Translations under genes and position numbers: made by a program
In this document: in pieces, positions 1 to 64,000 of the stretch
How positions within the stretch are numbered: the stretch's first letter is position 1
Layout of the letters: each line of letters opens with the position of its first letter
The notes under the pieces: generated by a model
What the model was told of the DNA's origin: nothing
What the model saw: the letters and a program-made list of their open reading frames with translations, nothing else
Database searches by the model: none
Assembly: GCA_903896925.1 (NCBI GenBank)
Contig: CAITZM010000101.1
Coordinates: 1 to 64,000 of the forward strand
Source of the DNA: an uncultured Lentisphaerota bacterium
Lineage (GTDB): Bacteria > Verrucomicrobiota > Kiritimatiellia > CAIQIC01
Direction: 5' to 3'
DNA length: 64,000 nt

Positions 1-1
1 G

Positions 2-796
2 CAGTCGCTGGTGAACCAGCCCTGGCAAGCGGTTCGCCCGGGCGTGCAGGTCAAACTGCTGCCGCAGGAGCAAGAGGTGTATGTCCTGGCCGAGAGTCGG
101 GATCGGATCGGCAAGGAACGCGCGATGCGCCGTCGGCAACTCAAGCAACTGTGGCACCGGCTGTACCAACTGCAAGGCATGAAACTGTCACGCGATCAAC
201 TGCACCTGAAGTTGGGCGCGGCCCAGCAACAGTCGCCTTCGGCCTACCGGTTGGTGGATATCCAGGTGACGGATGCCGGGTTGCTTTTCCAGTTGCGCAA
301 AGAACGCCTCCGGGAGGTCTGTCGCCGCGAAGGCCGCTATCTGTTGCGTACCAATCTGACCGATCAAGACCCCGCCCGACTCTGGCAGATGTATATCCAA
401 CTGGTGCAGGTTGAGGAAGCGTTCCGCACGCTCAAAGGCGACTTGGCCGTGCGCCCGATCTACCATCAGCGCGGCGACCGGGTCGAAGCGCACATCTTCG
501 TAGCCTTTCTGGCGTACAGCCTGCACGTCACCCTGGCCCAACGGCTCAAGGCCCACGCACCCGGCCTGACCCCGCGCTCCGTCTTGGAACAGATGATGGC
601 TATGCAAATGCTCGACGTGCGGGTGCCTACCACCGATGGGCGCTGGTTGCACCTGTGTCGGTACACGCAACCGGACAAACTCCAGCAGCTGTTGCTGGCC
701 CAATTGCACCTGACCTTGCCCGACCAAGCACCTCCGGTTATCACCCAGGAGAAGGTCCGTCAACAAGGCGCGTGTAGTGAAGACCTAAAAAGTTGA
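2..796 (+). CDS. IS transposase, C-terminal part (cut by left edge)
   Basis: The frame is open to the left edge of the window, so the true start lies outside; a GTG at 11 is only an internal codon. The roughly 264 visible residues look like the end of a DDE transposase of the IS4/IS1634 type. The clearest mark is a block near residues 140-150 reading VEEAFRTLKGDLAVRPIYH, where the acidic residue followed by R and K fits the last catalytic residue of the E box (Y-R-E-K like signature). The two other acidic residues would lie upstream, off the window. The protein would cut and join the ends of its own IS element. I cannot see a right terminal inverted repeat with confidence because the left end is missing. 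Family assignment is moderate; transposase identity is fairly sure. Confidence 0.75.
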   Translation, partial: QSLVNQPWQAVRPGVQVKLLPQEQEVYVLAESRDRIGKERAMRRRQLKQLWHRLYQLQGMKLSRDQLHLKLGAAQQQSPSAYRLVDIQVTDAGLLFQLRKERLREVCRREGRYLLRTNLTDQDPARLWQMYIQLVQVEEAFRTLKGDLAVRPIYHQRGDRVEAHIFVAFLAYSLHVTLAQRLKAHAPGLTPRSVLEQMMAMQMLDVRVPTTDGRWLHLCRYTQPDKLQQLLLAQLHLTLPDQAPPVITQEKVRQQGACSEDLKS

Positions 797-852
797 AGGC
801 CGAGTTATCAAGCACTTACAAAACCTCTACCCCTCCAGTTGCGAAAGTCGGG

Positions 853-1647
853 TTAATGCGTGTTCCGGCGGGCGGGCGCGCCGGCGAGGGCGAGCTTGCG
901 GAAGTGACGGCGATAGGCCAGCGGGGTCGAGCCGATGAGCGACCGAAACGCGCGCGTGAAGGCGCTCTGGTCATAGAAGCCGCAGTCGAGCGCGATGGCG
1001 CCGGCGGTCTGGTCGGTGGCGATCAGCGCCTGGCAGGCGGCGTGCAGGCGCTGGCGCACCAGGTAGCGCATCGGGGGCTCGCCCAGCAGCTGCTCGAACT
1101 GCCGCACGAACTGGCTCTCCGACCAATGGACGAGGCCGGCGAGCTGGCCGGTCGTGACCGGCTCCCGGTAGTGGCTGTGCAGATGGCGCAGGGCGGGCTC
1201 CAGGCGGGCGAAGGGCTGCAGGACGCCGTAGACCTCGTGCAGCTCGTACATGGCCCCGGCCAGGCCGCACACGCGTCCAGCCCTGTCGCACAGCGGCATC
1301 TTGGTGACCAGCCACCAGCGCAGCGGCCCGGCGATGTCCGGCACCATCTGGATATAGCGCGCCTGGGTGCGGCCCGTGCGCATCACGCGGAGGTCCTCCT
1401 CGATGAACACCGCCGCCACCTCCGGCGGGCGGAAATCGAAATCCGTCTTGCCGAGCACCTCCCACTCGTGCTGGCAGCCGAGGATCTGCAGCAGCCGCGC
1501 GTTGACCCGCACAAAACGGCTGGCCTCGTCCTTGGCGAAAAAAGCCACACTCGGCAGCGCCTCGAACAGCCGGGCCAGCTGCACGCCGCCCCCGATCCGC
1601 CGGAGGAAGCGCTGCTGGAACTGCACGGCCTGCTGTTTGGAGTCCAT
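853..1647 (-). CDS. PAS-domain AraC family transcriptional regulator
   Basis: This 264-residue protein has an N-terminal PAS-like sensor (about residues 25-140, with KTDFDFRPPEVA and a following WWLVTKMPL strand region) and a C-terminal AraC/XylS double helix-turn-helix (about 160-255). The second helix-turn-helix shows the typical AIALDCGFYDQSAFTRAFR pattern followed by G-TPLAYRR. It should bind DNA and respond to a small ligand or cofactor held by the PAS fold. I chose the ATG at 1647 (MDSKQQAV); a longer frame begins with TTG at 1683. No strong ribosome binding site is visible. It is divergent from the Gfo/Idh/MocA operon starting at 1739, so it is a natural candidate for the local regulator, which is inference. 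An AT-rich palindrome sits directly ahead of its start. Confidence 0.9.
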   Translation of the reverse strand: MDSKQQAVQFQQRFLRRIGGGVQLARLFEALPSVAFFAKDEASRFVRVNARLLQILGCQHEWEVLGKTDFDFRPPEVAAVFIEEDLRVMRTGRTQARYIQMVPDIAGPLRWWLVTKMPLCDRAGRVCGLAGAMYELHEVYGVLQPFARLEPALRHLHSHYREPVTTGQLAGLVHWSESQFVRQFEQLLGEPPMRYLVRQRLHAACQALIATDQTAGAIALDCGFYDQSAFTRAFRSLIGSTPLAYRRHFRKLALAGAPARRNTH

Positions 1648-1652
1648 GCGGG

Positions 1653-1668
1653 AATAATACAAATTATT
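1653..1668. promoter_or_regulatory. AT-rich palindrome, candidate operator
   Basis: AATAAT and ATTATT form perfect 6-bp arms around ACAA. The site lies in the 91-bp gap between the regulator start at 1647 and the operon start at 1739, in otherwise GC-rich DNA. The position suits autoregulation or control of both directions; function is inferred. Confidence 0.4.
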
Positions 1669-1738
1669 GCCGGTATCCGCCAAGCATTTCGGCGCCCGGC
1701 CCGTTAGCCTGCCGCACGATCACAGCGGAGAAACAACC

Positions 1739-3175
1739 ATGACCAACAAGCCGTCCGCGAAGCCAGCCGCCCGCACCGCCGCGGGTCTTTCCCGGCGCGA
1801 ATTCCTGGGCAAGACCGCCGCTACCATCGGACTGTTCACCATCGTGCCGCGCCACGTGCTCGGCGGGCCGGGCCATGTCGCGCCCAGCGCGAAGACCACG
1901 CTCGCCTGCATCGGCTGCGGCGGGCAGGGCTCGCAAAACATGATGGCCTTCCTCGATTTCCCGGAGATGCAGGTTGTCGCGGTCTGCGATGTGGACCGCG
2001 AAAGCGCCGGTTTCCTTTCGTGGAACTGGAAGCAGGGCAAGGAGGGCAAGGCGTGTGGTCGCGAGCCGGCGAAGCGCGCCGTGGAAGAATTTTACGGGAA
2101 GCAACAGCCCTCCGGCCAGTATCGCGGTTGCAAGACCTACGTCGACTACCGCGAGCTCCTGGCGAAGGAGGACGTGGATGCGGTCATGGTCGCCACGCCG
2201 GACCACGCGCACGCGGTCATCACCATGGCGGCGCTGAAGCAGAAGAAACACGTCTATTGCGAAAAGCCGCTGACCTGGTCGGTGGCGGAGGCGCGGGCGG
2301 TCGCGGAGGAAGCGAAACGGGCGGGCGTGGCGACGCAATTGGGCAACCATGGCCAGGCCAGCGAAGAGGATCGCGTGGTGCGCGAGCTGATCCTGGCCGG
2401 CGCCATCGGGCAGGTGCACGAAGTCCAGGTCGCCATTGGGCCCCGCTTCTGGCATTACCCGGCACTCCAGGACCGCCCCGCGGATACGCCGCCGGTACCG
2501 GCGGGTTTGGACTGGAATCTCTGGCTGGGCCCCGCCGCGGAACGGCCCTATCACCCCGAGTATCATCCGTGGACCTGGCGGAACTGGTGGGACTTCGGCA
2601 CCGGCCAGCTCGGCGATCTCGGCTGCCATAAATTGTCCACCATTTTCAAGGCGCTGGACCTGCGGCATCCGACCAGCGTCGAGGCCAGCTCGACGAAGAT
2701 GTTCCCGGAGGTCTATCCGCTGGGCGTGATCGCGCGGTTTGAGTTTCCTGCGCGCGGCGACCGGCCGCCGGTGAAGCTGAACTGGTATGACGGCGGGTTG
2801 CTGCCGGCGCTGCCGGAAGAGATGCAGCCCTGTAGCCGGGGCTACGAGACCATCTTCATCGGCGAAAAGGGCAAGATCTACGGCAACCGGATCATCCCCG
2901 AGGAAAAACGTAAAGCGTTCGGCAAGCCGCCCAAGACACTGCCGCGCTCGCCGGGCCACTACAAGGAGTTCGTCCTCGCCTGCCGCGGCGGCCCGACGCC
3001 GGGGGCGAATTTTGTCGACCACGCTGGCATCCTCACCGAGACCTGCCTGCTGGGCAACGTCGCGTTGCGAGCGGGCAAAAAACTGTTCTGGGACGGCCCG
3101 AGCATGAAGGTCTCCAACGACGAGGCGGCGAACAAGCTGCTACATCGCGAATACCGGCAGGGCTGGACGATATAA
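1739..3175 (+). CDS. Tat-exported Gfo/Idh/MocA family oxidoreductase
   Basis: This 478-residue protein begins with a twin-arginine signal (SRREFLGKTAA near residues 20-30), followed by a Rossmann NAD(P)-binding domain (ACIGCGGQGSQN) and the family motif CEKPLTW after VYC, in which Lys is the usual catalytic residue. The C-terminal alpha/beta domain carries the family's WNLWLGPA and GDLGCHK segments, the latter holding the usual catalytic His. The start is the ATG at 1739, preceded by GGAG at a good distance; an upstream in-frame start at 1667 would bury the Tat signal. Such enzymes oxidise sugars or sugar alcohols with tightly bound NAD(P) and here would act in the periplasm. It is first in an operon with two TIM-barrel proteins and a hydrolase. 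Substrate is unknown. Confidence 0.92.
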   Translation: MTNKPSAKPAARTAAGLSRREFLGKTAATIGLFTIVPRHVLGGPGHVAPSAKTTLACIGCGGQGSQNMMAFLDFPEMQVVAVCDVDRESAGFLSWNWKQGKEGKACGREPAKRAVEEFYGKQQPSGQYRGCKTYVDYRELLAKEDVDAVMVATPDHAHAVITMAALKQKKHVYCEKPLTWSVAEARAVAEEAKRAGVATQLGNHGQASEEDRVVRELILAGAIGQVHEVQVAIGPRFWHYPALQDRPADTPPVPAGLDWNLWLGPAAERPYHPEYHPWTWRNWWDFGTGQLGDLGCHKLSTIFKALDLRHPTSVEASSTKMFPEVYPLGVIARFEFPARGDRPPVKLNWYDGGLLPALPEEMQPCSRGYETIFIGEKGKIYGNRIIPEEKRKAFGKPPKTLPRSPGHYKEFVLACRGGPTPGANFVDHAGILTETCLLGNVALRAGKKLFWDGPSMKVSNDEAANKLLHREYRQGWTI

Positions 3176-3186
3176 GGAGCAAGCAT

Positions 3187-4158
3187 ATGAATCAGGGCAT
3201 TTCACGGCGGCAGCTATTTCGCACCACGGCACAGGCGGCGGTGGCATGCGGGCTGGGCTCGGCGGCCCCGGCGACCGCGCGCGCGGCGGCGGACAAGCCC
3301 GCGGGCAAAGTGCAGATCGGCATCGCCACCACCGGCTTCACCACGCTCACCAACGCGGAACTCGCGAAAGAGCTGGCCGGCGCGGGCATCCGCGTCGTCC
3401 AGCTGTTCCTCACGCAGACCGACAGCAAGTTCTGGAAGTACAACCAGCGCGCGGATGTCTCCAGCATGACGCCGGAGCGCTGCAAGACCATCGCCGCCAC
3501 CTACCGCGACGCCGGCCTCAGCATCCACAGCATCGGCGTCTACTCGAACATGATCCATCCCGACGAGGCCGAGCGCAAAGCCAACCTCGCCTACTTCGAG
3601 GACATGATGAAGATCGGCGCGCACATGGGCGTGCACTCGTTCATCACCGAGGCCGGCCATTATTACGACGACAAGGTGCCCGCGCCGCACGTCCCGCTGG
3701 AATTCCAGGACGCGGTCTGGCCCAAGATGATCGCCACGGCCAGGCAGCTCGACGCCCTCGCCGCGCAGCACGGCGCCACGGTGCTGTTCGAGCCGTTCTA
3801 CCGCGGCTTCCTGGCGAGCGCGAAGCGGCTGCGGATGTTCCTGGAGGAAGTGAACTCACCCCGCATCCGCGCGCTGCTCGACGCGGCGAACCTGATCGAG
3901 GTGAACGACGTCGACGAGATGTTCCAGCAGCTCACGCCCTGGATCGACTGCATCCACGCCAAGGACCGCAAGCTCCACACCGACCGCGGCGTCGCCGCCG
4001 GCAAGGGTGATCTCGACTACCGCCGGTTCGTCACGCTCGCCGCGCAGCGCACGCCAAACGCGCCGCTGGTGCTCGAGTACGTGGGCGCGGCGGATTACCG
4101 CGCGGCGCTGGACCACCTGCGCAACGTCCTGCGCGAGGCCGGCATCGAAGCAACCTGA
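3187..4158 (+). CDS. exported sugar phosphate isomerase/epimerase-like TIM barrel
   Basis: The 323-residue product has a twin-arginine motif at the start (SRRQLFRTTAQAA) and then an AP-endonuclease-2/xylose-isomerase-like TIM barrel. Visible barrel features are the VQLFLTQ strand, the metal-binding type segments ITEAGHYY, VLFEPFYRG, LLDAANLIE, CIHAKDRKL and PLVLEYVG, which supply the Glu, Asp and His residues used for a divalent metal in this fold. The start follows the previous stop by 11 bases with AAGGAG close by, so translation is probably coupled. Members of this family isomerise, epimerise, or perform lyase steps on keto sugars. Together with the preceding oxidoreductase it suggests oxidation then rearrangement of a sugar outside the cytoplasm. 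The exact reaction is not readable. Confidence 0.88.
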   Translation: MNQGISRRQLFRTTAQAAVACGLGSAAPATARAAADKPAGKVQIGIATTGFTTLTNAELAKELAGAGIRVVQLFLTQTDSKFWKYNQRADVSSMTPERCKTIAATYRDAGLSIHSIGVYSNMIHPDEAERKANLAYFEDMMKIGAHMGVHSFITEAGHYYDDKVPAPHVPLEFQDAVWPKMIATARQLDALAAQHGATVLFEPFYRGFLASAKRLRMFLEEVNSPRIRALLDAANLIEVNDVDEMFQQLTPWIDCIHAKDRKLHTDRGVAAGKGDLDYRRFVTLAAQRTPNAPLVLEYVGAADYRAALDHLRNVLREAGIEAT

Positions 4159-4184
4159 TGATGGGTATCCAAGGAAACGAACAT

Positions 4185-5006
4185 ATGAAAAAACCTGCGA
4201 TTCGATTTGGCGGCGAAGTTTACACGTGGTTCATGAAGGAGAATGGCCGCGCCCATGCGAACCAGCTCGACCACATGATCGAGATTGTGGCGCAAGCCGG
4301 CTTCCACGGCATCGAGCCGATCCATGGGTGGATGGGCGAACTCGCCGACCCGGTGCGGTTGGCGGAGCGCCTCACGCAGCAGCGCGTCGAGCTGGCGGCC
4401 ATCGCGCTCGCGCTCGACTGGAACGGCCCCGAGGAAACCGCCGCCGAGCGGCACGAGGCCGATAAGTGCATCGACCTGCTCGCGCGTTTTCCCGGCGCGA
4501 TGCTGTGCATGGTCCAGAAGCCCGCCGGCCGCTTCGACGTGGCCGAGCGGCACAAGCGGCTGCTGAAGCATCTCAACGCCGTCGCCCGCCGCGCGCATGA
4601 CCGCGGCGTACCGAGCACCTTCCACCCCAACTCGCCGCACTCCTCGATCGCGCGCACCCGCGAGGATTACACGGTCCTCCTGAACGGCCTCGACCGCAGC
4701 GTCACCGGCTGGACGCCCGACGTCGGCCACATGATCAACGCCGGCATGGATCCGCTGGCGGTGATGCAGGAGTACGCGCCGCTGATCAACCTCGTCCACT
4801 ACAAGGACTGGGATGGCGCGCCGGAGTTCGCGCTGATGGGCACGGGCAAGGTGGACTTTGTCGGCATCACGCAGTGGCTGCGCGCGCAAAACTTCTCCGG
4901 CTGGATCCTGTGCGAGGACGAGGCGCCCGCCGCGGTGGATAACCCCGACAGCGTGACGCTGCACGACGGCAAGTGGGTGCGCGAGAACCTGCTGCCGCTG
5001 CTTTGA
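4185..5006 (+). CDS. sugar phosphate isomerase/epimerase-like TIM barrel (cytoplasmic)
   Basis: This 273-residue protein is a second xylose-isomerase-like TIM barrel but has no export signal. Typical metal-ligand segments are STFHPNSPHSS, GWTPDVGHMINAG, LVHYKDWDG and GWILCEDEAP. The ATG at 4185 is preferred because AAGGAA lies eight bases upstream; an in-frame ATG at 4158 overlaps the previous stop. It is the third gene of the operon and probably completes, inside the cell, a pathway begun by the two exported proteins. It shares fold but little direct sequence with its neighbour at 3187. Substrate unknown. Confidence 0.88.
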   Translation: MKKPAIRFGGEVYTWFMKENGRAHANQLDHMIEIVAQAGFHGIEPIHGWMGELADPVRLAERLTQQRVELAAIALALDWNGPEETAAERHEADKCIDLLARFPGAMLCMVQKPAGRFDVAERHKRLLKHLNAVARRAHDRGVPSTFHPNSPHSSIARTREDYTVLLNGLDRSVTGWTPDVGHMINAGMDPLAVMQEYAPLINLVHYKDWDGAPEFALMGTGKVDFVGITQWLRAQNFSGWILCEDEAPAAVDNPDSVTLHDGKWVRENLLPLL

Positions 5007-5022
5007 GAAGGAGAGGACCACC

Positions 5023-5826
5023 ATGCCCTTCGTCAAGACCAACGGCATCCGGATGTACTACGAGGAGCGCGGCGCGGGCGAACCGCTCGTGCTGATCATG
5101 GGCATCACCGCGCCCGGCTCGGCCTGGGAACAACACGCGGCCTGCTGGCAGGAAAACTTCCGCTGCATCCTGGCCGACAACCGCGGTGTCGGCCGCAGCG
5201 GCAAGCCCGCCGGCCCCTACACGAGCGCGCAGATGGCCGACGACTATGCCGGCCTGCTGGACGCGCTCGGCATCGCCCAGGCGCGCGTCGTCGGCTGCTC
5301 GATGGGCAGCATCATCGCCCAGCAGCTCGCCCTGCGGCATCTGAAAAAAGTGCGGAGCCTTGTGCTCATGTGCCCGTGGGCGCGCTGCGACCCTTATGCG
5401 CGCGGCATCTTCGAACACCTTGTCGCCGTCAAGCAGCACCAGCCCCCCGCCGGGTTCGTACGCTTCCTGCAACTGCTGATTTATTCCAAAGGCTCGTGGG
5501 ACAACCCGGCGTGGCAGCGCGAGTTTCTCGCCACGCGGCGGCAGGCCGAAGCGGATCCGCAGCCGCAGCCGTACGCCGCCCTGAAGGCGCAGGCGGCCGC
5601 CTGCATGACGCACGACGTCTTCGCGCAGCTCAAGCGGATCAAGTGCCCCGCGCTGGTCATCGGCGGGCGCAACGACCTGTTCACGCCGCCATGGATGGCG
5701 CAGGAGGTCGCGAGCCAGATCCCCCGCAGCGAACTGCATCTCTACCCCGGCGCCGGCCATGTCTTCCACTGGGAACGCCTCGCCGACTTCAACCCGCGCG
5801 TCCGCAAGTGGCTCCTCGCGCACTGA
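5023..5826 (+). CDS. alpha/beta hydrolase
   Basis: A 267-residue single-domain alpha/beta hydrolase. The nucleophile elbow is GCSMGS with Ser93, the acid is probably Asp218 in GGRNDLFTP, and the base is His246 in GAGHVFHWE, giving a complete triad. The oxyanion region is LIMGITAPG and the family DNRGVGRSGKP motif is present. It starts 16 bases after the preceding stop with GAGAAGGAGAGG as ribosome binding site, so it is in the same operon. No signal peptide is seen. It resembles 3-oxoadipate enol-lactonase-like hydrolases, and a lactonase or esterase role on an oxidised sugar would fit the operon, but that is inference. Confidence 0.9.
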   Translation: MPFVKTNGIRMYYEERGAGEPLVLIMGITAPGSAWEQHAACWQENFRCILADNRGVGRSGKPAGPYTSAQMADDYAGLLDALGIAQARVVGCSMGSIIAQQLALRHLKKVRSLVLMCPWARCDPYARGIFEHLVAVKQHQPPAGFVRFLQLLIYSKGSWDNPAWQREFLATRRQAEADPQPQPYAALKAQAAACMTHDVFAQLKRIKCPALVIGGRNDLFTPPWMAQEVASQIPRSELHLYPGAGHVFHWERLADFNPRVRKWLLAH

Positions 5827-6128
5827 CGGCTTGGTAGGAACGCCGCGGCGCGACGTCCGCCAGACAACCCAACAAAAGCATTTCTTGGGCGGAAGTGTGT
5901 GTCCGGCTGGGGAGCGGACGGCGCGGCGCGCCGTCCCTACCCAAATTTCCCAAGCCTTGTCCCAAGGCACCGGAATCGCCGATCCCGGCAACAATCAAAC
6001 AACGTGCCAGCCTGCTGTAGCCGGGGTCTGCGACCCCGGCGGCAGAGGCTTTTGGCTTGTCCGCGGCGGGGCGCGGCGATAGGTTGCGCGCGCTGCCCGG
6101 TGTGCGGCAGCGGCGAAAGGAATTCGAT
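5827..6128. other. gene-free spacer with three palindromes
   Basis: No gene is supported here. It holds an imperfect palindrome at 5838-5859, a perfect 21-bp palindrome at 5916-5936 followed by CTAC (the same sequence recurs inverted at 8938-8958), and a hairpin at 6020-6040 with arms GCCGGGGTC/GACCCCGGC, preceded by GTA. The ribosome binding site AAGGA for the next gene lies at the right end. Confidence 0.7.
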
Positions 6129-8804
6129 ATGCGTTTGCTCAAGCTTCTGTTCACGGCGGGCCTGATGCTGGCGGCTGCTTCCACGGGACGGGCGGCCACC
6201 CTCTACCTCGAGGCCGAGCGGTTCGACGACGTGGGCGGCTGGACCATCGACGCGCAGTTCCGCCTGTTGATGGGCTCGACCTACCTGCTCGCCGCGGGGA
6301 CCGGCGTGCCGGTCGCCGACGCGACGACCAAGGTCGCGATCCCGGAGACGGGCGAGTATTACCTCTGGGTCCGCTGCAAGGACTGGGACAAGACCTCGCC
6401 GGGCACCTTCCAGGTGCTGATCAACGACAAGCCGGACGCGACGACGTTCGGCGAGCAGAGGCAGGGCTGGCGCTGGGTCAAGGGCGGGGCGTTCGCCCTG
6501 TCGCAAGGCCCGGCGACGATCAAGCTGCACGACCTGACGGGTTACTACGGACGCTGCGATGCGCTGCTCCTTTCCACCGACAAGGACCTCACGCCTCCGG
6601 ACAGCGTCGAGGGCACCGCGGCCCTGAGGGAGAGCCTCCTCGGCAAGCAGACACCGGAGCCGCTGGCGTTTGACTTCGTGGTTGTCGGCGCCGGCTACGG
6701 CGGCATCGGGGCGGCGGTCCAGGCGGCGCGGCTCGGCCTGAAGACGGCGCTGCTCCAGAACCGGCCGTGCCTCGGCGGCAACGCGAGCCGGGAGATCAAC
6801 GTCGGTCCGGGTGGCGCGTGCCCGCACACCAGCCGCTTCCGCGAAACCGGCATCTGCGAGGAGATCGCCGAGGGCCGCTTCCGCACCGGCTCGGATGACT
6901 GGAGCGACGCGATCGACCTGATGATCAAGGGTACGCCGAACCTGACGGTCTACCTGAACACCGAGGGCACGCGCGCGGTGATGGACGGGACGAACCACAT
7001 CGCCGCGGTCGAGGCCGAGCAGGTCGTCACGGGCAAACGGTATCTCTTCAGCGCACCGCTGTTCGCCGACTGCACGGGCGACGGCCACCTCGCCTTCACG
7101 GCGGGCGCGGCCTTCCGCGTCGGGCAGGAGGCGCGCAGCGAGTTCGACGAGAGCCTCGCACCGGAGAAGGCGAACAAGAACACGATGGGCACCTCGATCA
7201 TCCACCACTCGGAATGGATGGAAACGCCACAGCCCTACGTGCCGCCGGCGTTCGCGCACAAGTTCAGCGCGGAGGATTTCACGACGCGCAAGCTGAACAT
7301 GGTGCAGGGCACGTGGTGGATCGAGTACGGCGGCATGGTCGACACGATCCAGGACGCCGAGGAAATCCGCGACGAGCTGCTGCGGGTGATCTACGGCGCG
7401 TTCGACTGGGCGAAGAACTACGACCCCGTGAACCGCGAGAAGAACGCAAACTACAAGCTGTCGCCGGTGCCCACCGTCGGCGGCAAGCGCGAGTCGCGGC
7501 GGTTTTTCGGCGACTACGTGCTCAAACAGCAGGACCTGCAGGCGGCGCCGCTGTTCCCCGACCGCGTGGCGTTCGGCGGCTGGCCGATCGACCTGCACCC
7601 CTCGCCGGGCATCTACGGCAAGGACGTGCCGCCCGCCATCTTCACCCATTTGAAACAGGTCTATTCCCTCCCCTACCGCTGCCTCTACACCCGCGACGTG
7701 GACAACCTGTTCCTCGCCGGCCGGCACATCAGCCTGACGCATGTCGCGCTCGGCTCGCCGCGCCTGATCCAGACCATCGGCGCGGAAGGCCAGGCCGTCG
7801 GCGCCGCCGCGTGCCTCTGCAAGAAGTACGGCGTGCTGCCGCGCGGCGTGAACCCGGCGCACATCACCGAACTGCAGCAGCTTCTGCTCAAGTGGGACTG
7901 CTACATCCCGGAAGTCGGCAACGCGGATGCCGGCGACCTCTGCCGCGGCGCGAAGATCACCGCCTCCAGCGCGCTGCCCGACGGCTCGCTCGGCTTCTAC
8001 GGCGCCGACCCCAAGCTCGGCAAAGAGGTCGACCTGAAGATCGCGCGGGCGCAGCCGGTCGGCACCTCCAAGAGCGACCTCAAGTCGCTCGCCCTGCACC
8101 TGCGCGCCGACGGCGAGGAACCGGTCGTGGCGCAGTTGAGCGTGCTGGAGGATGGACAGCAGACGCCGGTGGTGGTCAGCGCCAAGGTCAAACCCGGCGC
8201 GACCGCCCGGTGGGTGGACTTCAAGCTGCCCGCGCCGCTCAAGCCGGGGGTCAAATACCTCGCCTGGCTGCCGGCGACGCCGCACCTGTTCTGGCAGCTC
8301 TATGAGCACGCCAACGGCGAGCGCCTGTACGGCAAGGTGGGCGCGTGGACGACCGCCGGCGGCGCCTATGCGTTGCGGCCGCTGGCGACGCCGCGCAAGC
8401 TCGGCAAGACCGCGCCGGAGTGCGCGGTGGATGGCGTGGCCTGGCCGCTCGGCGACGAGTGCCACCAGTGGCGCAGCGATCCCGCGAAAGGTTTGCCGCA
8501 GTGGCTCGAGATCGATTTCGGCAAGCCGCAGAAGCTCAACACCGTCTACCTGACGTTCGACTCGAACATCTTCGGCCGGTTCCCGACCACCCGCGCCGGC
8601 GCCGAGGCGACCGCCCAGAAGTACCGGCTGCTCTACAACACCGACGGCCTGTGGCGCGCCGCGTTCACGGAGGAGGGCAACTGGCGCCGCTTCCGGCGGC
8701 ACAGCTTCGACGAGATCACCACCGACAAGATCCGCCTCGAGATCCAGAAGGCCGAGAACAGCGAAGAGGCCCGCCTCTACCAAATCCGTGCCTACCACGA
8801 ATGA
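6129..8804 (+). CDS. exported FAD-dependent oxidoreductase with lectin-like ends
   Basis: The 891-residue product opens with a Sec signal (MRLLKLLFTAGLMLAAAST). Residues about 25-170 form a beta-rich domain with YYLWVRCKDW, resembling a carbohydrate-binding module. A dinucleotide-binding fold starts near 185 (VVGAGYGGIGAAVQAARLG) and continues with LGGNASREINVG, characteristic of the FAD_oxidored group (PF12831). The final 150 residues (QWLEIDFGKPQKLNTVYLTF) look like an F5/8-type discoidin domain. It would be a secreted or periplasmic flavoenzyme bound to glycans. The start at 6129 has AAGGA upstream; the frame extends to 6057 but without a signal peptide. It lies 300 bases after the sugar operon, so it may have its own promoter. 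Substrate unknown. Confidence 0.88.
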   Translation: MRLLKLLFTAGLMLAAASTGRAATLYLEAERFDDVGGWTIDAQFRLLMGSTYLLAAGTGVPVADATTKVAIPETGEYYLWVRCKDWDKTSPGTFQVLINDKPDATTFGEQRQGWRWVKGGAFALSQGPATIKLHDLTGYYGRCDALLLSTDKDLTPPDSVEGTAALRESLLGKQTPEPLAFDFVVVGAGYGGIGAAVQAARLGLKTALLQNRPCLGGNASREINVGPGGACPHTSRFRETGICEEIAEGRFRTGSDDWSDAIDLMIKGTPNLTVYLNTEGTRAVMDGTNHIAAVEAEQVVTGKRYLFSAPLFADCTGDGHLAFTAGAAFRVGQEARSEFDESLAPEKANKNTMGTSIIHHSEWMETPQPYVPPAFAHKFSAEDFTTRKLNMVQGTWWIEYGGMVDTIQDAEEIRDELLRVIYGAFDWAKNYDPVNREKNANYKLSPVPTVGGKRESRRFFGDYVLKQQDLQAAPLFPDRVAFGGWPIDLHPSPGIYGKDVPPAIFTHLKQVYSLPYRCLYTRDVDNLFLAGRHISLTHVALGSPRLIQTIGAEGQAVGAAACLCKKYGVLPRGVNPAHITELQQLLLKWDCYIPEVGNADAGDLCRGAKITASSALPDGSLGFYGADPKLGKEVDLKIARAQPVGTSKSDLKSLALHLRADGEEPVVAQLSVLEDGQQTPVVVSAKVKPGATARWVDFKLPAPLKPGVKYLAWLPATPHLFWQLYEHANGERLYGKVGAWTTAGGAYALRPLATPRKLGKTAPECAVDGVAWPLGDECHQWRSDPAKGLPQWLEIDFGKPQKLNTVYLTFDSNIFGRFPTTRAGAEATAQKYRLLYNTDGLWRAAFTEEGNWRRFRRHSFDEITTDKIRLEIQKAENSEEARLYQIRAYHE

Positions 8805-9580
8805 CCGCGGCGCGGCGGCCGCACCAAGGACAGAAAAAGCAGCCACGGATGAACACGGATGCCCGGATGGCAGAGCAGAGACAGGAGCGAAAGCATTCTC
8901 CTCGAAATACACCGAGCTCGTGAGGTAAGGCTGGTAGGGACGGCGCGCCGCGCCGTCCGCCATTAACTCAACTCCTGCAGCCGACAGCCCGCCCCGAACT
9001 CGTCCAAGGGTGCTGAGTTCTGCCTGCCCCGGCCTTGTCGAGGGGGCGAACCCTCGCCCAGCCCCCACCGCGCCGCCAGCCGTTATAGGTCGGGTCACCG
9101 ACCCGGCGCGACCGCGCCGCCAGATTTACAAGGCCGTGGAATCAAAGCCGCAGGAATGCCGCATTCGGGAAAGCGACCGGAGGTCGCTTCTACGAAATGC
9201 TCAGCTGACGCCACGTTGTCGAGGGAGCACCTGCGCTGCATGAATAATAGGAACGCCCGAGTTGGCCGCGGCGCTTCCCAGCACCAGGCTAGCTGCGCGA
9301 TGGGCGCGCGGCTGCGGCAAGGGCTGCGATAAACGCGATGTGATTTCCCGCCTGAGGCGGGCAAGCCCGCCCGGTCGGTGACCGGGCCACCTGCCTGCGC
9401 CACCCGCCCTTGTAGGTCGGGTCCCCGACCCGGCGCGCTCTACCCCGCCCAAAGCCAACGCATCGCCACATTCGGCCTGGCCGTCAGAGAACCATCGCGA
9501 CAAGCAGGATGAAATTTTCGCTGCGCTGCGGGGGTGCGAGATAGCAGGAAGGTCCGTGTCGCAGGCAGCCAGCATCCCGT
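8805..9580. other. 776-bp spacer rich in short palindromes
   Basis: No convincing gene. It contains a CCACGGATGAACACGGATG repeat near 8841, a copy of the 21-bp palindrome at 8938-8958 preceded by GTAG, hairpins CGGGTC-ACC-GACCCG at 9092-9106 and CGGGTC-CCC-GACCCG at 9418-9432, AAGCGACC-GGA-GGTCGCTT at 9171-9189 followed by CTACG, and CCGGTC-GGT-GACCGG at 9371-9385. Confidence 0.7.
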
Positions 9581-11131
9581 TCAGAGCCCGAGCTTGATAA
9601 ACCACAGCAGGCGCAGGTTGGCGTTGGTGCCTTCGCGCTCGTAGCCGACAAGACCCTTGAGCAGGTTCCAAGAGCTGGTGCCGGCCGCCTTGTCGTCGTG
9701 GCCCCATTCGACGAGCGGGAAGAGCGAGAAGCGGCTGGCTTCGTCGCCGCGGTTCTGGCGGCGGACGAGGCCCCAGAGCAGCTCGTCGCTGCTGTTCTCG
9801 CCGGCGCGGGTGTGCTGGTAGAGCGTCCAGATCGGGGCAAATTCGCGCTCGATCATCGCGCTGTGGCGCATCGGCCAGAGCTTGAGCGCGCGGAAACGCG
9901 ACTGCGCATCGATGCGCTCATAGTCGCACAGCGGCCAGAAATGCCAGTAGCGTACGACGCAGTTGGTCGCGGGCGGCGGCGGCGGGGCGAGGACCTGTTG
10001 CGGCTCGCGGGGACGCTCGCCCTCCCGGGGCGGCTTGGCGGCTTTCCACGTGCTCTCGCTGTACCAGACCGGAGCGAAGGTGTAGCGGTAGACCTTGCCG
10101 TCAGGGCGCTCCATGTTCCGCCACCAGCCAAGCGGCCAGGCGTAGAACCCGCTGTGGATGTGGCCGACGGTCTTATAACCCCAGAAGGGGAAGGCGTAAA
10201 ACTTTTCGACGTCGCCGCTGGCCCACTGGATGAACGGCCACGGCGCATAGCCCAGCGTCTGGTGCGCGCTGGTGCCATACTTGAAGAACGGCGGCAGCAG
10301 CATCCAGTCTTCCTGGTTCTCCCGCTTGATGTGGCCGAAGAGCGGAAAGACGAGGTACCCGTAGCCGCTGACACCGGGGCGGTCGTAGCGCGCCCACGAG
10401 ACGATCGGCCAGAGACAGAACTGTTTATCGAAATCACCGCGCCGGATATTCCAGCCGTAGAGCGGCCAGATGCGGAAGCGGTCGTTGCGCTCGTTGTTTT
10501 CACGGCAGAAGATCGGCCACAGCACGTGGTAGCTGTGCTCGCCCTTCTGTACGTTGTGGATGTAGAGCGGCCAGAGGGCGAAAAAGACCTCATCCTGGAA
10601 GGCGAACTGGCGGATGGTGCCACCGAGCGGGAAACAGGCGGCGTAGTTCGTGCCGAAGCTGTCGCGACCCTGGAACCAGAAGGGGAAGCACCACCACTGC
10701 CAGCGCGCCTGGGGATCGGTCTTGTCGAAATCGGTATAGAAGGAGGTCAGCACCCGCACACTGTGGCTGTTCTCCAGATCCCACGAAAACATCAGCGGCC
10801 AGAGCGCCTCGCGGGAGGCATGCTCATCCTTCTCATCACCGCCGCTGGCGAACGGGCGCACGGCCCAGCAGCTCAGGCCGTTGGTATCGTTCGCGCGCTC
10901 ATAGACCGGGCCGAGCGCCTTCAGATGCATGCCGCCCGCGGGATCCTGCAGCCGGCTGGCGATGGGGCCCCAGTCGAACTCCCGCGCGCTGCCCGGCGCG
11001 CCGGGCGAAGCGCAGCCGGCGAGCAGCAGCGCCGCGGCGGCGAGACCGGCTCCGCACCACACGGTGCGCCCCAGGCGGCGGAGCCGTTCAGCCACGGGAC
11101 GTCTTGTCGGGACAATGACGGGAAGGTTCAT
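9581..11131 (-). CDS. lipoprotein with about 20 aromatic-Pro (WPL-type) repeats
   Basis: A 516-residue lipoprotein: the N-terminus carries a hydrophobic stretch ending in the lipobox LLAGC (Cys40). The rest is a chain of short repeats with a core of the form [hydrophobic]-[W/F]-P-[L/I/F/V]-aromatic, for example ALWPLMF, CFPFWF, ALWPLY, VLWPIF, IWPLYGW, LWPIVSW, VFPLFGH, APWPFIQW, AFPFWGY, AWPLGWW, FWPLCDY, LWPMRHS, LFPLVEW, ending LLWFIKLGL. Spacing is roughly 18-28 residues. The pattern suggests a closed beta structure such as a propeller or barrel at the outer membrane. I do not recognise a named family and assign no function. It is on the minus strand downstream of glmM but 98 bases away. 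Confidence 0.8.
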   Translation of the reverse strand: MNLPVIVPTRRPVAERLRRLGRTVWCGAGLAAAALLLAGCASPGAPGSAREFDWGPIASRLQDPAGGMHLKALGPVYERANDTNGLSCWAVRPFASGGDEKDEHASREALWPLMFSWDLENSHSVRVLTSFYTDFDKTDPQARWQWWCFPFWFQGRDSFGTNYAACFPLGGTIRQFAFQDEVFFALWPLYIHNVQKGEHSYHVLWPIFCRENNERNDRFRIWPLYGWNIRRGDFDKQFCLWPIVSWARYDRPGVSGYGYLVFPLFGHIKRENQEDWMLLPPFFKYGTSAHQTLGYAPWPFIQWASGDVEKFYAFPFWGYKTVGHIHSGFYAWPLGWWRNMERPDGKVYRYTFAPVWYSESTWKAAKPPREGERPREPQQVLAPPPPPATNCVVRYWHFWPLCDYERIDAQSRFRALKLWPMRHSAMIEREFAPIWTLYQHTRAGENSSDELLWGLVRRQNRGDEASRFSLFPLVEWGHDDKAAGTSSWNLLKGLVGYEREGTNANLRLLWFIKLGL

Positions 11132-11184
11132 ACGGGCAAAACAGTCTGAGATATTGATGTGGCGCCGTTTCGAGCTTTGATATT

Positions 11185-11228
11185 CGCCCGTTTATTTCGG
11201 ATTTCGCTTTTCGGATTTCGTATTTTCT
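11185..11228. repeat. short tandem repeat, ATTTCGG type
   Basis: A run of near-heptamers around TTTCGGATTTCG lies just past the 3' end of glmM. Similar short tandem repeats of other sequence occur in several other spacers of this window. Confidence 0.6.
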
Positions 11229-12587
11229 TCAAGCGAGACACTGCCTCACCGTTTCCGCAAGGCTCTGGCACAGGCGGTTGGTCACTTCCTCGCTCGGGCC
11301 CTCGACCATCACGCGGCACATCGACTGGGTGCCGGAATATCGGACCAGGACGCGGCCGGCGTCGCCCAGCTCGGCCTCGGCGGCGCTGATCGCCGCCTGC
11401 AGGGCCGGCACGCTCTCGATGGGCGGCTTCTGCTTGACCGTGATGTTGACCAGCTTCTGCGGTGCAAAATGCATGACCTGCGCCAGCTCCGAGAGCGGCC
11501 GCTGGGTGCTGCACATCGCCGCCAGCAGCTGCAGCGCGGAGATGATGCCGTCGCCGGTGGTGTGGTGATCGTGGAAAATCATGTGCCCGGACGCCTCGCC
11601 GCCGAGCACGGCGCCGCGCTCCTTCATCATCTCCAGCACGTAGCGGTCGCCGACGGGCGCTATGCCCACCTCGATGCCGAGCTGCTTCATCGCGGCGTGG
11701 AAGCCGAAGTTGCTCATCACGGTGGCGATGACGAGGTTGTTCTTCAGCTGCCCGCGGTCCTTGTAGATCTTCGCGCAGATCGCCATGATGTGGTCGCCGG
11801 TCAGCTCCTCGCCCTTCTCATCGATGGCGATCAGGCGGTCGCCGTCGCCGTCGAAGGCGAGGCCGAGCTGCGCCCGCTCCGCCACCACGCGCGCCCGCAG
11901 GTCCGCGGTGTGCTGCGAGCCGCAGTTGTCGTTGATGTTCCGGCCGTCGGGCTTGTCGTGGATCGTGACCACGTCGGCGCCGAGCTCGGAGAAGATGATC
12001 GGCGCGACCTTGTAGGTGGCCCCGTTGGCGCAGTCGAGGACGATCTTCATGCCCTCGAACGAGAGGTCGTCCGGGAACGAGTTCTTGCAGAAGACGATGT
12101 ACCGGCCGCGCGCGTCATCGATGCGCATCGCGCGCCCGATGGCGTCGGCCGTCGGCCGGATGTCGTTGATGTGGCCGGAGGTGATCAGCTGCTCGATCTC
12201 GTCCTCGTCGGCGTCGGGCAGCTTGTAGCCCGTCCGCGAGAAGATCTTGATGCCGTTGTCCTGATAGGGGTTGTGGGAGGCGCTGATCACCAGGCCCGCG
12301 TCGGCGCGCATGCTGTGGGTGATGAAGGCGATGCCCGGCGTCGGCATCGGGCCGACGAGGAAGACGTTGACGCCCATCGAGCAGATGCCCGCGGTCAGCG
12401 CGTTCTCGATCATGTACCCGCTCAGGCGTGTATCCTTGCCGATCACGATGCGGTGCTTGTACCCGCGCCGGTCGTGCCGCTTGCAGACGTAGGCCGTCGC
12501 GCGGCCGATCTGCAGGGCCATCTCCGCGGTCATCGGGTCGATGTTCGCCACGCCGCGCACCCCGTCGGTTCCAAATAAACGTGCCAT
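11229..12587 (-). CDS. glmM: phosphoglucosamine mutase
   Basis: A 452-residue alpha-D-phosphohexomutase that converts glucosamine-6-phosphate to glucosamine-1-phosphate for UDP-GlcNAc synthesis in the cytoplasm. The catalytic phosphoserine loop ISASHNPYQDNGIK places the Ser at residue 104; the metal loop is FDGDGDR, the sugar-binding loop is GGEASGH, and the phosphate-binding loop near the C-terminus is RYSGTQSM, a slight variant of the usual R-SGTE. The N-terminus MARLFGTDGVRG is the classic GlmM start. The ATG at 12587 has AGGGGAA upstream; a much longer open frame runs upstream but overlaps the neighbouring gene. It starts 13 bases after the stop of the GlmU-like gene, so the two form an operon for amino-sugar nucleotide synthesis. 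Confidence 0.96.
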   Translation of the reverse strand: MARLFGTDGVRGVANIDPMTAEMALQIGRATAYVCKRHDRRGYKHRIVIGKDTRLSGYMIENALTAGICSMGVNVFLVGPMPTPGIAFITHSMRADAGLVISASHNPYQDNGIKIFSRTGYKLPDADEDEIEQLITSGHINDIRPTADAIGRAMRIDDARGRYIVFCKNSFPDDLSFEGMKIVLDCANGATYKVAPIIFSELGADVVTIHDKPDGRNINDNCGSQHTADLRARVVAERAQLGLAFDGDGDRLIAIDEKGEELTGDHIMAICAKIYKDRGQLKNNLVIATVMSNFGFHAAMKQLGIEVGIAPVGDRYVLEMMKERGAVLGGEASGHMIFHDHHTTGDGIISALQLLAAMCSTQRPLSELAQVMHFAPQKLVNITVKQKPPIESVPALQAAISAAEAELGDAGRVLVRYSGTQSMCRVMVEGPSEEVTNRLCQSLAETVRQCLA

Positions 12588-12600
12588 GTTGTTCCCCTGT

Positions 12601-13812
12601 TCAGCAGTTGCCCAACGCCGCCGTATGTTCGACAATCTTCTGCAGCCAAGCCGTGCCCTCGCGCCGCGTCTCCGCAGGCAGCGCGCGGACCGCGTCCACA
12701 AAACTGCCGCCGGCGTTGCGCAGCAGCGCGCCCGCCACCCGGCCCCGCTCCTCCGCGCCGAGCTCGTCCGCGGGCGGCGTCTGGAGCGCGGCCGCGAGCG
12801 CCGGCCACTGCCGCGCCAGCTGCTCCTGCCCGGCGACCCACGGCGCCGCGCCGTGGCCCTGCTGCCGGGCGAGCTCAAGCGAGCGCGGCATCCGCGCCGC
12901 CAGCTCGCCAAGCCGCTTGACGCGCTCCTCGCGGCACTCGCGCAGGCGCAGCAGCGCGCCCTCGACGCAGGCCAGCGACCACGTGTCGCGGTTCATGAAC
13001 GGCAGGCGCGCGTGGCGATACCACTGCTCCAGCGCGCGCAGGTTGCCGATATAGAGCAAATTGTTCCGCAGCAGGCGCGCGACGCTTTTATAGGCGCCGC
13101 ACTGGAAGGGGCCGGAGCGGAGCGCCGGCTTGGCATCCGGCGCGAGCAGCTGCCCTTCGGCCGGCGCATCGCCGCGCCAGACCAGGCCCGCCGGGACCAC
13201 GCAGCCGAAGCCGATGCGGCTCGGCCCGACCAGCCCGCCCTGCCCGCCCAGGAAGATCGCCGGCTGGTCCAGCAACACGCCGCGCGGCACGTCGCCCAGC
13301 AGCGAGGCGGTCGCCTTGTCCTGGTGCGGCGTGTAGTTGAAGTGGATGTAGGAGGAGCCGACCTCGCTGTGGTTCTTGCGGTCGCTGCCGCCCGCCATCA
13401 GCACGTCGCAGAAATTGATCAGGCTGCCGAGCGTGACGTACGGCAGGAGGATGGTCTGCTTGAGGCCCACCGTGTGTGCGCCATTGGCCTCCTCCTCGAG
13501 CAGCGTGCCCGGCCGGATGTGCGCGCCGCTGCCGACGTTCGCGCCGTCGAGGAACGTCGCGCCCTCGGCGTAGCCGCCCTTGAGCGCGACGGAGCGGCCG
13601 AGCTGGCAGTTCACGACCGTCATCGGCGCCTCGGCGCCCAGCACGCAGCCCGGCCCGATGCTCGTGGCCGCGCCGGCGAGCTTGCAGCCCGCGTGCAGCA
13701 CGACGCCCGGCGCGAGCCGTTCCGCCCGCACCTCGGGCGCGATCTCGACGGCCTCGGGGCGGTGGATCACCACGCCCCGCGCCACCAAAGCCTGAACCTG
13801 TCGTGTGTACAT
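12601..13812 (-). CDS. GlmU-like left-handed beta-helix protein without nucleotidyltransferase domain
   Basis: The 403-residue protein has hexapeptide-like turns through about residues 20-230 (IAPEVRAERLAPGVVLHAGCKL, LDGANVGSGAHIRPGTLL, VTLGSLINFCDVLMAG) and a segment SEVGSSYIHFNYTPHQDKA recalling the GlmU acetyltransferase active-site coil with its KN-H and N-Y residues. A helical C-terminal part follows (230-403). No Rossmann-type uridylyltransferase domain is present. The start at 13812 has ACGGAG upstream; a TTG at 13833 is an alternative. The operon with glmM suggests a role in acetylating or activating an amino sugar phosphate, but that is inference. Proteins of this type are often named UDP-GlcNAc pyrophosphorylase-like. 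Confidence 0.78.
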   Translation of the reverse strand: MYTRQVQALVARGVVIHRPEAVEIAPEVRAERLAPGVVLHAGCKLAGAATSIGPGCVLGAEAPMTVVNCQLGRSVALKGGYAEGATFLDGANVGSGAHIRPGTLLEEEANGAHTVGLKQTILLPYVTLGSLINFCDVLMAGGSDRKNHSEVGSSYIHFNYTPHQDKATASLLGDVPRGVLLDQPAIFLGGQGGLVGPSRIGFGCVVPAGLVWRGDAPAEGQLLAPDAKPALRSGPFQCGAYKSVARLLRNNLLYIGNLRALEQWYRHARLPFMNRDTWSLACVEGALLRLRECREERVKRLGELAARMPRSLELARQQGHGAAPWVAGQEQLARQWPALAAALQTPPADELGAEERGRVAGALLRNAGGSFVDAVRALPAETRREGTAWLQKIVEHTAALGNC

Positions 13813-13940
13813 GGCTGCTCCGTTCCGCAGCAATGGTGACAGACCGCGTAAAAAAACTCACGCCAGAAATGCAGCCCGCGCGGAACAAACCTGCGTTGCC
13901 AACCATCCGAATTTCTTATTCCGACAAATTCTCAAGCAAA

Positions 13941-13962
13941 GGAGAGCCCGCGCCGGCTCTCC
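13941..13962. repeat. strong hairpin GGAGAGCC/GGCTCTCC
   Basis: Perfect 8-bp arms with a 6-base GC-rich loop in the gap between the beta-helix gene start and the thi region. There is no T-tract on either side, so it is not a normal intrinsic terminator. Confidence 0.55.
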
Positions 13963-13975
13963 CGCGATATGAAGA

Positions 13976-14049
13976 TCACAAAATCATGTTTACAAAATCA
14001 TGCCGCCGCATGAGAGCAACCGCATGATTTTGTCGTCATGATTTTGTGA
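13976..14049. repeat. palindromic element, ATGATTTTGT variant (copy A)
   Basis: Two direct copies of ACAAAATCATG on the left (13977 and 13992) face two copies of CATGATTTTGT on the right, ending TGA at 14049. The core between them is about 20 bases. Its architecture equals that of the ATGATTCTG elements at 18126, 18322, 20003, 20199 and 42714, with paired C-to-T and G-to-A changes in the arms. Confidence 0.75.
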
Positions 14050-14194
14050 ATCCCTGCACTCCCCGTTGAAGTCGGAGAAGCATGTGACAAACACCATGGG
14101 CAGAGGCCCTGCCCGGTAGACGCAGGCCTCTCGCGAGGCGTGCGTGCGGCGTAGCCGCGCCAGGCGACCTCGCTGCCGCCGCGGTGACATGCGG

Positions 14195-14223
14195 TTGACG
14201 CGGGCGGGTTTGTACCCTACCCT
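14195..14223 (+). promoter_or_regulatory. candidate sigma-70 promoter of the thi operon
   Basis: TTGACG at 14195-14200 and TACCCT at 14218-14223 are separated by 17 bp. Transcription would begin about 14230, exactly where the TPP riboswitch starts. Confidence 0.5.
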
Positions 14224-14230
14224 TCCGCCG

Positions 14231-14306
14231 CGACCGGGGTGTCCTCCGCAGGAGGACTGAGATCATACCCGTTGAACCTGATCCGGATCATGCCGGCGAA
14301 GGGAGA
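14231..14306 (+). ncRNA. TPP riboswitch (THI element)
   Basis: The segment carries the conserved TPP aptamer blocks in order: GGGGTGTCC, CTGAGATCATACCC, GTTGAACCTGATCCGG, and ATCATGCCGGCGAAGGGA. These form the P1/P2/P4/P5 parts that bind thiamine pyrophosphate. It lies between a plausible promoter and a rho-independent terminator ahead of thiS, so TPP binding should favour termination and switch the thi operon off. Confidence 0.96.
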
Positions 14307-14315
14307 CGAAATGAG

Positions 14316-14343
14316 AAAGGCCCGGCGCTCCGGGCCTTTTTTG
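14316..14343 (+). terminator. riboswitch-controlled intrinsic terminator
   Basis: AAAGGCCCGG and CCGGGCCTTT pair around a CGCT loop and run directly into a T-tract (14337-14342). It begins about 10 bases after the aptamer and ends 14 bases ahead of thiS, the classic layout for transcription attenuation. Confidence 0.9.
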
Positions 14344-14356
14344 TTTGGAGAGAGCT

Positions 14357-14557
14357 ATGAAAGTACACGTGAATGGCGAAGCGATGGAGCGGCCCGCCGG
14401 CGAGACGCTGGCGGACCTGCTTGCCGCGCTCGGCGCAGTCGGCGGCCGCGTGGCCACGCTGGTCAACGACGACGTGGTCCCCGCCGCCGCGCGCACCGCG
14501 CAGACGCTGGCAGAGAACGACCGCATCGAAATTCTAACCTTCGCAGGAGGCGGCTGA
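14357..14557 (+). CDS. thiS: sulfur carrier protein ThiS
   Basis: A 66-residue ubiquitin-like carrier that ends in the required Gly-Gly (FAGGG). The C-terminal glycine becomes a thiocarboxylate and delivers sulfur for thiazole synthesis. [22 protein letters not shown] matches the family start, and NDDVVPAA near residue 40 is the conserved centre. The ATG at 14357 is preceded by GGAGAGA at good distance; a longer frame from GTG-like codons is not needed. It overlaps thiG by one base (stop and start share an A), which implies coupled translation. The operon is under TPP riboswitch control. Confidence 0.95.
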
Positions 14558-15363
14558 TGAGCGCAGATCCGTTCCAACTGGGCGACCTCACCTTCACCTC
14601 GCGCCTGCTGCTGGGCACGGGCAAGTTCTCCGACAGCGCGACCATGTTGCGCGCCATCGCCGCCTCGGGCGCGCAGATCGTCACCGTGGCCCTGCGCCGC
14701 TTCAACCGCGCACAGCCGGAGGACGACCTCTTCGGCCCCCTGAGCCGGCTGCCCGGCGTCACGCTGATGCCGAACACCTCCGGCGCGCGCGACGCCGCCG
14801 AGGCCATCCGCGCCGCGCGCATCGCCCGCGAGCTCTGCGGCAGCCGGCTGATCAAGGTGGAGATCCACCCCAACCCGCAGCACCTGCTGCCCGACGCCAT
14901 CGAGACGCTGGAAGCCGCCAAGGTGCTCGCCGCCGAAGGCTTCCTCGTCATGCCCTATATGCCCGCCGATCCCGTGCTGGCCAAGCGCCTCGAAGATGTG
15001 GGCGTGGCCTCGGTGATGCCGCTCGGCGCGCCGATTGGCAGCGGCCAGGGCCTGGGCACCTCGGAGATGCTCCGCATCATCATCGAAAACAGCCGCGTGC
15101 CGGTGATCGTCGACGCCGGCCTGCGCGCGCCCTCGGAGGCCGCGCACGCCATGGAGATGGGCTGCGCTGCCGTCCTGATCAACAGCGCCGTCGCCGCCGC
15201 GGAGCGCCCCGCCGACATGGCCGCCGCCTTCGCACAGGCCGTCCAGGCTGGCCGCGCCGCCTACCGCGCCGGCCTGATGCCCCGCCGCGCCACCGCCAGC
15301 GCCACCAGCCCGCTGACGAGCTTCCTCAAGGAAGAAACCAGAAACTTGAGACCTGAAACCTGA
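14557..15363 (+). CDS. thiG: thiazole synthase ThiG
   Basis: A 268-residue TIM-barrel enzyme that condenses deoxyxylulose-5-phosphate, dehydroglycine and ThiS-thiocarboxylate to the thiazole phosphate moiety of thiamine. Family segments are [32 protein letters not shown] (Lys forming the Schiff base), [36 protein letters not shown] and [14 protein letters not shown] precedes the ATG. The last residues, [10 protein letters not shown], are encoded by a short dispersed repeat (15331-15380, GAAACC-T-GAGACCTGAAACCTGAAAG type) that also occurs inside the gene at 42954, so the native C-terminus may have been replaced or extended. Confidence 0.96.
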
Positions 15364-15384
15364 AAGTTCAGACAGGAATCCAGA
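15331..15384. repeat. dispersed repeat GAAACCTGAAA type at the thiG 3' end
   Basis: The block has repeated units around GAGACCTGAAACCTGAAAG. A related block occurs at 45484-45520 within the beta-helix/PDZ gene. Confidence 0.65.
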
Positions 15385-15440
15385 AAGCAGAACGTGAATA
15401 CTTGGTCTTGAAAATTGCCGAAGTATTTATTCCGCCTGTT

Positions 15441-15485
15441 GACCAGTGACAAATGACAACTGACCAAGGACAACTGACGACAGAC
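15441..15485. repeat. short tandem repeat, TGACAAC type, across the thiH start
   Basis: About five imperfect 7-8 base units (GTGACAAATGACAACTGACC and on) span the thiH start codon at 15453. The same family appears at 41461-41500 and near 31340-31386. Confidence 0.7.
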
Positions 15486-16586
15486 ACTTTACCGGCCTGG
15501 CTGGATGTCTCGGCTCTGCTGGCGTTGGCTCGTGCGGCCACTGCCGCCGAGGTCGAGGCCGCGCTCGGCGCGGCGCACGTCGGACCGCGCGAGTTCGCCG
15601 CGCTGCTCTCGCCCGCCGCCGCGCCCTATCTCGAAAACATGGCGCGCGCCGCGCAGGCGCTGACCCGGCGTCACTTCGGCCGGACCATCACGCTCTATGC
15701 GCCGCTCTATCTCTCCAACTTCTGCTCCAGCGGCTGCGCCTACTGCGGCTTCGCCGCCGACCGCAACCATCCGCGACGCAAGCTCAGCTTCGACGAGGCC
15801 GATACCGAACTCGCCGCGCTCAAGCGCATGGGCATCGAGGAGGTCCTGCTGCTGACCGGCGAGCGCACGCCGCAGGCCGACTTCGCCTATGTCTGCGAAT
15901 GCGTCCGTCGCGCCGCCACGCACATGGCCATGGTCACGGTCGAAACCTTCCCGATGACCACCGCGGAATATGCGGAGCTGGCCGCCGCGGGCTGCACCGG
16001 CGTCACGCTCTACCAGGAGACCTACGACGCGGCGGTCTACGCGCCGCTGCACCGTTGGGGACCGAAGCGCGACTTCGCGGCGCGGCTCGGGGCCCCGGCG
16101 CGCGCGCTCGCCGGCGGCATCCGCCAGTGCGGCTTCGGCGCCCTGCTCGGACTGGCCGACCCCATCGAGGACGCGTTGCGCCTCTACAGCCACATCGCGG
16201 GCTTGCAAAAGCAGTTCTGGCGCGCGGGCTTCTCCGTCTCCTTCCCGCGCCTCCGGCCGGAGGCGGGCGGCTTCCAGACCGATCACCCGGTCAGCGACGC
16301 GCTCCTCGCGCAACTGATCTTCGCCTTCCGCCTCGCGCTGCCGGAAAATCATCTCGCCCTGTCCACCCGCGAGCCCGCGAAGCTCCGTGACGGCTTTGCC
16401 GGCGTCGGCATCTCCAAGATGAGCGTCGCCAGCCTCACGACCGTCGGCGGCTACGACCACGGCGCCGAGGGCGGCGTGGGCCAGTTCGCCGTCAACGACT
16501 CCCGCGGCGTCGCGGACTTCTGCGCCGCCCTGCGTGCAGCGGGCCTCGAGCCGGTCTTCAAGAACTGGGATGCGGCGTACCGCTGA
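15453..16586 (+). CDS. thiH: 2-iminoacetate synthase ThiH (radical SAM)
   Basis: A 377-residue radical SAM enzyme that cleaves tyrosine to dehydroglycine (2-iminoacetate) and p-cresol for ThiG. The [4Fe-4S] motif is CSSGCAYCG with Cys91, Cys95 and Cys98. ThiH-specific segments are LLLTGER, VTVETFPM, GVTLYQETYD, RWGPKRDF, GFSVSFPRLRPEAGG and LSTREPAKLRDG. The chosen ATG at 15453 lies inside a short tandem repeat and encodes MTTDQGQLTTDT, which is not a typical ThiH beginning and lacks a ribosome binding site, so the true start could be a later codon or translation may be coupled from thiG 90 bases upstream. A cytoplasmic protein. Confidence 0.95.
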   Translation: MTTDQGQLTTDTLPAWLDVSALLALARAATAAEVEAALGAAHVGPREFAALLSPAAAPYLENMARAAQALTRRHFGRTITLYAPLYLSNFCSSGCAYCGFAADRNHPRRKLSFDEADTELAALKRMGIEEVLLLTGERTPQADFAYVCECVRRAATHMAMVTVETFPMTTAEYAELAAAGCTGVTLYQETYDAAVYAPLHRWGPKRDFAARLGAPARALAGGIRQCGFGALLGLADPIEDALRLYSHIAGLQKQFWRAGFSVSFPRLRPEAGGFQTDHPVSDALLAQLIFAFRLALPENHLALSTREPAKLRDGFAGVGISKMSVASLTTVGGYDHGAEGGVGQFAVNDSRGVADFCAALRAAGLEPVFKNWDAAYR

Positions 16587-16928
16587 GGCATGGGTGATGG
16601 TGAATGGTTAATGGGTGATGGTGGATGCAGGAAGTCTGCCATAGCATCCGCGGATTTTTCCGTCCTTCTCGTCCTCTTCGTCCTTTTCCTCAAAAACCTG
16701 TGGCTCGAAAGTTCATCCACAGATTTCACAGATTTCCGGACAGAAGGCAGCCGGAGCAAACGACCACAGAGGTCGCAGAGGTAAGCACCCTTCGACTACG
16801 CCCAGGGCAGAGAGGTTCACGGAGGGTTGCCGCTGTGATTCCCTCAGCCCTCCGTGCCCTCCTCCGACCTCTGTGTCCTCTGTGGTGAAAGCCACTCAGT
16901 GATGCCCCGCGCGCACGCACCACGGCGC
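16587..16928. other. spacer with stacked short tandem repeats
   Basis: No gene. It contains an ATGGGTGATGGTGAATGG repeat (16590-16626), a CCGTCCTTCTCGTCC run (16660-16695), CCACAGATTTCACAGATTTCC (about 16717-16738), and a palindromic CCACAGAGG element (16763-16886). Confidence 0.7.
16763..16886. repeat. CCACAGAGG palindromic element, copy 1
   Basis: ACCACAGAGGTCGCAGAGG at the left and its near-complement CCTCTGTGTCCTCTGTGGT at the right bound a 124-bp segment. The left 60 bases closely match the element at 18488. Confidence 0.7.
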
Positions 16929-18020
16929 TCATTTCTTGGGCAACAGGTCTTTGACCACCGTCAAGTCGGCGGCGCCGCGGCCGGTGTTCCAGCCGTTCGA
17001 GCCGCCGGTGTAGTGTGCGGCCAGGAACTGGCGGTCGGTCACGTGGAAGACATAGCACTCGCAGGGGTGACGCCAGCCCGGCCAGGGCTCGCCCTTCTTC
17101 GACTCCTGCTTGAAGGCCCCGGCCGAAAAGCAGTCGAAGCGCGGCCCGCCCTGGCCGAAGATCTTGAGGTCGTCCGCGCCGGGGAACTGCAGGTGACTGA
17201 GGGCGTGCGTATGGCCGTGGAGGATCGCCACCACGTTGTAGTTCGTGATCGCATCGTAGAAAGCCCGGCGCTCGCCCAGCCCCCACCAGGTGGACTTCTC
17301 CAGGCCGAAATGCTGGATGATGACGACGGGGGTCGGGGCCGGCGCGTTCCGGGCCAGATAGGTGCGCAGAAAGGTCAGGCTCCCCTCCGGATCCTTCATC
17401 GAGCCGGGCTTTTCGCCAGCCTGGGGGGCGTCGCCGGCGTAGAGGTTCACGTTGACGAAGTGGACGCCCTGCCAGGCCCACGCGGAGTGCAATCCGTCGG
17501 GCGACAGCGTGGAGACCTGGCCGGCCTTCAGCATGGCCCGGTTGCGTGCGCGCAGGGCGTCGCGCACGGGACCCGTCTGGGTGCCGGCATCGTGATTCCC
17601 GGCCACGGCGAAGACCGGGAACCGCTTCGGGGTCAGGCCCTGCCACGGGAACAGCCGGTCGAACGCCTTCCATTGCTCCGCCGCGCGCGACTGGGTGAGG
17701 TCACCGGCGACGATGAGCCCGCTGGGCTTGCCCACAGGACGGAGGCCCTGCAGGGCCTCCGCCACCGGCCCCTGCGGCCAGGGCTGGCCGGGGATGGTGG
17801 CGATGACATCGAGCGTTTCGCTGAGGTGCTGCTCGTATTCGGCCGCCGTGATGGGCGGCTTGGCGTCTTTGTACTGCTGGCCGACATGGACATCGGACAC
17901 GAGGAAGAAGGTCAGGTCGCGTGCCGCGCCCGGCGCCGGCAGTCCGAAGGCCAGCAGGCCGAGGGTGAGAAGAAAAACGAACGGGGCGGTCCGGCGTGTT
18001 GCGTGGCGCATAGAAATCAT
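16929..18020 (-). CDS. exported calcineurin-like metallophosphoesterase
   Basis: A 363-residue phosphoesterase with an N-terminal signal sequence (FVFLLTLGLLAFGLPAPGAA). The five metal-binding motifs of the family are all visible: DVH (Asp43, His45), GDLT near 105, GNHD near 142, the His in IIQHFG, and GHTH near 268. It should hydrolyse phosphoester bonds with two bound metals, outside the cytoplasm. The start is taken as the ATG at 18020; the ATG at 18011 is equally possible because no clear ribosome binding site is seen. It stands alone between repeat-rich spacers. Substrate is unknown; sugar phosphates or phospholipids are open options. Confidence 0.88.
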   Translation of the reverse strand: MISMRHATRRTAPFVFLLTLGLLAFGLPAPGAARDLTFFLVSDVHVGQQYKDAKPPITAAEYEQHLSETLDVIATIPGQPWPQGPVAEALQGLRPVGKPSGLIVAGDLTQSRAAEQWKAFDRLFPWQGLTPKRFPVFAVAGNHDAGTQTGPVRDALRARNRAMLKAGQVSTLSPDGLHSAWAWQGVHFVNVNLYAGDAPQAGEKPGSMKDPEGSLTFLRTYLARNAPAPTPVVIIQHFGLEKSTWWGLGERRAFYDAITNYNVVAILHGHTHALSHLQFPGADDLKIFGQGGPRFDCFSAGAFKQESKKGEPWPGWRHPCECYVFHVTDRQFLAAHYTGGSNGWNTGRGAADLTVVKDLLPKK

Positions 18021-18125
18021 GCGGGGAGTGTAGCCGCGCGCCCCTCAGGACGGAAGTCTCCGGTTGTAACTCAGCGTTCGTGTTGGGTTGCCATGAAAGT
18101 GCCGCTTCGCCTGCGCAGAATTTTT

Positions 18126-18218
18126 GACAGAATCATTTAACGCAGAATCATTGCAGGCGGGGAAAATAAGTCGGCCAGTGAAACTTTTTAAATGATTCTG
18201 CCGTCAATGATTCTGTCG
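18126..18218. repeat. palindromic ATGATTCTG element (copy B)
   Basis: Left end GACAGAATCATT plus GCAGAATCATT; right end AATGATTCTGC plus AATGATTCTGTCG. The core contains AATAAGTCGGCCAGTGAAAC, shared with copies C and E. Confidence 0.85.
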
Positions 18219-18227
18219 ACTCTTCCC

Positions 18228-18256
18228 ATCACTTGAGCGCGCCGCACGACGGATAG
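18228..18256 (-). other. short relic of a gene 3' end (first copy)
   Basis: On the minus strand this reads the last codons YPSCGALK and stop, close to the final codons of the gene at 18703 (YPSRGAN and stop). It directly follows element copy B. Confidence 0.45.
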
Positions 18257-18321
18257 TTCTACTGACAGGACATCGGGTTAGGCTGCGATGCAGGTGCAGT
18301 TCCGCCTGCGGCAGAATTTTC

Positions 18322-18401
18322 GACAGAATCATTTAAAGCAGAATCATTGCAGACGGGGTAAATAAGCCGGTCAGTGAAACTTCTTAAAAATGATTCTGTC
18401 G
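18322..18401. repeat. palindromic ATGATTCTG element (copy C, one right unit lost)
   Basis: Same left end as copy B, but the right end has a single AATGATTCTGTCG. The flanks on both sides also match copy B, giving a repeat unit of roughly 190 bases. Confidence 0.85.
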
Positions 18402-18411
18402 ACTCTTCCCA

Positions 18412-18450
18412 TCACTTGAGCGCGCCGCGCGACGGATAGGGGCCGAAGAC
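18412..18450 (-). pseudogene. relic of the 3' end of a metallo-beta-lactamase-fold gene (second copy)
   Basis: The minus strand encodes TVFGPYPSRGALK and a stop, matching the end of the gene at 18703 (TKTFGPYPSRGAN and a stop). No upstream part of that gene is present, so this is a fragment copied along with the adjacent repeat. Confidence 0.5.
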
Positions 18451-18487
18451 CGTCCCCATTGGAGTCAGATGGCAACCGGAAGAAGCA

Positions 18488-18692
18488 ACCACAGAGGTCG
18501 CAGAGGTAAGCGCCCTTCGACAACGCCCAAGGCAGGAAGGTTCACGGAGGGCAATCGCCACGAAAGCACGCAAAGAACACAGAGCACACCATGTGATCTT
18601 TGTGTTCTTTTGCGGCAAAGTTTTCTTCCCTAGACTGACCTCGTGCCTTGCCCTCTGAGACCTCCTCTTACCTCTGTGGCCTCAGTGGTGAG
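18488..18692. repeat. CCACAGAGG palindromic element, copy 2
   Basis: The left 60 bases resemble the element at 16763. An inner inverted repeat GCAAAGAACACA/TGTGTTCTTTTGC lies at about 18570-18614, and the right end returns with CCTCTGTGGCCTCAGTGGT. Confidence 0.7.
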
Positions 18693-18702
18693 ATCGGAAA
18701 CC

Positions 18703-19953
18703 TCAGTTCGCGCCGCGCGAGGGATACGGGCCGAAGGTCTTCGTGACGAGGTGGCTCTCCGAGGTGTCATCGACGATCACCACGCGATAGCTGGCGCCGC
18801 CGGGGGCGACGCGCAGGACGATATGGCCGTGGTCGCTCGCCAGGCGGTCGATGCCCGGGATCGCCACCCGCGCGTCGGGGTGCACATCGGTGGCGAACAC
18901 CTCACGCGGACCGGGATAGAGCTGCTCCGACTGCAAGCGCTGCCACACGCCCGTCGTCGGATGATGGGCATCCCACACCGAGAGCGTCCAGACCCGCGCG
19001 CTCAACGTCGCGACGAAGAACTCGTTCATCGAGTCCACGTAACCGTGATGGTCCAGGATGGCCGCATCCACGGGGCCCACCGACTTGGCCACGGGAGTCT
19101 CGATGTCGCACCAGGCCGGGCTGTTCTTCCGGATGCCCGGCTGGTCGCCGCCGTTGAAGAATTTGAACGGGCCATAGCTCAGCAGGAACGAGCCGCTGAA
19201 CACATTCTCGTCCGGCCATTGCTTGCGCGGGATGGTCTCCAGGGAAGGCATCCGGTGGTCGGTGTTCGTACCCTGCCCGGTCCAGATTTCCCCGTTGACG
19301 CCCACGTTCCGAAATTCGAACCGGGGGTATTTCTTCGGCTCGCGACGCAAAACCACCTGATCGTTGCGTCCGGGCACGAACCGTTCGACCTGCAAGCCGT
19401 TCTTTGTATTTTGCCAATGCACGAACGCCAGGTAGTTGGTCATGAACGGGGCGGTTGGCTTGGCGGGGTTGGCATAGTCGGGCCAGCCGCGGTCCAGCAG
19501 CTTGCCGGTCTTCAGGTCCTCGACCACGCGGGTGAGGCCGGTGAGGATATAGCCGTGGGGCGAGACGGGCATGCCCGGCGCCAGCTCACCGAGGTGATCC
19601 TGGTGGAAATGGGTCAGCAGCACGTAATCCAGCGCCGGCTGCGGGTCGTGGCGCAGCGCATGCCGGATGTAGCGGACGACCCATTCGCCGGCCAGCCGGG
19701 AATCAGCGGGCCGCGGGGGCGTGTGCTTGGGGTTTTTGGCCGGCTGCTCGCCCGTATCGACCAGCAGCGTGGTCCCGTCGGGGAGGATGTAGAGCCCGGC
19801 GTTGCCGCGACCGGTGCTGATCTGGTGGATGTCGAGAGTCCCCGGCTCCCAAGGCGCGATGGGCTGCCCCACGACATCCCCGGCGCGGGCCACCCACGTA
19901 ACGGTCGACCAAAGACAGCAGGCAAGAAGCAGTCGCATATTCATACTACGCAT
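18703..19953 (-). CDS. exported metallo-beta-lactamase-fold hydrolase
   Basis: A 416-residue protein with a signal peptide (MRLLLACCLWSTVTWVARA) and the zinc motif THFHQDH (His115, His117, Asp119, His120). The preceding strand pattern TTLLVDTGEQ and the later segments SYGPFKFFNGGDQPG and AAILDHHGY fit the ComEC-type extracytoplasmic MBL group, where the GD and H-HG pieces supply the remaining ligands. It should hydrolyse an unknown ester, lactone or phosphodiester outside the cytoplasm. In-frame ATGs exist at 19953, 19944 and 19938, with no decisive ribosome binding site. Its last twelve codons recur twice in the downstream spacer next to palindromic elements. Confidence 0.85.
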   Translation of the reverse strand: MRSMNMRLLLACCLWSTVTWVARAGDVVGQPIAPWEPGTLDIHQISTGRGNAGLYILPDGTTLLVDTGEQPAKNPKHTPPRPADSRLAGEWVVRYIRHALRHDPQPALDYVLLTHFHQDHLGELAPGMPVSPHGYILTGLTRVVEDLKTGKLLDRGWPDYANPAKPTAPFMTNYLAFVHWQNTKNGLQVERFVPGRNDQVVLRREPKKYPRFEFRNVGVNGEIWTGQGTNTDHRMPSLETIPRKQWPDENVFSGSFLLSYGPFKFFNGGDQPGIRKNSPAWCDIETPVAKSVGPVDAAILDHHGYVDSMNEFFVATLSARVWTLSVWDAHHPTTGVWQRLQSEQLYPGPREVFATDVHPDARVAIPGIDRLASDHGHIVLRVAPGGASYRVVIVDDTSESHLVTKTFGPYPSRGAN

Positions 19954-20002
19954 TCTTACGGGTCACCCACGAAAGTCAAGTCACGCTGAGGCAGATTTCT
20001 TC

Positions 20003-20100
20003 GACAAAATCATTGATAACAGAATCATTGCAGACAGCGGGAAGAAGTCGAGGACATCCAACCTAATTATGAAATGATTCTGCCGTCAATGATTCTGTCG
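20003..20100. repeat. palindromic ATGATTCTG element (copy D)
   Basis: Left units GACAAAATCATT and ACAGAATCATT face AATGATTCTGCC and AATGATTCTGTCG. The core differs from copies B, C and E. Confidence 0.85.
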
Positions 20101-20198
20101 CCTCTTCAATTCGCAACTAAAGGTTACGGCTAGTTCTCCTGACAGGGCATGGGCTTGAGCCGCGATGCAGGTGCAGTTCCGCCTGCGCTGGAATTTTT

Positions 20199-20277
20199 GA
20201 CAGAATCATTGCAGACGGGAGCAATAAGCCGCCAGTGAAACTTCTTAAACATGATTCTGCCGTCCATGATTCTGTCG
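20199..20277. repeat. palindromic ATGATTCTG element (copy E, one left unit lost)
   Basis: A single GACAGAATCATT on the left faces ATGATTCTGCC and ATGATTCTGTCG. The core with CAATAAGCCGCCAGTGAAAC matches copies B and C. Confidence 0.85.
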
Positions 20278-20462
20278 TCGCTTTCGCCCGCCACCCCTAG
20301 CAAAGCTCGGGCCCGACACCGCCCGTTGCGCTGCGTGCATGGTGAAAACGTGACCCTGGCGCCTTCGCAGGCCGGTAGGCCGAAGGTAGGGTTATGCCCC
20401 ATGGCAGAAGGCCGGCGCAGGGCCTAGTGTCGCTCCATTGAAACGAGAGAATGGAGAAACAA

Positions 20463-20678
20463 ATGAAGAATAAAATAGTTGCACTATGCATGGTGATGTC
20501 CGCGTTGGCGCTGCCCCTCGTGATGGCGGGGTGCGCTGAAGAGGTTTCCAAAACCACGAGCAGCAAGACGACCAGCGATGGCGCGGTTAAAACAGACGAG
20601 AAGACCGTGACCAAGGCGGCGGACGGCACCGTGACCAAGACCGAAGAGTCCAAGACGACCACGCCCCCCAACAAGTAA
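20463..20678 (+). CDS. small Lys/Thr-rich lipoprotein
   Basis: A 71-residue protein with a lipoprotein signal (MKNKIVALCMVMSALALP followed by LVMAGC). The mature part is low-complexity, with repeated K-T, DG and V-T-K-T units (DGAVKTDEKT, DGTVTKTEES), and should be an unstructured, membrane-anchored tail. The ATG at 20463 has GGAG eight bases upstream; an ATG at 20451 is part of that site. I do not recognise a family. A strong hairpin follows at 20724. It could be a stress-related or periplasmic spacer lipoprotein; function unknown. Confidence 0.75.
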   Translation: MKNKIVALCMVMSALALPLVMAGCAEEVSKTTSSKTTSDGAVKTDEKTVTKAADGTVTKTEESKTTTPPNK

Positions 20679-20723
20679 ACCGATCAGATAGTGCATCCGG
20701 CAGGCTGTCGCAGTCCGGATTTC

Positions 20724-20785
20724 AGGCCCGCAGTCCGTTGGGTGCTTCTTATGCGCCCAACGAAACTGCGGGCCTCATTATATTT
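20724..20785 (+). terminator. long hairpin, probable terminator
   Basis: AGGCCCGCAGT (20724-20734) pairs with ACTGCGGGCCT (20765-20775), with a further GTTGGG/CCCAAC stem inside. A weak CATTATATTTC tract follows. It lies 46 bases after the small lipoprotein gene. Confidence 0.65.
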
Positions 20786-21077
20786 CAGAAGTTGTCGGGC
20801 CGGCGGCTGCCCGCTTGCGCTCCGCCAAGGCGCGGCGAGCGACACCGATTAGGGGGATCACGCCAAGGATGGAATATACCGACCACAATAATCTGGCCCC
20901 GCCATCCAGCCAGGAGCGCTGTTACAGGCTCGGATGAGACCCTGTCCGGCCTGTTGGGCGCGGCGCCCCGGTTCCGGCCCGGTCTTGACCGCCTACCCGG
21001 TTCCCTTGCAAAGCAAAAAATGAACCGTATGTTCGCCCACCTTAGCTCGCGAACCGACACCCGAAAGGAACCGCATT
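20786..21077. other. gene-free GC-rich spacer
   Basis: I see no supported gene or repeat between the hairpin and the next ribosome binding site (AAAGGAA at 21064-21070). Confidence 0.5.
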
Positions 21078-21860
21078 GTGAAGAGGATGACCAAGTGCTG
21101 GCTGTTGGCGCTGTTAGGCGGCACACTCCATGTACAGGCCGGCTATCGCCCCTTCACCTATACCTACGACACCTACCCGATGGGTCAGGGAAATTTCGAG
21201 GTGGAACAGTGGGTGACCCTCAAGCACCACACGGGCGCGGATTCCGGCTATACCCGCTGGGATTTCCGCGAGGAGCTGGAATACGGCGCGACCGACAAGC
21301 TCCGGCTGGCCCTTTATCTGCCGTCGTGGCAGGTCGAGGACTCGCGCGACCGCCACGGCGCGCGGTTCGACCAGGTCGGGCTGGAGGCCATTTACCTGCT
21401 CTCCAATCCGATCACCGACCCCATTGGCGCGGGCCTCTATGGCGAGGTGAACCTCGGCGAACGCGGCGAAGTGGAAGGTGAAATCAAACTGCTGCTGCAC
21501 AAGGAAATCGGCGATTGGACGTTGGCCTACAACCTCCTTGCGGAGACCGAAGTCCAGAATGTCGGCAGGTCCGGTGAACACGAGAAGGAGGGCGTTCTGG
21601 GCCACAGCCTCGGCATCTCTTGCAGCCTGGGTGCCGCCTGGCGCGTCGGCGGCGAGACAGTCGTAGAGACGGTCATCGAGGACTGGCGACGCTATGACCA
21701 CACTACGGTCTACGCCGGGCCAGTTGTCAGTTATCAGGGCGCCAACCTTGGGCAGAGCCAAGCTACCTGGTGGGTAACGCTCACACCGACCTTCCAGTTG
21801 ACCAGCCTTGAGGAAGAACCGGATTATGTCACGCGCCTGATCGTCGGTGTATCATTCTAA
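21078..21860 (+). CDS. outer-membrane beta-barrel protein
   Basis: A 260-residue protein with a signal peptide (CWLLALLGGTLHVQA) followed by alternating amphipathic strands: FEVEQWVTLKHH, REELEYGATDKLRLALYLP, RFDQVGLEAIYLLS, AGLYGEVNLGERGEVEGEIKLLLHK, TLAYNLLAETEV and WWVTLTPTFQL, ending in Phe (RLIVGVSF), the usual terminal signature of outer-membrane barrels. The GTG at 21078 is the preferred start because AAAGGAA lies seven bases upstream; the ATG at 21087 is alternative. It resembles the MetA/phenol-degradation type transporter barrels seen in many Gram-negatives, but the substrate cannot be read from the sequence. Confidence 0.8.
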   Translation: MKRMTKCWLLALLGGTLHVQAGYRPFTYTYDTYPMGQGNFEVEQWVTLKHHTGADSGYTRWDFREELEYGATDKLRLALYLPSWQVEDSRDRHGARFDQVGLEAIYLLSNPITDPIGAGLYGEVNLGERGEVEGEIKLLLHKEIGDWTLAYNLLAETEVQNVGRSGEHEKEGVLGHSLGISCSLGAAWRVGGETVVETVIEDWRRYDHTTVYAGPVVSYQGANLGQSQATWWVTLTPTFQLTSLEEEPDYVTRLIVGVSF

Positions 21861-22568
21861 AGCGGGCCTGAGTGCGGCCCACTGCGCCGGTGCGTTCCAG
21901 GCTGCAAGCCTCACCGTTGGCGCCCTTGTGTCACTTGCCCCAGGCTTGTCGTGTGTTCCACCGTACAATCCTCGCCCGCCTTCCAGCCGAGAACTCTCTT
22001 ACATGTTCGGATGTAACACCGCCGGCCTCCCTCGCTCCCGTCGCGGCCAAGGCTGTTCGAATTCGCTCCGCCATGGCGCAGCGGTCCCCAGCGCAACCAG
22101 GCTCGATCAGCTGCGGCCCCTACGGCGTAGAGTGCAGGCTTTCTCCCGCTCCAACGCAGAACTGCCGGCGAGCTGGTATATGTATCAAAGTGCGACCCCG
22201 GGCAGGCTCAATTGAGAGGGATCTGCCCCCATGCCACAGAAGTGGTGCAGAAATGACGAAAAGGTGGTAGATTCAACCCGTTCGGGATAATAGGGCGCGG
22301 TTGAAACGCTGTGTAAAGGGGAATAGGGTCACGTCTCGACAAGCGACAAATAATTCAGCACTGGAGATCAAGGCGCAGGAAGCGTGACAATGGAATGTCG
22401 TATGTCGAGACGTGACCCTGCCGCCGCGTGAATGTGTCGCCTCCTTTTCCCGTTAGACCGCAACCTCCACCCAAGCACCCATTGCAATAGGTCCGATCCG
22501 TCCTATAGGTCATATCTTCCCGGCCCGCAACATGATTCTGCCCAAAAACGCGCGCAGAGCGCCGCGGT
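21861..22568. other. 708-bp spacer with an IS-like inverted repeat
   Basis: No gene is convincing. It contains a 17-bp perfect inverted repeat element (22325-22419), an ATAGGTCCGATCCGTCCTAT repeat (22487-22506) and a lone CATGATTCTGCCC (22531-22543). Confidence 0.65.
22325..22419. mobile_element. 95-bp non-autonomous inverted-repeat element
   Basis: AGGGTCACGTCTCGACA (22325-22341) and TGTCGAGACGTGACCCT (22403-22419) are perfect complements with a 61-base core that contains GCGACAAAT and ATGTCGTAT. The form is that of a hairpin element mobilised by an IS200- or REP-associated Y1 transposase, which is inference; no such transposase lies in the window. Confidence 0.6.
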
Positions 22569-25500
22569 CTATTTCCGCTGGCGGCCCACCCACACGTAGT
22601 CGATGCGGCAGGTGCCGGTCAGAGGCTTGCCGTCCGAGAAGTCCAGGCGCAGCTGGTCCAGCACGCCGCCCCACCCTCCGGTGCCGCGCAGATCCAGCAG
22701 ATAGAGCCGCGACTCGGTGTCGTTCGGCGTCACTTCGAACACCTGCCCAAGGTTGGCTGCCCACGCCGGCGCCGCCTGGGTCGTGAACCGGAGGCGCATG
22801 TGCGTGGCCGGCGTGTGGTTCTGGATGCGGATGGCAACGAGACCGTTCTTATCCAAGTCCACGCCCAGCGCAGCGGGCGAAAGCAGGTGCGCGTCGGCCG
22901 CATTCGACATGGCGACCACGTAACAGCCGCCCGCCACCAGATGCACCGGCCGCGCTATGCAGGACCATTTCTGTCCAAGGAATTCCTCGTCTTGGGTGCC
23001 CAAGTTCCAGTCGGACCAGCCTTCCTTGTCCAGCGGCTTGGCAAAGGTCCAGGCCTTGGTCACGGTCGTGCCGGGCGGCAGGAGATGGACGGCTGTGCGG
23101 CTGCTGCGCCATAGCTCGCCGTCGTCCGCCTTCAGCCGCAGCAGGTAGTCGCCGGGCGCAGCAAACTCGGCCTTGGTCTCGAGCTGCGCCGGGTTGCGGA
23201 TGGCCACCGCGCCGGGCCCCTCGAAGACCTCCCACGTGGTGCTGAGCCGGCCGGGCCTGCCGTCGTCGTCGGCTGTGCCCGCCAGGCGCACCGTGGTGGA
23301 GTCGGTCCAGATTTCGGCACCGGCCTCGACCGCGGGCGGGTTGTTGAGCGGCATGGCCTTATCCAACGCCCGGGCTGTGGCATACGGGGTGTTGTTGGTG
23401 AGTGTCCAGCTCGTCAGGGCCGGCGCCTGGTTCGTGAAGAACGCGACGCCGGGCTCCAACACGTAGCCGTTGTCGCGGATCAGCCCCGTGCTGCAGCAGA
23501 TCTCGGGATTGTGCGAGCCGCCCCAGATGAAAATCTCGGAGGGGCCCAGCTTGTGCGCCACGTTGTTGCGGTCGAAGCGCGAGCCGGCGATCTCCACGTT
23601 CCGCGTCTGCGGCGACTTGAGGCCGAGCATTTCGATCGCCGCGCCCGCGTTGTTGCGGAACGTGCAGCGGTCCACCAGGCACCCTTCGCCGCCGGCCTCG
23701 AAATCGATGCCGCCCTCGTCGTGCGAGCCGGAGTCGGGCTGGTTGAGGAAGTGGCAGTTGCGGATGACCAGGCCATATTGGTTACCCAGCATGATGCCCA
23801 TCGTGCCGGCGTGGGCATGCCAGCCGGAGGCGTCGAAAATACTGTTCTGCAACCAGGCCCGGCTGACGGACGTGAGGAACGGATGCGGCGAGGTGTTGTG
23901 CGCGTAGTTGTCGTGGCAGAACACGCGATCGATGAACACGTTCTTGCCCGTGAAGCGGAAGCCCGACGAGCACTGGAACATCTCGCAGTCGCGCAGCACC
24001 AGGTCCTCGCCGACGGAACCGCTGGCGGCAATGCCGCCCGCCGCCTCGCCATCGCCCCGCGCGCCCCGGCGGTCGCGCCACTCCGGAATCCCATGGGCGT
24101 TGAAGCGATAGAGGCCCTCGATGTGGTGGGCGATGCAGTCCTCGATCAGCAGGCCGCGGTGGCCGCCTTCCGCGTAATAGACGATCAGGCCTTTGCCCGC
24201 GTAACAGACGGTCAGGCCGCGCACGCACAGATAATCCGGGTTCTTGATCAGCACGCAGCGCTCGTCGATATCGCCATCGCGGCGGATGACCGGCCGCGCA
24301 CCCTCGCCGTAGGCGCCGATTTCGGCCCAAGCCTGTGCGGAGCCGTGTGCAAACAGCGCCAGTTCCTGGTTGATGACACTGCCGCGCCGGATCAGCAGGC
24401 GCTCGCCGGGGCCCAGCGTCCGGCCGTTGACCGGCGTGAAGTCGCGCCAGGCCGTTTCGGGCGACGTGCCTGCGCGGGCGTTGTCGCCGCCGATGCCATC
24501 CACATAATACGTGGCCGCCTGTCCGTTCGTCCCGACCGGCGGTTGCCACGCGCGGGCGGAATAATCGGGATCGGTCGCGGGCAGGATCGCCAGGGGTTTA
24601 TGCACCAGGATGGATGCGGCCCCCGGCAGGGCGAGCTTGACCGTGGCGGTCGCGCTCTGGCTGGTGTCGGCGCGGATGCGCCACGCGACCGGTATCGCGC
24701 CCTGCTCCGGCAGCACGCCCAGATCCAGCCGGGCGGGTGTCTCGCAGACCACGCCCGGCGGCAGCACCAGCGTCGCGACGCAGCCGGTCGTGGCCCGGCC
24801 GTAGTTGCGGACCACGCCGGTCAACCGCTCGGGGCACCCGGCGCGCAGCAGCGTGCTGGAAGTGAAGAACTCCGTCAGCCTCGCCACGACCGGCCGGGGG
24901 TTTTCGAGGCGCAGGTTGGCCAGCAGCCCGTTGAACCGGCCCAGCCTCAGGGGCGCTTGACCAGGTGCCGCGCGGCCGGAACGCAGGATCTCCGTCCGCT
25001 CGCCGTTGACCTCGAGCTTGAGGGCCAGGCCGTCCCACTCGGCGATCACACGGTACCATTTGTTCGAGGCCACGCGCTGCCCGGAGCGCACCCGCGACTC
25101 CCACTGGCCGTTGAGTTTCACGAAGAAGGCGAAGTTGCCGCCTTCGGCCTGCGGGTCGAGGCGCAGCATGTACTCCTCACCTTTCACCACCAGCTCCACG
25201 TTACCTGCCGGCAGGCTCTTGAACAGGACCGAGCAGTCGAGGCGCAGGCCGGGCGCAAGCTGCAGGTCAGGCGTACTGGGCGTGGCAAATGAGCCGGAAG
25301 CGGACAGCAGCGCCCGGCCGCCGGACACCGGCGCAAACGCGCTTTGCTTGGCTGTAAAATCGTGGCCGTGGCCGGAGGCATCGCGCAGGTCGCCGTCAAA
25401 CGGCCAGTTCGCCACGCCCGTGAAGCAACCGCCCGGGCTGGCGATTTTCAGGTCGTCCAGCGCACCCTCGAACGCCCCGAGGTGCAGCGGCTCGCTGGTC

Positions 25501-26051
25501 ACGACCGGCTCGCCGCGGCGGGCCGTGCGCGTGGTATCGCCGTTGACGGTCAGCCAGAGGCTTTGCCCGTCCCAGCCCGCTTCGACCTCGTACCACACGC
25601 CGGGCTTGACCAGTTCGCGCGACTGCACGCGGGGCTCCCAGCCGCCGGTGTTCACGAAGAAGCCGAAGCGGTGCCCCTCCGACTTTGGATTGACGCGCAG
25701 AAAGTACTCACCCACCCCGTGGTCGCCCTTCGTAAGCACGGTCGCCCACGCATTGCCTTCGGGCAGACGGTCGAACCGCACACGGCAGGCGAGGCGGAAG
25801 CCGCGGGACAGACGCAGCCCTGGCGCATCCGGTACCGTCGCTATCGCCCGCCCGGTCAGGTGCAATGCCTGTCCCTCAACTCCGGGGACAAAGGCCGGTT
25901 GCTCGGCGTAGGCCGTCCCTCCGCTGCCGCTCCCATCGGCCAGCGAGTTGTCGAAGGTCCAGTGCCCTGTCCACGCCGGCTGCGCACCGGGGGGCGCGGC
26001 GAGGGCGTTCAAGAAACAGCAGGCGATTACAGGCAGAATACGTATTTTCAT
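22569..26051 (-). CDS. exported LamG / right-handed beta-helix protein
   Basis: A 1160-residue exported protein. The signal peptide is MKIRILPVIACCFLNALAA. Two concanavalin-like LamG domains follow (about 25-210 and 215-400; each has a WPFDG or WTFDN start and an R-R-GEP or G-R-APGQAPLRLG end). A CARDB-like beta domain lies near 410-490 (RLTEFFTSSTLLRAGCPERLTGVVRN). A parallel beta-helix runs from about 520 to 930 (DGIGGDNARAGTSPETAWRDF, then LIKNPDYLCVRGLTV and similar turns), then a PKD-like domain (RLAGTADDDGRPGRLSTTW) and a terminal beta-sandwich. The start at 26051 was chosen for the signal peptide; upstream frames exist. Probably a polysaccharide lyase or glycan-binding protein. No catalytic residues are certain. 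Confidence 0.85.
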   Translation of the reverse strand: MKIRILPVIACCFLNALAAPPGAQPAWTGHWTFDNSLADGSGSGGTAYAEQPAFVPGVEGQALHLTGRAIATVPDAPGLRLSRGFRLACRVRFDRLPEGNAWATVLTKGDHGVGEYFLRVNPKSEGHRFGFFVNTGGWEPRVQSRELVKPGVWYEVEAGWDGQSLWLTVNGDTTRTARRGEPVVTSEPLHLGAFEGALDDLKIASPGGCFTGVANWPFDGDLRDASGHGHDFTAKQSAFAPVSGGRALLSASGSFATPSTPDLQLAPGLRLDCSVLFKSLPAGNVELVVKGEEYMLRLDPQAEGGNFAFFVKLNGQWESRVRSGQRVASNKWYRVIAEWDGLALKLEVNGERTEILRSGRAAPGQAPLRLGRFNGLLANLRLENPRPVVARLTEFFTSSTLLRAGCPERLTGVVRNYGRATTGCVATLVLPPGVVCETPARLDLGVLPEQGAIPVAWRIRADTSQSATATVKLALPGAASILVHKPLAILPATDPDYSARAWQPPVGTNGQAATYYVDGIGGDNARAGTSPETAWRDFTPVNGRTLGPGERLLIRRGSVINQELALFAHGSAQAWAEIGAYGEGARPVIRRDGDIDERCVLIKNPDYLCVRGLTVCYAGKGLIVYYAEGGHRGLLIEDCIAHHIEGLYRFNAHGIPEWRDRRGARGDGEAAGGIAASGSVGEDLVLRDCEMFQCSSGFRFTGKNVFIDRVFCHDNYAHNTSPHPFLTSVSRAWLQNSIFDASGWHAHAGTMGIMLGNQYGLVIRNCHFLNQPDSGSHDEGGIDFEAGGEGCLVDRCTFRNNAGAAIEMLGLKSPQTRNVEIAGSRFDRNNVAHKLGPSEIFIWGGSHNPEICCSTGLIRDNGYVLEPGVAFFTNQAPALTSWTLTNNTPYATARALDKAMPLNNPPAVEAGAEIWTDSTTVRLAGTADDDGRPGRLSTTWEVFEGPGAVAIRNPAQLETKAEFAAPGDYLLRLKADDGELWRSSRTAVHLLPPGTTVTKAWTFAKPLDKEGWSDWNLGTQDEEFLGQKWSCIARPVHLVAGGCYVVAMSNAADAHLLSPAALGVDLDKNGLVAIRIQNHTPATHMRLRFTTQAAPAWAANLGQVFEVTPNDTESRLYLLDLRGTGGWGGVLDQLRLDFSDGKPLTGTCRIDYVWVGRQRK

Positions 26052-26207
26052 GGTCAAGGGTGTACAGGATCCGGTCTTCATGTTCATGCGTTCGAAGGGC
26101 GCGTTGCGCTGGTGCTCCGCGCTATGCACAGTTTTAACGTGCGCCAGTCAGGACTCTGCTGCTGCCGCCCCTGGACCTGGCACAGTCCGGTGCGCTGCCG
26201 GGCTAAA

Positions 26208-26516
26208 TTATTTATCGCCCAGGATGGTGACCTGGCTGGCGGTGCGGGTGTCGCCGTCCTTCACGTATGTCACGCTCACCTTGGCGTCGACCTTGATGTC
26301 CGCGAGTTTCTTGGCCGCCCCACCTTGCGTGATCTGGGTGCTGTCGGTGCAGGTGAAGGTCAGCTCGCGCGTCACCTGGACCACGAGCTGCTTGGCCGCG
26401 ACGTCCACCTTCTTCACCGTGCCGGTCTTGGTCTGCGGTTCGCCCGCGACCGCCGAAGTGAGCCCCAGCATCAGCACGCCCAACACCGCCAGCTTAACGA
26501 AACGCATCCGGTTCAT
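26208..26516 (-). CDS. small exported DUF5666-like protein
   Basis: A 102-residue protein with a signal peptide (FVKLAVLGVLMLGLTSAVAG) followed by one small beta domain: TGTVKKVDVAAKQLVVQV, LTFTCTDSTQITQGG, LADIKVDAKVSVTYV and TASQVTILGDK. The pattern fits OB-fold-like DUF5666 domains. The ATG at 26516 has AAAGGGAAC upstream. A 12-bp hairpin lies 50 bases ahead of the start. Role unknown; it may bind metal or glycan in the periplasm. Confidence 0.75.
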   Translation of the reverse strand: MNRMRFVKLAVLGVLMLGLTSAVAGEPQTKTGTVKKVDVAAKQLVVQVTRELTFTCTDSTQITQGGAAKKLADIKVDAKVSVTYVKDGDTRTASQVTILGDK

Positions 26517-26566
26517 GTTTGTTCCCTTTCAACGTTGCCCTGCAACTTCCACACAAAACCCACAGA

Positions 26567-26597
26567 GATCTGACCGATCAGTCCTATCGGTCAGATC
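26567..26597. terminator. 12-bp hairpin between two minus-strand genes
   Basis: GATCTGACCGAT and ATCGGTCAGATC are perfect complements with a 7-base loop. It lies 15 bases after the stop of the Gfo/Idh gene and 51 bases before the small exported gene. It lacks a T-tract, so it could be an mRNA end-stabilising hairpin, a terminator, or a dispersed repeat (compare 22487-22511). Confidence 0.5.
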
Positions 26598-26611
26598 AAC
26601 CCGGCCCGGCC

Positions 26612-27934
26612 TCACACCTGCCATGGGGCGCGGAGGGCGCGGGAGCGGAGGCGGTTGGCGGCCTCGTCGCCGATGAACACCTCCTTCACGGGATCGAACT
26701 GCACCGTGCGGCCGAGTTCCCAGGCGATGGCGGCGGCGTGGCAGGCGAGGTGCGACTTGCGCATGATCGCGCTGCTCGCCGCCGGCTGGGCGCGGGACCG
26801 GACGCAGTCGAAGAAATTCCGCGTGTGCCCCACCGGATGGGTGCCGCTGCCGCGCGAGACAACGCGGCCATCGCGCAGCTTGGCGGGCTCCACCACCGTG
26901 TCGCCGGCGTCGCCGGTCTCGACCCACCCCTCGTCGCCCTCGAAGCGTACTGGACAAGTACCCAGTTCCGTCCGGTAGTGCGGCGCGCGGTTGCCGAACG
27001 CGTCCGGCAGGAAATCCAGCACGAGCTTGACGCCGTTGGCGTAGGTCGCGGTGATGTTGGTCTCCGACGGGACGAACACCAGCGGCGTGGTGGCGTCGGC
27101 ATCGTTGGCCATCTGGCAGAGGTCGATCGTGTGCGCGCCCCAGTCCAGCAGCGTCGCGCCGGAATCGAAGTCATAGTGCTTGCGCCACCGGCCCGCCACG
27201 TAGTCCTTGTTGTAGGGCCGCCACGGGCACGGGCCGAGCCACAGATCCCAGTCCACCAAGTCGCGGTCCGGCACCGGCTCGGCCGGGAGCCAGCTGTGGT
27301 CCACCTGCGGCACGTAGGCCGAGGCGTGCAGGGTGCGCAGCCGGCCGAGCTTCCCGCTGCGCGCGAGCCCGACGGCGTATTGGAAGTTGGCGATGTTGCG
27401 CCGCTGGGTGCCGGCCTGGAACACGCGGCCGAGCCGGCGCATCGTGTCATCGAGCGCCTGGCAGTCGGCGATGGTCAGGCCGCAGGGCTTCTCGCTGTAG
27501 ACGTCCTTGCCCGCCTTCGCGGCCAGGATGGAGGCCAGGGCGTGCCAGCGGTCGCCGGTGGCGATGAGCACGGCATCGATGTCCGGCCGCGCGAGCAGCT
27601 CGTGCAGGTCGCGGTACATAGCGCAGTCCTTGGTGCCGTAGTGTTCGTCCGCCATGTTCTTGACGAACTCGCGCCGGCTGGCCTGCACGTCGCAGATGGC
27701 GACGAACTGGACGTCCGGCTCCGGCAGCATGCAGCCGAGCACCAGCCGCCCGCGCGGGCCGATGCCGATCGCGCCGAGGGAGATGCGCTCGCTGGGCGCG
27801 ACCGCGCCGCCGCGCCCGAGCACGGACGCCGGCACGAGCAGCGGGAACGCGAGCGCCGCGCCGGCCCTGGCCGTGGTCCTGAAAAAATCCCGCCGGGACA
27901 AACCGACATTTACCCGATTCTTTTTCTGCTTCAT
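26612..27934 (-). CDS. Tat-exported Gfo/Idh/MocA family oxidoreductase (paralogue 1)
   Basis: A 440-residue protein starting with a Tat signal (SRRDFFRTTARAGAALAFPLL), then a Rossmann domain (LGAIGIGPRGRLV) and the catalytic SEKPCGL motif, followed by the family's WDLWLGPCPWRPYNK and LDWGAHTIDL segments, in which His is likely catalytic. The C-terminus (FDPVKEVFIGDEAANRLRSRALRAPW) closely matches that of the gene at 29605. GGAAC precedes the ATG. It should oxidise a sugar in the periplasm with bound NAD(P). A DUF4143 ATPase gene lies between it and its paralogue. Confidence 0.92.
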   Translation of the reverse strand: MKQKKNRVNVGLSRRDFFRTTARAGAALAFPLLVPASVLGRGGAVAPSERISLGAIGIGPRGRLVLGCMLPEPDVQFVAICDVQASRREFVKNMADEHYGTKDCAMYRDLHELLARPDIDAVLIATGDRWHALASILAAKAGKDVYSEKPCGLTIADCQALDDTMRRLGRVFQAGTQRRNIANFQYAVGLARSGKLGRLRTLHASAYVPQVDHSWLPAEPVPDRDLVDWDLWLGPCPWRPYNKDYVAGRWRKHYDFDSGATLLDWGAHTIDLCQMANDADATTPLVFVPSETNITATYANGVKLVLDFLPDAFGNRAPHYRTELGTCPVRFEGDEGWVETGDAGDTVVEPAKLRDGRVVSRGSGTHPVGHTRNFFDCVRSRAQPAASSAIMRKSHLACHAAAIAWELGRTVQFDPVKEVFIGDEAANRLRSRALRAPWQV

Positions 27935-28156
27935 CTCTGTTCCGTTTCTCGATCAGGGCCAGCCACCTGAACCGCCCGGCAGCCGGACAGGGCGCGCAAT
28001 TGCCGCAAAAGAACGCCGCCAACACAAGGATTAATTTCGGCGATCACCCGCTGCGGGGGGCGCAGACCTTGCTCCTGCATGTTTTTTCACCGCACCTCGC
28101 CCCAGTGCGATGCGGGGGACCGGGCAGGGCCGCCGTCCAAGCCTGGCTGTTGACTC

Positions 28157-28185
28157 GGCGTCATAATTCCGGTAAAAATGACGCC
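28157..28185. promoter_or_regulatory. inverted repeat directly ahead of the ATPase start
   Basis: GGCGTCAT and ATGACGCC form perfect 8-bp arms around a 13-base loop, and the start codon ATG at 28186 follows immediately. The position suggests an operator or a translation-blocking hairpin for the ATPase gene. Confidence 0.55.
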
Positions 28186-29352
28186 ATGAGAACAGTACAT
28201 CTCTACAAGCGGATGTTGGAGGCGCCCCGCCAAAGTTTCTTCCTGTTCGGCATGCGCGGAACAGGGAAGAGCACCTGGGCCCGGCAGACCTTCCCGGCAG
28301 CCCATCGCTTTGACCTGCTGGACGAGGGCCTGTATCAGAATTACTTGCGCGACGCGCGCCTTTTTGGCCGGGAATTGCTGCAGATTCCGGCCGGGCAGAC
28401 GGTCGTCGTGGATGAGGTCCAGCGCCTGCCCTCGCTCCTGAACGAAGTGCACCGGTTCATCGAAAGCCACGGCCTGCGGTTCGTCTTGCTGGGCTCGAGC
28501 GCCCGGAAGTTGAAGCAGGCGGGCACGAACCTGCTGGCGGGGCGGGCGCTACGCCGGACCATGTTCCCGCTTCTTCCACAGGAACTCGGGGCGGACTTCG
28601 ATCTGGCGGAGGTGCTGCGATTCGGCAGCCTGCCCGTGATCTGGCGGTCGGAAACCAAGGCGGAGAGTCTCGATGCCTATGTGCAATTGTATTTGAAGCA
28701 GGAGATCCAAGCAGAGGCCCTGGTGCGGAATCTGCCAGGTTTCGCACGCTTCCTGCCCATCGCGGCCCTGTTCCACGGCCAGGTCCTCAGCGTAGCCAGT
28801 CTGGCTCGCGATGCGGGAGTGGCGCGGACCACGGTCTCAGGGTACTTGGACATCCTAGGCGACACCTATCTGGCCTGGTTGCTCCCAGCCTTCGAAGCCA
28901 AGCTGCGGGTCAAGGAACGGCATCATCCCAAGTTGTACTGGATGGACCCGGGTGTCATGCGGGCGGTGAAACGAGAACTCCATCCGCCCGGCGCGCTGGA
29001 ACGCGGCGTGTTGCTGGAGGGCTGGGTGGGCGCCCTGCTGAAAGCGTACGGCGAACCCGGTTGCGGACTGGGACTGCGACACGACGGCCTGTACTACTGG
29101 GCCCCGACCGAGGGGGGCACCGAGGTTGATTTTCTGGTCCAGCGTGGCACGGAGTTCACAGCCATCGAGGTCAAGGCCAAGGAGAGCCTTTTGTCGCACG
29201 ACTTCAAAGGACTGCAAGCCATTGCTGCGTTGAAAGGTGTTCGTCGTCGGGTAGTGGTCTTCCTAGGTGAACGCACCTTTCGCACCGAGGACGGCATCGA
29301 AGCGTTGCCCGTCCGTGCTTTCTTGCAGGAACTGAAGGGGCAGACGCTTTGA
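28186..29352 (+). CDS. AAA_14 / DUF4143 ATPase
   Basis: A 388-residue P-loop ATPase. The Walker A motif is GMRGTGKST (residues 22-30) and Walker B is VVVDEVQ (73-79), with the sensor-type GSSARKL at about 99. The C-terminal half is the DUF4143 nuclease-like domain: a winged helix (GVARTTVSGYLDILGDTYL) and a restriction-endonuclease-like core with GTEVDFLVQRG and AIEVKAKES, where Glu, Asp, Glu and Lys mimic a PD-(D/E)xK site. The ATG at 28186 was chosen for the standard N-terminus MRTVHLYKR; upstream frame is non-coding. Genes of this type are widespread, mobile and often singletons; proposed roles include defence or toxin-like functions, all unproven. It is inserted between two related Gfo/Idh genes. 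Confidence 0.88.
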   Translation: MRTVHLYKRMLEAPRQSFFLFGMRGTGKSTWARQTFPAAHRFDLLDEGLYQNYLRDARLFGRELLQIPAGQTVVVDEVQRLPSLLNEVHRFIESHGLRFVLLGSSARKLKQAGTNLLAGRALRRTMFPLLPQELGADFDLAEVLRFGSLPVIWRSETKAESLDAYVQLYLKQEIQAEALVRNLPGFARFLPIAALFHGQVLSVASLARDAGVARTTVSGYLDILGDTYLAWLLPAFEAKLRVKERHHPKLYWMDPGVMRAVKRELHPPGALERGVLLEGWVGALLKAYGEPGCGLGLRHDGLYYWAPTEGGTEVDFLVQRGTEFTAIEVKAKESLLSHDFKGLQAIAALKGVRRRVVVFLGERTFRTEDGIEALPVRAFLQELKGQTL

Positions 29353-29376
29353 ACTCATCGGAACAGTGGCGCTTTC

Positions 29377-29397
29377 CCGGCAGGCTTGTCCTGCCGG
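29377..29397. repeat. hairpin CCGGCAGG/CCTGCCGG
   Basis: Perfect 8-bp arms with a CTTGT loop, 24 bases after the ATPase stop. No T-tract; an extragenic palindrome rather than a typical terminator. Confidence 0.5.
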
Positions 29398-29544
29398 AGA
29401 GGGAAGATTAAGACGGGAGCACGCGGGCACGGTCTGCAGAAGTGTGGCAAAACGCCTTCCCTCGGACGGCTCGGCAAACCTCGCCATCCAAGATCGGGTG
29501 CGCCCGGTTCAGCCCTGCCGGCCGCTCATCTCCGCCTGCATTTC

Positions 29545-29600
29545 ACAATTCCAAATTCCCCATCCCCCATTTCCCCATCCACCATCCTCCATTAACCATG
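29545..29600. repeat. short tandem repeat, CCCCATCC type
   Basis: Imperfect 7-8 base units around CCCATTTCCCCATCCACC. This is the complement of the ATGGGTGATGG type repeat at 16590. Confidence 0.65.
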
Positions 29601-29604
29601 TGCT

Positions 29605-30906
29605 TCACACCTCCCACGGCTCGCGCGTGGCGCGGGAGCGCAGCCGGTTCGCCTCGGCGTCGCCGGGGAATTCTTCCTTGACCGGGTCGTATTTCAGGTT
29701 CCGCTTGAGCAGCATGGAGAGGTTGATCGCGTGGCAGGTGCTCATCGACCGGTGGGCGATCTCGGCTGTGGCGACCGTCTGGCGGCGCGAGCGGACGCTG
29801 TCGAGGAAGTCGCGCATGTGGTTGAGCACGCGCCGCTCGCGCTCCTGGTAGGCCGCGAGCAACTTCTGGCGCTCGGCCAGCAGCGCGGGATTGGAGACCT
29901 CCGGCCCGGCGTAGCCGTCGGCGCAGGAGACCCAGCCCTCGCTGCCCTCGTAGCGCACGCCACACGAGCCGTGCCAGAGGCCGAGATTCTTGAAATCGCC
30001 GACCGCCAGCACCAGCTTCACGCCATTGGCGTAGCGCGCCGTGAACCCCTCCGCGGTCGCGTTGTTCGGATATTCGTACTCGACCGCCGAGGTCGCGTCG
30101 GCGTCGATCACGCCCTGGCACTGGCAGATCGTGTGACTGCACCAGCCCGCGACGCCGGTGCCGAAGTCGTAGTAATTCAGCCACGCGCCGCAGCCGCCGA
30201 GGTAGCCCTTGTTGTAGGGCCGCCACGGCGCGGGGCCGAGCCACATATCCCAGTCGAGATCGCTCTTCGCCGGCACCGGTTGCTCCGGCAGCAGATCGTG
30301 TTTCATCTCGAAGGGCAGCGTGTGCGCCTTCAGCGTGTGGAGCTTGCCGAGCCGCCCGGTGCGCGCGAGTTCGTCGGCGAAGACAAAGTTCGCCTCGCTC
30401 CGCCGCTGCGTGCCGACCTGGAAGATCCGGCCGAGCCGCCGCGCCGTGGCCACCAGGGTCTGCCCCTCGGCGATGCACATGGTCGAGGGCTTCTCGGAAA
30501 AGACGTCCTTGCCCGCGCGCATCGCGAGCACCGCCATCGAGGTGTGCCAGCGGTCGCCCGGCGCCATGATGATCGCGTCGATGTCGGGCCGCGCGAGCAC
30601 CTCGCGGAAATCGATGTAGGCGGCGCAGTCCTTGTTGTTGTACTGCTCGTCCACGGTGGCCTTCGCCCGCTCGCGCCGCTCGCGGTTGACGTCGCAGACG
30701 GCGACGAACTGCACGTCCGGCTCGTGGAGCGCCACGCCGAGGTCGTAGGTGCCGCGCCCGCCGATGCCGATGGAGGCGACCTGCAGCCGTTCGCTCGGCG
30801 CCACTGCCCCGCCGCGGCCCAGCACCCGGGCCGGCAGGATCAGCGGCGCGACCGCCGCCGCCGCCAAGAACTTCCGCCGCGTCACGCCGCCTGCTTTGTG
30901 TTTCAT
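29605..30906 (-). CDS. Tat-exported Gfo/Idh/MocA family oxidoreductase (paralogue 2)
   Basis: A 433-residue relative of the gene at 26612, with a Tat signal (TRRKFLAAAAVAPLIL), Rossmann domain (VASIGIGGRGTYD), catalytic SEKPSTM motif and the shared WDMWLGPAPWRPYNKGY segment. The C-terminus YDPVKEEFPGDAEANRLRS matches its paralogue. The ATG at 30906 has GAGGGG upstream; an open frame begins at 31002 but crosses palindromes and lacks support. The start lies 36 bases from a pair of TTCCA/TGGAA palindromes. Likely a periplasmic sugar oxidoreductase. Confidence 0.92.
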   Translation of the reverse strand: MKHKAGGVTRRKFLAAAAVAPLILPARVLGRGGAVAPSERLQVASIGIGGRGTYDLGVALHEPDVQFVAVCDVNRERRERAKATVDEQYNNKDCAAYIDFREVLARPDIDAIIMAPGDRWHTSMAVLAMRAGKDVFSEKPSTMCIAEGQTLVATARRLGRIFQVGTQRRSEANFVFADELARTGRLGKLHTLKAHTLPFEMKHDLLPEQPVPAKSDLDWDMWLGPAPWRPYNKGYLGGCGAWLNYYDFGTGVAGWCSHTICQCQGVIDADATSAVEYEYPNNATAEGFTARYANGVKLVLAVGDFKNLGLWHGSCGVRYEGSEGWVSCADGYAGPEVSNPALLAERQKLLAAYQERERRVLNHMRDFLDSVRSRRQTVATAEIAHRSMSTCHAINLSMLLKRNLKYDPVKEEFPGDAEANRLRSRATREPWEV

Positions 30907-30941
30907 CAGTACGCCCCTCGTCTTGTTCCACCCAAAAACGT

Positions 30942-30987
30942 TTCCAAGCCTGGGAAATTGTGGTCCGTGTTTTTCCAAGCCCGGGAA
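30942..30987. repeat. paired TTCCA/TGGAA palindromes, copy 1
   Basis: TTCCAAGCCTGGGAA (30942-30956) and TTCCAAGCCCGGGAA (30973-30987) are spaced 31 bp start to start, upstream of the minus-strand gene ending at 30906. An equally spaced pair occurs at 50445-50490. Confidence 0.8.
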
Positions 30988-31393
30988 AAGGGACGGGGGC
31001 AAGGGACGCTGAAAGGGACGAAAGGCGAGTGGCGAGAGACGAGGAACGTTTTACCTCATGGCTGCACTAGCTGGGAGCGGCGGCGGCTCGCCGCTGCAGG
31101 AGAGCCGGTCGTCGCCAACCTTGCCCACCTGTCTGCGCGAATGTCTGGCGGTTCCACTATTCGGGGCGGCGAGGACGCCGCCCCACCCAGCTAGACTACA
31201 ACTGAGCTTCGCCGGGTCGGTGACCCGGCCTACATCGAGGGCGTTGTTGAGTGAGGGTATTGTGTAGGCCGCGTGACCTGCCGGTGGAGTTGTCCGCCTC
31301 CGACTGGCCTCTGATCTCTGACTTCTGATCGCTGACCTCTGCCTTCCGTCCACTGACAACCGACCACTGACTACTGACTACCGACCCACGCTC
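30988..31393. other. spacer with palindromes and tandem repeats
   Basis: No gene. It holds CTAGCTGGG-led hairpins at 31067-31095 and 31163-31194 (the second is read on the other strand), GCCGGGTC-GGT-GACCCGGC followed by CTAC at 31211-31233, and a TGACC/CTGAC-type tandem repeat at 31300-31386. Confidence 0.7.
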
Positions 31394-31933
31394 TCACCAG
31401 AACCGCTTAAAGGTCAGGCCGAACGATTTCCCGTTGCTCGACGGCGAAATGTCCCATGTGTTCCCCCGGTACGTAAACAGCATGCTGCTGAAGATGCCGA
31501 TGGCGGCGCCGGCGCCGACGTCGCGCCAGTAATGACGATCGCCCTCGACGCGGCTGTAGGCGGTGAAGGTGGCGAGCGCGTAGGCGGGCGCGCCGTAGGA
31601 CCAGCCATACTTGGCGCGCAGGAACTCGGCGGAGGCGAAGGTGACAGCGGCATGGCCCGAGGGGAAGGACTGGTGACCTTGGCCGTTGGGGCGCGTTTCG
31701 TAGACCGTATTCTTCAGCGCGAGGACGGTGACCCCTTGCACCACGAAGGCGCCGGTGAAACGCAGGGCGCCATCCCAGTCACCATTGTACAGCGGCACGC
31801 CCCACGCGGTCAGAGGCAGGGCGTATTGCAGCACATCGCCCGCAGCCACGATGCCGTCGGCCCTGACCCGCCCCGCGCCCAGCAGGAGCGCCAGAGCCAG
31901 TCCGCCCATCATGATGTTCCCCACAGCCTTCAT
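31394..31933 (-). CDS. PAP2 family phosphatase
   Basis: A 179-residue protein with an N-terminal signal or membrane segment (GGLALALLLGAGRVRA) and the three acid phosphatase motifs: KNTVYETRPNG (Lys and Arg of the first), FPSGHAAVTF (Ser and the catalytic His), and SRVEGDRHYWRDV (Arg, His, Asp). It should remove phosphate from lipid or undecaprenyl substrates outside the membrane. The ATG at 31933 is preferred to the GTG at 31942; no ribosome binding site is clear. It is the last gene before tRNA-Lys. Confidence 0.9.
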   Translation of the reverse strand: MKAVGNIMMGGLALALLLGAGRVRADGIVAAGDVLQYALPLTAWGVPLYNGDWDGALRFTGAFVVQGVTVLALKNTVYETRPNGQGHQSFPSGHAAVTFASAEFLRAKYGWSYGAPAYALATFTAYSRVEGDRHYWRDVGAGAAIGIFSSMLFTYRGNTWDISPSSNGKSFGLTFKRFW

Positions 31934-32154
31934 AAAAACCACGCCGCCACGGCCGGAGGCATCCTAGCCCAAACACTCCGAAAAAGCACTCCATCACGCA
32001 ACAAAACCCGCCCGCCAGCCCCCAGGCCTGCCGGAAGACACACCAACGCCTGCCGGCGACCGTTACGCGCCCGGGCCTGAAAACGATGAAAATCACTGCA
32101 AACAAAGGGGAAACATCGCGCGGGAGAAAGGCACAGGACGTACCAAGGGGAAAG

Positions 32155-32228
32155 TGGGAGCAGGGGGATTCGAACCCCCGACCCAGTGATTAAGAGTCAC
32201 TTGCTCTAGCCAGCTGAGCTATGCTCCC
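32155..32228 (-). tRNA. tRNA-Lys (anticodon CTT)
   Basis: The reverse complement folds as a cloverleaf: acceptor GGGAGCA/TGCTCCC with discriminator A, D arm GCTC...GAGC, anticodon stem AGTGA/TCACT with loop CTCTTAA giving anticodon CTT, and T arm GGGGG-TTCGAAT-CCCCC. CCA is not encoded. Confidence 0.95.
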
Positions 32229-32314
32229 GGGCCGAAAATATCAGAAAACGGCCCGCAAACAAGAGCTTTCTGAAAAAAGTTGTTTGTAGGCAGTTTTCTT
32301 GGCACAAAGCATCC

Positions 32315-32821
32315 GTGGAACGACTCATCAACAGGACACGTGGCGGGCGGGAAATCGCCGTCCAGGTCGAACGGGCGGATACGTTCTGGCGCCGCGGCGT
32401 CGGCCTGCTGGGGCGCGCGGGGCTGCCGGCGGGCGCGGTGCTCTGGATCGCGCCGTGCCGTTCCATCCATATGTTCGGGATGCGCTTCGCCCTCGACCTG
32501 CTCTTCCTCGACGCCGACCTGCGGGTCGTCAACATCGTTCGTAACATCCGGCCATGGCAGATGGCCTCCGGCGGTGCAGGTGCCCACAGCGTCGTGGAAC
32601 TGGCCACCGGCTGGCTGCCGGACGAGGCGGCCGCGCCCGGCGACCAGCTGGCGTGGGCACCACGTCGAACATCGAACGCCACGCAGCGAACATCGAACAA
32701 CGAACACCCAACATCGAACATCGAAGGCCGGAACAAAGCAATCGCGAACAGCGAAGTGAAGACAACCGAAGGTCTTGGCGCGACGATGGTTTCCGCATGG
32801 CAGCGTCCCGGAGGGACGTGA
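32315..32821 (+). CDS. DUF192 family protein with a repeat-derived C-terminal tail
   Basis: A 168-residue protein. Residues about 10-115 are a DUF192 domain, shown by RRGVGLLGRAGLPAGAVLWI, SIHMFGMRFALDLLFLD and VVELATGWL. The remaining residues (from TSNATQRTSNNEHPTSN) come from a GAACATC-type tandem repeat (32662-32728), so the protein runs on through a repeat before stopping. The start at 32315 is GTG. DUF192 proteins are small, often periplasmic, of unknown function. The domain length agrees with the usual 110-120 residues, so the tail is an extension. Confidence 0.8.
   Translation: MERLINRTRGGREIAVQVERADTFWRRGVGLLGRAGLPAGAVLWIAPCRSIHMFGMRFALDLLFLDADLRVVNIVRNIRPWQMASGGAGAHSVVELATGWLPDEAAAPGDQLAWAPRRTSNATQRTSNNEHPTSNIEGRNKAIANSEVKTTEGLGATMVSAWQRPGGT
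32662..32728. repeat. short tandem repeat, GAACATC type, inside the DUF192 gene
   Basis: Imperfect units of TCGAACATCGAAC type occupy the coding region for the C-terminal tail. Confidence 0.8.
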
Positions 32822-33000
32822 CGAGAGTAGCCCGGCGCTTCAGCGCCGGAAACAAGCCGCCAGCGCGGGAAGTCCCGTAGGGACGAAAGAACCGTTGCGG
32901 CACGGACAGGAGTGGGCTTGTTCGCCGGGCTGGAAAGCCCGCCCACGAAGAAAGCGCGTTAACTGAGGTGCCGGCTGTGGCGGCGGTCGCAGACCGCCGC
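32796..33000. repeat. cluster of five extragenic palindromes
   Basis: Hairpins occur in a row: CGTCCCGGAGGGACG (about 32804), CCGGCGCT-TC-AGCGCCGG (about 32834), GTCCCGTAGGGAC (about 32873), CGGGCT-GGAA-AGCCCG (about 32927) and GCGGCGGTC-GCA-GACCGCCGC (32980-33000, followed by TACAG). Confidence 0.75.
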
Positions 33001-33287
33001 TACAGAGTTACAGGCGGAGGCGCGATGCAGGCCGGGCCTCCAACACGGCGCAACCGCACCCGAAGCGTCTGCGACGGCGCAATCTGGATGACCAAGCGCA
33101 AGACCCGGGCCAGTTGCCGCGACCGTCGCGCCGGCCGAAAACAGCGCACCTTGGCACGGCGTCCAGAGCGTTGGCCTGCCAGAACGGGACCATCTCATTT
33201 GACAAACACTGGATAACAGCGTCTACTGGCGCGAGTCGGTTTCGATGTCGGCAATATGCGCCGCGTGGGTGCTGATGGGATTCAACC
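33001..33287. other. gene-free leader region
   Basis: I see no gene or clear repeat here before the large PEP-CTERM gene. No clear ribosome binding site precedes the ATG at 33288. Confidence 0.5.
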
Positions 33288-36200
33288 ATGAAAAAATTTC
33301 AACATACGGCGCCGAGCCATCGTCGCACGCTCGTCAGGTTCGGGCTGCTATTGTGCGTGGCCTTGGGTTTGGGCCGCGAACCGGCGCAGGCGACCGTCTA
33401 CACGTGGAGCGGCTTGGCCAGCACCAACTGGACCGATACAGGCAACTGGGGCCTGACCGGCGTGGCCCCGACCGGCGGAACCTTCGCCGCCGTGGTGGTT
33501 GTGACCAATAAAGCCAACAACGCCCTGTATTATACGGCGGCCATGGGCAGCAGCATCTTTACGACGTCCAATACAACGACCGAAGGTTCGGGCCGCCCCC
33601 TGCGCATTGGGGACTCGGTGGCTGGAACATTGATAATTTCCGGCGGCACGTTGGAGAGCCGTGGAGCGGCGGGCGATCTGATCGGCAATGGCGCCTCAGG
33701 CAATGGCACGCTCGTGGTGGATGGCGGCATGTATATCAGCACCAACCAAACGATTTTATTCGGCAATACTTCCGGAGGCACCTCGATCTTGACGGTCAAC
33801 AGCGGCACGGCCACGGTGGCCGTTGTGGCGGGCGGCAACGCCACCAGCGGCCAGATCAATCTCAACGGCGGCCTGCTGGCCCTGAAACAAGTGACGCTGA
33901 CCGGAACGGAAATCCTGACCGTCAACCTCAACGGCGGAACGCTGCAAGCGAACGCGGCCACGGGTGCCTGGCTGGTCAACAGTGTGAACGCCACCTACAA
34001 CCTGGCCGGCAATGTCAATCTGGACTCACAGGCCTTCAACCTGACCAATGCGGCCGCTTTGAACGGAGCGGGCACGGTGACGAAGCTTGGCAGCGGCCTG
34101 CTCGCGCTCCAAGGCAACAACACGCTGGCGGCGGTGACCAACAACCTGGGCACGCTGGCCTTGGGCGGGGTCAACACCATCGGCGGCGGTGTGGTCCTCA
34201 ACGCGGGCACCCTGAACATCAATAACGCGGGGGCGCTCGGCACGGGTGCGCTCACCATCAACAGCGGCACCATCAACAATGCCACGGCGGCGGCCGTCAC
34301 CAACGCCAACAGCAACGCCCAGAACTGGAACAGCGACTTCACCTTTACGGGCGGTTCCGGCTTGAATCTGGGAGCGGGCCTGGTGACCATGAGCAGCAAC
34401 CGCACGCTGGCCGTCAACGGCAGCACCCTGACGATCGGCGGCACCATCACCGGTTTCGTCAACAGCGCCAGCCTCAATGCGTTCGACATCGTCAAGACCG
34501 GCGCCGGCATACTCACCCTGACGGCAGACATCACCACGCTGCGCGCCGGGCAGACCAACACCGTCACCGGCACGGAAAACATCACCGGGGCCATCAGCGG
34601 ACCCGGCTTGAACGTGTTCGATGTGGTCAAGGCGGGCGCCGGCACGGTGAACCTCGGCGCACCCATCACCCTGACCGGCAACCAGACGAACTCCATCACG
34701 GTCGGCACGGTGAACTACACCGGTGTCATCAGCGACGGCGGCGGCGGCTTGGGCCTCACGTTCAAAGACGGCGGCACAGCCACCCTGACAGCCAACAACA
34801 CCTTCGGCGGCGGGCTTACGGTGTTGCCCAACACGAGCGTGACGCTCTCCGGCAGCAACAGCTTCAGCGGGGTCAGCCTGGTGCGGGGGGCGTCGCTCAA
34901 CATCGCCAAGCTGATGGTCGGCAACAACAATGCCTTGGGCGACACCAGCGGGATCACCATAGCAACCAATGCCGCCTATGTCGGCCTGCTCAATGGCGTG
35001 ACGGTGACGGGCGAGACCCTTTTGATTTCGGGCAACGGCGACAACAACGGAGCGCTGCAGGCCGCCACGTCTTCGACCTCGACATGGGCCGGACCGGTGT
35101 TCATTTCGGACAACGCCGGGCAATCCTCGCCGCGCATCGGGGCCCAGGCGTCGGGTGTGCTGACCGTCAGCGGCCCGATCGCCAACGGCACGGCGGGTAC
35201 CACCCTCAACATCAACGGGGCCAACGGCAGCGGCAAAGTCATCCTGTCCGGCACCAACACCTATACCGGCAGCACCGGCATCATCCGCGGCTGGCTGATC
35301 CTCGGGGCTGAAAACGCACTCCCGACGAACACCACCTTGAACATGAACGTGGCCAACATCACCACCGACTCCTCCACCTTCGACCTCAGCGGCCACAATC
35401 AGACCATCGGCCAACTGGTCAGCGTCACGACCAACATCCAGCCTATCCTGATCACCAATACCACGGGGGTCGCAGCCACCCTGACCGTCAACCAGAGCGC
35501 CAACTCGGCCTTTGGCGGCTCCATGGGGGGCACCTTGTTGGGGCTGACCAAGGGCGGCACGGGAACGCTGACGCTGACGGGCACCAACCTGACCTACGGC
35601 GGCGCGACCACCCTCAGCGGCGGGACGTTGTTGCTGGTGACCAGCAACAACAACTCGACCATCGTCGCCACCAGCCCGCTGGCCGCCATCGGTCCGACCT
35701 ACCCCCTCGAGCAGTCCTTCGTGGATTGGGCCGGCAGCAAGGTCTCCGGCACGGCGCCGGTGTTCGCCATGGTCACCAACACCGCGAACAGCGTCGTCTT
35801 CGGCAGCACGCTCACCAGCGCCTTCCTCGGCGGCCAAGGCACGGTGACCAATACCGGCGGCGCGGTCTGGAGCGACCTGGCGGTGCGTCTGGGTGGCGGC
35901 AGCGGCAGCCTGTTCTATACGCCGGCCATCGGCAGCGGCACCAACCTCGTCATCGGCCCGGTGGGCGGCAACGCGGCGAGCATGGTCACCCTGCTGACGA
36001 GCAACAGCCACGCCAGCACGACCATCCAGTCCGGCACCCTGCAGATCACCAACGACTTCAACCTCGGCGCGGGTCCTGTTGGCTTCATGTCGACCAATCT
36101 GGTCATCAACGGCGGCACGCTCATGGGTTCGGGCAACGACTTGCCGGTCAGCAGCAATCGGGGCGTGGCCATCGGCTCCAACGGGGCCAGCTTCAACACG

Positions 36201-38036
36201 CCTGCGGGAGGCATCTTGCGCATCAATGGCGTGGTCAGCGATCTGCCCGGGCAGACGGGCAGCGTGACGCTCGTCAACTCCGGCACCTTGGTTTTGAGCG
36301 CCAACAACACCTATGCCGGCGGCACGCTCGTCCCGGCCGGCACCATTCTCGTCATCCAAGGCAACAGCGCGGTCGGCACCGGCACCCTGACGCTGAACGG
36401 CGGCCTGCTGCGCCCCTCCTCGACGGCGCCGGCGACCACCTTCGTCTCCAACAACATCGTCATCAGCGCCAACAGTTCCCTGGGCACGAGCAACAACAAG
36501 AACCTGACGTTTCTGGGCAACGTCACCCTGGCGGGCACCAACCGCACGCTGACCGCCGGCAGCACCGACAGCGCGACCTTTGCCGGCGTCATCGGCGACG
36601 GCGGGAACGGCTACGGCCTGGTCAAGACCGGCGCGGGCACCTTCACCTTCGCGAACGTGAACACCTATGGCGGCGGGACGGTCCTCAACGGCGGCGTGTT
36701 GGCGCTCACCACCAACTATGCGCCGGGCACCGGATCGATCACCCTGAGCAACGCCACGCTGCGCACCACCGGCGGCTCCGGCTGGGCGCTGAGCAACAGC
36801 CTCCAGCTCGCCGCGAACAGCAGCAACATCTTCGACACCGGCAGCGACATGATCCTGACCAACGGCGCCAACCTGTCCGGCGCGGGCCTGGTAGTCAAGA
36901 CCGGCGGCAACCTGCTGCAACTCTGGGGTAACAACAGCGCCTTCAGCGGCACCATGATCAGCAGCAATGGCGGGACGTGGTTCAACCAGGAAGCGGCCGG
37001 CAGTTCCAACGCCAATTGGGTGCTGGCCAGCGGCCTCATGCTGTTCAACAACGACAACGGGGGGCTGGGCAAGACGCTCCAGTTGGGCTCGTTCGCGGGC
37101 GCAACCGGCACCGTGTTGCGGGCCGGCGGCGGGCAGCCCGGGGTCACCACCTTTGCCATCGGCGCGCTGGGCGCCAACACCACGTTCGACGGCCAGCTCA
37201 ACAACGGCGTCACTAACACGATCAAGGCGGCCCTCGACAAAATCGGCACGGGCACGCTGACGCTGTCCGGCGCAAACGGGTTCAGCGGCGGCACGACCAT
37301 CAGCAGCGGCAAGCTGGCGCTGACCGGCAGCGGCACCGCCGGCAGCGGTGCGATCCGGGTTGACAGCGGCGCCACGTTCGACATCACCGCGCTCGGGAGC
37401 GGCTACACCCTCGCCGGCGGCCAAAACCTGACCAACCGCGGCACGGTCGCCGGCGGCCTGATCATCAGCAGTGGAACCTTCGTCAGCGGCGGAGGCCTGT
37501 TCAACGGCAGCGTCACCAACCTCAGCGGCGGCACGCTGACCCCCGGCATCGGCGGCGATACGAACTTCTTCATCAGCCTCACGCTGGCAGGCGGCTCGAC
37601 CAACAGCTTCTGGATCGGCAGCGCCGCGATCCACGACATGAGCGTCATCAGCAACAGCCTCAACTGGACCGGCACCGGCATGCCGCAGTTGAAGCTGAAC
37701 TTGAGCGGCTATACCTGGAACAGCGGCGACGAGCTGGTGCTCTACAACAACGTCTTCACGGGCATGAGCGGGTTCGACGGCACCAACACCTGGTTTAAGT
37801 TTACCGACGCGTTCGGCGCCGCGACCAACCTCTACAACGGCACGATGTTCTACGCCGTCACCGCGGGCAGCGCGACCAACCTGTTCCGCATCAGCTATGA
37901 CGCCCTGGCCAATGGCGACGGGCAGTTCAACGACATCACGCTGCTGGCGATCCCCGAGCCGACCTCGCTCCATCTGTTGCTGTTGGTTGGCAGCGCCTAT
38001 TGGCTCCGCCGCCGCCGCAACCGGCGCCAGCCATAA
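33288..38036 (+). CDS. PEP-CTERM protein with autotransporter-type beta-strand repeats
   Basis: A 1582-residue exported protein. The signal peptide ends near LGREPAQA. The body is a long series of Gly/Thr/Asn-rich repeats, many following the TIGR02601-type pattern such as GGTLTLSGANTYTGGT or GTGTLTLTGTN; these stack as a beta-helix. The C-terminus has the sorting signal IPEPTSLHLLLLVGS followed by a hydrophobic stretch and RRRRNRRQP, the PEP-CTERM tripartite end recognised by an exosortase. It should be an extracellular or surface adhesin or matrix protein. No exosortase gene is in the window. The strand repeats are so compositionally biased that the opposite strand is also open for over 1300 codons, which is a shadow. 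Confidence 0.93.
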   Translation: MKKFQHTAPSHRRTLVRFGLLLCVALGLGREPAQATVYTWSGLASTNWTDTGNWGLTGVAPTGGTFAAVVVVTNKANNALYYTAAMGSSIFTTSNTTTEGSGRPLRIGDSVAGTLIISGGTLESRGAAGDLIGNGASGNGTLVVDGGMYISTNQTILFGNTSGGTSILTVNSGTATVAVVAGGNATSGQINLNGGLLALKQVTLTGTEILTVNLNGGTLQANAATGAWLVNSVNATYNLAGNVNLDSQAFNLTNAAALNGAGTVTKLGSGLLALQGNNTLAAVTNNLGTLALGGVNTIGGGVVLNAGTLNINNAGALGTGALTINSGTINNATAAAVTNANSNAQNWNSDFTFTGGSGLNLGAGLVTMSSNRTLAVNGSTLTIGGTITGFVNSASLNAFDIVKTGAGILTLTADITTLRAGQTNTVTGTENITGAISGPGLNVFDVVKAGAGTVNLGAPITLTGNQTNSITVGTVNYTGVISDGGGGLGLTFKDGGTATLTANNTFGGGLTVLPNTSVTLSGSNSFSGVSLVRGASLNIAKLMVGNNNALGDTSGITIATNAAYVGLLNGVTVTGETLLISGNGDNNGALQAATSSTSTWAGPVFISDNAGQSSPRIGAQASGVLTVSGPIANGTAGTTLNINGANGSGKVILSGTNTYTGSTGIIRGWLILGAENALPTNTTLNMNVANITTDSSTFDLSGHNQTIGQLVSVTTNIQPILITNTTGVAATLTVNQSANSAFGGSMGGTLLGLTKGGTGTLTLTGTNLTYGGATTLSGGTLLLVTSNNNSTIVATSPLAAIGPTYPLEQSFVDWAGSKVSGTAPVFAMVTNTANSVVFGSTLTSAFLGGQGTVTNTGGAVWSDLAVRLGGGSGSLFYTPAIGSGTNLVIGPVGGNAASMVTLLTSNSHASTTIQSGTLQITNDFNLGAGPVGFMSTNLVINGGTLMGSGNDLPVSSNRGVAIGSNGASFNTPAGGILRINGVVSDLPGQTGSVTLVNSGTLVLSANNTYAGGTLVPAGTILVIQGNSAVGTGTLTLNGGLLRPSSTAPATTFVSNNIVISANSSLGTSNNKNLTFLGNVTLAGTNRTLTAGSTDSATFAGVIGDGGNGYGLVKTGAGTFTFANVNTYGGGTVLNGGVLALTTNYAPGTGSITLSNATLRTTGGSGWALSNSLQLAANSSNIFDTGSDMILTNGANLSGAGLVVKTGGNLLQLWGNNSAFSGTMISSNGGTWFNQEAAGSSNANWVLASGLMLFNNDNGGLGKTLQLGSFAGATGTVLRAGGGQPGVTTFAIGALGANTTFDGQLNNGVTNTIKAALDKIGTGTLTLSGANGFSGGTTISSGKLALTGSGTAGSGAIRVDSGATFDITALGSGYTLAGGQNLTNRGTVAGGLIISSGTFVSGGGLFNGSVTNLSGGTLTPGIGGDTNFFISLTLAGGSTNSFWIGSAAIHDMSVISNSLNWTGTGMPQLKLNLSGYTWNSGDELVLYNNVFTGMSGFDGTNTWFKFTDAFGAATNLYNGTMFYAVTAGSATNLFRISYDALANGDGQFNDITLLAIPEPTSLHLLLLVGSAYWLRRRRNRRQP

Positions 38037-38240
38037 ACGCCCCCGCGCGACCCTACCGGCCGCACTCTGACCACGGAGCCGGCGCCGCAACCGCACAGGC
38101 CAAACGCCATACACAGCAACACCCGCAGGGTGCGCTGCCATCCCGGACTGGAGTACACCGGGCGATTGTGGTTAGTATGCGCCGCACAGCCCGTGCGCAC
38201 ACAGCAAAAGCGCGGGCCGGAAAAAGCCGCGAGGAACATC

Positions 38241-40994
38241 ATGAAGCGAAACTTGGCGATCATTCACTGCCTCCTGCTGGCCGGCGGGCTGCTCACCCCC
38301 TGCCCCGCCGCCCTGCCCGGCGCAGCCACGCAGAGGTTCTACCTCTCCGGCACCGACAAGGATCACACCGTGCCGTGGGACTTCCGGATCGATGGCGGAC
38401 GCAGTAATGGCGTCTGGACCAGCATTGCCGTGCCGTCGAACTGGGAATGCCAGGGCTTCGGCACGTTCCGCTACGGCCACGAGGACAAACCCTTTGCGGC
38501 GCTGCACGCGGACTACCGCCACCGCTTCACGCCGCCCGCGGACTGGGCCGGCCAGCGCATCTTCCTCGTCTTCGACGGCGTGATGACCGACTGCGAGGCA
38601 AAGCTCAACGGCGCCAGCACCGGCCCTGCCCATCAGGGCGCGTTCTACCGCTTCAAGCGCGAGGTGACCGCGCTGCTCAAGCCCGGACAAGAGAACCTGC
38701 TGGAGGTTGCCGTCAGCGACAAGTCCGCCAACGAGTCGGTCAACCGCGCCGAGCGCTACGCCGACTTCTGGGTCTTCGGCGGCATCTTCCGCCCCGTCTG
38801 GCTGGAGGCGCAGCCGCAGCAGTTCATCGAACGCGTCGCGATCGACGCGCGCGCCGACGGCTCGTTCGCGCTTGATTTCTTCCTGGGTCAACCCGCCCGG
38901 ATGGAATCCGTCGAGGTGGAGTTGCTCGATCCGCAGGGCCAGCCGGTCGGCGCGCCGGTCACGGTGACAGCCGGCGCGAAGCGCGTGACGACCACGCTCG
39001 CCAAGCCGCTGACATGGACCGCCGAGACGCCGCGGCTCTACACGGCGATTGTTCGCCTACGCCAAGGCGTGAGCGTCCTGCACGAGCTAAAACAGCGCTT
39101 CGGCTTCCGCACCATCGAGGTGCGCGAGCGCGACGGTATCTACGTCAACGGACAGCGCGTAATGCTCAAGGGGGTCTGCCGCCATTCGGCGTGGCCGACC
39201 ACCGGCCGCACGCTCTCCGAGGCCGTCCACCGGCAGGACATCGCGCTCATGAAAGAGATGAACATGAACGCCGTCCGCATGAGCCACTACTCGCCGGACG
39301 AGCAGTTCCTCGACCTCTGCGACGAACTCGGCCTCTACGTGCTCGACGAACTCACCGGCTGGCAGAAGAGCTACGACACACCCACCGCCCGCAAGCTGAT
39401 CCCGGAGCTGATCGCGCGCGACGTGAACCACCCCTCGATCCTGTTCTGGGACAACGGCAACGAGGGCGGCTGGAACACGGAGGTGGACGAGGACTACGCT
39501 AAATACGATCCCCAGCAGCGCGCCGTCCTGCACCCGTGGGAGAAGCACGGCGGCATCAACACCAAGCACTATCCAAGATATAACGAGCTGGTGAAGCTGC
39601 TTGAGTCGGGCGATCTCGTCATGCCCACCGAATTCCTGCACGGCCTCTACGATGGCGGCCACGGCGCGGGTCTGGCCGATTATTGGGAGTTGATGCTCAA
39701 GAACCAGAACGCCTGCGGCGGCTTCCTCTGGGTGCTGGCCGACGAGGGCGTCGTGCGCGCCGACTCCAACAACGTCGTGGACGTCAGGGGCAACTGGGCG
39801 CCCGACGGCATCGTCGGCCCCTACCGCGAGAAGGAAGCGAGCTTCTACACGATCAAGGAACTCTGGTCGCCGATCGCCATCCTCGAAAGCGATGTCCGGG
39901 AAACGAAGGGCGCGCTGGCCGTCGCCAACCGCTACAGCTTCACCGACGCGAACCAATGCCGGTTCACCTGGCAACTGCGCGATTTCCCACAGCCGCAGGA
40001 CGCCGGCGCAGGCTTCAAGGTGCGCGCCGAGGGTATCGCGACCGCGCCCAACATCCCGCCCGGCGGCAGCGGCCAGCTGCAACTCGCTTTGCCCAACGGC
40101 TGGAACACAGCCGGCGCGCTGGCCGTGCGCGTGGATGACCCCACCGGGCACGAACTCTGGACCAAGGTCTGGCCCTTGGACAAGGCCAAACCCGAAAAAG
40201 TCGGCGGCAGCGGCAAGGTGCTGGCCGCAGAGACCGCCGATGAAATCGCCGTCAAGACCGGTGACCTGTCCCTCCGGTTCAGCAAACAGTCCGGCCTGAT
40301 GATTTCAGCGCAGCGCGGCGCTCAAAGCTTCCCGCTGACGAACGGCCCGCGCATGCTCGGAGGCACAAGCCAGCTCGCGAGCATCGCCTGCCAGGCCGGT
40401 GCCAACAGCGTGTGCATCCAAACGAAATACACCGGCGCGCTTCAGTCAGCAGACTGGACCATCGGAGCGGATGGCTGGGTGAAACTGAGTTACGCCTATA
40501 CGCTCACCGGCACCAATCCCTGCCACGGCATCGGTTTCGACCTGCCGGAGACGAGCGTCAAGGATATGCGCTGGCTCGGCAACGGGCCCTATCGCGTCTG
40601 GCAAAATCGCCTGGCCGGCAACACCTTCGGGATTTGGACTAACAGCTACAACAATACCATCACCGGCTGGTCGGGCTGGCAATATCCGGAGTTCAAAGGG
40701 TTCTATCAGGCGCCCCGCTGGCTGCAACTCGGCACATCCGTCGGCACCATCACCATCGAGCCCTGCAGGGTTGGTTACGTTCAAGTGCTCAGGCCCGAGC
40801 TGCCGCCCGGCAAGCTGCTCGCGAAATCACTGGTGACTTTCCCGGAGGCCGGCCTGGCGTTCCTGAACGCGATCCCCGCCATCGGCAACAAGTTCCACAG
40901 CGCACGCGAAACCGGCCCGCACGCCCAGCCTGCGATCGCCAACGGCCCTTTCGGGGGCGAAGTGCGGTTCTACTTCGGCAAGCTGCCGGAGTGA
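38241..40994 (+). CDS. exported glycoside hydrolase family 2 (beta-galactosidase-like)
   Basis: A 917-residue enzyme with a signal peptide (MKRNLAIIHCLLLAGGLL). The jelly-roll domain (about 30-200, with VPSNWECQGFGTF), immunoglobulin-like domain and TIM barrel of GH2 follow. The acid/base is Glu408 in DNGNEGGW and the nucleophile is probably Glu464 in MPTEFLHGLY. The later beta domain (near 700-900) includes WLGNGPYRVWQNRLAG. The start at 38241 has GAGGA upstream; a longer frame from 38130 has no signal. Likely hydrolyses beta-galactosides or related linkages outside the cytoplasm. It stands alone, with no sugar transporter nearby. Confidence 0.92.
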   Translation: MKRNLAIIHCLLLAGGLLTPCPAALPGAATQRFYLSGTDKDHTVPWDFRIDGGRSNGVWTSIAVPSNWECQGFGTFRYGHEDKPFAALHADYRHRFTPPADWAGQRIFLVFDGVMTDCEAKLNGASTGPAHQGAFYRFKREVTALLKPGQENLLEVAVSDKSANESVNRAERYADFWVFGGIFRPVWLEAQPQQFIERVAIDARADGSFALDFFLGQPARMESVEVELLDPQGQPVGAPVTVTAGAKRVTTTLAKPLTWTAETPRLYTAIVRLRQGVSVLHELKQRFGFRTIEVRERDGIYVNGQRVMLKGVCRHSAWPTTGRTLSEAVHRQDIALMKEMNMNAVRMSHYSPDEQFLDLCDELGLYVLDELTGWQKSYDTPTARKLIPELIARDVNHPSILFWDNGNEGGWNTEVDEDYAKYDPQQRAVLHPWEKHGGINTKHYPRYNELVKLLESGDLVMPTEFLHGLYDGGHGAGLADYWELMLKNQNACGGFLWVLADEGVVRADSNNVVDVRGNWAPDGIVGPYREKEASFYTIKELWSPIAILESDVRETKGALAVANRYSFTDANQCRFTWQLRDFPQPQDAGAGFKVRAEGIATAPNIPPGGSGQLQLALPNGWNTAGALAVRVDDPTGHELWTKVWPLDKAKPEKVGGSGKVLAAETADEIAVKTGDLSLRFSKQSGLMISAQRGAQSFPLTNGPRMLGGTSQLASIACQAGANSVCIQTKYTGALQSADWTIGADGWVKLSYAYTLTGTNPCHGIGFDLPETSVKDMRWLGNGPYRVWQNRLAGNTFGIWTNSYNNTITGWSGWQYPEFKGFYQAPRWLQLGTSVGTITIEPCRVGYVQVLRPELPPGKLLAKSLVTFPEAGLAFLNAIPAIGNKFHSARETGPHAQPAIANGPFGGEVRFYFGKLPE

Positions 40995-41561
40995 TGTGCC
41001 GCGCTTAGCGCGGTTGCGCTGTCCCGTCGAGTGATAAGCGGCGGGACGCCGCTTCCACGAGGTCGTACTCTCCAACGTGTCTGTTGCAGGGACGCAGGCT
41101 TGCTGCGCCCATCCGTGTTGCTCGCGCTGCACGGCGGGCGCAGCGCACACCTGTGCAAGTGTGGAATGGTCTACCCGCCTTCACTGTCGAGGAGAAATGG
41201 ACATCACGCGGTTTCATGGTTTGGGAAAGTCGCGCCTCCCGTGGCCGCTGCCTTGTCTGCCTAGCTGGTTGGGGCGGCATTCCTGCCGCCCCAACCAAAC
41301 AACACCATCCAGCAACGCATCAGCGAAGGCACGAGCAGCGCCCATCCACACGTTTCCTCTGCAGCGGCAGGAATGCCGCCGCTCCCAGCTAGAAACAGAA
41401 ACAGCTTGGTTTGTGGCGCAAACCTCTCGCCATAGGCTCTGCGGCGAGATTCATCCAGTGTGACAAATGACGAATGACAACTGACCACTGGCCACTGACC
41501 TCTCCGCGCACTGCACTTAGATGCGGCCGCACCATTCCATGCCGACCGAGGACGTCCCCGC
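40995..41561. other. spacer with palindromes and tandem repeats
   Basis: No gene. Palindromes: AAGCGGC-GGGAC-GCCGCTT (41036-41054, followed by CCACG), GGTTGGGGCGGCA-TTCC-TGCCGCCCCAACC (41267-41296, preceded by CTAGCT), and GCGGCA-GGAA-TGCCGC followed by CCCAGCTAG (about 41364-41393). A TGACAAATGACG tandem repeat runs 41461-41500. Confidence 0.75.
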
Positions 41562-42563
41562 TTACTTCGGCTGCTCGTGCGTACCGACCTTGTCGGCGGG
41601 CATCTGGTCGGCGGCGGGCGCGGGCAGCGTCACGGCGCCGGTCGCGGCCCATTCGGTGCCGCGCTGCAGGGTGGACTGGAAGCCGACGTCCACCATCGAG
41701 GAGCCGTTGTGCCCGAGCGCGGTGTGGAAGATGCGGCCCTTCTCGTAGCTGATGACCATCAGGGTCGGCTCGTGATGGCCGGTGCCCTTTTGCGCCGGGT
41801 CGGCATAGGAGGTGGCGAGCACGGTGAGGTTCTTGGCGGGGCCGCGCAGCTTGGAATAGAGTTCGTCCTTCGAGTGCAGCCATTTCGCGGGCAGGCCCTT
41901 GGTGATCGGATGATCGGTGACGCGCAGTTCGACGAGGTACTCGTGCTGCGGGCCGTGCGTGCCGCCGGCGCCGGGCGTGTCGTCGCGCACGATCTTGCCG
42001 TCCTGCCAGTACAGCATCGGGCCGGACTTTTCATTGCGTCCGCCCCAGCCGCCGACGCCCATCATCTCGTTGAACTCCGGCCATTCGGGGAAGGCGTTGT
42101 CGGCCGCGTGATAGAAGACCACGCCGCCACCCGCGCTGACGTACTTGAGGAAATCGGCCTTGACGGCGTCCGGCCACTTGTCGCCGGTGTAGTTGAGCAC
42201 GATCACGGCGTAGTCGCTGAACTTCGGGTGCCACTGTTCCCACGCGGCGACGTTGGCTTTGTCCAGCGCGGCCTTTTCTTCCTTCCACTTGGCGAGCGCC
42301 GCCACGTGCTTGGCCTTTTGCTGTTCGTTCACGGCGCCCTTCGGCAGTTGCGGCGCGCGCGGCGCCGACGGCGGCGTCGTGGAAACAGCCACCGTGAAGC
42401 GCCCGCAGTCCTCCAGGATCCATTTCAGCACCGGCGTCGCGCCTTTCCAGTCGTGATTGTTCTGTCCATCCACGATCAGGACCTTAAGTTTGTCCGCCGC
42501 GTGCGCAACCGCACACAGCATGGCCAGCGCCGCCACCACACCGCAGAGTCTGCCGATTCTCAT
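41562..42563 (-). CDS. exported ThuA-like protein
   Basis: A 333-residue protein with a signal peptide (LCGVVAALAMLCAVAHA) and a ThuA/glutamine-amidotransferase-like fold: VLIVDGQNNHDW at the start, YVSAGGGVVFYHAADNAFPEW in the middle, DHPITKGLP and HSKDELYSKL, and GRIFHTALGHNG toward the end. In other bacteria ThuA-domain proteins are linked to oxidation of trehalose and other glycosides, sometimes beside Gfo/Idh/MocA enzymes. AGGAGCAGG precedes the ATG. It is not adjacent to any Gfo/Idh gene here, but its presence supports the keto-sugar theme, which is inference. Confidence 0.88.
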   Translation of the reverse strand: MRIGRLCGVVAALAMLCAVAHAADKLKVLIVDGQNNHDWKGATPVLKWILEDCGRFTVAVSTTPPSAPRAPQLPKGAVNEQQKAKHVAALAKWKEEKAALDKANVAAWEQWHPKFSDYAVIVLNYTGDKWPDAVKADFLKYVSAGGGVVFYHAADNAFPEWPEFNEMMGVGGWGGRNEKSGPMLYWQDGKIVRDDTPGAGGTHGPQHEYLVELRVTDHPITKGLPAKWLHSKDELYSKLRGPAKNLTVLATSYADPAQKGTGHHEPTLMVISYEKGRIFHTALGHNGSSMVDVGFQSTLQRGTEWAATGAVTLPAPAADQMPADKVGTHEQPK

Positions 42564-42953
42564 GTTACCTGCTCCTATGTTGCACGAAGTTGCTGCTCAC
42601 TTAGCACGACCGCGTGTCGCCTGCAAAGCGTATTTTCAGCGTAATTTCAGCGCCCATTCCCGGAGTACACAGGCTTTGGACTGTTTGCCAGCTCCATACC
42701 CACCCATTCTTTCGACAGAATCATTAAGGGCAGAATCATTCTGAGCAATGAAAGAACAGCCGGTCGATTATGGCGATCAGGCAACTTTTTTCGCCTCGAA
42801 CCGGACCACTCAGGAAACGCAACCATGATTCTGCCGTTAATGATGCTGTCGTGCTTGCAGCACCGGATACAACCCAATGTGCCCCGGCCAATTCCAGCAA
42901 GCCTGGTAGTGAAGAGGGCACAGACCAAACGGTCAGCCCACCCGCACCCCGAC
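42564..42953. other. spacer containing element copy F
   Basis: No gene. It holds the palindromic element at 42714-42851; the remaining DNA shows nothing clear. Confidence 0.65.
42714..42851. repeat. palindromic ATGATTCTG element (copy F)
   Basis: GACAGAATCATT plus GCAGAATCATT on the left face ATGATTCTGCC and AATGATGCTGTCG on the right (last unit has one mismatch). The core is longer than in the other copies and different in sequence. Confidence 0.8.
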
Positions 42954-45902
42954 TCATGGCTCCGGCGCAATCACGACACTGAATTCCTGGAAGGCCGTAT
43001 TTTCGACCGGTTGCTCGTTGGCCGGATGCACGACCCACACGAGCCAGCGATATTTCCCGAGCGGCCCCTGCACGCTGGTGGCGGTGAAGCGCCCGGTCTG
43101 CGCCGCGCTATCCACCTCGGCGATGAACGTGAACGCCTTGGCATCCTCCACATCCCAGCCGGGATCGGTGGCGCTCGCGCTGCCATAGAGCTCAAAGATC
43201 TGCCGGCCGCGATGCGCGCCCATCCGGTAGGAGTAGGTGTTGACCTGCGCCAGGTTCTGCGACCCGGCGAGATCCAGTTTATACATGCCTTCTGTCCGGC
43301 CGTTCGGCACGACCGGTCCGTAATTCTTCGCCAGCTGGCCATCGAGCAACGTCGCGAGCGGTTCGTTCGCCGTCTGCACGTTGGCCGTCACCTTCCACGC
43401 CGCAGGCGCGGCGTGAGGTGCCAGCGCGAACTGCGCATCGTCATGCGCTTCGAGAACCACTTTGACGCCCTTGAACGGCACGCGCATCGCGGGTGCCGCG
43501 TCGCCCTTGAGCTCGAGGGTGGCCGCGCCCTGGTCGCGCCAGACTCCGAGCTTCGCGCCGTTCCCGGCCTTGGCGCGCAGCAGCGCACCGACGTCCTCGG
43601 TGGGTTTACCGTTGCACTTCAGAATGACATCGCCTTCCCTCAGGCCCGAGCGCGCGGCGCTGCTGCCCGCGGGCACCGTGATCAACCGCACGCCGACTTC
43701 GCCGGGCAGACCGGCGGCGGAGATTTCGCCGAGGCCGATGATGTTTTTGATTTTCGCACCGAGCCATTCGCGGACCTTGGCGTCGCGTTTGGAAACCTCC
43801 TCTTTCCCGATCACGAACGACGGCGTACGCGCCAGCTTTTTCAGCTCCGGTTTCTGCACGCCGAACCGGTCCATCGGAAAATTCTGGAAGCCCAGCGCGA
43901 GCGCGGGCGAGCCCGCCTTCACGCGGTAGTCGCCGTGCGCCGGATCCTCGAAGAGCGCGTCGCCGACAAGCGAGTGCTCGTCGCGCCCGCTCTGCTTTTG
44001 CAGGGCTGTCGCCGGTGTCGCTGCACCCTGCCCCGCCACGTGCCACAGGTTGGAGTCCATCGCGCGCCCCCACGGCTGGTTCACGCGGACCGGGCGATAG
44101 GGGCCGCAGACGATGTTGTGCGAGAACTCGTCCTGGCTGTTGCCATACCAGACGTGCGGATGGAACGAATTGTTGACCATGATGTTGTTGACGACGACGC
44201 GGTAGAAGCCCTCGCGGTTCTTGAGGCCACCGTTCAGGCACAGGTTGTTGCTGATGGCGTAATGGGTGGAGCCGTCGTCGAGATCGATGTCCCAGCCGTG
44301 ATCGCAACGCCAGCGGCTGTTGCGGAGCACGTTCGGCTCCACCACGTCGAGCAGCGGCAGGTTCTTGTTTTCGCCGAGCGTGACCGTGCCGAGATCGATA
44401 CCCTGGATACCCCAGAAGCGGTCGCGGCCCCACGAGTTGAAGCTGCCATGGTCGCCGGTTTCCTTGACGGTGTCGAAGATGTCGCAGAACTCGACCAGAT
44501 GGCCGCCCCAACAGCCGTCGCCGATGTTGATGCCGGCGCGCGGCAGGTCGTAGATCGAGCAGTGGCGCACGGTGATGCGCGCGGCCATGTCGATTTCCAC
44601 GCCCGCCGTCTGCTTCTCGACGCGGCCGGTCTCGTGGATCAGGCAATCCTCCACGAGGCCGTCGGTGGGATAGTTGTTCCCCTTCGGGCCGGGCGTCTTG
44701 TCCACCGTCGCGAAGGTGTTGCGCTTCTCGTAGCCCACGAGGCCATCGCGGACGGCCGCCGGGTCGCCCACGAACGAAACGCCGTTGCCGCCGGCCTTCG
44801 CGATATGGCAGCCGCGCACCACCGTGCCGCGGTTGAAGTTATTCACAAAGATCGCATTGCCGCCCACCTGGTCCACGAAACAGTTTTCGACGGCGCAGTT
44901 TTCGGTGCCGTTGAAGAACAGCGCGCCGCCGCGGTAGACCGTCCAGTCGGTGCGCAACATCGGCTCCTTGTTGTCCATGAACGTCCGCGCCGCATGCCGG
45001 AACGTCAGGCCGGAGAACTGCAGCTGCCGCACCGGATTTTTTTCGTCACCGCGCAACTCGATGAGCGTGCGCAGACGGACGCCTTCCAGTTTGGCCTGCG
45101 CAAGATCGAGCCCGGCGGGCGGATAGAAATAGAGCGTGCCGGCCTGCGCGTCGTGGAACCACTCGCCGGGCGCGTCGAGTTCCTCGAAGATGTTTTCTAC
45201 GAACCGGCACTCCTTGTGCGGCGCGGACGGCCGGTTGTTCTGCCAGCCGCCCTCGTATTGCAGCGCGCCTTGCGCGTCCTTGCCGGTGATGCGGTAGTGC
45301 ATGCCGCCCCACATCGCGGAGTGCATGGCGTGGATGAAACCGCCGGTAGGCGCGTGCCACGTCGCGACGCGCGCCGGGCTGATCGCGTCCGCCGCATGGC
45401 CGTTGAAGATGCGCTCGTCGGCATTGAAGTTCGGGTAGCGCGCCATCGGCATCCGCTCGCCGTTGACGAACAGCTGGTCAAAGGAGGAAACCTGAGACTT
45501 GAGAGCCGAAACCTGAAAGGCCGCAGCCGGGAGCTGCGCCCGGAAAATGCCCTTGCGGAAAGGTTCCCACTTCAAGCCCGCGATCTCGAAGCCGCCGCTG
45601 ATGACCGCTTCCTCCCCATCCGCGGCCCGATACGTGACCGCCGCGCCCGGCGCGCCGGAATCGGCGGCGGTGAAGACGAGCGTCCCGGGAAGATAATAGG
45701 TGCCGCCGCGGACGGTCACGGTGAGCGGTTCCTTGGCCCGCTGCGGCAGCGCGCGCACCAGCCGCTGCGCCGCGGCGAGCGAAGCCAGCGGCTTTTCGCG
45801 CGTACCCGGACTGGCGTCGTTGCCGCCCGGCGCGACAAATATTTCCATCGCGCCCACGCTCAGGGCGCTGCACAAGCCCAACAGGATTCCGATGTTTTTC
45901 AT
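42954..45902 (-). CDS. exported beta-helix protein with PDZ domain
   Basis: A 982-residue exported protein with signal peptide (MKNIGILLGLCSALSVGA), then a right-handed parallel beta-helix from about residue 20 (IFVAPGGNDASPGTREKPL, a frequent start of pectate-lyase-like exported proteins) to about 700, with turns such as NCAVENCFVDQVGGNAIFV. A PDZ domain lies near 740-830 (GVRLITVPAGSSAARSGLREGD). A beta-rich C-terminal domain (about 855-982) resembles a discoidin module. Start: GGAG lies nine bases ahead of ATG at 45902. Near residue 130 a dispersed repeat (45484-45520) is read in frame as QVSALKSQVSS. Probably a polysaccharide-binding or -cleaving protein. Confidence 0.87.
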   Translation of the reverse strand: MKNIGILLGLCSALSVGAMEIFVAPGGNDASPGTREKPLASLAAAQRLVRALPQRAKEPLTVTVRGGTYYLPGTLVFTAADSGAPGAAVTYRAADGEEAVISGGFEIAGLKWEPFRKGIFRAQLPAAAFQVSALKSQVSSFDQLFVNGERMPMARYPNFNADERIFNGHAADAISPARVATWHAPTGGFIHAMHSAMWGGMHYRITGKDAQGALQYEGGWQNNRPSAPHKECRFVENIFEELDAPGEWFHDAQAGTLYFYPPAGLDLAQAKLEGVRLRTLIELRGDEKNPVRQLQFSGLTFRHAARTFMDNKEPMLRTDWTVYRGGALFFNGTENCAVENCFVDQVGGNAIFVNNFNRGTVVRGCHIAKAGGNGVSFVGDPAAVRDGLVGYEKRNTFATVDKTPGPKGNNYPTDGLVEDCLIHETGRVEKQTAGVEIDMAARITVRHCSIYDLPRAGINIGDGCWGGHLVEFCDIFDTVKETGDHGSFNSWGRDRFWGIQGIDLGTVTLGENKNLPLLDVVEPNVLRNSRWRCDHGWDIDLDDGSTHYAISNNLCLNGGLKNREGFYRVVVNNIMVNNSFHPHVWYGNSQDEFSHNIVCGPYRPVRVNQPWGRAMDSNLWHVAGQGAATPATALQKQSGRDEHSLVGDALFEDPAHGDYRVKAGSPALALGFQNFPMDRFGVQKPELKKLARTPSFVIGKEEVSKRDAKVREWLGAKIKNIIGLGEISAAGLPGEVGVRLITVPAGSSAARSGLREGDVILKCNGKPTEDVGALLRAKAGNGAKLGVWRDQGAATLELKGDAAPAMRVPFKGVKVVLEAHDDAQFALAPHAAPAAWKVTANVQTANEPLATLLDGQLAKNYGPVVPNGRTEGMYKLDLAGSQNLAQVNTYSYRMGAHRGRQIFELYGSASATDPGWDVEDAKAFTFIAEVDSAAQTGRFTATSVQGPLGKYRWLVWVVHPANEQPVENTAFQEFSVVIAPEP
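45484..45520. repeat. dispersed repeat inside a coding region
   Basis: GAAACCTGAGACTTGAGAG followed by CCGAAACCTGAAAG. It matches the repeat at the 3' end of thiG, and here lies in frame within the beta-helix gene. Confidence 0.75.
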
Positions 45903-46052
45903 GGCGTCTCCGCAAAAGTCAGCCGGTGCCGTCCGGACCAACCGCAGCGCACCATAGGAAGGCCGGGCAAAACGGTAAAGGCAAAACTTGCAAAACGCTT
46001 CAGCCCGCGCTGCGTGGCGCGGGCTGAAGGTGCGGAAGATGGCGCGTGCGGC

Positions 46053-47735
46053 TCAGTTGCCGCGCGCCATGTTGCCCCAGCGGCCGTTGGCGCTGCGATC
46101 CGTGCTGCCGGGTTGGTTGTTGCCGGCGGGCACCACCTGGCGCAGCTGTTGCGGCGCGGCGGGCGCGGCGCGGACGGCGGCAGGTTGCGGGACCGGCTGC
46201 GCCGCGGGCGCCGCATGCATTACGCGCGGCGCGGCCACCGGCGCGCTCGGACGCGCAAGCGCTTGCTGCGCCTGCATGACCCGGTTATCCGGGCGCGCAT
46301 ATTGCACAGGCGGCATGACGCGCTGCGCCACGGCGGGAGCGGGTTGCCGAGCTACGCTCTCATGCCGTTGCACCGTCTGGGCGACGGGCGCGGCACGGGT
46401 GGAAACAGTGACACGCTGCTCGGGGCGCGCGACGGGCAGATTGTGTTGCACAAAGTTCGGCGCATTTTGATGAGATGCGGCATCGTGGTGCTGCTGCGGA
46501 GTCTGCATCACCGGCGCGACGGGCGCGGCACGGGTGGAAACAGTGACACGCTGCTCAGGGCGCGCGACGGGCACATTGCGTTGCACAAAGTTCGGCGCAT
46601 TTTGATGAGATGCGGCATCGTGGTGCTGCTGCGGGGTCTGCATCACCGGCGCGACGGGCGCGCTGACAGGCCGGGGCACGGCGCGCGGTTCGGGACGCGC
46701 CACAGGCACGCTGCGCTGCACCACCGGCTGCGGCAGGCTGGCACGATTGAACGTGCCATGATTGTCGCCGGTGCGCTGATTGTTGGCACTGCTCTCATGG
46801 CGCACGCTCACCGGTGTGGCCACGTGCTCCACAGGACGCGTTACGCTCGTGTTGTGCTGGGAAGTTTCACGCTGGGTGGGCCCGAACACCGCCTGGGTCT
46901 TGGGCACCACGACCTGATGCGCCTGGTTGTGCGGCCGGTCGCTGACAGCCGTCGGCCGCGCTTGCTGAACGGCCGGAGCCCGGGTGCCGGCCGGGTACTG
47001 ATGCGGCGCCGCTGGCGCGGGATGCCATGCGCGGATCACTTCGACCGGGTGCCGATATTGCGGGTGTTGCTCGCGCATGCGCACATTGCAGCGATGCCAG
47101 TCGAAATCATAGCGATGCCAGGAGCCGATCCGCCACCAGAACCCGTAGTTGATCCAGGAACCGCCGAACGGCGCCGGCTGCAGGTAGACGACCTGCGGAT
47201 CGTATTGCGGCACATAGACGACTTCCGGCTCCGCCGGGATAATCGTGATGACATTCTGGTCGCTGATGACGCGCTGCTGGGGGGTGCTCGTCAGGTTTCC
47301 CAGCGTCTGCGCACGGACGCGGAGCCGCTGGACCGCAGCCATCACGTCGGCTGGCTGCGCGCGGAACGCATCGCCCACGGCCGTCGTCCAGACGAGGTTG
47401 TCGGCCATCCACTGGGTCAGTTCAGGATAATGGGCCAGCGTGCGGACGCTGTCGTCCCACGGTTGCGCCTCGAGCTGGTCCACCTCGCCACCGGTGGCGA
47501 GATAACGCGCGGCCAGCACGACATCGGCCGGCGCGGTCGCGGCCGGCAGCATCACGGCGATCAAGGCGTCAGGATAGAGCGCCACGGGCCCGAGCAAGAC
47601 ATCCAGTTCTTCCGCAGGGCGCTGCGCCACTGACTCTTGCGCCACCACGGCCAGGCTCATTCCGGCCCACACCGCCAACACCGCCGCCTTGAACCATCCG
47701 CCCTGCCTTTGCTGTGCTGTCCAGATCGTTTTCAT
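46053..47735 (-). CDS. DUF3300 family exported protein with tandem 45-residue repeats
   Basis: A 560-residue protein with signal peptide (FKAAVLAVWAGMSLAVVA) and a DUF3300 domain of about 200 residues: LDVLLGPVALYPDALIAVMLPAATAP, VVLAARYLATG, WDDSVRTLAHYPELTQWM and PAEPEVVYVPQYDPQVVYLQP. The rest is rich in Pro, Ala, Gln and His. Two nearly perfect 135-bp repeats at 46381-46515 and 46516-46650 encode 45-residue units (VAPVMQTPQQHHDAASHQ and on), and a partial third begins at 46651. The start at 47735 has GGGAG upstream. DUF3300 proteins are periplasmic or membrane-linked, function unknown. Confidence 0.88.
   Translation of the reverse strand: MKTIWTAQQRQGGWFKAAVLAVWAGMSLAVVAQESVAQRPAEELDVLLGPVALYPDALIAVMLPAATAPADVVLAARYLATGGEVDQLEAQPWDDSVRTLAHYPELTQWMADNLVWTTAVGDAFRAQPADVMAAVQRLRVRAQTLGNLTSTPQQRVISDQNVITIIPAEPEVVYVPQYDPQVVYLQPAPFGGSWINYGFWWRIGSWHRYDFDWHRCNVRMREQHPQYRHPVEVIRAWHPAPAAPHQYPAGTRAPAVQQARPTAVSDRPHNQAHQVVVPKTQAVFGPTQRETSQHNTSVTRPVEHVATPVSVRHESSANNQRTGDNHGTFNRASLPQPVVQRSVPVARPEPRAVPRPVSAPVAPVMQTPQQHHDAASHQNAPNFVQRNVPVARPEQRVTVSTRAAPVAPVMQTPQQHHDAASHQNAPNFVQHNLPVARPEQRVTVSTRAAPVAQTVQRHESVARQPAPAVAQRVMPPVQYARPDNRVMQAQQALARPSAPVAAPRVMHAAPAAQPVPQPAAVRAAPAAPQQLRQVVPAGNNQPGSTDRSANGRWGNMARGN
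46381..46650. repeat. 135-bp tandem repeat (two full copies) in DUF3300 gene
   Basis: The two copies differ by only a few bases and keep the reading frame. A partial third copy follows. Confidence 0.9.
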
Positions 47736-47916
47736 GATTATGCTCCCATTCATATGATGCTCTACCCCTTAAGTCGTCCGCCCGCCTCCGCCGGTTACCG
47801 ATATTGGAAGCCTGCGGTGCAGGGAGCGACCCGGGCGGGGCGCCTGCGGCAAACCGAAGGCCTCAAAAACGCCTGATTGAGCCGCAGAGGATTTCCGGTT
47901 ACAGTCGCGGGCCTAC

Positions 47917-50190
47917 ATGAAACGCCGCATCCAGATCAACATTGCCGGTCGCGTGCAGGGCGTTGGCTTCCGGCCGACGGTCTATCGCCATGCGACCGCC
48001 GCGGGTCTGGCGGGCTTCGTGACGAATACGCCTGCGGGCGTGCTGGTCGAGGCCGAGGGCGAGGACGCGGCGCTCGCGGCGTTCAGCGCCCTGCTCAAGG
48101 CGCAGCCGCCGGTCCAGGCGCGCGTGGAAACGTTTGCCGTGAGCGATGTGCCGCTGCGGGGCGACACAGCCTTTGTGATCGCGCCGAGCCAGGGTTCGGG
48201 CGACCTGTTGATCGGGATTCCTCCGGACCTGGCGATGTGCAGCGACTGCGCGCGCGACATCCGCGACACCGCCAACCGGCGCCACGGCTACGCCTTCACC
48301 AACTGCACGTGCTGCGGCCCCCGCTACACCATCGTCCGCGCCCTGCCCTACGACCGGGCCCAGACCTCGATGGCGGCGTTCACCCTGTGCCCCGCCTGCC
48401 AGCAGGAATACACGTCGCCGGCCGACCGGCGGTTCGACGCGCAGCCGAACGCTTGCGCGGCCTGCGGGCCGGCGCTGCGGTTGCTGGACAAGCAGAACAT
48501 GCCGGTGCCGGACGTGGCCGATCCGCTAGCGGCGGCGGTGGACCTGTTGCGGCAGGGCCGTGTGCTCGCGCTCAAGAGCCTCGGCGGCTATCACCTGTGC
48601 TGCGATGCCACGGATGCGGCCGCGATCCGGCGGCTGCGCGAGCGCAAGCACCGGCCGACGAAGCCGTTCGCGGTGATGTTCCCTTCGCTGGAGCAGATCC
48701 GCGCCCACTGCGAAGTGAGCCCGGAGGAGGAGGCCGCGCTGGCCGACCCGTCCGCGCCCATCGTGATCCTGCGCCGGCGCGCGGACTCCGCGCTGCCCGC
48801 GGAGATCTCGCCGGACACGCACGACCTGGGTGCCTTCCTCCCCTACACGCCGCTGCATCTGCTGCTGCTCGACCGGACCGGCCCGCTCATCATGACCAGC
48901 GGCAACCAGTCCGAGGAACCGCTGGCGGTGGACGAGTCGGAGCTGACCCAGCTGCTGGGCACGTTCGCGGATTTTGCGCTGGTCCACAACCGGCCGATCG
49001 TGCGGCGCTGCGACGATTCGGTGCTGAAGCTGTCCGGCGGGCGGCGCATCCTGATCCGCCGCGCGCGCGGTTTCGTCCCCGGCGCGATCCCGCTGCCGAT
49101 GCGCGGCCCGCCGGTGCTGGCGCTCGGCGGCGACCTGAAGAACGTGTTCGCGCTGACGCGCCAGCAGCAGGCGATCCTCTCGCCGCACATCGGCAACCTC
49201 GCGGAATTCGCGAGCTACAGCTTCCTGAAGACGGCGGTCGCGGACCTGGCGCGCCTGCTGCAGATCAAGCCGGAGATCGTCGCGCACGACCTCCATCCCG
49301 ACTATGCCTCGACCCAGTTTGCGAAGGAGTTCCCGGCCCACACGCACATCGCGGTGCAGCACCACCACGCGCACATCGTCGCCGGCATGGTGGAGCACAA
49401 CCTGCGCGGGCCGGTCCTTGGCATCGCGCTCGACGGCATGGGCTATGGCACCGACGGCACGCTGTGGGGCGGCGAGGTGCTGCTGGCCGACCTGTGCACC
49501 TTCCACCGCGTGGCGCACTTCAAGGCGGCGCGGTTGCCGGGCGGCGACGAGGCCACGCGCCACCCCGTCCGCACCGCGTGGAGCCAGCTCGTCGCCGAGT
49601 TCGGCGACGAGGCCGAGGCCGTCGCGGCCGAGTTCCTGCCGGCGCTGACCGAGATCGAACGCGGCACGCTGCGCACCATGATCCAGCAGGGCGTCCGCTC
49701 GCCGTGGACCACCAGCGCCGGCCGGCTGTTCGACGCGGTGGCGGCGCTGCTCGGCTTCCAAGGTGAGGTCACCTTCGAGGGCGAGGCCGCCATCCACCTG
49801 CAGATGCTCGCCGCCACCGCGCCGCTGCCGCCCTACCCCTTCGAACTCGTGCGCCAGCGCGACCCGTGGGTCATCAGCTTCGGCCCGACGCTGCGCGCCA
49901 TCGTGCAGGACCTGCGCGCCGGCACGCCGCCCGCGGCGATCGCCGGCCGCTTCCACCGCACGGTGGCCGCCGCGCTCGTCGAGACCTGCGCCGCCCTGCG
50001 CATGCGCTACGCCCGCCACGAGGTCGTCCTCACCGGCGGCGTGATGCAGAACGATTTCCTGCTCGACCTGCTGCACACCGGCTTGCAGGCCCGCGGTTTC
50101 AAAGTACACTCCCACGCGCTCGTGCCCCCAAACGACGGCGGGATCGCCCTGGGCCAGGCCGCGGTGGCGCTGGCCAAGTTTTTCACTTGA
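47917..50190 (+). CDS. hypF: [NiFe]-hydrogenase maturation carbamoyltransferase HypF
   Basis: A 757-residue protein that makes the cyanide ligand precursor by transferring carbamoyl from carbamoyl phosphate to HypE. Domains in order: acylphosphatase (GRVQGVGFRP at about 11-20), two zinc fingers (MCSDC, NCTCCGPRY, LCPACQQEY and ACAACGPAL, about 105-185), YrdC-like (about 195-385), and Kae1-like (395-750) with HHHAHI at about 482-487. It begins the hypFCDE set, and hypC starts nine bases after its stop. No close ribosome binding site is obvious. No hydrogenase structural gene lies in the window. Confidence 0.96.
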   Translation: MKRRIQINIAGRVQGVGFRPTVYRHATAAGLAGFVTNTPAGVLVEAEGEDAALAAFSALLKAQPPVQARVETFAVSDVPLRGDTAFVIAPSQGSGDLLIGIPPDLAMCSDCARDIRDTANRRHGYAFTNCTCCGPRYTIVRALPYDRAQTSMAAFTLCPACQQEYTSPADRRFDAQPNACAACGPALRLLDKQNMPVPDVADPLAAAVDLLRQGRVLALKSLGGYHLCCDATDAAAIRRLRERKHRPTKPFAVMFPSLEQIRAHCEVSPEEEAALADPSAPIVILRRRADSALPAEISPDTHDLGAFLPYTPLHLLLLDRTGPLIMTSGNQSEEPLAVDESELTQLLGTFADFALVHNRPIVRRCDDSVLKLSGGRRILIRRARGFVPGAIPLPMRGPPVLALGGDLKNVFALTRQQQAILSPHIGNLAEFASYSFLKTAVADLARLLQIKPEIVAHDLHPDYASTQFAKEFPAHTHIAVQHHHAHIVAGMVEHNLRGPVLGIALDGMGYGTDGTLWGGEVLLADLCTFHRVAHFKAARLPGGDEATRHPVRTAWSQLVAEFGDEAEAVAAEFLPALTEIERGTLRTMIQQGVRSPWTTSAGRLFDAVAALLGFQGEVTFEGEAAIHLQMLAATAPLPPYPFELVRQRDPWVISFGPTLRAIVQDLRAGTPPAAIAGRFHRTVAAALVETCAALRMRYARHEVVLTGGVMQNDFLLDLLHTGLQARGFKVHSHALVPPNDGGIALGQAAVALAKFFT

Positions 50191-50199
50191 GGAACCATT

Positions 50200-50427
50200 A
50201 TGTGTCTCGCGATTCCAGCCCGCGTGCTCGAAGTCCACGGCACCGAGGCGGTCATCAGCGTGCAAGGCGTCCAGCGCTCGGCCAGCCTGATGCTGCTGGA
50301 GGAGACCGTCGCGCCGGGCGACTACGTCCTGCTGCATGCCGGCTTCGCCCTCCGCAAATGGACCGCCGCCGAGGCGCAGGAACAGGAAGCGCTGCTCGCC
50401 GAGGTCGGCCTGGGGCCGCGCGACTAG
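50200..50427 (+). CDS. hypC: hydrogenase maturation chaperone HypC
   Basis: A 75-residue protein that binds HypD and the hydrogenase large-subunit precursor while the Fe(CN)2CO group is assembled. MCLAIPARV with the essential Cys2 and the OB-like body (GDYVLLHAGFALRK) are standard. GAGGAA precedes the ATG. It lies between hypF (9 bases) and hypD (68 bases). Confidence 0.96.
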   Translation: MCLAIPARVLEVHGTEAVISVQGVQRSASLMLLEETVAPGDYVLLHAGFALRKWTAAEAQEQEALLAEVGLGPRD

Positions 50428-50444
50428 ACCATGTATTCTGACTA

Positions 50445-50490
50445 TTCCAGACCTAGGAAAAGCAGAGAAGACCGTTTCCAAACCTTGGAA
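50445..50490 (+). repeat. paired TTCCA/TGGAA palindromes ahead of hypD, copy 2
   Basis: TTCCAGACCTAGGAA (50445-50459) and TTCCAAACCTTGGAA (50476-50490) start 31 bp apart, the same phasing as at 30942. The second contains GGAA, six bases before the hypD ATG, and is the only ribosome binding site available, so a hairpin here would hide it. Confidence 0.8.
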
Positions 50491-50495
50491 TAGCC

Positions 50496-51551
50496 ATGAA
50501 CCCCCAACTTCAGGAAATCCACGAACTCATGGCGCGCATCGGGCGCCCGGTGCAGCTGATGGAAGTCTGCGGCACGCATACGATGGCCATCTTCCGCACC
50601 GGCCTGCGCGCGTTGCTGCCGGAGGGCCTGCGGCTGCTCTCCGGCCCCGGCTGCCCGGTCTGCGTGACGCACGACCGCTTCCTCGAACACGCGCTCGCCA
50701 TCGCCGCCACGCCCGGCACGCTCATCTGCACCTTCGGCGACATGTTGCGCGTGCCCGGCCGCGGCGGCTCGCTCGAAACGGCGCGGGCCACCGGCGCCAA
50801 CGTGCAGGTGGTCTACTCGCCACTCGACGCGCTCGCGGCCGCGCGCCAGCACCCGGAACTGCGCGTCGTCTTTCTCGGCATCGGTTTCGAGACGACCGCC
50901 CCTACCACCGCGGGCGCGCTGCTCGAAGCCGCGCGCGACGGGGTGGGCAACTTTCTCGTGCTGAGCGCCCACAAGACCATGCCCAACGCGCTGGCCGCGC
51001 TGCTCACGAGCGGCGAGGTCAACATTGACGGCTTCCTGATGCCCGGCCATGTCAGCGTCATCACCGGCACGCACATCTATGACGCGGTCGCCCGCGACCT
51101 CCACCGGCCCGCGGTCGTCACCGGCTTCGAGGCCGAGGAGCTTCTCGCCGGCATCCTGGCGGCGCTGCGGATGATTGCGGAAGGCCGGGCCGAGGTCGTC
51201 AACGCCTACGCCAGCACCGTCACCGCCGACGGCAACCGCAAGGCGCGCGAAATACTCCATGAGGTCTTCGAGCCCTGCGACGATGTCTGGCGCGGGCTGG
51301 GCCTGATCCCCGGCAGCGGCCTGAAGATCCGGCCGGCCTTGGCCGCACACGACGCGACCCAATTTTTCCCGGCGCCGTCCACGCCGGTGCCGGAGACCAG
51401 CCGCGGCTGCCGCTGCGGCGATGTGCTCCGCGGCGTCATCACGCCACCGCAGTGCCCGCTGTTCCGCAACGTCTGCACGCCATGGTCGCCGCAGGGCGCG
51501 TGCATGGTCTCGGGCGAGGGCACCTGCGCCGCCTATTTCCGTTTCTCGTAA
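50496..51551 (+). CDS. hypD: hydrogenase maturation protein HypD
   Basis: A 351-residue iron-sulfur protein that assembles the Fe(CN)2CO unit with HypC. Motifs visible are MEVCGTHT, SGPGCPVCVT, TFGDMLRVPG, GIGFETTAPT, MPGHVSVITG and the C-terminal Cys-rich part with CRCGDVLRG, PQCPLF, CTPW and CMVSGEGTCAAYF. The start ATG at 50496 overlaps the end of a palindrome pair that provides the Shine-Dalgarno GGAA. hypE starts nine bases downstream. Confidence 0.96.
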   Translation: MNPQLQEIHELMARIGRPVQLMEVCGTHTMAIFRTGLRALLPEGLRLLSGPGCPVCVTHDRFLEHALAIAATPGTLICTFGDMLRVPGRGGSLETARATGANVQVVYSPLDALAAARQHPELRVVFLGIGFETTAPTTAGALLEAARDGVGNFLVLSAHKTMPNALAALLTSGEVNIDGFLMPGHVSVITGTHIYDAVARDLHRPAVVTGFEAEELLAGILAALRMIAEGRAEVVNAYASTVTADGNRKAREILHEVFEPCDDVWRGLGLIPGSGLKIRPALAAHDATQFFPAPSTPVPETSRGCRCGDVLRGVITPPQCPLFRNVCTPWSPQGACMVSGEGTCAAYFRFS

Positions 51552-51560
51552 GGCCCAACC

Positions 51561-52580
51561 ATGGCCACACCCCACGACGACGTCATCCTGATGAGCCACG
51601 GCGGCGGCGGCCGCCGCACCCAGCAGCTGCTGCGCGACCACATCTTCCCGCCGCTCGACAACCCGATCCTGCGGCAGCTGGACGACTCGGCCTGCGTCAC
51701 GATCGGCGGCGCCGAACTGGCCTTCACGACCGACTCCTACGTCATCCGTCCGCTCTTCTTCCCCGGCGGCGACATCGGCCGCCTCGCCATCTGCGGCACC
51801 GTGAACGATCTCGTCATGCAGGGCGCCCGCCCGCTCTACCTGACGCTCGGACTGATCCTGGAGGAAGGCCTGCGGATGGACGACCTCGACCGGATCATGC
51901 AATCCATGGCGGAGGCGGCGCGCGAGGCCGGCGTGCAGATCGTCGCCGGCGACACCAAGGTGGTGGAGCACAGCGCGGGCAACGGCCTCTTCGTCAACAC
52001 GAGCGGCCTCGGCCAGCGCCGGCCCGGCATCAGCACACATGTGGCCAACGCGCGGCCCGGCGATGTCGTGCTGGTCACCGGCACGCTCGGCGATCACGGC
52101 ATGGCGGTCCTGAGCCAGCGCGAGGGCCTGCGGTTCCAGACCACGCTGGTCAGCGACGTCGCCCCGCTCACCGGCCTGGTCAGCGGACTGTTCAAGGCCG
52201 TCCCCGGCATCCATGTCCTGCGCGACCCGACGCGCGGCGGCGTCGCGGCGGCCCTGCACGATGTCGCCACTGCCGCACAGGTGTGCGTCAAGCTCGACGA
52301 AACCGCGCTGCCGGTCCGGCCGGAAGTCCGCGGGGCGTGCGGGCTGCTCGGCTTGGATCCGCTGACCGTGGCCAACGAGGGCAAGGCCCTGGTGATCTGC
52401 GCCGCGGGCGACGAGGCGCGGGCGCTGGCCGCGCTGCGCTCGCACCCGCTGGGCGGCGACGCCTGCCGCATCGGCGAGGTCTGTGCCGCGCCGGCCGGCC
52501 GCGTCCTGCTGCGGACGCGCATCGGCGGCGAACGGCTCGTGGAACTGCCGCTCGGCGACGACCTGCCGCGTATCTGCTAG
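51561..52580 (+). CDS. hypE: hydrogenase maturation protein HypE
   Basis: A 339-residue PurM/AIR-synthase-like protein. HypF carbamoylates its C-terminal Cys, here in the conserved end LPRIC, and HypE then dehydrates it with ATP to a thiocyanate. Segments: LMSHGGGGRRTQQLL, DDSACV, FTTDSYVI, GTVNDLVMQGA, IVAGDTKVVE and LRDPTRGGVA. AAGG precedes the ATG. It is the last of the four hyp genes; hypA and hypB are absent from the window. Confidence 0.96.
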   Translation: MATPHDDVILMSHGGGGRRTQQLLRDHIFPPLDNPILRQLDDSACVTIGGAELAFTTDSYVIRPLFFPGGDIGRLAICGTVNDLVMQGARPLYLTLGLILEEGLRMDDLDRIMQSMAEAAREAGVQIVAGDTKVVEHSAGNGLFVNTSGLGQRRPGISTHVANARPGDVVLVTGTLGDHGMAVLSQREGLRFQTTLVSDVAPLTGLVSGLFKAVPGIHVLRDPTRGGVAAALHDVATAAQVCVKLDETALPVRPEVRGACGLLGLDPLTVANEGKALVICAAGDEARALAALRSHPLGGDACRIGEVCAAPAGRVLLRTRIGGERLVELPLGDDLPRIC

Positions 52581-52637
52581 GCTTGATTTCCATCCGCCAC
52601 CCGCTAGAATTTCGGCAAACAACAAAGGAATAAGACC

Positions 52638-53525
52638 ATGCAGCAGCGTTTCATGTCGGGTTTGATCGGATTGGCCTGCGCCGCGGTGACGGTCCAGGCG
52701 GGCTGGGAATATACCGCGGTGACCAAGGCCGAGGGCGGCAAGCACGCGGACATGCAGGACATGAAGATCCACGCCCAGGTGGACGGCACCAAGGCACGCA
52801 TCGAATTTACGGAGAGCAAGAACCCGCTCATGGGCGCCGGCTCCTACCTGCTGACCACCGACGCCGGGAAGACCGCGCGCCTGGTCAATCCCTCCGAAAA
52901 GTGCTACAGCGAATGGGACATGAAGAAGATGATGGGCATGGCCGGCGGCATCATGGGCATGATGAACATGAAGGTCAAAGACCAGAAGGTCGAAAAGCTG
53001 CTGGAGGAAAAGGGCCCGAGCATCCTGGGTATGTCGACCACCCATTACAAGTTCCGGACCTCCTACACGATGGAAGTCAGCTTCATGGGCATGACGCAGG
53101 CCAGCGCCACGGTCAACGAGCAGGAACTCTGGACCACGACCGCGCTCAAGGATGCCGCCTTCACCTTCGCCGCCCTGCAGCGCGACATGAAGACCGGCAA
53201 CGACGAACTCGACAAGCTCATCGCCACCCAGATGAACAAGGCCCAGGGCTTCCCGCTCAAGTCGGTCGTCAAGAACTCGGCCAAGGACGCGCGCGGCCAG
53301 GAACAGGACACCACCGTGACCACCGAGGTGGTCGCGGTCAAGCAGACCAGCATCGCGGCCAGCCAGTTCGCCCTGCCCTCCGGCTACGAGGAGCGCGAAC
53401 TCTCGCCCATGAACGCCCTGATGGGCGGCGGCGCCACCAGCAAGAAGGACGGCAGCGGCAAGCAGGGCGGCGACGCCAACGCGTTCCTGAAGATGCTGCA
53501 GGACCAGATGAAGAAGCAGCAATAA
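52638..53525 (+). CDS. exported DUF4412-like protein
   Basis: A 295-residue exported protein with signal peptide (FMSGLIGLACAAVTVQA). It shows the DUF4412-type pattern of a beta-rich domain with conserved segments IHAQVDGTKARIEF, YLLTTDAGKTARLVNP and ELWTTTALKDAAF, plus a Met-rich stretch MKKMMGMAGGIMGMMNM. The C-terminal tail is low-complexity with Lys, Gly and Gln. AAAGGAATAAG precedes the ATG, and a terminator follows at 53545. It lies 57 bases after hypE and could share its transcript, but its relation to hydrogenase maturation is unknown. The Met-rich stretch could bind copper or another soft metal, which is inference. Confidence 0.75.
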   Translation: MQQRFMSGLIGLACAAVTVQAGWEYTAVTKAEGGKHADMQDMKIHAQVDGTKARIEFTESKNPLMGAGSYLLTTDAGKTARLVNPSEKCYSEWDMKKMMGMAGGIMGMMNMKVKDQKVEKLLEEKGPSILGMSTTHYKFRTSYTMEVSFMGMTQASATVNEQELWTTTALKDAAFTFAALQRDMKTGNDELDKLIATQMNKAQGFPLKSVVKNSAKDARGQEQDTTVTTEVVAVKQTSIAASQFALPSGYEERELSPMNALMGGGATSKKDGSGKQGGDANAFLKMLQDQMKKQQ

Positions 53526-53544
53526 GTCCGGCGCCAACGGCATC

Positions 53545-53576
53545 GAAAAGGGCAACCCACGCGGTTGCCCTTTTTC
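53545..53576 (+). terminator. intrinsic terminator
   Basis: AAAAGGGCAACC and GGTTGCCCTTTTT pair around CACGC and end in a T-tract. It closes the hyp/DUF4412 transcript and also faces the opposite SDR gene. Confidence 0.9.
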
Positions 53577-53579
53577 GTT

Positions 53580-54434
53580 TCAGTCCGTCACGCGGTGGAC
53601 GAGCAGCCGATCCAGCAACGCGTCCGACGCGAAGCGGCGCAGAAATCCTCCCGCCCACGCCACGAGGGTCACCGGGTAGCGCGTGCGCGGATGGGCCGAC
53701 GTGAGCGCGTGCAGGATCTTCTCCGCGACCGCCTCCGGCGGCAGCGCGAAACGATCACGTGACTTCGGGCGGTCCGGCTGCTCCGCGTTGCGCTGGTAGT
53801 AACCGGCAAAGTGCGACTGCTTCAACTCCGCCAGATGCTTCCAGCCCGCCGCCGCCGCGTTGGCGCGGAACTCCGTCTCGATCGGCCCCGGCTCGATGAT
53901 GCTAACCGCGACGCCCGAACCGCGCAATTCGAGGCGCAGGCAATCGGAGAGGCACTCGAGCGCAAACTTGCTGGCCGAATAGGCGCCCATCAGCGGCAGC
54001 GGCAGACGCCCCACGACGCTGCTGACGTTGACGATCCGCCCCCACCCCTGCTTGCGGAAGAGCGGGATGAACTGGTTGGTCAGATCCTGCAGGCCGACGA
54101 TGTTCGTCTCGAACTGCTCGCGCAGCGCCGCGCGGCTCAAGTCCTCCAGCGCGCCCGGCTGACCGTAGCCTGCGTTATTGACCAACGCGCCCAGCCCGCC
54201 GCCGCACAAGGCGCGCACCTCGGCAGCCGCCGCGCGCACGCTGGCCGCATCGGCCACATCGAGCGCAACCGGCGTGAAGCCGGCCACCCGCAGTTGCTCC
54301 AGGTTGCCCGGCTTACGCGCCGTCGGCAGCACCTGCCAGCCCGCCGCACGCAACCGTTGTGCCGTTGCCAACCCGATGCCGGAGGAACAACCCGTGACCA
54401 GCGCCGTCTTCGCTTGAACCAGAGGAAATTTCAT
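53580..54434 (-). CDS. short-chain dehydrogenase/reductase
   Basis: A 284-residue NAD(P)-dependent SDR. The cofactor loop is TGCSSGIG, the NNAG motif is present (VNNAGYG), and the catalytic Ser, Tyr and Lys are in VSSVVG and YSASK. TAR after the second strand suggests NADPH. The ATG at 54434 is preferred, with a GTG at 54446 also possible; it nearly abuts the stop of the WbsX-like gene, so they are probably cotranscribed. Substrate unknown. Confidence 0.92.
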   Translation of the reverse strand: MKFPLVQAKTALVTGCSSGIGLATAQRLRAAGWQVLPTARKPGNLEQLRVAGFTPVALDVADAASVRAAAAEVRALCGGGLGALVNNAGYGQPGALEDLSRAALREQFETNIVGLQDLTNQFIPLFRKQGWGRIVNVSSVVGRLPLPLMGAYSASKFALECLSDCLRLELRGSGVAVSIIEPGPIETEFRANAAAAGWKHLAELKQSHFAGYYQRNAEQPDRPKSRDRFALPPEAVAEKILHALTSAHPRTRYPVTLVAWAGGFLRRFASDALLDRLLVHRVTD

Positions 54435-54447
54435 GTGATTTCGCACC

Positions 54448-55677
54448 CTACCGGTTCTCGTCCACGAAGACCTTCTTCACCACCTCCAGGTAGCCGTAAC
54501 CGTATTTGGTGCACGGCTCCAGGTAGCTGGTCTCGGTCCACTCGTTCCAGCTGTTGAGGGTGATCAGCGGCGCCTGGTTCGGGTGGGCATCGACGAAGCT
54601 CTTCACCTGCCGCAAGGCCTTTTCGAAATTCGCTGGGGTGTTGTTTTTGACGATCGCGCCCTTGACCCCGAACGTCCGGGGACTGCTGTCCCAGCCCACC
54701 GAGACATGGGGATAATAGCGCGCTGTGTAGTTGGTCGAGATCGTGGTCCAGTCCTTGACCACATCCTTCATGATCTCGTTGTAATCCCGGTTCACATTGG
54801 TGAAGTGGCAGAACTGATAATGCGTCAGGGAATCGAAGCCCAGCTTCTCGACCACCGCCTGCTGCGTGCCGATGTTGTCGCCCGCCACCGCGGAGAGACT
54901 GCGGGGGCTGTCCTTGCGCATGGACAGCTGCAATTCCAGACCCTTGAAACCCGCCTTCTGCACCTCAGCCCGGAACCAGGCGAGGGCATCCTTGGCCGCT
55001 TCCAAGCCGCCCAGACCGCCGATGAAGGTGTTGAGATCGTAGATCATCAGGACCGGCTTGCCGTCGATCTGGTAATAGGTCGGCTGCGAGAAATATTTTT
55101 CGATCCAGCGGCGCGCGATCTTCTCGAACTCGGCGCGGCTCTGCCCGCCGTGCCAGATCAGGGCCTTGTTCTTGTGCTGGAAGGCGTCGTCCGCATTGCG
55201 CTTGTCCCAACCGAGGTTGACGTCGTGGTTGGCCCACATCAGGTAGAACTTCATCCGGCTGTTGTTGCTGGCCTTGAGGAAACCGTCGTTCAGGCACGCC
55301 TCCAGGAACGGCAGACCGTCGTACCAATACCAGTCGTAGATGAAGACGTTCACCCCATGGTCCGCGGCGGCGGCGATCTGCATCTCCATAACGTAGCGGT
55401 CCGCCTCGTTGACGTAGCCCCACACCGGATAGCGCGGCTGCTCGTGCCCCTCGAACTTGGGCGCGTTCTTCATGACGGTTTCCCACTCGCCGATGCCCAT
55501 CGGCCAGAAAATCTTGGCCCGGTCATCCGGGTGGTACGACGGCCACACAAACGCCGCCACATCGTAATGGCGAGCGCCGGGTTTGGTCGCCGCCCCGGCC
55601 TGCGCCGCCCCGCCGAGGGCCAGCCAGCCGCCGATCACGACCGCCGCGAGGATTCCGGGAGCTTGTTGCTTCATCAT
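54448..55677 (-). CDS. exported WbsX / GH99-like protein
   Basis: A 409-residue protein with signal peptide (GILAAVVIGGWLALGGAAQA) and a WbsX-like (PF14307) domain related to GH99. Characteristic segments are YDVAAFVWPSYHPDD, VNVFIYDWYWYDG, KFYLMWANHD, YYQIDGKPVLMIYDL and LNSWNEWTETSYLEP near the C-terminus, where Glu residues are likely catalytic by analogy with GH99. It would act on extracellular mannan-like or other glycans. AAAGGAAAGG precedes the ATG at 55677. Confidence 0.88.
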   Translation of the reverse strand: MMKQQAPGILAAVVIGGWLALGGAAQAGAATKPGARHYDVAAFVWPSYHPDDRAKIFWPMGIGEWETVMKNAPKFEGHEQPRYPVWGYVNEADRYVMEMQIAAAADHGVNVFIYDWYWYDGLPFLEACLNDGFLKASNNSRMKFYLMWANHDVNLGWDKRNADDAFQHKNKALIWHGGQSRAEFEKIARRWIEKYFSQPTYYQIDGKPVLMIYDLNTFIGGLGGLEAAKDALAWFRAEVQKAGFKGLELQLSMRKDSPRSLSAVAGDNIGTQQAVVEKLGFDSLTHYQFCHFTNVNRDYNEIMKDVVKDWTTISTNYTARYYPHVSVGWDSSPRTFGVKGAIVKNNTPANFEKALRQVKSFVDAHPNQAPLITLNSWNEWTETSYLEPCTKYGYGYLEVVKKVFVDENR

Positions 55678-56035
55678 GAGCCTTTCCTTTGCGTCGCTTG
55701 TTTTTTCAGCCGGGCGATGCTAGCGCTGCCGCCTGCGCTTGTCCATCCCCGGCGGCGAAAGGTATGGCCACGTTGCAAAAGGACGTTCGGTGCACTTTTT
55801 ATCGTCAGGATTAGGCGTGCTGCCTGGCACCTCTTGGAAGCGGCGTCTCGCCGCTTATCGAGAGCGCTGATTACGCCTCGGGACGCCGTCTTTCCTTGGA
55901 TAAGCGGCCGGAGGCCGCTTCCACGTTGCCCTCGTCCACCGGACACACCCTGTACGGAACAGATCGAACCAGGCAAGCCATGTGTCTGTGATTGCGGCGT
56001 CAGTCACGTGCTCTTTTTGAGCCGGTGAAAAGCCC
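55678..56035. other. spacer with two related hairpins
   Basis: No gene. GAAGCGGCG-TCT-CGCCGCTT (about 55837-55856) and AAGCGGCC-GGA-GGCCGCTT (55902-55920, followed by CCACG) belong to the same hairpin family as 41036-41054 and 9171-9189. Confidence 0.75.
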
Positions 56036-57001
56036 TCACGGACCGCGGGCCGGCTTGAGCGCGGCGGTGGCCCGCAAACCCTGGATCGCGATGGCACAAT
56101 CGTTCAGGCCGGTGACTTCCCAGCCGATGACGCAGCCCCCGAACCGGTAGTCGGCCAGCTCATGCGAATCGGCCAGGTAGCCGAGCCGCCAGCCTTCCCG
56201 CAGACCGGCGAGGATGTGCGGCAACAGGTCGCCGGCCACCGTCACCCAGGCCCCGTCGGCCACGACCTGGTCCGTAAACGGCTTGACCCCGATGTCGTAG
56301 ATGAATTTATCGGTGCCTTTTTTCTTCGGCGTGCCTTTGTCCTGCATGGCGTGCAGCGTGGTGACAGGCTCCCGGTCATCATAGAGCGCGATGCTGAACC
56401 AGTAGTAGTCGCCAAACCCCTTGGATTGGCGGTTGAGGTTCTGGACGGTGAGGAAGAACAGGTAATGCGCCGTGTGCACATGCCGGTTGTAGGCAGGCCC
56501 CGCGGGCTTCCGGTCATACAGCCGTTTGAGGCGCACAGAAAAATCGAGCCTGGCAAGGTCAGCGAGCGAGGGCGCGTGGGCGCCCAAGTGCCCCCGCGGA
56601 TCGCTGATCCGCTGCTCCAGATAGAGATGCGGCCATGGATCACCCGGTACCCGCCAGACGCCGCCGTACTCGCTGCCACCGTTGACGCCGCACAGCAAGT
56701 CAGCGGCTTCGCCGGCCGGGTGGATGACCAGCGTCTGATAGGCATCTTTGAACGAGAAGCCATTGGTGGTGATGGTTTGGAAGGCCTCGTCGGCGAAACA
56801 GCTTTTGCTGTGATGTTGGGCCGTCGTCCACACCGGCGGCGCGGCATTCGTCTGCCATGTGATCGCGTGCCGTTGGCCTGCGCGATCTTTGACCAGCAGT
56901 CCGCGCTGAAAAGCGCCATCGGCGATCAGCTCCACGGTCTGGGCCGCGGCGGCGTGCGTCAGCAACAGGACCGCCGACAGGCGGATGGCATGGTACATCA
57001 T
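56036..57001 (-). CDS. exported protein of unknown function
   Basis: A 321-residue exported protein. The signal peptide is MMYHAIRLSAVLLLTHAAA. The body is beta-rich with many aromatic and Asp residues (DPWPHLYLEQRISDPRG, NRHVHTAHYLFFLTVQNLN, FGDYYWFSIALYDDREP, FGGCVIGWEVTGLND) and may form a jelly-roll lectin-like fold. I do not recognise the family. Start is uncertain between the two adjacent ATGs at 57001 and 56998. It follows the P-type ATPase on the same strand after 44 bases, so the two could share a transcript. Confidence 0.75.
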   Translation of the reverse strand: MMYHAIRLSAVLLLTHAAAAQTVELIADGAFQRGLLVKDRAGQRHAITWQTNAAPPVWTTAQHHSKSCFADEAFQTITTNGFSFKDAYQTLVIHPAGEAADLLCGVNGGSEYGGVWRVPGDPWPHLYLEQRISDPRGHLGAHAPSLADLARLDFSVRLKRLYDRKPAGPAYNRHVHTAHYLFFLTVQNLNRQSKGFGDYYWFSIALYDDREPVTTLHAMQDKGTPKKKGTDKFIYDIGVKPFTDQVVADGAWVTVAGDLLPHILAGLREGWRLGYLADSHELADYRFGGCVIGWEVTGLNDCAIAIQGLRATAALKPARGP

Positions 57002-57045
57002 GGGCGTGATTCTAGCAGGCCCGGGCCGAAGCGGGAACGGTGAGT

Positions 57046-59610
57046 TCAACGGGCCGGCTGGTTGCCGCGCTTGCGGCGTTTGAGCAGTTCAAAACCGGCG
57101 ATGCTGAGCACGCCCGCACCCAGGCAGAGCGCGAGATCCAGCGGATGCAGCGGCGCAAAGCGGAACAGCTCCCGCAGGAACGGGATGGACAGCACGAGCG
57201 TGAGGAATACTGTCGCACCACCCAAGACCCACCAGAGCGCCGCGTTGGGCGTCCGCAAGGTCGCAAGGATGGTCCGGGTGCGCGACCGGTTGGTGAGGAT
57301 CAGCCCAAGGTTGGCGATGATCAGCGTCGTGAAGGACAGCGCCCGCGCCTCGTTCTCGCCTTGTCCCCGCCACCAGGCGACACCGAAGACCAGCACTACG
57401 ACCGCCAGCACCACCACCCCCTGCAGGACGCTACGCAACACGTTGCTCCGGCTGAACAAGGGTGCGTCGGACTTGCGCGGCCGGCGGCGCATCACATCGT
57501 CCTCCTCGGCCTCGGCCTCAAAGATGGTCGAGCACGCGGGATCGATGATGAGTTCCAGGAACAGAATATGGACCGGCAGCAGCACCAGCGGCCATTGGAA
57601 CAGCACCGGCAACAGCGACATGCCGGCAATCGGCACGTGAATCGCAAAGATGTAGGCGATGGCCTTCTGGATGTTGTCAAAAATCCGCCGGCCCAGTTTG
57701 ATCGCCTGCACGATGGAGGCGAAGTCGTCGTCCAGCAGGACCAGCCCCGCGGACTCGCGCGCCACATCGGTGCCGCGGCCGCCCATGGCGATCCCGATGT
57801 GCGCCGCCTTGAGGGCCGGCGCATCATTGACGCCATCGCCGGTCATCGCGACGATCTCGCCGTTGGCCTTGAGCGCCTGGACGATCCGCAGCTTCTGCTC
57901 GGGCACGACGCGGGCAAAGATGTTCACGCGCCCTATACGCTCCCGCAAGGTGGGTTCATCCATGGCGCCGAGTTCAGGGCCGGCCATCGTTTCGCCCGGT
58001 GGCAGTCCGATCTGCCGGGCAATGTTCTGGGCCGTGCCGGGATAGTCGCCCGTGATCATGACCACGCGCACGCCGGCGGTCTGGCATTCGCGGATGGCGG
58101 CAGGCACGGTGGGACGCACCGGATCGGCCAGGCCGAGCAAGCCGACGAACTCAAAGGTAAAAGCGTGCTGCTCGCCCGGCAGGTCGCCGTGCTGTTGGAA
58201 CTCTGCCCGGGCCACGCCGAGCACGCGCAAGCCCGCCTGTGCCATGGCGTCGATCCGGGTCGCCAGCGCGGCCGTTTGCTCCGCAGAAAAATGGCAGAGA
58301 TCGGCGATGGCCTCGGGCGCGCCTTTGGCGGCAATGACATAGTCGTTGCCGACCGGCGCTTTCCAGACATGGGACAGCGCCAGCAGTTTCCTGGACAGCG
58401 GATATTCGCGGACCAGCGTCCAGTCGTTGTGCACGTGTTCCGTGCGCGTCAGAAACCGTGTGCCGACCTGATGGATCGCCTTTTCCATCGGGTCGAACGG
58501 GTCGCGCTGGCTGGCCAGGATGCCGAACTCGACGAGCGCATGGAACGGCTCCGGCAGCGGCTGCGCCCCGATGGTTTCCAGGTTGCACAGGCTGTCGCCG
58601 GCCTGCAGGCGGGCGACAGCCATCTGGTTGAGGGTCAACGTGCCGGTCTTGTCGGTGCACAGGACCGTGGCCGAACCGAGCGTCTCGATCACAGGCACCC
58701 GGCGGGTGAGCACCTGCTTGCGCGAAATGCGCCAGGCCCCGAGCGCCAGGAAGATCGTCAGCACCACCGGGAACTCCTCCGGCAGCGTGGCCATGGCCAG
58801 GGTGATGCCGGCCAGAAAACCTTGCAGCCAGTCGCCGCGGGTCAGGCCGTACACCACCACCACCACGGCGCACAGGGTCAGGCCCAGCACCGTGAGCCGC
58901 TTGACCAGCCGGCCGGTCTCGCGCTGCAACAGGGTGGGCTCCTCCTCGACCGACTGGAGGGATTTGCCGATCTTGCCGATCTCGGTGTGCAGCCCGATCG
59001 CCTGCACCTCGGCCACGCCCTGGCCCTGGACCACCAGCGTGCCGGAAAAAAGCAAGGGCGTGTCGTCGCCGCCAGGCCGGCCCATTTCAGGCGCTTGCTG
59101 GCGGTCCTCGACGGCGGACTTCCGCACCGGCACGGATTCGCCGGTCAGCAGCGATTCGTCCGCCGAGAGGTTGGTGGCGTCCAGCAGCAACGCGTCGGCC
59201 GGCACGCGGTCGCCTTCGCGGACGACGATGAAATCGCCGCGGACCACCTCGCGGCCGGCGATGCGTTGCTGCCGGCCGTCGCGGATGACGGAGGCGCGGG
59301 GGCTGGAGAGATCGCGCAACGCCTCCAGCGCCCGCTCCGTCTTGCGCTCCTGATAGAGCGTGATGCCCATCACCACCACCACGAAGCCGAGCAGCATCAG
59401 GGCCTCGGTCCGGTCCCCCAGCAGCAGGTAGATCGCACCGCACGCCACCAGCAACAGGAACATCGGCTCGCGCACCACCCCCAGCGCAATGGCGAAGATG
59501 CTGCGCTTTTTCGTCGAGGGCAGCTCGTTGTAGCCTTCGGCCTTGAGCCGTGCGGCGGCGACGGACTCCGACAGGCCGGACAGGTGCGCAAGTTCTAAAG
59601 GTGCTGGCAT
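57046..59610 (-). CDS. cation-transporting P-type ATPase (P2-like)
   Basis: An 854-residue membrane pump. The phosphorylated Asp320 is in DKTGTLTLNQ; the actuator motif is LTGES (155-159); nucleotide-binding and hinge motifs are KGAPEA and TGDGVNDAPALKAAHIGIAMG. The M4 ion-binding site is PEEFP (277-281) rather than the PEGLP of Ca2+ pumps or PEALP of Na+/K+ types, so the ion is not certain. About ten membrane segments are seen. AGGAG precedes the ATG at 59610. It is the last gene of the stress-type cluster. Ion export at the cytoplasmic membrane is the expected role. Confidence 0.94.
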   Translation of the reverse strand: MPAPLELAHLSGLSESVAAARLKAEGYNELPSTKKRSIFAIALGVVREPMFLLLVACGAIYLLLGDRTEALMLLGFVVVVMGITLYQERKTERALEALRDLSSPRASVIRDGRQQRIAGREVVRGDFIVVREGDRVPADALLLDATNLSADESLLTGESVPVRKSAVEDRQQAPEMGRPGGDDTPLLFSGTLVVQGQGVAEVQAIGLHTEIGKIGKSLQSVEEEPTLLQRETGRLVKRLTVLGLTLCAVVVVVYGLTRGDWLQGFLAGITLAMATLPEEFPVVLTIFLALGAWRISRKQVLTRRVPVIETLGSATVLCTDKTGTLTLNQMAVARLQAGDSLCNLETIGAQPLPEPFHALVEFGILASQRDPFDPMEKAIHQVGTRFLTRTEHVHNDWTLVREYPLSRKLLALSHVWKAPVGNDYVIAAKGAPEAIADLCHFSAEQTAALATRIDAMAQAGLRVLGVARAEFQQHGDLPGEQHAFTFEFVGLLGLADPVRPTVPAAIRECQTAGVRVVMITGDYPGTAQNIARQIGLPPGETMAGPELGAMDEPTLRERIGRVNIFARVVPEQKLRIVQALKANGEIVAMTGDGVNDAPALKAAHIGIAMGGRGTDVARESAGLVLLDDDFASIVQAIKLGRRIFDNIQKAIAYIFAIHVPIAGMSLLPVLFQWPLVLLPVHILFLELIIDPACSTIFEAEAEEDDVMRRRPRKSDAPLFSRSNVLRSVLQGVVVLAVVVLVFGVAWWRGQGENEARALSFTTLIIANLGLILTNRSRTRTILATLRTPNAALWWVLGGATVFLTLVLSIPFLRELFRFAPLHPLDLALCLGAGVLSIAGFELLKRRKRGNQPAR

Positions 59611-59661
59611 GGGTCTGCTCTCCTAGAATAATTTGTCACATTGAAACCACGACCGCCACGT

Positions 59662-60294
59662 TCAGCGCGCGCCATCCCAGCCGGCGTGCAACCACTGGAC
59701 GGTCGCCGCGCCGCCCAGAAAAACCGCCACGAAGAAAGCAATGGCGGCCATAAAAACGACCAGTCCCGCGACGATGAAATAGCCGTCCCGCTCCAGCCTC
59801 GCCAGGGCCAACAGCACCACCGTGAGCGCCGGCAACAGATTGCTGCACGGCACCGGCAACGGCAGCAGCAACAGCAAGCCGCTGACAAACACCATCACAC
59901 CGTACAACTGGCGCAGCGGCCCTGTGTCGAGCAATCCGGTCCAGCGCGGACGCAGGAACAGCTCCAGCCCCCGCACCAGCCGTTGGGTTGCGGTTAAAAA
60001 CTGCGGAAAGAACCTGGGCGGCAGCTGCACCTGTAACAGCCGCCGGGGCAGCCAGGGCTGCTGCCGCAAGGCGAAGCGCAGCCCGATGAGGGCGATGACC
60101 GCGCCGAAGGGGGTGGAGAGTCCCGGCAGCGGAATCGGCGTACAAAAGGGCAGCGCCATCAAGGCCAGCAGGAGGGTGTAGCCGCGGCCTTGTGTGATCT
60201 CGAGCAGATCCTGCAACCGGACGGGCCGCTCGGCAAACGCCGCCACAAGCAGACCGAGTTCCTGCGACAACCGGACTGGCCGGACTTCAGGCAC
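59662..60294 (-). CDS. ExoD family membrane protein
   Basis: A 210-residue protein of the ExoD/exopolysaccharide synthesis family (PF06055) with about four hydrophobic segments. The signature is GRGYTLLLALMALPFCTPIP and the motif LPGLSTPFGAVIALIGLR. The start is GTG at 60294, overlapping the zinc-ribbon gene stop by 8 bases. ExoD proteins are linked to exopolysaccharide and alkaline or salt tolerance. It fits with the pump and PRC-barrel genes of the cluster. Confidence 0.9.
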   Translation of the reverse strand: MPEVRPVRLSQELGLLVAAFAERPVRLQDLLEITQGRGYTLLLALMALPFCTPIPLPGLSTPFGAVIALIGLRFALRQQPWLPRRLLQVQLPPRFFPQFLTATQRLVRGLELFLRPRWTGLLDTGPLRQLYGVMVFVSGLLLLLPLPVPCSNLLPALTVVLLALARLERDGYFIVAGLVVFMAAIAFFVAVFLGGAATVQWLHAGWDGAR

Positions 60295-60601
60295 CCAGAA
60301 CCTTCAGGAAGGCTTGGAAGGGATTAGCTTTGCCCTCCTTCGCCGCCAGGATGGTTTCCAGTTCATGCGCGTCGAGCCAGAGCCCGCGGCATTCCGGACA
60401 GACATCCACCTCGACGCGGCCGTAGTGTTCCTGGGCCAGCTGCTGGCCGCACTTGGGACAGTGCAGCCAATGCAATTCCTTCAGCTGGCGCTTTTCCGCG
60501 GCGGTCTGCTGGTGTTCTTCCACCTTGCGCTGCCGCAGGCGCTCGCGGAGGGCCATTTCGGTGAAGAATTTCTCTTCGTTCTCACTGGGTTTGAAGGACA
60601 T
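60287..60601 (-). CDS. small zinc-ribbon (zf-TFIIB-type) protein
   Basis: A 104-residue protein. A charged helical N-terminal half (ENEEKFFTEMALRERLRQRK) precedes a TFIIB-type zinc ribbon with HCPKCGQQL and VCPECRGLWLD, four Cys in CxxC pairs, followed by a helix (AHELETILAAKE). AAGGAG lies nine bases before ATG at 60601. It overlaps the ExoD start by 8 bases, so they are translationally coupled. Similar small proteins are of unknown function. Confidence 0.9.
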   Translation of the reverse strand: MSFKPSENEEKFFTEMALRERLRQRKVEEHQQTAAEKRQLKELHWLHCPKCGQQLAQEHYGRVEVDVCPECRGLWLDAHELETILAAKEGKANPFQAFLKVLGA

Positions 60602-60662
60602 GTTTGCTCCTTTTTTCACACGGGACGTCATACCGCTCCCCACCCCCCGTCTCGCCGGGGCG

Positions 60663-61367
60663 TCATGCGGCCGACGTCCCTTCGTGTAGCTGCACCGCAC
60701 CGAGGGCCTCTGGAGTTGCCGCTGGACCCCAAGTCGGAGCCAACGGCAGCGGGTGGTCGGCCGGCGGATGAGCGAAAACACTAGCGCCAGGCAGGGTCAG
60801 CGTCAAGGGGACTTTCGCCCCACACCTGCGCTTGAGCCCCTCGGCCCGCAGCCAGACGCGTCCTGCCGCCAGCCAGCTGCTGACATCCACCGCAAGGCCC
60901 TGCACCGCCCAGGTATGGTCATCGACAACAAGATCCTGCAGAAGACCTTGTTCTTCATCGCCTTCACCAGCGAGAACCCGCGCGCCCAGCAGGCCCCTTA
61001 GACTCTGCAGGCGGGAGAGGGTGGCGCGGGAAGCCGGCCGCTCCGTGTCATAAGTCGGCAGGCCATAGAAGGCGCGCAGACCACTCGCCTGCGGCCAGGG
61101 ATTATTCCTGCCGAGGGCCACCGCCGGGCTGTTCCGGACCGTGGCTTGGCTCAGGAACACGGACAGCCAGCCGATTTCCCGGTCGATGCGGCGGATCATC
61201 GCAGGTGCGAGCAAAAACCGGCCCGGCCCCGTCTTTTCGCCTCCGGTCACGGCCAGATACCGGACGTGCCAGTCCGCGTCATCAACATACAGGTCCGTCA
61301 CCACCCCCAAGCTCCCGTCGCGTCCATGGACGCGATAACCCGGCACTTCACTTAAATCCCATAGCAT
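60663..61367 (-). CDS. PRC-barrel domain protein
   Basis: A 234-residue protein with two PRC-barrel-like domains: MLWDLSEVPGYRVHGRDGSLGVVTDLYVDDADWHVRY at the start and GARVLAGEGDEEQGLLQDLVVDDHTWAV near 150. Repeats of this type are soluble beta-barrels in bacteria, often with stress response genes. GGAAGGAG precedes the ATG at 61367. There is no signal peptide. It lies 61 bases ahead of the zinc ribbon gene. Function unknown. Confidence 0.88.
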   Translation of the reverse strand: MLWDLSEVPGYRVHGRDGSLGVVTDLYVDDADWHVRYLAVTGGEKTGPGRFLLAPAMIRRIDREIGWLSVFLSQATVRNSPAVALGRNNPWPQASGLRAFYGLPTYDTERPASRATLSRLQSLRGLLGARVLAGEGDEEQGLLQDLVVDDHTWAVQGLAVDVSSWLAAGRVWLRAEGLKRRCGAKVPLTLTLPGASVFAHPPADHPLPLAPTWGPAATPEALGAVQLHEGTSAA

Positions 61368-61403
61368 GGCTAGACTCCTTCCTGATGGGCTGCTGGCTGG
61401 TGC

Positions 61404-61456
61404 TGCGAGACCGGCGCCCCCCACCCCTTTTCCAAGGGGGGAGAGGCGCCAGGCAG
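61404..61456. repeat. hairpin between HPF-like and PRC genes
   Basis: GGCGCC arms enclose CCCC and GGGG-rich strands around a CCTTTTCCAAGG centre. It lies in the gap between two minus-strand genes. Role unknown; it may mark an mRNA processing or partial termination site. Confidence 0.45.
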
Positions 61457-61473
61457 CTGACAGCGCAACGCCT

Positions 61474-61818
61474 CTAGGCACCCGTGAGCCCCCGCGGGTT
61501 GCCGCGCAACTGGAGGTTGCCCTTCAGGCGCAGCATGCGGTGAGCCTTGCGTTCGCGAATTTGCCGTTTCAGTTCGATCTGCACCTTGCGCCACGCAGCC
61601 CGCGGGGTGTGATCGCTCGCCATCGCGTGCAAGTCGGGACCCGGCACCACCAGCCAGACCGAGGCCCGGCACGCCGGCGATTTCTCCCGTGCCTGCTCCA
61701 GCACGACCCGGGCACATTCGATGGAAAGCCCCTGCTGGAGCTCCTTGAGTTCCTGTTCCACATAACCGCGCAGGCCGGACATCCGGTCCAGGCTGCGCAT
61801 CTGCAATTCGATCTTCAT
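61474..61818 (-). CDS. HPF/RaiA-like ribosome hibernation protein
   Basis: A 114-residue protein with the short HPF (S30AE) fold: MKIELQMRSLDRMSGLRGYVEQEL, VVLEQAREK, ASVWLVVPGPDLHAMASDH and a basic helix RKVQIELKRQIRERKAHR. It would bind ribosomes and hibernate them in stress. AGGAG precedes the ATG at 61818. It leads a run of minus-strand stress-type genes (PRC, zinc ribbon, ExoD, pump). The long C-terminal domain of long-form HPF is absent. Confidence 0.82.
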   Translation of the reverse strand: MKIELQMRSLDRMSGLRGYVEQELKELQQGLSIECARVVLEQAREKSPACRASVWLVVPGPDLHAMASDHTPRAAWRKVQIELKRQIRERKAHRMLRLKGNLQLRGNPRGLTGA

Positions 61819-61960
61819 GCTGCTCTGCTCCTGACTGTCTATAAGCGTTGCTCTTGTTTCCGCTGCGGCGACGACAGGGCACAGGATTCCGGCGTTGGTC
61901 AGGACGGAAACGGGGCCGCTGGTCGCCGGGCCATGTCGGATGGCCGGTAACGAACGGGGA

Positions 61961-62341
61961 TCAGGACAGGCAGGAGGGCGCACGCGGCTGGGGGGCGGCG
62001 CGGAGGCGGAACTGCCACGTGCAGGCCAGACTCAGCACCTCGACCGATGGGGAAAGGCCGTGGTCGGCAGGACATAAAAGAGAAGCCGGCTTGAACACCG
62101 CCTGAGCCGCTGGCGTTGTACCGACGGGTTCGGGGCGATGCCGCCGGGCGGGATAGGACGCCACAGCGTCCGCGTTCGAAGCGTGCCCGGAAAGTTCCTG
62201 CGGTGGTGCATCCGCCGCAGCCCGGGCCTGGTCCCGGGCCTCAACGCCCGCGGTCCAGACCGGCCCGCTTAAAGAGCCCAGCGATAACACCAGCCATAAT
62301 GCCGGCAGTACCAAGGCCCAGCTGATGCGCACGCGATGCAT
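61961..62341 (-). CDS. small exported protein of unknown function
   Basis: A 126-residue open frame with a signal-like segment (ISWALVLPALWLVLSLGSL). The mature part is Ala/Pro-rich (AAADAPPQEL, VASYPARRHRPEP, KPASLLCPADHG) and shows no known domain. There is no clear ribosome binding site. It lies upstream of the HPF-like gene on the same strand. It is supported mainly by the signal peptide and may not be real. Confidence 0.45.
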   Translation of the reverse strand: MHRVRISWALVLPALWLVLSLGSLSGPVWTAGVEARDQARAAADAPPQELSGHASNADAVASYPARRHRPEPVGTTPAAQAVFKPASLLCPADHGLSPSVEVLSLACTWQFRLRAAPQPRAPSCLS

Positions 62342-62486
62342 GTCGAGTTAGACCGCCCCGTGTAAAAAACGTTCATCGCAGCGACGCGGCGCAGGCGGGT
62401 GATGAAATAATCGGCGCGGTTTTCCGTTTGCTCTTCGCGGCGCGAAAGGGCAAGTTGGCCGGGTGGTCACGGTGGAAAGGGAGCAC

Positions 62487-64000
62487 ATGTATAAGAAATT
62501 CTGGCTGGCGGTGGGCCTATGGGTGGCGGGGACGGCAGGGGCGGCCGAGAAATTTCCGTTCGTCATCCCGGGCGACGATGCCACGCCGTCGGTGACGGAC
62601 TTTTCGGGCTTGAACGGCCGGTCGGCGGGCGCGGATGGCTTTGTCCGCATCAAGGACGGCCATTTCTACACCGATTCCGGCCGGCTGCGGATCTGGGGCG
62701 TGAACACCTGTTTCGGCGCCGATTATCCCGCACACACCAATGCCGACGCCGCGGCGGCGCACATGGCGAAGCTGGGCATCAATGCGGTGCGCGTGCACCA
62801 CCACGAGACGCAGCCGGCGCCGCGCGGCATCCTGACGCCGCCCAAGAACGGCAGGCGCGAACTGGACCCGGTGATGCTCGACCGGCAGGATTACTTCCTC
62901 GACCAGCTCCACAAGCACGGGATCTATGCCAACCTCAACCTGCACGTGGGCCGCGAGTTCAGCCAGGCGGAGGGGTTTGTGGGCAGCGGGGAGCTGCGGG
63001 ATTTCCACTACGACAAGTTCCTGATCTACTTCGAGCCGCGGATGCGGGCGGAGTTCAAGGAGTTCTGCCGCGCCTACCTGCACCACGTGAACCCCTACCG
63101 CCAGTTGCGGCGGGCGGATGATCCGGGGATCGCCGTCGTGGAGATCACCAACGAGAACAGCTTCAACACGCTCGGTCTGCCGGTGGCCCTGAAATTGCCG
63201 GAGCCCTACCGTGCGGAATTTCTCCGGCAATGGAACGCCTGGCTCACGCAACGCTACAGTTCGACGGCGGACTTAAAACGTTCCTGGTCGGCCGGCTTCG
63301 AGCCGCCGGGCCCGGAGATCTGCAAGCTCGATGGCGCCGCGGCCAGCCTCGGCGCGTGGCGGCTGCACCCCGGGCGCGACGGCAAGCTGCGGACGGTGTT
63401 CAACGAGGCCGGGCCGACCGCGCAGGCGCGGGCGCTGCACGTGGTGATCGAGAAGCCATGCAGCGGCGTCGGCAACGAACTGATGCTCGGCAACCTCAAG
63501 CTCGAGGCGGGCCGGTCCTATACGCTGGCGTTCGACGTGCGCGCGTCGGAGCCGCGGCGCCTGCACTTCGACGTGTCGCGGCAGGGCAAGCCGGACTGGA
63601 GCGCGGCCGGGCTGGGCGCGGATGAAACGGTCGGCAAGACCTGGCAGCATATCGAACGCACCTTCCGCGTCACCGACGTGCCGGAGGGCGGCTTGCGGCT
63701 CTGCTACAAGTTCCCCGGAGCCGGCGACCTCTGGCTGGCGGGCGTCAGCCTGCGGCGCGGCGGGCCGGAGCACCTGCTGCCGGCGGACCAGCAGCTCGAG
63801 ACCGCGAGCATCTCGTTCCCCTCGCCCTCCAGCGTCCCAGCCATGGCCGACTTCAAGGAATTCATGGTGGCGGTGGAGACGGGCTTCATCACCGACCTGA
63901 TGTCCTTCCTGAAGAAGGACCTCGGCGTGAAGATGCCGATCACGGCCTCGCAGATCACCTACCACGGCGCGCCCATCGTCGCGGCGACCTGCGACTACAC
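62487..64000 (+). CDS. exported glycoside hydrolase, cellulase-type (cut by right edge)
   Basis: The frame opens at ATG 62487 with GGAAAGGGAGC ahead and runs to the right edge without a stop. The visible 504 residues begin with a signal peptide (FWLAVGLWVAGTAGA), then a GH-A clan TIM-barrel: NGRSAGADGFVRIKDGHFY, IWGVNTCFGADYP, LGINAVRVHHHET, LHKHGIYANLNLHVGREF, and IAVVEITNENSFNT, where Glu223 is the likely acid/base. From about residue 290 a CBM-like beta-sandwich (SYTLAFDVRASEPRRLHFDV) seems to be inserted, then the text returns to TIM-barrel type sequence (ADFKEFMVAVETGF). The nucleophile lies beyond the window. The fold is similar to GH5-like exported hydrolases. Confidence 0.85.
   Translation, partial: MYKKFWLAVGLWVAGTAGAAEKFPFVIPGDDATPSVTDFSGLNGRSAGADGFVRIKDGHFYTDSGRLRIWGVNTCFGADYPAHTNADAAAAHMAKLGINAVRVHHHETQPAPRGILTPPKNGRRELDPVMLDRQDYFLDQLHKHGIYANLNLHVGREFSQAEGFVGSGELRDFHYDKFLIYFEPRMRAEFKEFCRAYLHHVNPYRQLRRADDPGIAVVEITNENSFNTLGLPVALKLPEPYRAEFLRQWNAWLTQRYSSTADLKRSWSAGFEPPGPEICKLDGAAASLGAWRLHPGRDGKLRTVFNEAGPTAQARALHVVIEKPCSGVGNELMLGNLKLEAGRSYTLAFDVRASEPRRLHFDVSRQGKPDWSAAGLGADETVGKTWQHIERTFRVTDVPEGGLRLCYKFPGAGDLWLAGVSLRRGGPEHLLPADQQLETASISFPSPSSVPAMADFKEFMVAVETGFITDLMSFLKKDLGVKMPITASQITYHGAPIVAATCDY

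Follow-up and report, generated by a model that had tools for sequence, protein, structure and literature searches.

A conserved aromatic-proline repeat protein family encoded before mlaEFD: candidate extra-cytoplasmic component of an MCE lipid transporter in Verrucomicrobiota

Organization of the Locus

The window discussed here is a stretch of 64,000 nucleotides from an uncultured Lentisphaerota bacterium of the phylum Verrucomicrobiota (contig CAITZM010000101.1). Its minus strand carries, at positions 9581-11131 with the stop codon included, a gene for a protein of 516 amino acids, present as a single copy in this genome. The gene is defined by its open reading frame and translation and by the occurrence of its family in 315 of the 345 class genomes covered by a profile search. 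The first-pass annotation had placed a reading frame at this position, leaving its strand unstated.

The first 40 residues (11012-11131, minus strand) form a signal region assigned from the sequence, in which a hydrophobic stretch is followed by the lipobox-like LLAGC of residues 36-40, so that the region ends in LAGC with Cys40. Judged by their N-termini, members of the family are predicted to be exported, and lipidation is predicted not to be family-wide. Of the 177 homologues with a readable N-terminus, 153 have a signal-like hydrophobic stretch and 26 have a lipobox, which suggests that export is general in the family and that lipidation is not. The original description of the protein as a lipoprotein is therefore apt for the window protein but not for the family as a whole.

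Residues 48-516 (9584-10990, minus strand) hold an array of ~23-24 strand-repeat units of ~18-19 residues each, delimited by motif shuffles, a repeat profile and residue couplings, and most units are centred on a hydrophobic belt with Pro. Within the array lies a variable Pro-rich linker (residues ~362-391; 9959-10048, minus strand), which corresponds to a gapped and variable region of the alignment.

The upstream neighbour is glmM (11229-12590, minus strand), a member of the phosphoglucomutase/phosphomannomutase family identified by the Pfam PGM_PMM domains I-IV. Its true start is near 12590 according to the domain match, and the open reading frame extends to 12911. The next gene upstream encodes a hexapeptide-repeat-like protein (12601-13833, minus strand) and is given for context only; the window copy has no Pfam match, and its homologue at locus L053 has a weak, sub-cutoff Hexapep match. 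On the opposite strand, past the end of the repeat gene, lies a gene for an FAD-dependent oxidoreductase with Golvesin_C-like and F5/8 type C domains (6057-8804, plus strand). Elsewhere in the window, the plus strand contains a 1582-residue autotransporter-like reading frame with passenger-associated-transport repeats (PF12951; 33288-38036) and a 1602-residue reading frame with no Pfam match at 0.001 (42825-47633).

Repeat Pattern and Strand Architecture

Residues 41-516 contain 14 copies of the motif [WF]P[LIFMV], against an average of 1.2 and never more than 6 in 2000 shuffles. The motif is also conserved among homologues, which bears out the aromatic-Pro repeat first perceived in the window protein. 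Across 33 divergent members from the phylum, 14 alignment columns are invariant, 12 of them Pro. When 18 repeats are averaged over 207 sequences, the residue preceding the Pro (position -1) is Trp in 46% and aromatic in 72% of cases, and positions -4 to +2, Pro aside, are hydrophobic at fractions of 0.64 to 0.93. Because these fractions are 0.93, 0.88, 0.93, and 0.86 at positions -2, -1, +1, and +2, respectively, both faces of the belt are hydrophobic. The belt spans seven residues, and its flanks are 49-80% polar with slight alternation.

Residue couplings were obtained with a mean-field method on 169 sequences and with pseudolikelihood on 206 sequences (Neff 178), and the two agree. They place hairpin turns near residues 84, 102, 120, 139, 159, 177, 196, 214, 232, 252, 271, 290, 307, 323, 343, 404, 426, 444, 465, 482, and 502. 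Turns recur every 16-22 residues, typically every 18-19, which gives ~23-24 units, most with a central Pro and the rest with Gly or another residue at the centre. The regularity is interrupted once, at residues ~355-400, where the variable Pro-rich linker is inserted. The first-pass annotation had counted about twenty repeats, spaced 18-28 residues apart and starting near residue 110. The periodic array stands; the coupling-derived turns tighten the spacing apart from the one break, set the count at ~23-24 units, and move the start of the array to near residues 50-75.

Very probably, the chain folds into an extended antiparallel meander in which most of the 23-24 strands have Pro at their midpoint. 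This reading, drawn from the couplings, reflects the fact that the best antiparallel ladders mostly link neighbouring strands, that the best antiparallel ladder outscores the best parallel one (3.67 vs 2.07), and that the four strongest couplings average 4.97 between adjacent strands vs 3.20 (sd 0.51) between non-adjacent ones. Of the earlier proposal of a closed beta structure at the outer membrane, the repeated beta part gains support from these serial antiparallel hairpins. Pairing of the first and last strands (0 and 23) scores 3.5, compared with a mean of 3.2 (sd 0.51) for non-adjacent strands, a signal too weak to claim closure. A second pattern, in which strand i would face strand ~20-i (for example L169-F316 and F149-W336, both with residue numbers summing to 485), is likewise too weak to claim. 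Structure prediction for the window protein and the homologues at L031 and L032 (whole; residues 139-345) returned unusable models, with pLDDT values of 28.5 and 30.5.

Conserved Pro residues at strand centres are unusual in a membrane barrel. With a belt that is hydrophobic all round, a structure that has lipid or membrane against both its faces is favoured, and Pro at the centre of most strands speaks for pronounced bending. As to overall shape, we lean slightly towards a barrel or flattened tube rather than an open lipid groove.

Family Membership and Conservation

The first-pass statement that the protein contains no named domain agrees with database searches: the window protein has no match in Pfam or NCBIfam at E-values up to 10 and no sequence match in the PDB. 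A 27-row family profile also yielded no PDB sequence match. Membership of the MlaA (PF04333) or MlaC (PF05494) families was rejected, as the window protein matches neither in Pfam at E-values up to 10 and none of the 27 + 33 members does so at E-values up to 1. No relative was found on viral contigs, and a scan of genome contigs gave matches in two congeners only, both labelled 'uncultured Lentisphaerae bacterium'. Literature searches of open-licence PMC articles found no description of the repeat protein.

Homologues carrying the repeat are widely conserved in the phylum, conservation being one of the checks proposed in the first-pass annotation. The family occurs in 55 of the 56 genomes searched as relatives, the window's own genome counted, and in 134 of the 143 class genomes with at least 90% completeness and at most 5% contamination. 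At the level of the phylum it is found in 184 of 387 genomes, or in 173 without 11 weak matches (E worse than 1e-13: G057, G112, G124, G132, G182, G205, G217, G219, G381, G387, and G395), which were scored as family-negative in the comparison with MlaA below. Absences of the repeat family are upper bounds, since the phylum profile search missed the repeat gene of at least one genome (G192). The family is real, uncatalogued, and widely conserved, and its likely role becomes visible only beyond the window. It would be a new component of a known kind of system, and its fold is possibly new.

Association with mlaEFD

Three genes trail the repeat gene in most of 20 neighbourhoods from diverse genomes, compared with L031, L032, and the window. 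At L053, Pfam identifies the downstream genes as MlaE (2.4e-69), an ABC_tran ATPase (7.6e-31), and MlaD (7.2e-15). The usual order, repeat protein-MlaE-MlaF-MlaD, is that of an MCE lipid-transport operon preceded by the repeat gene. The 241 family-bearing loci were de-duplicated by a 60-residue stretch to 207 distinct loci, and genes were counted from six-frame calls with BLAST-based labels rather than from curated annotation. In 173 of the 207 loci, the first Mla gene after the repeat gene is MlaE, on the same strand; 26 have no Mla gene downstream despite room for one, and 8 end within 600 bases. All three of MlaE, MlaF, and MlaD are visible in 111 of the 173 loci, the remainder being mostly cut by the fetched length. 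Among divergent loci (<400 bits), 35 of 55 retain the MlaE order.

The genes upstream vary among loci, with a carbamoyltransferase pair in some of them. In a set of 170 loci, GlmM is upstream in 36 and the hexapeptide-like protein together with GlmM in 24, compared with MlaE downstream in 141. The adjacency to glmM to which the first-pass annotation drew attention is thus present in the window but is a minor link in the family.

The taxonomic family of the window genome (G000, G001, G002, G003, and G005) keeps glmM, and no mla genes adjoin the repeat gene in the stretches read. In the window genome (G000), MlaE and MlaD are encoded on another contig (C181). This MlaE shares 77% identity with the one next to the repeat gene at L106 and 41% with the MlaE of MlaA operons (L257 and L258), and in a tree it pairs with the L106 MlaE (support 0.82). 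As judged from sequence, the operon is split in the window's family: the repeat gene has remained next to glmM, and the other contig carries an MlaEFD of the type associated with the repeat gene.

A second, distant MlaE of another type (26% identical) lies near a contig end in the same genome (C130:23880-24518), as does a second MlaD (C70:3462-3707). One exception to the usual type of MlaE was noticed at L119 (genome G593), where the MlaE downstream belongs to the paralogous type and is 59% identical to the C130 copy.

Distribution Relative to MlaA and MlaC

The repeat family and MlaA are, in large part, near-complementary across the phylum. Among 387 genomes, 155 have the repeat family only, 134 MlaA only, 18 both, and 80 neither (Fisher 1.3e-27, shared ancestry ignored). 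The corresponding numbers within the class are 115, 4, 8, and 4 of 131 genomes (p 0.0024, shared ancestry ignored), and those within family f48, counted over its 36 genomes with MlaE listed, are 24, 9, 1, and 2 (p 5e-6, shared ancestry ignored). One of the two f48 genomes scored as having neither is G192, in which a repeat gene is actually present before MlaE. As a control for specificity, 20 MlaE loci were inspected in 14 genomes scored as having neither protein, and 19 of them have no upstream family member, G192 being the exception.

MlaE itself is present in 362 of the 387 phylum genomes. Among 126 class genomes with at least 90% completeness, MlaA is found in 14 and MlaC in 13, each of the latter having MlaA as well; the window's genome has no match to MlaA or MlaC. 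In the 18 genomes with both proteins, the listed matches to MlaA and to the repeat family are on different contigs or, in G294, ~0.7 Mb apart. In G140, for example, MlaA, MlaC, and MlaE are together on contig C24, and the repeat gene is on C18.

Many of the 80 genomes scored with neither protein, from genome families f46, f47, f58, and others, carry MlaE. In genome families f44, f50, f56, and f57, MlaA domains lie in reading frames of ~600-880 residues in many genomes, compared with ~250-330 for most other matches, and MlaA may therefore be fused to another domain there.

Proposed Role and Alternative Explanations

In E. coli and other bacteria, MlaE, MlaF, and MlaD form an inner-membrane ABC transporter with a lipid-binding MCE ring, and MlaA is an outer-membrane lipid gate. 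Since its gene lies directly before the lipid transporter genes in most relatives, the repeat protein is probably the missing outer part of an inter-membrane lipid machine. With a probability of roughly 0.7, we consider it to serve an MCE (MlaEFD-type) lipid transporter as a dedicated component outside the cytoplasm, one that does the job of MlaC and MlaA. The protein would be exported by its signal peptide, fold into a single extended antiparallel beta-meander whose ~23-24 short strands carry a hydrophobic, Pro-centred belt, and pass lipid between MlaD and the outer membrane, in one direction or the other, in place of MlaC plus MlaA. Contact with MlaD, a lipid cargo, an outer-membrane or periplasmic site, and transport itself are proposed by analogy with the known roles of MlaEFD and MlaA.

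The observations behind this role are the export-like N-terminus, the mlaEFD operon, the near-exclusion with MlaA, and the serial antiparallel hairpins. Counting against it are the 26 of 207 loci without a downstream Mla gene, the window's family included, and the 18 genomes with both proteins and 80 with neither among the 387 of the phylum. The operon also makes the envelope location and the lipid contact suggested in the first-pass annotation plausible; nothing points to the glycan contact mentioned with the latter. Because the family is fixed before mlaE across the phylum, and MlaA is found instead in many genomes that lack the family, the repeat protein is a strong candidate for the outer partner, and the question of how lipid passes between MlaD and the outer membrane becomes testable through deletion of a single gene.

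A bolder version of this role can be put forward tentatively. Docked on the MlaD ring, the protein may act as a new conduit for lipids at the outer membrane and take the place of both the MlaC shuttle and the MlaA gate. Its ~23-24 Pro-centred strands would make up a closed tube or a flattened barrel, hydrophobic on the inside, through which lipids could pass uninterrupted across the envelope of Verrucomicrobiota-type bacteria, and the Pro-centred fold class may recur in other phyla.

AsmA/TamB, LptA, and their kin are beta-groove lipid bridges, and the repeat protein could, though we think it rather unlikely, be a periplasmic bridge of this sort: an open, strongly curved beta-groove, U-shaped through its Pro kinks, serving as a track on which lipids move from MlaD to the outer membrane with no membrane barrel. 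Uniformly short turns at both edges, mid-strand Pro, a hydrophobic centre with polar flanks, and the undetected closure between first and last strands (3.5 vs 3.2) would all suit such a groove, and 23 strands at 4.8 A per strand would reach ~110 A by arithmetic. However, a belt that is hydrophobic on both faces exceeds what a one-sided groove needs, a lipid anchor is missing in most members (lipobox in 26 of 177), and none of the 27 + 33 members has an AsmA-type Pfam match.

Operon linkage alone would look identical if the protein were a regulatory or assembly factor that stabilises or folds the MlaD ring and carries no lipid. This is improbable, as near-complementarity with an outer-membrane lipid component such as MlaA would be unexpected of an accessory factor, and the size and aromatic-rich belt of the protein fit a conduit. 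Gene order is common to related genomes, and one class dominates the set, so the adjacency to mlaE might in principle be a frozen chromosomal order with no functional meaning. We regard this as highly improbable, because other classes, whose members match at E ~1e-40 to 1e-50, keep the order, as do 35 of the 55 loci below 400 bits, and because upstream genes vary while the downstream order holds. Least probable of all is an envelope role in peptidoglycan or glycan metabolism, linked by way of glmM. GlmM does immediately precede the gene in the window and lies upstream of it in 36 of 170 loci, but MlaE is a far more constant neighbour (141 of the same 170), and unrelated genes such as the carbamoyltransferase pair take the upstream place elsewhere.

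Comparison with Known Systems

Among catalogued families, NCBIfam NF047486 (LA_1737, function unknown) comes closest; one of the 33 divergent members matches it at 2.9e-6, but the window protein has no match to it at E-values up to 10. LA_1737 was rejected as a parent family, as none of 169 genomes scored above its cut-off of 60 bits and the best score, 25.7 bits, came from a different gene. The name LA_1737 presumably refers to Leptospira, and we know of no link between LA_1737 and MCE transport; literature searches on LA_1737 returned unrelated papers only. A second lipobox-bearing protein with WPL-like repeats, not an orthologue of the repeat protein, is encoded in two genomes of the class, at L260 (62-1753) and L261 (G184:C10 and G035:C7). 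These proteins match LA_1737_Cterm at 1.3e-5 and 8.5e-5, below the cut-off, and score weakly with the repeat-family profile, and their sequences suggest a wider class of proline-centred repeat proteins.

The AsmA/TamB and LptA proteins share with the repeat protein a proposed principle, namely a hydrophobic beta surface that carries lipid between membranes. They have no sequence match among the 27 + 33 members of the repeat family.

The Mla system of Proteobacteria (MlaA PF04333, MlaC PF05494, and MlaFEDB) has the same MlaE, MlaF, and MlaD core and a co-encoded exported partner. It differs in the partner, as the repeat protein is neither MlaA nor MlaC by sequence, and genomes usually have one or the other.

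A study of the trans-envelope MlaEFD of Veillonella parvula includes a survey of 1083 genomes, in the account of which MlaDEF is found in almost all diderm phyla and MlaABC mostly in Proteobacteria (PMC10665443). The passages of that study on the MlaD beta-barrel describe it as completely absent in the PVC and FCB groups, and for barrel-less MlaD they leave open how the outer membrane is reached, with 'as yet unidentified proteins' as one possibility (PMC10665443). As far as the V. parvula system is described there, it resembles the one proposed here in MCE transport without MlaA or MlaC and in a beta-rich outer part, whereas its barrel is the C-terminal part of MlaD, with ten strands, and the beta-rich part here would be a separate gene product of 23-24 strands (PMC10665443).

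Follow-up and report, generated by a model that had tools for sequence, protein, structure and literature searches.

The stretch of 64,000 nucleotides from an uncultured Lentisphaerota bacterium that we analysed (referred to as the window) contains six small palindromic elements that are built from short units repeated in inverted orientation at their ends (Table 1). All six copies named in the initial annotation are present, and both the loss of one end unit in two of them (an inner unit each time) and the core block common to the copies at 18126, 18322 and 20199, namely CAGTGAAAC, were found as described there. The copies are also extragenic, as had been claimed; one ORF call that begins at 42825, inside a unit, looks by eye like a spurious frame. 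The element at 13976 had been regarded as a variant of the others. It is present but represents a separate family, with 34 half-sites of its own unit CAAAATCATG in the window's own genome. Likewise, the four copies that had been described as a cluster at 18-20 kb are real, but the cluster partly reflects copy-number change of a larger block. The flanks of the copies at 18126 and 18322 are 98% identical over 51 bp and the 85 bp preceding the copies at 18322 and 20199 are 86% identical, so that not all three are independent insertions. Two further features lie nearby. A TPP riboswitch (14225-14321) is found a short distance downstream of the second-family element, and another inverted intergenic repeat (ACCACAGAGGTCGCAGAGGTAAG, 18488-18689) resembles DNA in the syntenic intergenic region of the same-genus genome G003.

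Table 1. Palindromic elements of the window and arrangement of their end units.
Feature	Position	Strand	Units and core
Miniature element, four units	18126..18218	.	18128-18137+, 18143-18152+, 18191-18200-, 18206-18215-; 15-bp period
Miniature element, three units	18322..18401	.	Right inner unit lost; core has CAGTGAAAC in common with 18126
Miniature element, four units	20003..20100	.	First unit is CAAAATCATT; core differs
Miniature element, three units	20199..20277	.	Left inner unit lost
Miniature element, four units	42714..42851	.	85-bp core; mismatches in right-arm units
Miniature element, second family	13976..14049	.	Unit CAAAATCATG, 14-bp period

The palindromes are real and occur far above chance. 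With up to one mismatch, the unit CAGAATCATT was found 20 times in the window, compared to 1.56 occurrences expected and a maximum of 5 in 100 shuffles. The doubled pattern CAGAATCATT-N5-CAGAATCATT (up to two mismatches) gave 101 matches in the 7.2-Mb genome and the reversed pattern none. From this genome we extracted 55 distinct copies belonging to several subfamilies, mostly 70-135 bp in length and with all four units in 42 cases. The distribution outside the genome is patchy: G003 holds 30 half-sites, the other two genomes of the genus one and none, genomes of the same family 10-18, and most genomes of the order none. The exact doubled unit was also detected in contigs labelled Lentisphaerae, Kiritimatiellae, Akkermansiaceae, Prosthecobacter, Chlamydiota, Gemmataceae, KSB1 and a few others.

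A nuclease gene between doubled inverted ends

In several relatives the inverted ends are spaced 840-925 bp apart. Four of the first five long-spaced copies, which were found by their ends alone, enclosed a homologous ORF; the fifth enclosed an isochorismatase-like gene at the usual spacing (L128, 1142-2062), a possible gene capture. The full-length element is approximately 0.85-0.95 kb long and encodes a single protein of about 267 amino acids between mutually inverted ends, each of which consists of two units of about 10-12 bp with a period of 14-16 bp. The general form of the unit is GRCARRANNATT, occurring in the window's genome as GACAGAATCATT and GCAGAATCATT. G003 carries a homologous ORF between CAGAATCATT ends (L105, 4373-5269, minus strand). 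For the second family of the window, ends with a CAAAATCAT unit flank a full-length ORF at two loci (L145 in genome G042, and L307). The window's own assembly, which is 95% complete, contains no intact long-form ORF.

A search with a profile of the long form identified the ORF in 25 of 388 Verrucomicrobiota genomes (E <= 1e-35). Four-unit ends, as judged by an end score, were found around 32 of 34 long-form ORFs, compared to none of seven ordinary short GxxExxY genes and 4 of 1230 shuffles. Regarding the two failures, L237 is interrupted by a contig end and L244 has one recognisable unit. Further ORFs from other genomes passed in six of six cases; five more loci from this search were left out, four being re-fetches of earlier loci and one ending at a contig end. 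In total 38 of 40 ORFs lie between four units (Verrucomicrobiota, Planctomycetota, Chlamydiota and KSB1), a coupling that carries a search bias since most of the later copies were found by ORF search. The ORF sets tested include bins of KSB1, Gemmataceae, Akkermansiaceae, Prosthecobacter and Chlamydiota. When left and right ends were swapped between loci, 171 of 300 pairs still scored because units are alike across lineages. Co-divergence was therefore tested separately by a Mantel test. Unit sequences vary between loci (GACAGAATCATT, GCAAAATGATT, GACAGGACGATT, GGCAAACGAATG, GGTAAAAAGATT and others), and the sequence distance between units tracks the distance between proteins (r = 0.489, p = 0.0002, n = 31).

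Some lineages show deviating architectures. At L230, L232, L316 and L317 the units are inside-out relative to the ORF, and at L231 a complete small palindrome lies on either side of the full-length ORF, so that both borders are miniature elements in their own right. At L098 (1726-2015), about 20 AATGATTCTGYCC units follow one another in tandem every 14-15 bp beside miniature and full-length copies; this may be a decoy array or a recombination product.

By profile, the N-terminal domain of the ORF belongs to the GxxExxY family (TIGR04256 / PF13366 PDDEXK_3), with 75.6-93.5 bits against a cut-off of 35 for TIGR04256 and 82-96 against 22 for Pfam. The catalytic residues D111 (31/31), E121 (30/31) and K123 (31/31) are retained, as are Q135 (31/31) and Y139 (29/31) of the QxxxY motif. 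Judged by these residues the domain is a PD-(D/E)XK nuclease with an intact D...ExK...QxxxY site, and nuclease activity of the product is predicted from fold and active site. AlphaFold2 models, which rest on 4-5 sequences (pLDDT 80), contain two successive domains with the same order of helix-helix-three strands-helix-two strands. Foldseek searches of the PDB matched the whole protein to Cas4 SSO0001 and other RecB/exonuclease-type nucleases at weak E-values (best 1.9e-3), and the top structural matches of the C half were also PD-(D/E)XK nucleases, again at weak E-values. The two halves align with an hhalign score of 25.2, compared to 19.0 for the best of 60 permutations. Lacking catalytic residues, the C-terminal half is, according to the models, a catalytically degenerate second copy of the fold. 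One might speculate that the two fold units per chain match the two sites per end. The long form differs from ordinary GxxExxY genes by this second copy and by nearly always adjoining doubled ends, which are absent from the seven short members tested. Profile searches of the ORF returned only PDDEXK_3/GxxExxY and no DDE, HUH, serine or tyrosine transposase domain, and searches against PDB sequences, PADLOC and PHROGs yielded nothing informative. No ORF matches were found in plasmids. Viral spread of the element was considered and rejected, since IMG/VR contained neither unit pairs nor relatives of the ORF.

Empty sites, deleted copies and comparison with a sister species

Two gene junctions are occupied by the element in some genomes and empty in others. 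Most sister genomes in which the junction of PNP and CDA can be read have the two genes abutting or overlapping. Exactly at this junction, the full element is present in three genomes; a fourth (G424) has a version shortened to about 130 bp by internal deletion, with the start of the ORF fused to its end, and an end remnant remains in a fifth. Similarly, three genomes have an ELM1-like gene abutting a glycosyltransferase gene, and the site is filled in G077 and G162. The abutted empty junctions contain no units. Two diverged elements (L249 and L250) were found in the one PNP-CDA junction, with ORFs 48% identical, differing units and host PNP proteins 89% identical, as if re-insertion or replacement had taken place at one site. 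Deleted copies also exist in the window's own genome, where a relic (C97:48367-48661) has ORF residues ~25-53 fused to the final 54 and a locus on C168 has kept a middle fragment (residues 173-220). In 18 of 26 full-length elements (a count without a null) the stop codon of the upstream gene lies 18 bp or less from the outer unit, so element insertions persist near the ends of genes, through either targeting or selection. Target-site duplications, which most DDE elements make, gave no signal in 38 own-genome copies.

In G003, which is syntenic with the window (87-91% nucleotide identity between genes), five of the six sites have no copy (13976, 18126/18322 and 20003/20199). The intergenic DNA of G003 at these loci is rearranged and does not represent clean empty sites, which concern full-length elements of other families. 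A joined-flank search for empty copies of a 113-bp subfamily in the own genome gave no clean empty site, because the subfamily is embedded in a modular intergenic repeat, and copies of this repeat without the palindrome have rearranged interiors. Modular intergenic repeats with GTAG-containing, REP-like hairpins (GTAGTCCTCACGCTCCGCGTGAGG) occur at L204, L205, L207 and L213 and have blocks in common with the DNA around this subfamily.

The initial annotation had read the palindromes as mobile and non-autonomous, and this reading gains support from the same ends flanking a one-gene element in relatives, from the deletion intermediates of the own genome, and from the sister-species comparison together with the empty sites elsewhere. 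In their features the palindromes resemble MITEs derived from insertion sequences, multi-copy elements that arise by internal deletion of a one-gene element with both ends kept (PMC10969869), and intermediates are available here. The window copies are short and gene-less and have their ends in common with a full-length element, the autonomy of which is presumed; internal deletion itself is seen in the C97 relic and the G424 copy, not in the window copies. In contrast to such MITEs, the parent encodes no DDE, HUH, serine or tyrosine recombinase and target duplication was not found.

A candidate mobile element and competing explanations

The coupling of ORF and ends, the parallel divergence of units and protein, the two empty sites, the deletion intermediates and the differences between sister species together suggest that the window palindromes are quite probably miniature, internally deleted, non-autonomous derivatives of an IS-like, nuclease-encoding mobile element. 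The link of the window copies to this element is given by their ends and by other own-genome copies, and descent of their cores from the ORF is presumed. The mover, which the initial annotation had left open, now has a strong candidate in the GxxExxY ORF, and we infer that the nuclease itself performs the movement. Its product would bind the paired units, bring the two ends together and cut there, and the excised or copied DNA would be inserted without target duplication. Insertions would survive for the most part where genes end or at stop/start junctions. The miniatures would keep the binding sites and depend for their movement on an intact copy elsewhere that acts in trans. On balance we lean towards bacterial mobile elements of a new class. 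Their whole transposition enzyme would be a lone two-fold RecB/Cas4-like PD-(D/E)XK nuclease recognising doubled 15-bp-period units that co-evolve with the protein, and miniatures would spread from them in trans.

Other explanations have to account for the same ends. A regulatory RNA hairpin or a transcriptional element serving the host, the former also suggested in the initial annotation, would fit palindromic, intergenic copies that are frequently close to gene ends. However, neither spacers nor units covaried between the arms of 38 own-genome copies, spacer complementarity was 0.474 within and 0.486 between elements, Rfam had no match on the window copies and the own-genome loci scanned, and copies are missing from syntenic sister loci, which makes a host function of this kind extremely improbable. 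The arms are complementary because each of them holds the same site, and the ends look more like sites bound by a protein than like a hairpin or an RNA module. Absence of covariation, and thus of a hairpin as the conserved feature, also speaks against REP/REPIN-like elements moved by a Y1 (HUH) tyrosine transposase. The RAYT system does comprise one gene with short inverted repeats and many small, non-autonomous, palindromic inverted pairs between genes (PMC2817692, PMC3116915, PMC3733652), and six Y1_Tnp genes as well as GTAG-type repeat modules are present in the genome. But the search proposed in the initial annotation, for a Y1/REP transposase gene flanked by the same ends, found no doubled unit near any of the six, and a different gene, encoding a PD-(D/E)XK and not a HUH/Y1 enzyme, is reliably flanked by these ends. 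REPs are defined by a GTAG or CGTC tag on the hairpin (PMC3733652); the doubled 15-bp-period units lack GTAG, and CGTC occurs in some right-arm spacers without being conserved. We therefore consider this origin very improbable.

Two further explanations accept the full-length element and assign another role to its gene. If the long-form GxxExxY gene were cargo or a passenger, an unlinked enzyme belonging to the host or to a different element would move the ends. In keeping with this, L128 has an isochorismatase-like gene between its doubled ends, and genomes rich in miniatures can lack the ORF (G000). Yet unit sequence tracks ORF divergence as for a cognate DNA-binding protein and not for cargo, and of the five long-spaced copies initially recognised by their ends alone, four carried the ORF. 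A passenger role appears rather improbable. Alternatively, the gene might encode not a true transposase but a selfish, homing-like nuclease that cuts DNA and is copied in by host repair, the doubled units being binding sites that serve in regulation, protection or end recognition. A nuclease fold that is not a known transposase, the lack of target duplication and the two diverged lineages at one PNP-CDA junction, as if sites were re-used, would all be in agreement with this. The element occupies many unrelated target sites without a visible common sequence, however, and the abutted empty junctions have no units, unlike a homing site split by an intron. We regard homing as possible yet unlikely, and prefer transposition by the nuclease.

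The enzymes known to move transposable elements in prokaryotes fall into a few classes (DDE, HUH, serine, tyrosine and Cas1). PD-(D/E)XK-fold nucleases tied to DNA movement, as in the proposed element, include Tn7 TnsA and the Rpn-type putative transposases. TnsA needs the DDE transposase TnsB, and Rpn is a different PD-(D/E)XK family. In the open-access PMC literature we found no description of a nuclease-only mobile element with GxxExxY/PF13366, and mentions of GxxExxY and of PF13366 there are few, one of them incidental. The family appears to be poorly studied, and its link to a mobile element is, provisionally and as far as open-access PMC was searched, new. The many pairs of protein and unit with differing specificities make DNA recognition directly testable. 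If the proposed element is real, a simple element with a PD-(D/E)XK nuclease as its only gene would constitute a further class of transposable elements, a role would be suggested for some members of the GxxExxY family at least, and a palindrome family that occupies intergenic DNA of PVC bacteria would be explained.
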